Notes under the pieces: model-generated | The model's database searches: none | Told to the model about the DNA's origin: nothing | What the model saw: the letters and a program-made list of their open reading frames with translations, nothing else | Origin: a virus | Strand: one strand, 5' to 3' | Length of the DNA: 22,377 bases | Virus record (IMG/VR): IMGVR_UViG_3300048837_000298 | Coordinates: 1-22,377 of that record | Position numbers and translations under genes: made by a program | In this document: positions 1-22,377 of the stretch, piece by piece | Position numbering within the stretch: the first letter of the stretch is position 1 | How the letters are laid out: each line of letters begins with the position of its first letter

Positions 1-1
1 C

Positions 2-658
2 TGGACGGCCGTCAACCCACAACTGGACACCTACGACGCCTGGAACGGCATCGAGGCGCTCAGGACGCACACGGGCGGCGCGATGGGACTGCCGGAGCAC
101 TGGTTCGGCTCAGGCGGCGACGTGAACCGCGCCACGGCCTCGGAGATGGACGAACCGACCCTGAAACGCCTGACGATGCTCCAACGCGAATGGCGCTACA
201 TCATGGTCGACATCCTCCAGGCGCAGATCGACTACGCGGTACTGGCTGGTGCGCTGCCCGAAGAGGTCGCCGTCGAGAAGGACGGCAAGCCGACCGACGA
301 GATGATCCCCTCGCGGGACGCCGTTGATCTGGTCTTGCCGGAACTGAGCGGTGACGACAACTCGCAGACGATCACCTCACTCGACACGCTGACCCGCGCG
401 CTGGCGCTGGCCGAGACCGAAGGCTTCGTGACGCACGAGACGGCATCGCGGCTGTGGCTCACCACCGCGACGACGCTGGGCGTGGACATCGACATCCCAG
501 CCGAGATCGAGGCGGCGCAGAAGGAACTGGAGCAGCGCGAACAGGAAGAGCAGCAGCAGTTCGAGCAACAGCAGGACGCGGCCATGCAGCGGTCAGGCCT
601 GCGGGCGTTGCCGGCGCGGGGCGAACGGGACGATGCACGAGCGGCGGGTGGTGACTAA
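2..658 (+). CDS. Portal protein, C-terminal part (5' end outside window)
   Basis: The open frame runs from base 2 with no start of its own, so this is the last 218 codons of a longer gene. The stretch GLPEHWFGSGGDVNRATA followed by a basic/aromatic helix (LKRLTMLQREWRYIMVDIL) is the pattern seen near the end of SPP1/HK97-type portal proteins, where the clip/crown helices follow the stem. The last 50 residues are rich in Gln and Glu (EQQQFEQQQ), as in many portal tails. The portal forms the ring at the unique capsid vertex through which DNA is pumped and to which connector proteins bind. It overlaps the next gene by the A of TAATG, so the two are translationally coupled and the terminase gene should lie just upstream. 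The family call is from motif and context. Confidence 0.8.
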   Translation, partial: WTAVNPQLDTYDAWNGIEALRTHTGGAMGLPEHWFGSGGDVNRATASEMDEPTLKRLTMLQREWRYIMVDILQAQIDYAVLAGALPEEVAVEKDGKPTDEMIPSRDAVDLVLPELSGDDNSQTITSLDTLTRALALAETEGFVTHETASRLWLTTATTLGVDIDIPAEIEAAQKELEQREQEEQQQFEQQQDAAMQRSGLRALPARGERDDARAAGGD

Positions 659-1482
659 TGGCCGCTGCCGACCCGGATGAGTTGGGCGCAGACGCTACCC
701 GCGAAGCCCTGCGCCTGCTCAACGCGCTGCGCCTGTCGATCATCGGCAGCATCTCGTCTGCTCCCGAGCCGCTGTCCGGTGCGCTGTTCGGGCTGCTACG
801 GGAGATTGACGAGCAGATCCTGACGTTCCAGCGGGAGCTGACCGGCGCGATGGGGCGGCACGTCGAGACGGCAGCAGCGGCCGGTGACGAGGCCGTGCTG
901 GATGACCTCAAGGCCGGTGGGTTGCAGCCGCCGCTCTCGTACATGGGCGTCGATCCGGTGCTGGTCAGGACAGCGGCCGATTATGTAGCCGATTTGGTCA
1001 CGGGGCTGGCGTCCGACGCACGGCAGCGCATCAGTCGCGAGATTCGGCTGGCGGCGTTGGGCGGGATGAGCACGACGGAACTGATCGACCGCATCGGCCG
1101 CAACCTGACCGATCCGAGCGTGTTCGGGACGATCGCGACACGGGCAGAGATGATCGCGAGGACGGAAGTCAGTCGGGTGCGGTCAATGGCGTTTGCGGAT
1201 CAATCACTGGAGGCAGCACAGCGATTCCCCGGCCTACGCAAGGTCTGGGAGCACTCAAGTAGCAGCCCAGGCTTCACGACGTTTCAGGCGCGGCAGTCGC
1301 GGCCTAACCACGTCCGGCTGTGGAGCGAGACGAGCGCGAACCCGATCCCGGTCGATGCGCCGTTCGACCTCGGGAACGGCATCACGGCGATGTACCCGCA
1401 CGATCCCGTCCTGCCAGCGAAGGAAGTCGTCGCCTGCCGCTGTCGAATGCGGTTGGTCGCACCGGAACCGGAGGAGGTGTAG
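658..1482 (+). CDS. Phage head morphogenesis / minor capsid protein (Mu gpF, SPP1 gp7-like)
   Basis: This 274-aa protein has the two hallmarks of the phage Mu F-like (SPP1 gp7) family. The ARTE motif lies within IARTEVSRVRSMA (about residues 165-178). The C-terminal Cys-rich hairpin is VACRCRMRL (Cys260 and Cys262), which in many relatives reads as H/E-x-CRC. The N-terminal half is helical (LREIDEQILTFQRELT). Family members bind the portal inside the procapsid and affect DNA retention or ejection. The start is ATG in the TAATG overlap with the portal stop, the usual neighbour of this family. The next gene has its ribosome binding site inside this gene's last codons (GGAGGAGGTGTAG). Confidence 0.85.
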   Translation: MAAADPDELGADATREALRLLNALRLSIIGSISSAPEPLSGALFGLLREIDEQILTFQRELTGAMGRHVETAAAAGDEAVLDDLKAGGLQPPLSYMGVDPVLVRTAADYVADLVTGLASDARQRISREIRLAALGGMSTTELIDRIGRNLTDPSVFGTIATRAEMIARTEVSRVRSMAFADQSLEAAQRFPGLRKVWEHSSSSPGFTTFQARQSRPNHVRLWSETSANPIPVDAPFDLGNGITAMYPHDPVLPAKEVVACRCRMRLVAPEPEEV

Positions 1483-1695
1483 ATGCTGGCCTACGTCGAG
1501 ACTGAGACGATGCCGATTCGCAACTGGTGGACATGTGAGCGGTGCAACGCGCGACTCGGTGAAATCATCAGCGGCTCGGTCATCATCGTGCACGGCTACC
1601 GGCGCTGGGTGGCACCGATCACCGACGAGGGCGTGCTGGCGGTCTGCAAGTGCGGCTGCGAGAATGTGTTGCGACCGGAGAGGACGGCGGCGTAG
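1483..1695 (+). CDS. Small zinc-ribbon protein, 70 aa
   Basis: The start follows GGAGGTGTAG immediately, and the frame begins right after the stop of the head morphogenesis gene. Two cysteine knuckles are visible: CERC (Cys18, Cys21) and CKCGC (Cys55, 57, 59), separated by about 33 residues. That is the geometry of a zinc ribbon, and it is loosely reminiscent of Mu Com-type small zinc proteins. An alternative start at Met10 (base 1510) lacks a good Shine-Dalgarno sequence. Small zinc ribbons between head genes are common in tailed phages and their roles are mostly unknown. They may bind nucleic acid or simply be stable mini-folds. I do not assign a function beyond metal binding. Confidence 0.65.
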   Translation: MLAYVETETMPIRNWWTCERCNARLGEIISGSVIIVHGYRRWVAPITDEGVLAVCKCGCENVLRPERTAA

Positions 1696-1697
1696 GG

Positions 1698-1753
1698 TAT
1701 ACTGACGGCGTCGACATGATGAACCCGGCCGCGTGGGTTAGACACGACCGGGT
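1698..1753 (+). promoter_or_regulatory. Possible -10 element and structured leader before the 134-aa gene
   Basis: TATACT at 1698-1703 is a good -10 match in otherwise GC-rich DNA. No matching -35 hexamer lies 16-18 bases upstream (TTGCGA at 1669 is too far, with a 23-base spacer). Downstream, 1723-1753 can fold into a hairpin: ACCCGG pairs with CCGGGT and, inside it, CGTG pairs with CACG around a 7-base loop. This leaves an 82-base leader between the zinc-ribbon gene and the next start. It may be an independent promoter with a structured leader, but the missing -35 keeps this weak. Confidence 0.25.
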
Positions 1754-1777
1754 ATCGCAACGGAAGGGTTAGTTCCG

Positions 1778-2182
1778 ATGCAGGACAATGATACGCGAAC
1801 CCCACTCCCATTCCCCGTAACTGGAACCCTCAGCATCTCAGGATGGGGATACCTGATCGTCAGTGTTGAAGACTCCACGCATCGTTACCCCGGCTACATC
1901 ACGACGCCACGGCTAGACGATCTAATGATGGTCTGTATTGACGTGGTTGACGGTGACGCAACGACAAGCACCCGCTGTTATCCGGCTCACAAGGTCGAAG
2001 CAATCGAGTTACTGACCGAAGACGCGGTACGCGGTTACTATCAGCGGTGCAGGGACAATGACGAGGCATGGACGCAGATGATGAACGACATGCGGGAAGC
2101 CATCAACGCCGAGAGGCCACCTGTTGAGGCCGCGCAGTCACGCCGTGCGTTTTGGGAGAAGTGGTTTGACGACTCTGATTGA
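1778..2182 (+). CDS. Unrecognised 134-aa protein, moron-like
   Basis: The ATG follows GGAAGGGTTAGTTCCG. I do not recognise a family. The N-terminal half is rich in beta-forming residues (GTLSISGWGYLIVSVED) and could be a small barrel. The C-terminal half is helical and charged, ending in a Trp-rich acidic segment (RRAFWEKWFDDSD). Codon use is less GC-biased than its neighbours; for example, bases 1921-1980 are exactly half G+C. It sits between head genes with its own leader and is followed by a promoter and terminator-like structure. That layout is typical of a moron, a late-acquired gene with its own expression signals. The function is unknown. Confidence 0.6.
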   Translation: MQDNDTRTPLPFPVTGTLSISGWGYLIVSVEDSTHRYPGYITTPRLDDLMMVCIDVVDGDATTSTRCYPAHKVEAIELLTEDAVRGYYQRCRDNDEAWTQMMNDMREAINAERPPVEAAQSRRAFWEKWFDDSD

Positions 2183-2207
2183 CGGAATATCACCGTAGTG
2201 TCATAAT
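2179..2207 (+). promoter_or_regulatory. Sigma70-type promoter ahead of the capsid gene
   Basis: TTGACG (2179-2184) and CATAAT (2202-2207) are separated by exactly 17 bases. Each differs from the consensus TTGACA/TATAAT by one base. The -35 overlaps the TGA stop of the upstream gene. Transcription would start near 2214, leaving a leader of about 100 bases before the GTG start at 2316. In DNA this GC-rich the match is unlikely to be casual, but it is a prediction from sequence alone. Confidence 0.6.
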
Positions 2208-2254
2208 CCGCGTAACCGAATAGACGGCACGCTACCGCCGCGAGAAGAGCGCAC

Positions 2255-2300
2255 GACGCCGTAGCCGCCCTGAGGAGGGGCAGCGACGGCGTTTCTGTTT
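2255..2300 (+). terminator. Terminator- or attenuator-like hairpin in the capsid leader
   Basis: ACGCCGT (2256-2262) pairs with ACGGCGT (2286-2292), extended by a G-T pair at 2255/2293. An inner GCCC/GGGC stem (2267-2270 with 2278-2281) encloses the loop. The stem is followed at once by TTTCTGTTT (2292-2300). The structure lies between the promoter at 2179-2207 and the GTG start at 2316, so it could terminate upstream transcripts, attenuate the new one, or shape the mRNA 5' end. The U-tract is interrupted, so strength is uncertain. Confidence 0.45.
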
Positions 2301-2315
2301 GCTCTGGAGCGTGGC

Positions 2316-4760
2316 GTGTCCAACCTCTTCCGCAATCCTCAGCCTATCCTCGAATCGGTGCAAGCGCCGCCTGCGTGCGCGTTCCACCTCGCCGAATCCA
2401 CCCTCTCACACGATCAGATCCGCGATGCGCTCAGAGCCGCGCTGTGCGATGGAAAGGGTGACTCGTACTACTGCTGGCCGCGTGAGGTCTTCGACGACTA
2501 TGTGATCTACGAGATCGAAGCACCGACCGGACAGGCGCTCTACCGGCGCGGCTACACCATCGACGGCGACGGCAACGTGACGCTGGGCGATGAGCAGCCG
2601 GTGCGTGTCGAGACCAAGTACGTGCCAGTCACCGAGGCCGTGTCTGACCGCTTGCAGGGCGGCGCGTTGCTCGAATCGCTCGATTCGGACGGCTGGAACT
2701 GGCGCATTCAGGTCATCCAGGCCGGCACATCCATCAACCAGAACGAGTACCCGCTGGCCGTCTTGCACGAGGCGGTCAACGCCTACGCTGGCGTCCCGGC
2801 CTTCTACGGGCGCGGCAAGGATCACAACCCCAACGAGCGTGGCTTCGATAGCGTCGCCGGCTACATCACCAACCCCGCGCCGAACCCTTCCGGTATCGAG
2901 GCGACGCTAGAGATCAACCGCGCCAAGCCGGACGTGCGTGAGGCCGTCAAACACGCATGGGAAGTGACCCAACGGACAGGACGCGCGCCGTTCGGGTTCT
3001 CGCACGTCGTCCCGGCTGGCGGTGCGATCGTCGAGGCGCGCAAGCCACGCGGCTACCGGGTAAAGGCCATCACCCGCGTTGAATCGGTCGATCTGGTCAT
3101 GGCACCGTCGGCCGGTGGCGCGCTCCTCTCCCCCCTTTCGGAATCGCAGGATTCATTCGTTCCTGACCCATTACAGGAGGCAATCGTGAACGTTGCAGAA
3201 CTGCTCGCTCGCTATCGTGCGGGCAACAGGCTCACGCAGGACGAATGGAAGTTCCTGCAAGAGTCACTCCCAGCCGATGAGTTCTCGGCGCTGCTGGCAG
3301 AGGCCGTCCCGACCAAGCAGTCCGAGGCGGCGACTGACGAGATCGCTGAGGCGGTCAAGCAGGGTGCCGAGCAGGGCGTACAGGACGCCATGACCAAGCG
3401 CATCGAAGAGGCCGCTGCCGCTGCCGAGCGCCGGTTCCAACTGGCCGAGTGCAAGGCGACGCTGGCCGAGCTGCTGGCCGAATCGAAGCTGCCGCAGAAG
3501 TTCCAGGACGCGATTCGCGCCGACTTCAGTGGGCGCATCTTCGAGGCGGTGGAACTTGAAACGCGTATCAGCCGCGACAAGGACTTGTTTGCCGAGGCAG
3601 CCGCCGTCAAGCCGCACGGACTGGGCGCGGTCGTCGTGACTGAGGATCAGCGCGAGAAGCATCAGAAGGCGATGGACGGCCTCGTCTGGGGCAAGACCAT
3701 CGACGGGGTGAAGCCGTTCCTGACGCTCAAGGAGGCCTATCAGGCGGTCTCCGGCGACTATCGCGACAGCTACATCGACGGCATTCTGGCGCAGCGGGTG
3801 TTGCAGGAAGCGCGCACCTTTACCGGCGATGACCGGCTGCTGGCCGAGTCCGTGACCACCACGACCTTTGGCGACGTGCTCGGCGACTCGATTCGCCGTC
3901 GCATGTTGCAGGAGTACGCGCGGCCTGACCGGCAGACGTGGCGGCAGATCGTCACGACCACGCCGGTGGTCGACTTCCGCACCGTCGAGCGCACCCGCTG
4001 GGGTGGCTACGACTTCCTGCCGGTCGTCGGGCAGGGCGCGCCCTACCAGCCGCTCGACACGCCTGGTGACGAGAAGGCCACTGACAGCCTCGACAAGCGG
4101 GGCGGTCTGGAGGATCTGACGCTAGAGGCGATCGCCAACGACGACATGGGCCTCGTCCGACGTATCCCGGTCAAGCTGGGCTACGCAGCGGTCGACACGC
4201 TCTACAACGAGGTCTGGAACGTCACGATCAAGGACAACGCGACGGCCTCCTACGACTCGACGACGCTCTACCACAACAACCACGCCAACACCGGCACGAC
4301 CGCCTTCGACAACGCCGGCGCGGGTCTGCTGGCGGTCGAAACGGCCATGCGTGACCAGCTCGACTACGGCAACCAGACCGGCCTGCCGCTCGGTGAGGCC
4401 AACATGCCGCGCATTCTCGCGATTCCGAACGAGTTGCGTGTGGTGGCCTACCAGGCCGTGACCGGCATGACTCCGGGCGGCGCGACCGTTCCGAACATGT
4501 TCCAGGGCCGCTATGAGGTGATCGTCGTCGACTCCTGGACGGATGCGACCGACTGGTACGCCTTCGCTGACCCGTCGCTCAATCCGGTCCTCGAAGTCGG
4601 CTTCTATCAGGGCCGCGAAGAGCCGGAGTTGTTCGTGCAGGACGCGGCCAACGTCGGCAGCATGTTCACCGCCGACAAGGTGACGTGGAAGATCCGGCAC
4701 ATCTGGTACGTGATGATCATTGACCATCGCGGCACCTACCGGATGGTCGTCTCGAACTAA
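2316..4760 (+). CDS. Prohead protease - scaffold - major capsid protein fusion (Mu gpT-like capsid)
   Basis: One 814-aa frame carries three functions. Residues about 110-280 look like a prohead protease of the assemblin-like S78/U9 class: KDHNPNERGFDSVAG gives a candidate catalytic His170, and RVESVDLVMAPSAGG gives Ser257. Residues about 291-440 are Ala/Glu-rich and helical, like an internal scaffold. Residues about 440-814 match the Mu gpT-like major capsid family, ending in PELFVQDAANVGSMF and WKIRHIWYVMIIDHRG. The GTG start is preceded by GGAG with a 7-base gap. A strong internal ribosome binding site at 3175-3188 could start a 524-aa scaffold-capsid product. In Mu the protease, scaffold and capsid are separate genes; protease-capsid fusions are known in some phages. 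Maturation would require self-cleavage between domains. The domain limits are my estimates. Confidence 0.85.
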   Translation: MSNLFRNPQPILESVQAPPACAFHLAESTLSHDQIRDALRAALCDGKGDSYYCWPREVFDDYVIYEIEAPTGQALYRRGYTIDGDGNVTLGDEQPVRVETKYVPVTEAVSDRLQGGALLESLDSDGWNWRIQVIQAGTSINQNEYPLAVLHEAVNAYAGVPAFYGRGKDHNPNERGFDSVAGYITNPAPNPSGIEATLEINRAKPDVREAVKHAWEVTQRTGRAPFGFSHVVPAGGAIVEARKPRGYRVKAITRVESVDLVMAPSAGGALLSPLSESQDSFVPDPLQEAIVNVAELLARYRAGNRLTQDEWKFLQESLPADEFSALLAEAVPTKQSEAATDEIAEAVKQGAEQGVQDAMTKRIEEAAAAAERRFQLAECKATLAELLAESKLPQKFQDAIRADFSGRIFEAVELETRISRDKDLFAEAAAVKPHGLGAVVVTEDQREKHQKAMDGLVWGKTIDGVKPFLTLKEAYQAVSGDYRDSYIDGILAQRVLQEARTFTGDDRLLAESVTTTTFGDVLGDSIRRRMLQEYARPDRQTWRQIVTTTPVVDFRTVERTRWGGYDFLPVVGQGAPYQPLDTPGDEKATDSLDKRGGLEDLTLEAIANDDMGLVRRIPVKLGYAAVDTLYNEVWNVTIKDNATASYDSTTLYHNNHANTGTTAFDNAGAGLLAVETAMRDQLDYGNQTGLPLGEANMPRILAIPNELRVVAYQAVTGMTPGGATVPNMFQGRYEVIVVDSWTDATDWYAFADPSLNPVLEVGFYQGREEPELFVQDAANVGSMFTADKVTWKIRHIWYVMIIDHRGTYRMVVSN
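3175..3188 (+). promoter_or_regulatory. Internal ribosome binding site and in-frame GTG start
   Basis: AGGAGG (3175-3180), a 5-base spacer (CAATC) and GTG (3186-3188) form a textbook initiation site inside the fusion gene. The GTG is codon 291 and is in frame. It falls at the domain border, just after a Ser/Pro-rich linker that ends the protease and just before the helical scaffold (VNVAELLARYRAGNRL). It would yield scaffold-capsid without protease, like the nested scaffold starts of lambda Nu3. Alternatively it is a relic of two genes fused by loss of a stop codon. Confidence 0.7.
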
Positions 4761-4773
4761 CCCCTGAGTGAGA

Positions 4774-4796
4774 GGAGGGCGGGATTCCCGCCCTCC
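4774..4796 (+). terminator. Perfect 10-bp hairpin after the capsid gene
   Basis: GGAGGGCGGG (4774-4783) pairs perfectly with CCCGCCCTCC (4787-4796) around the 3-base loop ATT. It begins 14 bases after the capsid stop and ends 26 bases before the next ATG. No U-tract follows, so it is more likely to stabilise the 3' end of capsid mRNA or to cause partial pausing than to be a full intrinsic terminator. Confidence 0.55.
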
Positions 4797-4822
4797 AGCC
4801 TACGAAACAGGAGTAACGAACC

Positions 4823-5233
4823 ATGTCGAACCAACTCCACGACATCCCCGGCAACCACGTTGCCACTGCGCCGATTCGGGCGCACGCAGCGGCGACGGCG
4901 ACGGAACTCGTCGGCATCTTCCGCGCACCGTTCGCCTGCAAGATCATCAGCGTCGAAATCCTGTGGGACGCGGCCATCACGGGCGCGGACACCAACACGA
5001 CCCACGTCAACCTGCACAACCGAGGCACGGCCGGAACCGGCACGACCGAGTTGGGCAACATCGACTATGTGTCGGGTACCGACGCGGCCGCGTTCGTTGC
5101 CGAGGATCTGTACAGCCCGGCCACACCGCTCGAAGTCGCGGAAGGTGTGATTCTCGCCATCCAGCTTGAAAAGGTGGCTTCCGGTCTGGCCCTTCCAAAC
5201 GGGACCGCCATCGTGACCTATCAGGGCAACTAG
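4823..5233 (+). CDS. Putative capsid decoration protein, 136 aa
   Basis: The ATG follows CAGGAGTAACGAACC. The protein is small, Ala/Thr/Gly-rich and beta-type. A segment reading FRAPFACKIISVEILWDAA is followed by NTTHVNLHNRGTAGTG and a C-terminal strand ending in NGTAIVTYQ. This repeating beta pattern, the size, and the position directly after the major capsid gene fit head decoration or stabilisation proteins that sit on the capsid surface. It is flanked on both sides by strong RNA hairpins, as if expressed at a distinct level from its neighbours. I do not see a signature that proves the family; a small head fibre protein is the alternative. Confidence 0.5.
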   Translation: MSNQLHDIPGNHVATAPIRAHAAATATELVGIFRAPFACKIISVEILWDAAITGADTNTTHVNLHNRGTAGTGTTELGNIDYVSGTDAAAFVAEDLYSPATPLEVAEGVILAIQLEKVASGLALPNGTAIVTYQGN

Positions 5234-5241
5234 TCGCGCAC

Positions 5242-5269
5242 CTGCCGTGCTCAATCACGAGCACGGCAG
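5242..5269 (+). terminator. Perfect 11-bp hairpin after the decoration gene
   Basis: CTGCCGTGCTC (5242-5252) pairs perfectly with GAGCACGGCAG (5259-5269) around a 6-base loop. It starts 8 bases after the stop of the decoration gene and ends 24 bases before the next start. No run of T follows. It probably acts as a 3' stabiliser or a weak attenuator between head-shell genes and connector genes. Confidence 0.55.
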
Positions 5270-5293
5270 CACTCAGGAAGGAAGGGGGTACGG

Positions 5294-5995
5294 ATGCCGG
5301 AGACACTTGCCAGCGTGAAGACGAAAGTCGCCAGCGTTATCCAGGACACCCCTGGCTTCCTGAGTGCTGCCGCTGACGGCGAGATCGAGATGGCGATTCG
5401 TGAGGCCATCGAGCGCTACAGCAGCGACGCGCCGCGTGAGGTGATCGAGGATGTGGCCGGCGACGGCACGACCTACGACCTCGCACTGACCGAGTACGTG
5501 GACGGCGCGCGCATCATCACGGTCGAATACCCGGCCGGTGAACGCACCCCGCTCTACCTCGACGGCAACCACTGGACGCTCTACCGGACGGCCGGTGCCA
5601 CCAGCCTCCGGCTGCTCCACGACACGCCGGGAAGCGGCGAGACGGTGCGGGTGCTCTACACCACCCCGCACACGCTGGACGGCCTCGACGGCGCGGACGC
5701 CACCACCATCCCGGCGCGGCATACCTGGGCGTTCGTCAACCTCGTGGCGGCGCACTGCATGTTCCGCTTCGCGTCGCGCTTCCTGCACGAGCAGGAGACG
5801 ACGCTGAACGCCGATAGCGTGGATCGTGGCTCGAAGCCGGACGAGGCGCGCCGGATCGGTGGGGCGCTGCTGAATCGCTACAAGGAGCAGGTCGGCGTCG
5901 CCAGCGGTGAAGCGCCGACGACGATGGTGCTGGATTGGGATCTGCCGCGCTTCGGCGGTATCGGCGCGCTCACGCATCGCGGACGGCACATATGA
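5294..5995 (+). CDS. Head-tail connector (adaptor, gp6/gp15-like)
   Basis: This 233-aa protein follows a purine-rich site (AGGAAGGAAGGGGGTACGG). The N-terminus is helical (TLASVKTKVASVIQDT, then EIEMAIREAIERYSSDAP), as in HK97 gp6/SPP1 gp15-type adaptors. A beta-rich middle (TYDLALTEYVDGARIITVEYP; RLLHDTPGSGETVRVLYTTPH) and a helical segment (AFVNLVAAHCMFRFASRFLH) follow. Such adaptors form the ring that docks under the portal and begins the neck. The slot between the capsid/decoration genes and the gp10-like gene is where this protein is expected. Its stop overlaps the next start as ATGA. The family assignment rests on shape and context. Confidence 0.6.
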   Translation: MPETLASVKTKVASVIQDTPGFLSAAADGEIEMAIREAIERYSSDAPREVIEDVAGDGTTYDLALTEYVDGARIITVEYPAGERTPLYLDGNHWTLYRTAGATSLRLLHDTPGSGETVRVLYTTPHTLDGLDGADATTIPARHTWAFVNLVAAHCMFRFASRFLHEQETTLNADSVDRGSKPDEARRIGGALLNRYKEQVGVASGEAPTTMVLDWDLPRFGGIGALTHRGRHI

Positions 5996-6471
5996 GCGTC
6001 CGTATCAGCGTGACGGATACCGGCGTCAGCGCCGCCATGCAGAACGCTCCCAGGGCCATTGACGGCGCGGCTGAGCAATGGGTAGCCGGTGTGACGATCG
6101 ACGCTGAGGGCGGTGTCATCGCCGCGACGCCGGTCGGCGCAACCAGCCATCTGCGCCAGTCGATCACGCATCAGATCAGCGGCTCAGGCATCGCCATCGA
6201 GGGGCGTGTCTTCTCGACGGATCTGCCGATCAAGGTTGTATCCGTCGAAGGCGGTCGCAAGCCCGGCAAGATGCCGCCGCGTGGGCCGATTGAGTTGTGG
6301 GTCGCGCGCAAGCTTGGCGGTGACGCGCGGGTGGCCTTCCTCGTGGCGCGTGCCATCGGCCGGCGCGGGACGAAGGGCCAGTTCATGTTCCGCAAGGGCG
6401 CAGAGGTCGCACGGGCCAGTGCCGCCAAGCGACTCCCGGCGTTGCGTGCCGCGATTGCGCGGGTCATATGA
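5992..6471 (+). CDS. HK97 gp10-like neck / tail-completion protein
   Basis: The start is the ATG at 5992 in the ATGA overlap with the connector gene. The frame is open further upstream (to 5935), but that extension lies inside the connector gene and lacks a ribosome site. The 159-aa product has the family pattern: a short N-terminal strand, a helix, then TPVGATSHLRQSI, which corresponds to the common TPvdTGrLr motif of HK97 gp10-type proteins. A basic C-terminus follows with repeated Arg/Lys-Ala helices. These proteins act at the head-tail junction. The downstream neighbour, the probable tail terminator, overlaps by ATGA. Confidence 0.7.
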   Translation: MSVRISVTDTGVSAAMQNAPRAIDGAAEQWVAGVTIDAEGGVIAATPVGATSHLRQSITHQISGSGIAIEGRVFSTDLPIKVVSVEGGRKPGKMPPRGPIELWVARKLGGDARVAFLVARAIGRRGTKGQFMFRKGAEVARASAAKRLPALRAAIARVI

Positions 6472-6953
6472 GCTACGCAGCCATCCGTGACGCCATCGAG
6501 GCGCGGCTGCTGACCGTGACCGACATCGGCCGGGTCAATGACTACCGGCGCGGCATTACGACCCGTGAAGCCTTCGACGCGGCCTTCGTGACGACGATCG
6601 GCGGCGTGCGACAGGTGCGTGGCTGGGACATCGCGCTCGAATCGGGCGGCTACAGCCCGGACGGCTGGCAGGCGGACGGCACGATGCGGATGAGCGGCCT
6701 GCACACCTACGTCGTGCGCGGCTACCTGTCGCAGAACGACGCGGACGGCAGCGACAAGATCATGACGGCGCTGGTCATCAACGTCATGAAGGCACTGGCG
6801 ACCTGCAAGGCCGCGATTGAGCCGCGTGAGTCGCACGTCCCGGTCCTGCTCCGCACCAACGGGTTCGTCACCTTCGATGCGCCAGGCTTCGGCGGGTTGC
6901 TCTGCAACTACGCGGAGATTGCCATAACGGTGCTAGATCACGAGGTCGTCTAG
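6468..6953 (+). CDS. Probable tail terminator / tail completion protein, 161 aa
   Basis: Starts in an ATGA overlap with the gp10-like gene. The first helix (YAAIRDAIEARLLTVTDIGRV) and the mixed alpha/beta body with WDIALESGGY and HTYVVRGYLSQND resemble the gpU/gp11-type tail terminator fold, which caps the tail tube and joins it to the neck. The position after the gp10-like gene and before the tail tube gene is the expected one. No diagnostic motif is visible, so the call is contextual. Its TAG stop abuts the ATG of the methyltransferase gene with no gap, so the accessory genes were added without breaking the coupled operon. Confidence 0.5.
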   Translation: MSYAAIRDAIEARLLTVTDIGRVNDYRRGITTREAFDAAFVTTIGGVRQVRGWDIALESGGYSPDGWQADGTMRMSGLHTYVVRGYLSQNDADGSDKIMTALVINVMKALATCKAAIEPRESHVPVLLRTNGFVTFDAPGFGGLLCNYAEIAITVLDHEVV

Positions 6954-7484
6954 ATGCACGACGCTGCACGCGCCGCCGTCATCCGCGCCATCGACGCGCT
7001 CAATCTCGACCCGACCGACAAGCGGGTCTGTGAAGTGGGCAGCTACAACGTCAACGGCACGATCCGCGACCTGTTCGACGGCTGCAAGGACTACACCGGC
7101 GTGGATGTCCGCAAGGGTAGCGGCGTTGACGAGGTGGCCGATGGTGCCACATTTGGACGCGCCAACACCTACGACATCGTAGTCTCGACCGAGACGCTGG
7201 AACACGCGCCGGAGCCGCAGAAGATCGTCGCCAACGCCTTCCGCATCCTGAAGCCAGGCGGCGCGGTCATTCTCACGGCGGCTGGTCCCGAGCGGCCCGA
7301 GCACGGCTCGGACGGCGGGGCGCGTGGTGAGCGCGAGCACTACGCGAACATCGCCGAATCCGACCTGCGCCGCTGGCTACGCGATGCTGGATTCAGCCGC
7401 GTCCATGTCGAGCGCAACAATCGGCCCTATCACGACGACGTATATAGCTGGGCCGTCAAGCCAGAACCGGACGGTGACGCATGA
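6954..7484 (+). CDS. SAM-dependent methyltransferase (class I, Methyltransf_11-like)
   Basis: This 176-aa protein shows the Rossmann-type methyltransferase signature. Motif I is VCEVGSYNVNG (residues 25-35, a slightly degenerate E-x-G-x-G loop). An acidic strand end (YTGVDV, 48-52) binds the ribose. STETLEHAPEP (79-88) and the ILKPGGAVILT strand (98-108) follow. The substrate cannot be read from the sequence; such enzymes methylate small molecules, sugars or proteins. The gene begins immediately after the previous stop and ends in an ATGA overlap with a glycosyltransferase, so the two are co-translated and probably act on the same product. It is not a structural tail gene and is an insertion into the tail operon. 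Confidence 0.8.
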   Translation: MHDAARAAVIRAIDALNLDPTDKRVCEVGSYNVNGTIRDLFDGCKDYTGVDVRKGSGVDEVADGATFGRANTYDIVVSTETLEHAPEPQKIVANAFRILKPGGAVILTAAGPERPEHGSDGGARGEREHYANIAESDLRRWLRDAGFSRVHVERNNRPYHDDVYSWAVKPEPDGDA

Positions 7485-8608
7485 CCGGCATGACGCTCCC
7501 CATGCTGATCGACCATCGCGCCGAGCCGGTCCCGGTGACGGATACGCCGCGCATTCAAGTCGTGGCACCTGGCCCCCACTACTCGACGAAGGACGTGTAC
7601 GACGGCGCGATCGCTGGTCTGCGTGCGCTCGGGACGGTCGATGTGCTGGGCCTCGACTACCACTTCGACCTGATGGTGGCAGGCCGGATCGAGGGCGAAC
7701 TGGAGGGCGACGAGGCGGCACGCTTCGGCAACCTGACCAGCTACGCCTCGCACCGGGCGGTCGCGATGGCGATGGCGTTCCGGCCCGATCTGATCCTGTT
7801 CATCAGCGGCACGATCTTCCCGCCTGCCGTCGCCGCCATGCTCGGACAGTACACGCAGACGGCGGTCTGGTTGACGGAATCGCCCTACCAGGACGAGGGC
7901 GAGTACGCCGTCCAGTCGTTCTACAAGTACGCCTTCACCAACGAGCGGCTGATGGTTGACCGGATCGTCGCCAAGCGCATCGAGGACGGCCACCCGTATC
8001 CGGGCGCGGTCCACTACCTGCCGCACGGCTTCGACCCGCTGCGCCACTACCCGAGAACCGATGTGCCGGACGAGTACCGCAGCGATGTCTGCTTCATCGG
8101 TTCACCGTTCCCGGAGCGACAGGCGTTGCTCTCGGGCGTGGACTGGACCGGCATCGACTTCGTGTCGCGGGGTGTCTGGTCGACACGCAGCCTTGAGGAC
8201 ACGCTGCATACGCTGCCGGACAACGTGCCGAACGAGGAGGCGCAGCTCTACTACGCAGGTGCGAAGATCAACCTCAACCACCACCGGCTGGTCAAGTGGT
8301 ACGGCTTCGACGCCGAGATCGCGCCGGACGAGGCGGACAGCCTCAACCCGCGTGTCTACGAACTGGCAGCCGGCAAGTGTTTCCAGATTTGCGATGACTC
8401 GCGCGACGAGTTGCGCGACATCTTCGGGAACTCGATTCCCACCTATTCCCACCGTGACCCCGCCGACCTGGAGCGGGTCATCCGATACTACCTGGCCCAC
8501 CCGGAGGAACGGGAGCGGTGTGCTCAGGAGGCGTACGAGCGCGTCCAGTCGCACACCGTCGCGGCACGTATGCGCGTTGTGCTGGACACCTGTCTAGCCG
8601 ATATGTAG
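7481..8608 (+). CDS. Glycosyltransferase, CgeB/GT-B type
   Basis: This 375-aa protein has two Rossmann-like halves. The N-terminal domain starts with RIQVVAPGPHYSTKDVYDG (24-42) and includes LILFISGTIFPPAVAAM (104-120) and VWLTESPYQDEGEYAV (129-144). The C-terminal domain starts SDVCFIGSPFPERQALL (201-217), contains AKINLNHHR (261-269), and carries the donor-binding region NPRVYELAAGKCFQICDD (289-306), with the conserved RVYE/aAGg pattern of CgeB-like family 1 transferases. The last part is a helical tail (LERVIRYYLAHPEERERCAQEA). It overlaps the methyltransferase by ATGA. The likely role is sugar transfer to a phage structural protein or host surface. DNA glycosylation is possible but less likely, as no modified-base pathway is visible. 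Confidence 0.8.
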   Translation: MTGMTLPMLIDHRAEPVPVTDTPRIQVVAPGPHYSTKDVYDGAIAGLRALGTVDVLGLDYHFDLMVAGRIEGELEGDEAARFGNLTSYASHRAVAMAMAFRPDLILFISGTIFPPAVAAMLGQYTQTAVWLTESPYQDEGEYAVQSFYKYAFTNERLMVDRIVAKRIEDGHPYPGAVHYLPHGFDPLRHYPRTDVPDEYRSDVCFIGSPFPERQALLSGVDWTGIDFVSRGVWSTRSLEDTLHTLPDNVPNEEAQLYYAGAKINLNHHRLVKWYGFDAEIAPDEADSLNPRVYELAAGKCFQICDDSRDELRDIFGNSIPTYSHRDPADLERVIRYYLAHPEERERCAQEAYERVQSHTVAARMRVVLDTCLADM

Positions 8609-8617
8609 GAGGTTTCC

Positions 8618-9022
8618 GTGGCACTCGGAACAACGACTCATACCGTCAATCAGATCCTCTACTGGGGCACCGGCACGGCCTCGCCGATCGCGGAGGGCAC
8701 CGGCGTCTCGATGAGCCTGCCGACCGACTTCGCTGAGGATTCGGCCTGGGGGGACACGTTCAAGACCAAGAAGCCGGGACTGACCGACTTCACGCTGACG
8801 CTGACCAAGTGGTACGACCACAACGAGGTCTCGCTGCGCCAAGCCGCACTCAGCCGGACGGTCGGCAAGTGGTACTGGTACCCAGACCGCAACGAGGCGA
8901 CCGACTACGTGTTCGGCACCGGCTACATGACGCTCTCCTCGATCAGTGCCGGTGGCCTCAACGCCATCATCGACAACCAGTACACGCTCGTGGCTGCTAG
9001 CCAGCCGGAGTGGCGACCCTAG
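8618..9022 (+). CDS. Major tail tube protein, 134 aa
   Basis: GTG start preceded by AGGAGG (8607-8612) with a 5-base spacer; the site overlaps the stop of the glycosyltransferase gene. The protein is small and beta-rich, with ILYWGTGTASPIAEGTGVSM at the start, a central strand pair FTLTLTKWYDHNEVSLRQAAL, and WYWYPDRNEATDYVFGTGYM, consistent with the simple beta-sandwich of lambda gpV/Hcp-like tail tube proteins. Its place just before the frameshifting chaperone pair and the tape measure is diagnostic for the tail tube gene. It carries the strongest ribosome site of the tail block and is followed by a 10-bp hairpin, as expected for an abundant product. Confidence 0.7.
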   Translation: MALGTTTHTVNQILYWGTGTASPIAEGTGVSMSLPTDFAEDSAWGDTFKTKKPGLTDFTLTLTKWYDHNEVSLRQAALSRTVGKWYWYPDRNEATDYVFGTGYMTLSSISAGGLNAIIDNQYTLVAASQPEWRP

Positions 9023-9036
9023 TCGCTGACGGACAT

Positions 9037-9062
9037 GGGGCGGCGGAACCGGCCGTCGCCCC
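9037..9062 (+). terminator. 10-bp hairpin after the tail tube gene
   Basis: GGGGCGGCGG (9037-9046) pairs with CCGTCGCCCC (9053-9062), with one G-T wobble and a 6-base loop. It fills most of the 65-base space between the tail tube stop and the chaperone start. No T-run follows. It probably stabilises the tail tube mRNA or reduces read-through to the chaperone. Confidence 0.5.
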
Positions 9063-9087
9063 CGCGCGATATGGAAGGGGAACCGGC

Positions 9088-9534
9088 ATGGATGCCTTTA
9101 CGTGGACGTTCGAGCTACCCGAACGGGCAGCCGACGCGCCGCCGCCGTCCAGCGAGACGGTCAGACGGATCGAGTCGCCGGACGGCGAGCACTGGTTCGA
9201 GGTCAAGGGCGGCGCGACGATGGTCGAGCAGGCCTATATCCGCCATCTCAACGATCAGTTGACAAAGGCTGTCAAGCGGCGGCAAGCCGACGAGATTGAC
9301 GAGGCCGCGTTCAAGCAGGCGCAGGAAGACTACAACGCCGGACTGGCGACGTTCGTTGCTGACCGGGTGGTTGACCATAACCTGACCGACTTCGACGGCA
9401 ACAAGCTGCCGCTCGGGATGGCGCTGTTCTTCGAGTTGCCGGGGCGTGACGGGATGCGGCTGGTCGGCGAGATCAACACGCGCCGGAGTATCTGGACAAA
9501 CCCAAAAGCCGAGACGAGTTCTACGACTGGCTGA
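9088..9534 (+). CDS. Tail assembly chaperone, first part (gpG-like)
   Basis: The start is the ATG at 9088 after GGAAGGGGAACCGGC. The frame extends upstream to a GTG at 9010, but that lies in the tail tube gene and lacks a ribosome site. The 148-aa product has a beta N-terminus (FTWTFELPE), HWFEVKGGATMVEQ, and a charged helical middle (QLTKAVKRRQADEIDEAAF). Near its end it carries the slippery site C CCA AAA at 9501-9507, in the zero frame, eight codons before the stop. In lambda-like phages gpG binds the tape measure during tail assembly and a fraction of ribosomes shift to make gpGT. Position before the tape measure gene, length and slip site all agree. Confidence 0.8.
   Translation: MDAFTWTFELPERAADAPPPSSETVRRIESPDGEHWFEVKGGATMVEQAYIRHLNDQLTKAVKRRQADEIDEAAFKQAQEDYNAGLATFVADRVVDHNLTDFDGNKLPLGMALFFELPGRDGMRLVGEINTRRSIWTNPKAETSSTTG
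9501..9507 (+). promoter_or_regulatory. Programmed -1 frameshift site C CCA AAA
   Basis: CCCAAAA matches the X XXY YYZ rule in the correct zero-frame phase (AAC CCA AAA GCC). After a one-base backward slip, reading continues AGC CGA GAC and so on in an open frame through to 9812. The phase, the location near the end of the first chaperone frame and the open frame beyond are all seen directly. Confidence 0.85.
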
Positions 9535-9812
9535 CCAACGGGCGGCTGAAAGATCCGCCTGACCTCGTGCCGCCCGGTTGGGAACGCTGGGAAACGGACC
9601 TTGAGGACGAGTCAATGCAGCGCACCTACGGCTGGACACTGGGCGAGATCGACGGCCTCTCGGACGGCCAGCGCGAACGGATCAGACGGCAGTGGGCGAC
9701 CCGTTCGATCTACACCAGGGCCGAGCAGTTCCTGACGAAATGGCGCAAGGAACAGGCGCAGGCGATGGCGCAACTGGAGGCGTGGAAGGCGCGGACGCGG
9801 CCAGAGGACTAG
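9507..9812 (+). CDS. Tail assembly chaperone, frameshifted extension (gpT-like part)
   Basis: This is made only as the C-terminal part of a fusion. From the slip site the -1 frame reads SRDEFYDWLTNGRLKDPPDL and continues for 101 codons to TAG at 9810-9812. The full fusion from 9088 would be about 241 aa (140 + 101). The extension is helical and charged, with a Gln/Trp-rich end (FLTKWRKEQAQAMAQLEAWK). A GTG at 9567 in this frame is not a likely start, as the coding-like sequence begins upstream of it and no ribosome site precedes it. In lambda the T part recruits the tail tube protein to the tape measure-chaperone complex. The stop shares the palindrome CTAG with the stop of a minus-strand gene. 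Confidence 0.8.
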   Translation, partial: SRDEFYDWLTNGRLKDPPDLVPPGWERWETDLEDESMQRTYGWTLGEIDGLSDGQRERIRRQWATRSIYTRAEQFLTKWRKEQAQAMAQLEAWKARTRPED

Positions 9813-10015
9813 TGGCGGCTGGTGGTGACGGCGTAGTAGAGCAACCCGCCAGCGTACAGGGTTTCGGCCAGCCCCACGTAACACAACGCCGCGATGGTCG
9901 CAGCGGTTGACGGGACGTCGAACGAGTGGACGAGGAGTCCACGGGCCATCACGAACGCGAAGTACGGCATGACGGCCAGCGAGACGACGGTACTGAGGAT
10001 CACAAACAGGCGCAC
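9809..10015 (-). CDS. Antisense small membrane protein, 68 aa, two TM segments
   Basis: Read on the minus strand, a GTG start (10013-10015) is preceded by AAAGGAG with a 6-base spacer, a strong ribosome site. The protein has two hydrophobic segments, residues 3-28 (FVILSTVVSLAVMPYFAFVM) and 38-64 (ATIAALCYVGLAETLYAGGL), joined by a short polar loop. Third codon positions are G/C-rich on this strand, as in the real genes. The stop TAG overlaps the plus-strand chaperone stop within CTAG. TACGAT lies upstream as a possible -10 but no good -35 is seen. It fills the only large gap in the tail operon. No family is recognised; superinfection exclusion or another membrane effect in a lysogen is a possibility only. 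Confidence 0.6.
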   Translation of the reverse strand: MRLFVILSTVVSLAVMPYFAFVMARGLLVHSFDVPSTAATIAALCYVGLAETLYAGGLLYYAVTTSRH

Positions 10016-10071
10016 GGTGCGCTCCTTTCAGCCGACATCGTAGCAGAGATTCGGCCTAACGGAACGATTGC

Positions 10072-13000
10072 ATGTCGCAGAATCACAACGTCGAAATCAG
10101 GATCACCGCCCAGAACCTCTCGACTCCTGAGTTCCAGAAGGTCGTGCAGGAACTGCGTGGACTGGGCACGGCTGCTGACGTTGCCGCCGAGGATGTGCAG
10201 AAGGTTGGTCGTGCCGCCAAGCAGACTGGAGCTGATCTTGGCAATGCTGCTGCTGCCTATCGAGGGATTGCCAGCGATCTGCAAGAGGCAGCGAACAAAG
10301 CCGACGCTGCCAAGCGTGCATTCAATGAGGCCAGCCGGTCGATCGGTGGCGATCAGTCGCTGGCGCGTTCGATCTTTCCTGATCTGGCGGCGAATGCCGA
10401 TGCTGCCGAAGCCGAACTGCGGCAACTGCAAGCCGCCGCGCGTGACGCGACCGGCGACTTCGACTCGATGGGCAAGAGCGCACTATCGCTGAATCTCAAT
10501 CTCAAGAACATCGTCGAGACGGCAGCGGGTGTGGCGCTCGGTGACCTGATTGCCGACGCGCCGCGCCAGTTGATTGCGTTCGGCAAGGCCAGCATCGACG
10601 CGGCCAGCGACTTTCAGGAGTCGATGAACAAGGTCGAGGTCGTCTTCGGTGACGCCTCCGATTCGATGATGGACTGGTCCGAGAATGCCGCTGAGGCGTT
10701 CGGGTTGAGCCAGTCGGCAGCACTCGACGCGGCTGGCACGTTCGGCAACCTGTTCACCAGCATGGGCATTGCGCAGGGCGCGGCGGCGGAGATGTCGCAG
10801 GGCATCGTCCAACTGGCGGCTGATCTCGGATCGTTCAACAACATCGGGACCGATGTTGCGCTGGAGAAACTCCGCGCCGGTCTGGTTGGCGAGATTGAGC
10901 CGCTGCGCTCGCTCGGCGTCAACATCAACGCCGTTATGGTGCAGCAGAAGGCGATGGACATGGGGCTGGCGGAAAACGTCAAGTCCCTGACGGCGGCTGA
11001 TAAGGCGCAGGCGTCCTACGCGCTGATCCTCGAACAGACGACGAACGCACAGGGTGACTTCGTGCGGACGGCTGACGGCCTCGCCAACAGCACGAAGACG
11101 CTGCAAGCCAACTTCCAAGACCTGCAAGTCCAGGTCGGTCAGGTTGTGGTGCCGATCGCGACCGATTTCGTGGGTGCGCTGAATGACGCGGCCGAAGGCG
11201 CGATGTTCCTGACCGGGATGCTGGGTGAACTCTCGACGGCCCTGACCGGCAACGCCGATGCCTTCGACATCGCCAAGCAGAAGGCGCGCGAGTGGAGCGA
11301 CGAGGTTCGCGACGCCGGATATGCGGCGGCTGAGTTCGGCGTCGGCATCGCGACCGGCGTTGTCGATTGGCTCTGGGGATTCGGTGATGCGGCGGATGAC
11401 GCGTCCGAATCTGGCAGTGAACTTGCGTCGATGTTCGGCGAAGAGCTGATTGTCCAGATTCGGGAAGCCGCGCAGGCGTCCGCTGAATTCAACCCGCTGT
11501 TCAATGAGACGATTGCGCTGTTGTCGCGCGTGTCGAACGACGCCGAGGCCGGCGGCGCATCGCTCGACAAGTTCGGCGGCGCGTTCGGCCGGCAAGCCGA
11601 GATGGCCGGGCTTGCCAACGAGCGCAACACCGAGTTCTTCCACACCCTCGAACTCGGCAGCGGGAAAGCCGCCGAGATGGCGTTCCACGTCGCGAAGGTG
11701 GCCGAAGCGCAGCAGTTGCTGGCCGATGCCTACCAGGACGGCTTGCGTGGGATGGAGCTGTTCAACCAGCAGTCATCCGAGTACGCCGGTATCCAAAGCA
11801 CGCTCGAAAAGGGCTATGAGATCGTCCTCAAGAAGCAGGAAGAGGGCGTCAAGCTTACCGACGAAGAGCAGCAGCTGCTTGACCGCTACCCGGAACTCTA
11901 CGGGCGGCTGGAGGGTGCGCAGGAAGACGCCACGACGCAGGCGGCGCTGTTCGCCGGGGCCAACGCCGAGGTGATGATCGCGCAGGACGAACTCAACGCG
12001 GCCATCGCCCGTGGTGAGGGCAACCTCGACCCGTATATCCAGCGATTGAACGACGCGAAGGCGCTGGTGGGCGATCAGGCGTATGCCGACCCGATGATCG
12101 GCAGCATCAACACGCTGACCGATACCGTCACGACCAAACTGGTTCCGGCCATCGAGGACATGACCCGCAAGATCGAGTACATCTCGAAGCCGTGGTTGAT
12201 CGAGATCGACGCGGCCACCGAAGCGGCCGAGGCCGAACTGCTGCGCATCCTCGATCTCATCAACCGGATCAATAGCAGCAGTGCCGCGCCGTACATGCCG
12301 GGTATGGGCGATCCGGGCGGTGGGCAACGCTTTGCCGAGGGCGGTCTGGTTAGTGAGCCGACGCTTGCGATGATCGGTGAGGCGGGGCCGGAACTGGTGC
12401 TGCCCCTGACGCGGCCCGACCGGATGCGTGAACTGCTGGCGCTGGCCGGCTTCCCGATGATGGCCGATGGCGGCGGGGCCGGGTTCCGCAACACGGGCGG
12501 TGCGGGTGGGATGGGCAGCCGTCCGATTCTGGACATCGCCGTCTCGTTTGAACCGATCGAATGGGACTTCCTGTTTGAGGGGTTGGATAAGGCCGCCGAG
12601 GATTGGGGCGCGCAGGCCGGGCAGAAGTTCATCGGCTTCTTCCGAGGCAACATCGAGGATCTGGCATCCGGCGAGATGCTGGCCGACGCACGCGCCGAAC
12701 TGGAAGACCTGTTCACGATTCGCGGCATCGCTGTCGAGTCGGGGGCCGGTGCCGAGATCATCGCGGAAATCGACGCGGCGATTCGGGCGCAGTCGGATGA
12801 GGTCAACGCCATCGGCGCGTCGATGGGAACCAGCATCGTCGAAGGGATCGCGGCATCGCTGGCAAGCGGTGAAGCCGCCGCGCTGCTGGCCGAGTTCCGA
12901 CAGAACGTGTTCGACGCGCTCGATCTTGGCGACATCGCTGACGAGCAGGTTGACCTCCAGTCGGCCATCGACGAACTGACGGCCCTGCGGGATGCCGCTG

Positions 13001-14268
13001 CCGAACTTGGCGATACGGCTACCGCCGATGTCCTGACGGCGCAACTGTCCGAACTTGAGGCCGAACTGGCGCTCGTGGCGCAGATCGCCGGAACCGATGC
13101 GGTGGCCGCATGGCAGGCCAATCAGGAGGCGATGGAGGCCGCTGCCGAGGTTGCCGAACGGATGGCCGAGAAGCAGGCCATGCTGCATGAGTCGATGCTG
13201 ACGGCCATTGAAGGGATCGCGGCCGGTGGTGACGCGACCGGATCGTTCTTCGAGCGGCTGCTGGAGCAGTACGAGGAAGCGAAGGAGGCCTTCGATCTCG
13301 GGCTGCTGCTGGGTGTCCCACCTGAAGTGCTGGAGCAACTCGGCAACGATCTCACTGAGGTCGAATCCACACTGTTGCAAACCACCAACGGGCTGAAGCA
13401 GGCGCTGGCGGCCGGTCTGATCGACGAGGAGACGCTGCAGGCGCTGGCCGAATCGGGCGGTGAGGCCTTCGAGCAACTGTACGATTCGATATTTGGCCCC
13501 GGTGCGCTCGATGCCATTGCAGCGGGCTGGAACGACATCAGCGATGCCTCGCTGGCGCAGTTGCAGGAACTGATGAGCCAGATGGAGGACGGCGGGGCCA
13601 GCCTGGTCGATACGCTGGTGGGCCAGATCGCGGCTGGGGCCATCTCCTACGAAGAGGCGCTGGCGCTCTACGGCGACGCGACCGGCGAAGAGGTCAACGC
13701 GATCCTCGAAGAGCTCGAACGGATGCAGACGGCGCTGCTGGTCGATCTGGCCGAGGCGCTGGCAACCGGGTCCGATCCGACCGCCATCGAAGAGAACCTG
13801 GCCGTCATCGAGATGCTGATGGACTCGCTTGCCGACAAGGCCGTCGAGACCGCTGAAACGGTCGTCAAGGCCGGGAAGTCGATGGGCGTCTACGGCGACG
13901 ACCTCAAGGGTGCGCTGGAAGACATCAGCGAGACGACCAATCCGGGCGGCACCGGCACGGGTAGCGGCACGCGACGGTCGGGCGGCTTCCTCGACGGCAT
14001 GAACAATCCCGGCTTTGACAGCCTCGACCGCAACGGCGACGGGATTATCAGCCAGCGCGAGTTGGATCTGGCCGGCGTACCGTCCGGATTCCGCTGGGGG
14101 CTGCCGGATGTGCCGACGCCGGTTGTGACGACGGAGGCACCGGCACCGCTGCCACGCAGCGCAGACCGGAGTCGTGAAACGAGCGAGATGCGCGACGCCA
14201 TCCGGCAGGGCGCGCGTGAGGGTATCGCGTCCGGCATGACCGGCTTTCAGATTCCACCGGGGAGGTAG
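10072..14268 (+). CDS. Tape measure protein, 1398 aa
   Basis: The longest gene in the window, just after the chaperone pair. The N-terminus is a long Ala/Gln-rich helical region (VQELRGLGTAADVAAEDVQK), with the family's DFQESMNKVEVVFGDAS segment near residue 180. Residues 754-779 carry FAEGGLVSEPTLAMIGEAGPELVLPL, the GE-x-GPElvlPl motif of tape measure proteins. Unusually, about 620 more residues follow, mostly charged helices, ending with a Gly/Ser linker and an EF-hand loop, DRNGDGIISQRE (1319-1330; Asp1319, Asn1321, Asp1323, Glu1330). The protein sets tail length; by the usual 0.15 nm per residue rule the whole protein would correspond to a tail near 200 nm. The ribosome site before the ATG is weak (GGAACGATTGC). 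Confidence 0.9.
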   Translation: MSQNHNVEIRITAQNLSTPEFQKVVQELRGLGTAADVAAEDVQKVGRAAKQTGADLGNAAAAYRGIASDLQEAANKADAAKRAFNEASRSIGGDQSLARSIFPDLAANADAAEAELRQLQAAARDATGDFDSMGKSALSLNLNLKNIVETAAGVALGDLIADAPRQLIAFGKASIDAASDFQESMNKVEVVFGDASDSMMDWSENAAEAFGLSQSAALDAAGTFGNLFTSMGIAQGAAAEMSQGIVQLAADLGSFNNIGTDVALEKLRAGLVGEIEPLRSLGVNINAVMVQQKAMDMGLAENVKSLTAADKAQASYALILEQTTNAQGDFVRTADGLANSTKTLQANFQDLQVQVGQVVVPIATDFVGALNDAAEGAMFLTGMLGELSTALTGNADAFDIAKQKAREWSDEVRDAGYAAAEFGVGIATGVVDWLWGFGDAADDASESGSELASMFGEELIVQIREAAQASAEFNPLFNETIALLSRVSNDAEAGGASLDKFGGAFGRQAEMAGLANERNTEFFHTLELGSGKAAEMAFHVAKVAEAQQLLADAYQDGLRGMELFNQQSSEYAGIQSTLEKGYEIVLKKQEEGVKLTDEEQQLLDRYPELYGRLEGAQEDATTQAALFAGANAEVMIAQDELNAAIARGEGNLDPYIQRLNDAKALVGDQAYADPMIGSINTLTDTVTTKLVPAIEDMTRKIEYISKPWLIEIDAATEAAEAELLRILDLINRINSSSAAPYMPGMGDPGGGQRFAEGGLVSEPTLAMIGEAGPELVLPLTRPDRMRELLALAGFPMMADGGGAGFRNTGGAGGMGSRPILDIAVSFEPIEWDFLFEGLDKAAEDWGAQAGQKFIGFFRGNIEDLASGEMLADARAELEDLFTIRGIAVESGAGAEIIAEIDAAIRAQSDEVNAIGASMGTSIVEGIAASLASGEAAALLAEFRQNVFDALDLGDIADEQVDLQSAIDELTALRDAAAELGDTATADVLTAQLSELEAELALVAQIAGTDAVAAWQANQEAMEAAAEVAERMAEKQAMLHESMLTAIEGIAAGGDATGSFFERLLEQYEEAKEAFDLGLLLGVPPEVLEQLGNDLTEVESTLLQTTNGLKQALAAGLIDEETLQALAESGGEAFEQLYDSIFGPGALDAIAAGWNDISDASLAQLQELMSQMEDGGASLVDTLVGQIAAGAISYEEALALYGDATGEEVNAILEELERMQTALLVDLAEALATGSDPTAIEENLAVIEMLMDSLADKAVETAETVVKAGKSMGVYGDDLKGALEDISETTNPGGTGTGSGTRRSGGFLDGMNNPGFDSLDRNGDGIISQRELDLAGVPSGFRWGLPDVPTPVVTTEAPAPLPRSADRSRETSEMRDAIRQGAREGIASGMTGFQIPPGR

Positions 14269-14271
14269 CGG

Positions 14272-16620
14272 ATGGCCTTTGATGTCTACCTCACTGTTGG
14301 CGCGAACATCGCCCATGCTGACAGCATCAACCTGAACGACCCAGCCAACGGATTGAAGGTCTTCGGGCGGACGATCGACCTGTCCACGCCGGGACTGATC
14401 CGCTTCACGCTCGGCGTCACGAAGTCGACGGCTGACGCACGTATCGCGGCGGCGGCGACCATTTTCCGGCTGATTCGACGTGCGGCACAGGCCGAGCGCA
14501 TCGGCTCAGGCATCACCTGTTCGATCCGTGCGGCCGGCACCGAGTGGAACCACTTCGACCTGACCGGCTTTGCGGCCGATCCTGAACTGGCGATCCGGAT
14601 TGACCCGAGCGGCACGAGCGCCGAGTACGATCTGGCGCTCTCGTGCTATCCGTACCCACGCGGCGACGCCATCAGCGTGACCGGCGACATCAGCGGCACG
14701 AAGGCCGGTTCGACCGCCGCGTTCCTGGTTGACGCCATCCCCGGCACGGTCGACGCGCTGGCGCATCTCGAACTGACCGACACGTCCGGCTCAGGCGTTA
14801 TCAACCGCGTGCGGGTGGGGCTGATTCGCGGCGACTTCACGGCGGCCACCGACTACACGCCGTGGGTGGACATGATCGCAGACGGCGGCGTGGCGACGGA
14901 CGCGACGGTCAGCGGTGCGCTGGGTGGTGAAGCGGCCGACATCACGCTCACGAGCACCAGTCACGCGGCCATCGCCCGTGGCGTGCAACCGGCAGGCTCC
15001 CGTGCGCGGGGCCGCTTCGATGCGTTCCTGCGGGTGTCAGGCACCGGGACGGCCATCGGGACGCCGGCGAATCTGGCCGGTGTTGCCAACGCGCCGACGA
15101 TCAACTCCACGATGACCAGCGGCTACGGTGCGCCCTACGTGCGACAGGTGGCCTTTGATCGCATCTCAGGCACCGGGACGGCAACAGCGACGCTCAATGG
15201 CGTGCTGGAAGGCAGCCTGCTGGCGTTCGTGTCGATTCGGAACGGCACGGGAACCTTTAGCAGCCTGACCGATCCATCGGACTACCAGGTCGTCGCGACG
15301 GTAGGGCTCTCCGCTGGCATTACGCAGGACTCGATGGCGATGCGTCTCTACCAGCGGCGCAACGTCGCTGCCGGGACACACGCCGTCAGCACGACAATGA
15401 GTATCGCTGGACAGGTGACCAACGTTGCGCTGCTGGAAATCGCCAACGCTGACCTCATCATCGCGTCCGACGATGACGGCAGCGATACCGACGTGACGAC
15501 GATCACACCAACGGTGACGCCTGCCAATACCGAGTTCCCCAGCGAGGCGGTGCTGGCGCTGATTGCGCACGGCACCGACGCATCCACCGACGACATCACC
15601 GACTTCTGGTTCAACGGCTACGAACCGGTCACGAGCGACAACCAGTTCGTATTCGGCATCCGTGGCATGGACAGTCGCGGCGAGACACCACCGGGACCGA
15701 GCGTGCGCGTCACCTCCTCCGTTACGTCGTGGGTCGCGATCACCGCCAACATCAAGCCCAAGCGCATCGAGAACAGCACCACCGAGTACGTGGAACCCAC
15801 CCCCGGCGAGTTGGACGCTGGCACCTACACGATCCGCGCGCAGGTCATCGACGCGGCCGGGTATCGTGGCAACGCCAGCGCCAGCATCACGCCGAGCGTC
15901 ACGACTGACCGCTCATCCATCGACCTCTCGTGGGATGCGGTGACGAACGCGACGGCCTACGTCCTGACCATCGGCTACAGCAGCCGCTTCTACGAGGTCA
16001 TCACGACCGGCACGAGCTACGAACTGGAGACGCTGGACGGTCTGCGTGAGGTGGCCGCGCTGCCGAGTACCAGCGGTGCCACCGCACCCGCGCCACGCAT
16101 CCGCGCGCTGGTTGGCACCGAGAACGACCACACGATGACGGCGCTGCCGGAAGTGGCGCTGTCCGGTTCCGGGGCGTTCGAGTTGGTGCGGCTGTTCAGC
16201 AACCGGCAACTCCCGCCGATTGACGCGCCGCTCTCCGATACCTGGGCGGACTACGCCGTCGAGGTGCAGGGCCGCAGCGCCAACGGACGGAACGCCGCCG
16301 TGCAGGTCGACGCGCTCTGGATCGTGCCGTGCCGCGAACCGCAAGCCGAAGCGTGGATACAGGGGCTGGCCGAGGCGACCAAGCGACGCTGGGTGATGGA
16401 GTCGCATCGAAGCGGCAAGGGCGTCTTCGGCTGGCTGGAAGCGACGGCAGGCGGCGCGGAGGTTGGACGGCTGACGACGGCCGGTGCGCTGCTGATCCCG
16501 CCCGGCACGTCCATCGTCCTGCTGGCGTTCCAGCAGGCGGCCGATGTCCACACGTTCGGCGCTCAGGTCACGGCAACGCTGACGATTTGGCCGCGCTCGC
16601 GATGGGAGCTTGACACATGA
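14272..16620 (+). CDS. Distal tail / tail-tip protein with Fn3-like region, 782 aa
   Basis: ATG after GGGGAGGTAGCGG. The protein is beta-rich throughout. The N-terminal ~150 residues (AFDVYLTVGANIAHADSI) resemble the distal tail (Dit)-like ring proteins that follow the tape measure. The middle (about 240-480) is Thr/Ser/Gly-rich with a repeated SGTGTA motif. Around residues 510-600 an Fn3-like module is visible (YTIRAQVIDAAGYRG, then IDLSWDAVTNATAYVLTI). The C-terminal ~100 residues (WVMESHRSGKGVFGWLEA) look like another beta domain. It likely forms the tail tip, possibly with carbohydrate or cell-wall contacts through the added domains. It is longer than a minimal Dit, so a Dit with inserted domains or a tip/fibre protein are both possible. 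Confidence 0.6.
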   Translation: MAFDVYLTVGANIAHADSINLNDPANGLKVFGRTIDLSTPGLIRFTLGVTKSTADARIAAAATIFRLIRRAAQAERIGSGITCSIRAAGTEWNHFDLTGFAADPELAIRIDPSGTSAEYDLALSCYPYPRGDAISVTGDISGTKAGSTAAFLVDAIPGTVDALAHLELTDTSGSGVINRVRVGLIRGDFTAATDYTPWVDMIADGGVATDATVSGALGGEAADITLTSTSHAAIARGVQPAGSRARGRFDAFLRVSGTGTAIGTPANLAGVANAPTINSTMTSGYGAPYVRQVAFDRISGTGTATATLNGVLEGSLLAFVSIRNGTGTFSSLTDPSDYQVVATVGLSAGITQDSMAMRLYQRRNVAAGTHAVSTTMSIAGQVTNVALLEIANADLIIASDDDGSDTDVTTITPTVTPANTEFPSEAVLALIAHGTDASTDDITDFWFNGYEPVTSDNQFVFGIRGMDSRGETPPGPSVRVTSSVTSWVAITANIKPKRIENSTTEYVEPTPGELDAGTYTIRAQVIDAAGYRGNASASITPSVTTDRSSIDLSWDAVTNATAYVLTIGYSSRFYEVITTGTSYELETLDGLREVAALPSTSGATAPAPRIRALVGTENDHTMTALPEVALSGSGAFELVRLFSNRQLPPIDAPLSDTWADYAVEVQGRSANGRNAAVQVDALWIVPCREPQAEAWIQGLAEATKRRWVMESHRSGKGVFGWLEATAGGAEVGRLTTAGALLIPPGTSIVLLAFQQAADVHTFGAQVTATLTIWPRSRWELDT
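15037..15182 (+). repeat. 17-bp direct repeat inside the tail-tip gene
   Basis: TCAGGCACCGGGACGGC occurs at 15037-15053 and again at 15166-15182, 129 bases apart and in the same reading frame. Both copies encode SGTGTA. This may mark the border of a duplicated or swapped beta module, and the identical bases could serve for recombination. It may also simply reflect shared codon use in a low-complexity motif. Confidence 0.4.
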
Positions 16621-17834
16621 GTTCCCAAATCTTTGTTATCGGGTTGGGCTTAGGACCCGATGCCGACGATGCGCTGTTCGGCAGTGGCCTCGAAGCGGGG
16701 GCAGCGCCAGCCGCGTCGGGCTGGACGGCAGCGGCCGATGACGACCTCGTGACGGTCAGCATCTTCACACGCTACCCCGACATGGCGCACGTTGGCGACG
16801 TGGTGATCGACCCACGGGTAGTCGCCGTCTCCTACGAGAGTCAGATCGGCGGATGGGGCCGCGCGCGAATCGGACTGCTACCGGACGGCTACAGCAACCC
16901 GGCCGTCGCGCTGGACGATCCCGCCGATGTGCCGGAGGACGCGCATGTCGTGATCCGGCTGGGCGGCTCGGTCGTCTACGAAGGCGTCGCCGTCAGGATC
17001 GCGCCCAACCGCACCGGCTTCGAGTGCGAGGGGTACGGGCTGTGGGCCATGCGCTTCGGCGCGGTCGAGGGTGCAGGCACGCTGCCGGTCACGAGTGGCG
17101 TGATCGTGCGTGAGGCCATCCGTGCCGTGCCGTGGTTGCAGGCGGGTGAGATCAGCGACCCCGGCGTCTATCACGCCTGGTCAGAAGTCCGGCACCGCAA
17201 GCCGGGGGTCGTCATTGACCAGATGGCGTCTGAGGGCGACGGCAATACGCCGTGGATGTTCGCCGTGTATGAGGATCGGCTGCTGTCGTTCGTGCCGAAG
17301 GTGCCGAAGGACATGCCCGACATCGTGCTCTCCTACGACCCGGAGACGATGCAGGTTGGTCACGAGTACAACCGCATCGACGGCGTGCGGATCGCTTACC
17401 GCGACGTGGACGGCACCGAGCGCATCTGGCCGGAGGGCGGTCAGGTCTTCACCCGCGCCGGCGTCGTGCCAGGCGGGACGTACCGGAAGGTCGAGCTGCT
17501 GACCGGCACGGCATCGTCCAACGGCGCGGTCGCGACGGCCATGACCTACCTCGCCAAGCACAGCCAGATCGGACTCTCCGGCACGGCCGCGTTCAGCAAC
17601 CTCGACTATCTCAACGTGCGCTATGGCGACACGTTCCAGTTGCGCGGTTACGGCGAGAGCGACGGGCGCGGCATCGTCGAGCGGGTGAGTGTCGACCTGA
17701 TGGGACGCTCCGTCCAGATGGTGCTTGGTGAACCGTCGCCGATGAGTGCGGGCGGGTTCCTGAACGCGCTGGCGGCGTCTGTCGCGGCATCTCACAACAA
17801 GGTCGATCCGGTAACGAAAGCGAAGGCAGCGTAA
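16617..17834 (+). CDS. Baseplate/tail hub-like protein, 405 aa
   Basis: Starts in an ATGA overlap with the tail-tip gene. The second to fourth segments have hub character: VSIFTRYPDMAHVGDVVID, then GWGRARIGLLPDGY, AHVVIRLGGSVVYEGVAVRI and FECEGYGLWAMRFG. This strand series is typical of the gp27-like/gpD-like tail hub domain, where a beta-barrel is described with phrases like G-x-v-yeG. After that comes a segment with WMFAVYEDRLLSFVP and a C-terminal domain ending in a helix (FLNALAASVAASHNKVD). Hubs sit below the Dit ring and connect to tip proteins. The assignment is by strand pattern and position, not by a unique motif. Confidence 0.55.
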   Translation: MSSQIFVIGLGLGPDADDALFGSGLEAGAAPAASGWTAAADDDLVTVSIFTRYPDMAHVGDVVIDPRVVAVSYESQIGGWGRARIGLLPDGYSNPAVALDDPADVPEDAHVVIRLGGSVVYEGVAVRIAPNRTGFECEGYGLWAMRFGAVEGAGTLPVTSGVIVREAIRAVPWLQAGEISDPGVYHAWSEVRHRKPGVVIDQMASEGDGNTPWMFAVYEDRLLSFVPKVPKDMPDIVLSYDPETMQVGHEYNRIDGVRIAYRDVDGTERIWPEGGQVFTRAGVVPGGTYRKVELLTGTASSNGAVATAMTYLAKHSQIGLSGTAAFSNLDYLNVRYGDTFQLRGYGESDGRGIVERVSVDLMGRSVQMVLGEPSPMSAGGFLNALAASVAASHNKVDPVTKAKAA

Positions 17835-18094
17835 TGGCTGGGCGATTCATGCACAAGGACGACATTGAAGGGCTGGCCGCATCGGTCGGGGCGACGCCAC
17901 AGCAGACGAAGGCGTTCATCGCAACACACCGCACCAACGGCAACATCGACGCGGTATCCGCCTATATCAACGATCACCCCGGCGTGACGCTGGCCGAGAT
18001 TGAGGCGGCGGCAACGGAGGCCTCGCTCGACCCAACGGTCGCGCTCAACATCGTCAAACTCCTCGTGTTCGTCGGAGTCATCGAGGAGTTCTAA
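17834..18094 (+). CDS. Unrecognised small helical protein, 86 aa
   Basis: Begins in a TAATG overlap with the hub gene, so it is coupled to it. The protein is almost all helix (DDIEGLAASVGATPQQTKAFIATH, then IDAVSAYINDHPGVTLAEIEAAATE) with a hydrophobic last helix (ALNIVKLLVFVGVIEEF). The alternation of short helices with Pro/Gly turns could be a winged-helix or other small DNA- or protein-binding fold. No family is recognised. It marks the end of the tail block; a hairpin follows. Confidence 0.55.
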   Translation: MAGRFMHKDDIEGLAASVGATPQQTKAFIATHRTNGNIDAVSAYINDHPGVTLAEIEAAATEASLDPTVALNIVKLLVFVGVIEEF

Positions 18095-18106
18095 CACAGG
18101 TTCGGA

Positions 18107-18125
18107 ACCGTCGCAGGTCGCGACG
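18107..18125 (+). terminator. 7-bp hairpin before the lysis cassette
   Basis: CCGTCGC (18107-18113) pairs perfectly with GCGACGG (18119-18125) around a 5-base loop. It lies 13 bases after the previous stop and ahead of the AGGAGG site at 18138-18143. No T-run follows. It separates the tail block from the lysis block and may act as an mRNA boundary. Confidence 0.4.
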
Positions 18126-18150
18126 GATGGACATAACAGGAGGTTTCGAC

Positions 18151-18264
18151 ATGGATACCTGCGCACGAATCGCACAGCTTGCCGAGCAACTGGCAGCGGA
18201 CGGGCTGACGCGCACCGAGCTGATGCTGCTGTTCATCCTGCGGCTGTTTAGCGGCTGTTTCTAA
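18151..18264 (+). CDS. Tiny protein, 37 aa
   Basis: ATG with a perfect AGGAGG (18138-18143) 7 bases upstream. The peptide has a helical first half (CARIAQLAEQLAADGL) and a hydrophobic end (ELMLLFILRLFSGCF) that could insert into a membrane. Its stop is 4 bases before the next ATG. The strong ribosome site and tight spacing support a real gene despite the short length. The function is unknown; a small lysis-associated membrane peptide is possible given the neighbours. Confidence 0.55.
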   Translation: MDTCARIAQLAEQLAADGLTRTELMLLFILRLFSGCF

Positions 18265-18268
18265 CCCG

Positions 18269-18556
18269 ATGGACGGCATTGATGTCTCCGCCCTGATCGC
18301 GAACGGCGCGCCGTGGTCGCTGATTGCGCTCGGCATCGTCGCGATCCTGCGCGGGGACATCGTGCCACGCAAGGCGCACAACGACCTGATCGGCCAGCGC
18401 GATCAGGTGATCCGCGACATCACGCAGGACCGCGACTACTACCGCGAACAGACGCTGGCGCTGCTGCGGGTCGCGGACACGGCGGCTGATCGCATGACGC
18501 AGGCGTTGCTCCAACGGCAACTGACCGATCGGCAGGGGCAGGCCAATGATCGCTGA
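18269..18556 (+). CDS. One-TM protein with coiled coil, 95 aa (lysis cassette)
   Basis: The N-terminus has one membrane segment (residues 13-32, GAPWSLIALGIVAILRGDIV) followed by a basic turn (PRKAHNDL) and a long charged helix (QRDQVIRDITQDRDYYREQT and on to residue 90) that is probably a coiled coil. This exact build (short outside end, TM, P-R-R/K-x-H, long RDYYRE-type helix) is common among small proteins next to endolysin genes in actinobacterial siphophages, where they are thought to aid or regulate lysis. It overlaps the next gene by 11 bases. Confidence 0.65.
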   Translation: MDGIDVSALIANGAPWSLIALGIVAILRGDIVPRKAHNDLIGQRDQVIRDITQDRDYYREQTLALLRVADTAADRMTQALLQRQLTDRQGQANDR

Positions 18557-18743
18557 ATTGTGGCGGCGACTGATTCACCCGCACCCACCCACGCCGCCGC
18601 CGCCGGATGTGGAACTGACCAGCGACGACGAGCAGGACCGCATCAACCGGCGACGACAGGAGGTAACGGCGGTACTCGAACGGCTGCGGCTGGATGCCGA
18701 GCGACCCGCTCTCAGGCACCTGGAGGACGGCCGCAATGGGTGA
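18546..18743 (+). CDS. Small Pro-rich cytoplasmic-type protein, 65 aa
   Basis: ATG at 18546 lies inside the end of the previous gene, so the two are coupled. After WRRLIHP comes a run of His/Pro residues (about 11-20) and then an acidic-to-basic helix (SDDEQDRINRRRQEVTAVLE). No membrane segment or known domain is seen. It may pair with the coiled-coil protein before it. It ends 8 bases into the next gene. Confidence 0.6.
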   Translation: MIAELWRRLIHPHPPTPPPPDVELTSDDEQDRINRRRQEVTAVLERLRLDAERPALRHLEDGRNG

Positions 18744-19089
18744 ATGGATTGAATGGGTGTTTTTCGTCCCGTCCGTCGTCGGGTTCCTGACCTGCTGGTG
18801 GGCGTTCAACTCGGCCGTCCGTGACCTGCACTGGCTGGAAGCGTCGGGGTTGAACGGGGCGCGTGAGGTGGTCGCGAAGGCGGCGACGCGCAATGAGTTC
18901 GTGCGGACGGTCATTCAGGTGCAGTTCCTGTCACTCGGCATCGCCGCGATTCTGGACATGCGCTGGCTGGGACCGCTGGTCGCGCTGGTGATCGTCGATG
19001 TCGAGATCCTGCTGGTTATCAAGGCGCTATTGGATCGGCGCGACCGACGGCGGGTGATCGCGATTCTGAGCCGAAGGGACAACGGATGA
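18736..19089 (+). CDS. Membrane protein with three TM segments, 117 aa (holin candidate)
   Basis: The chosen start is the ATG at 18736, overlapping the previous stop (ATGGGTGA); the frame is open to 18694, but that part lies inside the previous gene. Hydrophobic segments are at about residues 5-25 (IEWVFFVPSVVGFLTCWWAF), 57-75 and 77-98 (LGPLVALVIVDVEILLVIKA). The end is strongly basic (DRRDRRRVIAILSRRD). Size, TM count and place before the endolysin fit a class I-like holin, but other small membrane genes here compete for that role. Confidence 0.6.
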   Translation: MGEWIEWVFFVPSVVGFLTCWWAFNSAVRDLHWLEASGLNGAREVVAKAATRNEFVRTVIQVQFLSLGIAAILDMRWLGPLVALVIVDVEILLVIKALLDRRDRRRVIAILSRRDNG

Positions 19090-19238
19090 ACGGATCGGCC
19101 ATCAACCTGTTGCTGCTCTTCATCATCGCAGCCGCGATCCTGAGCCTTGCCGGTGTCGGGCGCGACATGCGCGTGTACAGCGTCGTCGTGCTGGTGGCCG
19201 CGCTACTGATCGTCGCCATTCGAGCGGGGGCGATATGA
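19086..19238 (+). CDS. Small two-TM protein, 50 aa (holin/antiholin candidate)
   Basis: Both ends are ATGA overlaps: the start at 19086 with the previous stop and the stop at 19236-19238 with the endolysin ATG at 19235. The two hydrophobic segments are residues 5-22 (AINLLLLFIIAAAILSLA) and 31-46 (YSVVVLVAALLIVAI), joined by a short turn containing GRDMR. This is the arrangement of a small class II-type holin directly coupled to the endolysin. The tight double overlap is strong support that the gene is real. Confidence 0.65.
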   Translation: MNGSAINLLLLFIIAAAILSLAGVGRDMRVYSVVVLVAALLIVAIRAGAI

Positions 19239-20608
19239 GCTACAGCGGCGCATCGCTCATTCTCGGACACGGCACGGTATCGGCCGAGGCGGTGAACGCC
19301 TGGTATGCGGCGCGCGGACCCAAAGCCGCGGAATCGTATGCACCTGACCGGACGTACAAGCCTGCACCCGCGGACCTCGGGCAACTCATCATTGAGGAGT
19401 CCCGCCGCTGGCCGTCGCACGTCGTCAACCATGACCTGATCGCCGCAGACATCGCGCACGAGAGCGCCTTCTGGCAGTCAGCCATCGTCCGTGACAAGCA
19501 CAACCCGTCAGGACTCGGCGCGGTCAATGACAACGCCTACAAGGGCGCTGTGACGTTCCTGAGTCCGCGTGAGGGCATCCGCGCCACCGTCGCGCACATG
19601 CTGTCCTACGCGGTCGGTGATGGCCCGTGGGCCACCACTGATCCGCGGTTCGCTGCGGTGAAGGCGAAGGGCTGGCTCGGCACCGCGCCGCGGCTGATGG
19701 ATCTCAATGGCAAGTGGGCCTATCCCGGCACGACCTACGGACAACAGGTCGCAGCCGCGGCCAACGCGCTGATCGACTTCGCGAATAACGGATCATGGGA
19801 GCCGCCGATGACAGCACAGATACCTGGATTCGCGTGGCTGCCTGCTGACAGCCGACATCACACGAAGGGCCGCACGAAGCGCATCAGCGGGTTCGCGGTT
19901 CACTACACGGCCGGAACCGACTCGCGTGGCTGGCTGACGACCAATCCCAACAGCGACGTCTCCGCGACGTTCCTGATTCGCCATAACCCGACGCTCGATG
20001 ATCGCGGCTGGCAACTGGTCAGGATTGAGGACACGCCGCACACGACCGGCGGCATCGTCAATCCGTTCACTGTCTCATTCGAGTACGAGCACACCGGCAA
20101 CGGGACGATTCCTGACGTCGCCTATGACGTGATGGCGCAGACGATCATCGACACGGCTGCCTACGTCAAGGCGAAGGGTCTGGGCGAGATCCCGCTGACC
20201 CGTGACGCGATCAAAGGCCACAAGGAGTGGGTCGGAGATAACCGCGTCTGCCCTGACGGCATCGACGTTGACCGCATCGTGCGCCGGATTCAGGAGTTGA
20301 CCAAACCTGACCCGCAGCCACCGTCCGATGACTGGCCGAAGGTGCCGCCCGCCGTCCCTGACCCGCACCGCGCCACGAACCCATACGGCAATACGTTCTG
20401 GGTGCCGAAGCAGTTCGCCGTTCCGATGGCCTCTGAATCGTTCCTGACGCACGGCTACGTCTGCTCGGAGGCGTTCGCGTGGACAAACCCTGACGGGGAA
20501 GTGCTGGTCGTGCAGGCAACCGAGCGGACGCGCTGGGAGCTGCACCGCGACGGGTCGGTCACACGCGGTCTGGTTGGACTGGAATGGCTCAGGACGGTCA
20601 AGCGATGA
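19235..20608 (+). CDS. Two-domain endolysin: glycosidase plus amidase, 457 aa
   Basis: Residues about 50-185 form a glucosaminidase-like glycosidase: IAADIAHESAFWQSAI gives a catalytic candidate Glu76, and NPSGLGA and a GIRATVAHMLSYAVGDGPW segment follow. This resembles the N-terminal domains of actinophage LysA proteins. Residues 216-355 are an N-acetylmuramoyl-L-alanine amidase (Amidase_2) with Zn ligands His223 (AVHYTAG), His329 (IKGHKEW) and Cys339 (VCPDG). A Pro-rich linker (358-380) leads to an unrecognised C-terminal ~75-aa module (FWVPKQFAVPM through TRWELHRDG) that may bind the cell wall. It would cut peptidoglycan at both sugar and peptide links. No signal peptide is visible, so export depends on a holin. 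It is coupled at both ends by ATGA. Confidence 0.9.
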   Translation: MSYSGASLILGHGTVSAEAVNAWYAARGPKAAESYAPDRTYKPAPADLGQLIIEESRRWPSHVVNHDLIAADIAHESAFWQSAIVRDKHNPSGLGAVNDNAYKGAVTFLSPREGIRATVAHMLSYAVGDGPWATTDPRFAAVKAKGWLGTAPRLMDLNGKWAYPGTTYGQQVAAAANALIDFANNGSWEPPMTAQIPGFAWLPADSRHHTKGRTKRISGFAVHYTAGTDSRGWLTTNPNSDVSATFLIRHNPTLDDRGWQLVRIEDTPHTTGGIVNPFTVSFEYEHTGNGTIPDVAYDVMAQTIIDTAAYVKAKGLGEIPLTRDAIKGHKEWVGDNRVCPDGIDVDRIVRRIQELTKPDPQPPSDDWPKVPPAVPDPHRATNPYGNTFWVPKQFAVPMASESFLTHGYVCSEAFAWTNPDGEVLVVQATERTRWELHRDGSVTRGLVGLEWLRTVKR

Positions 20609-20694
20609 ACGACCGCCGGCGCGAGGCCACGATCACCGTCACGGCGTTGGTTGGCGTTCTCATCGCGCTCGCTCTGATCGGAGTCTGGACATGA
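20605..20694 (+). CDS. 29-aa single-TM peptide
   Basis: ATG in an ATGA overlap with the endolysin stop, and its own stop overlaps the next ATG at 20691 as ATGA. After a basic head (NDRRREATITV) comes one hydrophobic helix (LVGVLIALALIGVW). The double coupling argues for a translated gene. The role is not recognised; a spanin-like or pinholin-like accessory is possible, but no lipobox is seen. Confidence 0.5.
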   Translation: MNDRRREATITVTALVGVLIALALIGVWT

Positions 20695-20905
20695 CGCTGT
20701 GGCGACCGGCCGATACCGCACCCCGCCGCGAGAAGCCCGTCTGGCAACCGAGTACCCCGACGGAATGGCTGACCGACGACGAGAAGGCGGCGCTACGGGC
20801 CGATGTGCGGCTACAGGACATCCGCATTCGGAATGGCTCACGCGCCGCCAGATGGCCTTCTGCGAGTTCTACCGCTGGCTGTGGAGAAACGGAGATACGG
20901 ACTGA
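20691..20905 (+). pseudogene. Small gene with an apparent -1 frame switch, ~73 aa
   Basis: Starting at ATG 20691 the frame reads MTLWRPADTAPRREKPV and on to DDEKAALRADVRLQDIRIR, with GC-rich third positions. Near 20829 coding character moves to the -1 frame, which continues EWLTRRQMAFCEFYRWLWRN to TGA at 20903-20905. No slippery heptamer lies at the switch. It may be a one-base deletion, a sequencing error, or two overlapping small genes. A 10-bp repeat CGGAATGGCT (20761 and 20829) sits in both halves and reads EWL in both frames. No family is recognised. It lies directly next to an inserted HNH gene. Confidence 0.45.
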
Positions 20906-20916
20906 TGGCCTTGGCA

Positions 20917-21603
20917 TTAGATGTGTTTCCATCGTCGCCGGTTGGCGATGCCATAGATGGACGACGGCGACACACCGTACTGCATCGCGACGGCGCGATA
21001 ACTCTCGCCGGAATCGACCATGTAGCGGATCGCTCTTACGTCATCAGCGGTCAACTTCGCATGGCCGTTCCGTTCGCCAGTGCAACCACGGCCCTTGTTC
21101 ATCATGTCGGCAACATTGTCAGCGTCAGTGCCAAGAAAGAGATGACTCGGGTTGACGCAAGATGGTGTGTCACACCGATGCAGGACATTCATGTCTTCGG
21201 GGATCGTGCCATAATGCAACTCCCACGAGACACGATGCGCCAATCTCATCCCATCGCCGCGACTGCCGATGTTGACTTGCCCGTACCCTCCCGGATTGCG
21301 GTATCCGTTCCACAGCCAGCACGATGCAGTCTTTTCAACCTTCTCCCAAAATCGCTCAGCAAGCGGCTTCTGCCGGTGCGCTGTATGGCAAGAAGGCGAA
21401 CAGTACTTGCCGCCGCCGCGACGCACTGCGCCCGGATGTACGCTGAATACCTCGCTGCACTGCAAGCAGACACGAGATTCCGACTTCCTGCGAGATGCAC
21501 CCGAACACTGCGGGGAGCAGTACTTCCCCCTGCCTTTTTCGATCTGGCATGGATGTGTCGTAAATGGCTTGCCACATTGGAGGCAGGTACACTGAAGGGG
21601 CAT
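20917..21603 (-). CDS. HNH homing-type endonuclease, antisense to the operon, 228 aa
   Basis: On the minus strand the ATG (21601-21603) follows AAGGAG with a 6-base spacer; an upstream ATG at 21669 has no such site. Two treble-clef zinc units come first: CTCLQCGKPF with KYCSPQC (5-33) and CLQCSEVF with KYCSPSC (46-72). Then comes an HNH_3-like nuclease domain: CWLWNG (95-100), a conserved LAHRVSWELHYG (His123) and VLHRCDTPSCVNPSHLFLGT (His142, Cys144, Cys149, Asn151, His154). The C-terminus is a helix-turn-helix (KLTADDVRAIRYM... AMQYGVSPSSIYGIANRR). Such free-standing nucleases spread by cutting uninterrupted sites in related phages. GC is visibly lower here than in neighbours. Confidence 0.85.
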   Translation of the reverse strand: MPLQCTCLQCGKPFTTHPCQIEKGRGKYCSPQCSGASRRKSESRVCLQCSEVFSVHPGAVRRGGGKYCSPSCHTAHRQKPLAERFWEKVEKTASCWLWNGYRNPGGYGQVNIGSRGDGMRLAHRVSWELHYGTIPEDMNVLHRCDTPSCVNPSHLFLGTDADNVADMMNKGRGCTGERNGHAKLTADDVRAIRYMVDSGESYRAVAMQYGVSPSSIYGIANRRRWKHI

Positions 21604-21646
21604 TCTGGACTCCTTCCGCGAGTCTGGGGTGTCGTGCCGGTGGCTG

Positions 21647-21679
21647 TTGACGCAGCGCACCGGCTTCATCGTGCGTCAA
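21647..21679. repeat. 8-bp perfect inverted repeat between the HNH gene and the next gene
   Basis: TTGACGCA (21647-21654) and TGCGTCAA (21672-21679) are separated by 17 bases; TTTTA follows on the plus strand. It lies upstream of the HNH start (minus strand) and upstream of the AGGAGG site of the 108-aa gene (plus strand). It could be an operator, a bidirectional weak terminator, or the scar of the HNH insertion. Confidence 0.45.
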
Positions 21680-21713
21680 TTTTACCATCTACAAGCCAAA
21701 AGGAGGCGATGTC

Positions 21714-22040
21714 ATGGACGCTATAAGGCGTCGCATCACCGAAGAGCCTGTGATGACGCAGGCTCTGATTCAAGCTGCAGTCGCGATGGGTGTTGGCTTC
21801 GGCCTCAACTGGACGCCGGAACAGATCGGCCTCGTGCTGGCCTTCACGGCGATGCTGCTGTCGTTTATCGCTCGCCAGCAAGTCACGCCAACGGCGACCG
21901 TCGAAGCCCAGGTTGACGCCGAAGTCGAGAAGGCGTTGACCGCCGAAGCCGAGCCGATGACTGACGAACAGCGCCAGATCGTCAACGACCTGCGCGAGAT
22001 CCGCGACCGACTGCGCGCGCGAGAGATGAGCCGCGAATGA
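21714..22040 (+). CDS. Small holin-like protein, 108 aa
   Basis: ATG after AGGAGG (21701-21706) with a 7-base spacer. After EEPVMTQ the protein has two hydrophobic stretches, residues 14-32 (ALIQAAVAMGVGFGL) and 37-54 (QIGLVLAFTAMLLSFI), separated by LNWTPEQ. It continues RQQVTPTATVEAQVDAEVEK and a charged C-terminal helix. This GL(D/N)-xx-PEQ hinge and RxxVTP after the second helix are typical of a small holin-like family common in siphophages of Gram-positive hosts. It lies after the antisense HNH gene and overlaps the next gene by ATGA. Confidence 0.65.
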   Translation: MDAIRRRITEEPVMTQALIQAAVAMGVGFGLNWTPEQIGLVLAFTAMLLSFIARQQVTPTATVEAQVDAEVEKALTAEAEPMTDEQRQIVNDLREIRDRLRAREMSRE

Positions 22041-22360
22041 GTATCGCCGCACCGGAGACGACCCCGACACAGACCACACGGGCGCGGTGGCTCGTGCATC
22101 CGGCGTGGTGCCACTGCGAAGAGATCGCCGAGCAATGCGGATTCGATCTGTCATGGCGTGACGATGAGGAGGGCTATCGAACATTGATGCTGTTAGGGCC
22201 GGATAGTCCGGCCGATATGGCGATGCGTCTGCATCGGTCACGGTTTGCAACGCGCCACGTCCTCGCGACGGCCGGCGTCATTCTGCGCTGGATGATCGAG
22301 CGCGGTGAGTGGTGGACCGGCACGCGCCCGGTCCTGTCGTTCGAGACAGAACAGGAGTAA
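22037..22360 (+). CDS. Unrecognised 107-aa protein
   Basis: Starts in an ATGA overlap with the holin-like gene. No family is recognised. The body contains WLVHPAWCHCEEIAEQCGFD, LSWRDDEEGYRTLML and a helix rich in Arg/His (DMAMRLHRSRFATRH), followed by GVILRWMIERGEWWTG. There are three Cys residues near the N-terminus (CHC and QCG), but their spacing is not a clear zinc finger. No membrane segment is convincing. Confidence 0.5.
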   Translation: MSIAAPETTPTQTTRARWLVHPAWCHCEEIAEQCGFDLSWRDDEEGYRTLMLLGPDSPADMAMRLHRSRFATRHVLATAGVILRWMIERGEWWTGTRPVLSFETEQE

Positions 22361-22363
22361 CCA

Positions 22364-22377
22364 ATGGCAGCGGCCTA
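22364..22377 (+). CDS. Start of a further gene (truncated by the window)
   Basis: An ATG at 22364 follows ACAGGAGTAACC, with AGGAG inside the end of the previous gene, a layout seen at many joins here. Only four codons (MAAA) fit in the window, so nothing can be said about the product. Confidence 0.4.

Follow-up and report, generated by a model that had tools for sequence, protein, structure and literature searches.

A conserved, probable nested start at the protease/scaffold border of three-part phage capsid genes

Introduction

When the maturation protease, the scaffold and the major capsid protein of a phage are encoded in one open frame, a problem of dosage arises, because a shell is built from hundreds of capsid subunits but presumably requires few proteases. 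A gene of this kind lies at 2316-4760 of the window, by which we mean the whole analyzed stretch of 22,377 bases from a virus record. The original prediction for this gene was that it is translated from two starts, its own and a nested in-frame GTG, so that few protease copies and many scaffold-capsid copies are made. Does the gene carry such a second start, and is the start conserved in related fused genes? Fusions have been published for Gifsy-2 (according to the title of Effantin et al. 2010, as cited in PMC3121763), for the Pseudomonas phages F10/MD8 (PMC8508860) and also for Paracoccus phages.

Results

Gene order and domain architecture

The genes of the window are ordered from head to tail. 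A portal gene (1-658) and a Mu F-like head morphogenesis gene (658-1482) precede the capsid gene, which lies on the + strand, starts with GTG and encodes 814 aa. Head-completion genes and then tail genes follow on its 3′ side; the tape measure protein is encoded at 10072-14268 and an amidase-type endolysin at 19235-20608. A SAM methyltransferase and a glycosyltransferase-like gene (6954-8608) are situated between the head-completion and the tail genes, and a frame on the - strand (20917-21669) resembles a zinc-finger/HNH homing endonuclease, as judged by sequence alone. No match to an Rfam family was found anywhere in the window.

The frame of the capsid gene is open over all 814 codons, as had been predicted, and the structure of its product was modelled with a mean pLDDT of 81. 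The N-terminal alpha/beta domain (residues 32-96, 2409-2603) was predicted with a pLDDT of about 90. It has only a weak match, to phrog_760 (residues 26-105, 3e-4), and is unaligned in the relatives L003 and L012, the match to L012 starting at residue 94. It is followed by a predicted capsid maturation protease domain (residues 128-273, 2697-3134) and by a low-confidence linker (residues 276-290), in which the border between protease and scaffold falls. Helices were predicted at residues 286-301, 308-317, 320-329, 355-389, 394-404 and 411-430, and this helical region (286-430; the domain is placed at 3186-3605) would represent the scaffold. The C-terminal domain (residues 513-814, 3852-4757) is a major capsid protein with an HK97 fold: Pfam family PF25209 (Phage_capsid_4) matched residues 512-809 with 4.8e-38, and the predicted model matched HK97-fold capsids and encapsulins with a best Z score of 15.3. 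The label "Mu gpT-like" for the capsid end holds for the fold, as Foldseek matched the Mu capsid among others; it does not hold for the Pfam family.

The architecture of the gene is an N-terminal maturation protease and a C-terminal HK97-fold capsid protein with no stop codon between them. The protein has a full-length profile match to PHROG 29592, which has no named function (5.8e-129 across residues 34-814), and its C-terminal part matches PHROGs 4523 and 133 ("major head and protease protein", "head maturation protease"). The NCBIfam models for fused genes aligned only from residue 319 or 352 on and stayed far below their curated cut-offs: NF045541 reached 154 bits from residue 319 on (cut-off 525 bits) and NF045540 125 bits (cut-off 475). 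A sequence search of the PDB found nothing.

The protease domain

The protease domain of the window was not recognised by Pfam, and neither NCBIfam nor Pfam gave a match to a ClpP-like protease domain in the protein. When the domain was modelled alone (pLDDT 87), its best structural match was T4 gp21 (5jbl; Z 9.8, rmsd 3.5, 132 aligned residues), followed by herpesvirus assemblins with Z scores of 8.0 and below. The Foldseek E-values for this fold are weak (0.01), and therefore, the assignment rests on the structural alignment together with the conserved residues. On these grounds, we place its predicted fold with those of T4 gp21 and herpesvirus assemblin. Of the two motif residues named in the original prediction, His170 proved to be invariant (47/47 protease domains), and Ser257 is present in 36 of the 47. 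A role of Ser257 as nucleophile is thus unsupported; the invariant serine is Ser229, which occurs in all 47 protease domains and in 61/61 sequences of the full alignment. Asp259 is found in 44/47 protease domains.

Several relatives, among them L053, L069 and L048, have open frames of 1,056-1,222 aa, and ChaB, DUF6582 and helix-turn-helix domains were found among the members of the protease alignment. Together, this indicates that extra domains seem to have been inserted ahead of the protease.

The fusion in relatives

Relatives were collected by a scan of IMG/VR, which yielded 486, with 80 loci being kept, and GTDB genomes added 18. The marker residues of both protease and capsid are present in one frame in 91 of 93 distinct proteins of relatives; of the two that deviate, one comes from a truncated contig. 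This shows that the fusion is ordinary for the family, and it rules out that the fused frame results from a stop codon lost by sequencing error. The three-part fusion is not new, but widespread and of an already named kind (NCBIfam, PHROGs), and the view that this phage is unusual in combining the parts has to be given up. A Rhodocyclaceae genome contig (L101) contains a fused protease-capsid gene for 671 aa (3971-5986 of that contig) and, 3′ of it, a second, stand-alone capsid gene for 361 aa (6205-7290) that lacks protease and scaffold.

The predicted internal start in the window

The Shine-Dalgarno (SD) motif AGGAGG is located at 3175-3180 on the + strand, and a gap of 5 nt (3181-3185) separates it from an in-frame GTG at 3186-3188, codon 291 of the capsid gene; the positions are exactly those predicted. 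The product from this start would consist of scaffold and major capsid protein (3186-4760) and have 524 aa, in agreement with the predicted length. The SD duplex at 3186 has an energy of -10.3 kcal/mol, versus -5.6 at the gene's own GTG at 2316. Among the 838 start-like codons on the window's + strand, only 8 have an SD motif of at least this strength, and four of the other seven open ORFs of at least 100 aa (5294, 8618, 14272 and 21714). No SD-start of the window is stronger than the one at 1483 (-12.0), directly 3′ of the Mu F-like gene; its frame would be small (<80 aa). Over the family, the median SD energy is -8.4 at the internal start versus -4.8 at the earliest possible start, which is not necessarily the one in use.

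Conservation of the internal start in the family

Start-like codons with an upstream SD motif were scored in every gene, and family counts were based on 79 clusters at 70% identity. A strong SD motif with an in-frame ATG or GTG at a place equivalent to residues 285-295 of the window was found in 73 of the 79 clusters, which, belonging to one family, share ancestry. Other bins of equal width contained a mean of 1.7 and a maximum of 12 clusters. With bins of 66 residues, 74/93 genes had an SD-start at the border, compared to at most 15/93 elsewhere in the frame, and in frame +1 at the border only 11 of the 93 genes had one. When codons were shuffled synonymously, with the protein sequence and codon usage of each gene left unchanged, 37.0 ± 3.7 of 79 clusters had such a site, and the highest count among 200 shuffles was 49. 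Thus, roughly half of the signal is attributable to the choice of amino acids and the remainder to the choice of codons. The three controls (frame, position and synonymous shuffles) rule out a chance SD motif in a GC-rich frame.

The start codon itself varies between close relatives while the SD motif is kept: it is GTG in the window and L002 and ATG in L003, L015 and L089. The spacing between SD motif and start codon at the border is mostly 5-11 nt, and the start lies 12-35 residues (median 19) beyond the conserved GG that ends the protease. Codon conservation at the border, analyzed with six close relatives, was only mildly raised and not extreme. The start and its optimisation at the synonymous level are kept in relatives down to about 30% protein identity.

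The local mRNA structure pointed in the same direction. In the family of the window, the predicted folding energy of 40 nt at the start was -5.67 kcal/mol for the native genes, -8.08 for the synonymous shuffles and -10.31 elsewhere in the gene. Exactly at the internal start, the predicted mRNA structure is at its weakest, weaker than in the synonymous shuffles, whereas control in-frame ATGs equal their shuffles. The stronger SD motif and the unstructured mRNA at the internal start agree with the production of few protease copies and many scaffold-capsid copies. In summary, a conserved in-frame SD motif and start codon mark the protease/scaffold border, and the proposal of an internal start that makes a separate scaffold-capsid product, in the style of lambda C/Nu3 and Mu I/Z, receives strong support from this sequence comparison.

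Other fusion families and unfused genes

Two further families of fused capsid genes were analyzed in the same way. In fusions with an HK97-type protease, a border SD-start is present in 32/46 clusters, compared to 18.2 ± 2.4 (maximum 24) after shuffling. In fusions with a ClpP-type protease, which include Gifsy-2, it is present in all 20 clusters (formed at 90% identity), compared to 8.9 ± 2.0 (maximum 14). The shuffle means of the three families (37/79, 18/46 and 9/20) show that the Glu/Gly-rich amino acids of the linker partly favour an SD motif. In the ClpP-type genes, the border Met is residue 244 of the extended frame (221 as annotated), and the typical sequence reads GAGGA(A/G), then TTY, two more codons and the ATG. 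The first Glu is encoded by GAG in 18/20, even though Glu is more often encoded by GAA in these genes. The 40-nt mRNA energies (native/shuffled/rest of gene) were -4.25/-5.13/-10.11 in the HK97-type and -3.51/-4.87/-7.58 in the ClpP-type family; the effect versus shuffles was modest for the HK97-type (p = 0.011).

Profile comparisons revealed that the proteases of the window type and the HK97-type align, and that the similarity between the ClpP-type and the window type is confined to the capsid part. The NCBIfam models of the two named fusion classes cross-match from about the border on. Fusions of the NF045541 class (e.g., Bordetella phage PBb002 and Stenotrophomonas phage S1) have the same domain order and border start as the window and are homologous to its family from protease to capsid, again by profile comparison. 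The Gifsy-2/F10/MD8 class (NF045540) likewise contains protease, scaffold-like middle part and HK97-fold capsid in one frame, and our scan detected an SD motif and ATG at the border inside the Gifsy-2-type genes; in contrast to the window, the protease of this class is ClpP-type.

Unfused genes were also included. In the archaeal Methanoculleus virus (L4768), protease and scaffold are encoded by gp12 and the capsid by a separate gene, gp14; gp12 contains AGGAG..ATG at Met198. An internal start has also been proposed in the unfused protease-scaffold gene of the Mu-like phage PaMx73. In phage Mu, scaffold Z is annotated in frame inside protease gene I, with the signature seen in the window (an SD energy of -7.4 and open mRNA), and the control scan recovered this start; unlike in the window, the capsid protein T has its own gene. 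Lambda C/Nu3 is likewise an in-frame scaffold nested within a protease gene, but the capsid gene E is separate and the annotated nu3 start has no clear SD motif. The control scan missed nu3 as annotated, so that not every nested scaffold carries the signature. The window differs from the Mu and lambda arrangements in having no separate downstream capsid gene, as the capsid protein is encoded in the same frame.

Discussion

From the architecture and the conservation of the start at the nucleotide level, we infer that the capsid gene contains a nested in-frame scaffold-capsid gene and is used from two starts, and we assign a probability of roughly 80% to this interpretation as a whole. Ribosomes starting at GTG 2316, with its weak SD motif, would produce the full 814-aa protein, and ribosomes starting at GTG 3186, with its strong AGGAGG motif and weakly structured mRNA, the 524-aa scaffold-capsid protein, which would be in excess. 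Both products would co-assemble by their shared scaffold and shell part, so that the prohead would hold a minority of protease-bearing subunits. The protease would then remove the protease and scaffold parts, leaving a shell protein of about 300-370 aa, whose N-terminus would fall at about residues 430-515.

Could it instead be that only the full-length protein is made, with one protease per shell subunit, and that the SD-like sequence arises incidentally from a Glu/Gly-rich linker and a Met? The description of MD8 (PMC8508860) gives three domains in one gene, with no internal start mentioned in its passages on the phage, Gifsy-2 is likewise presented without one, as far as title and citation go, and the choice of amino acids alone yields about half of the observed sites. 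We nevertheless regard a pure polyprotein as unlikely, since the choice of synonymous codons adds strongly to the SD motif in three families and lowers the mRNA structure at the start, and since all three share its in-frame position at this border. The location at a domain border, shortly after the GG that ends the protease, would also suit an SD motif that pauses translation for folding of the protease before the scaffold is synthesized, with no initiation taking place. A pause, however, needs neither an ATG or GTG at SD spacing nor open mRNA, and both are conserved, which makes this explanation very improbable. Least probable of all is that the start is an unused remnant from a time when the scaffold-capsid gene stood alone, before its fusion to a protease gene. 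In favour of such an origin, unfused relatives such as the Methanoculleus virus exist, and related capsid parts are found behind proteases of three families; yet a relic would decay, and this start has been kept and optimised across highly diverged relatives. Moreover, the break in the unfused relative lies between scaffold and capsid and not between protease and scaffold.

A nested scaffold is also known from herpesviruses, in which UL26 encodes an assemblin-type protease fused to the scaffold and UL26.5 a nested scaffold-only product. The predicted protease fold of the window matches the UL26-type assemblin. The UL26.5-type product has its own transcript, and the capsid protein is separate.

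The fusion and the nested scaffold are each known; for their combination, a conserved nested scaffold-capsid gene, we found no description in the searchable literature. The same literature, which leaves most subscription journals outside, yielded no description of an internal start in fused capsid genes. We consider it fairly probable, with less confidence than for the gene of the window, that nested scaffold-capsid initiation is a general rule, as yet undescribed, for tripartite capsid genes, which holds in three families with two unrelated kinds of protease and sets the dose of protease in the prohead.

Taken together, a conserved second start would solve the dosage problem of fused capsid genes without an extra gene, and it would join the nested scaffolds of the lambda and Mu type to the scaffold-capsid fusions of the HK97 type in one frame. 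If this is true, the reading of Gifsy-2-like capsids as polyproteins would need revision, and hundreds of annotated phage genes may each conceal a second protein-coding start.
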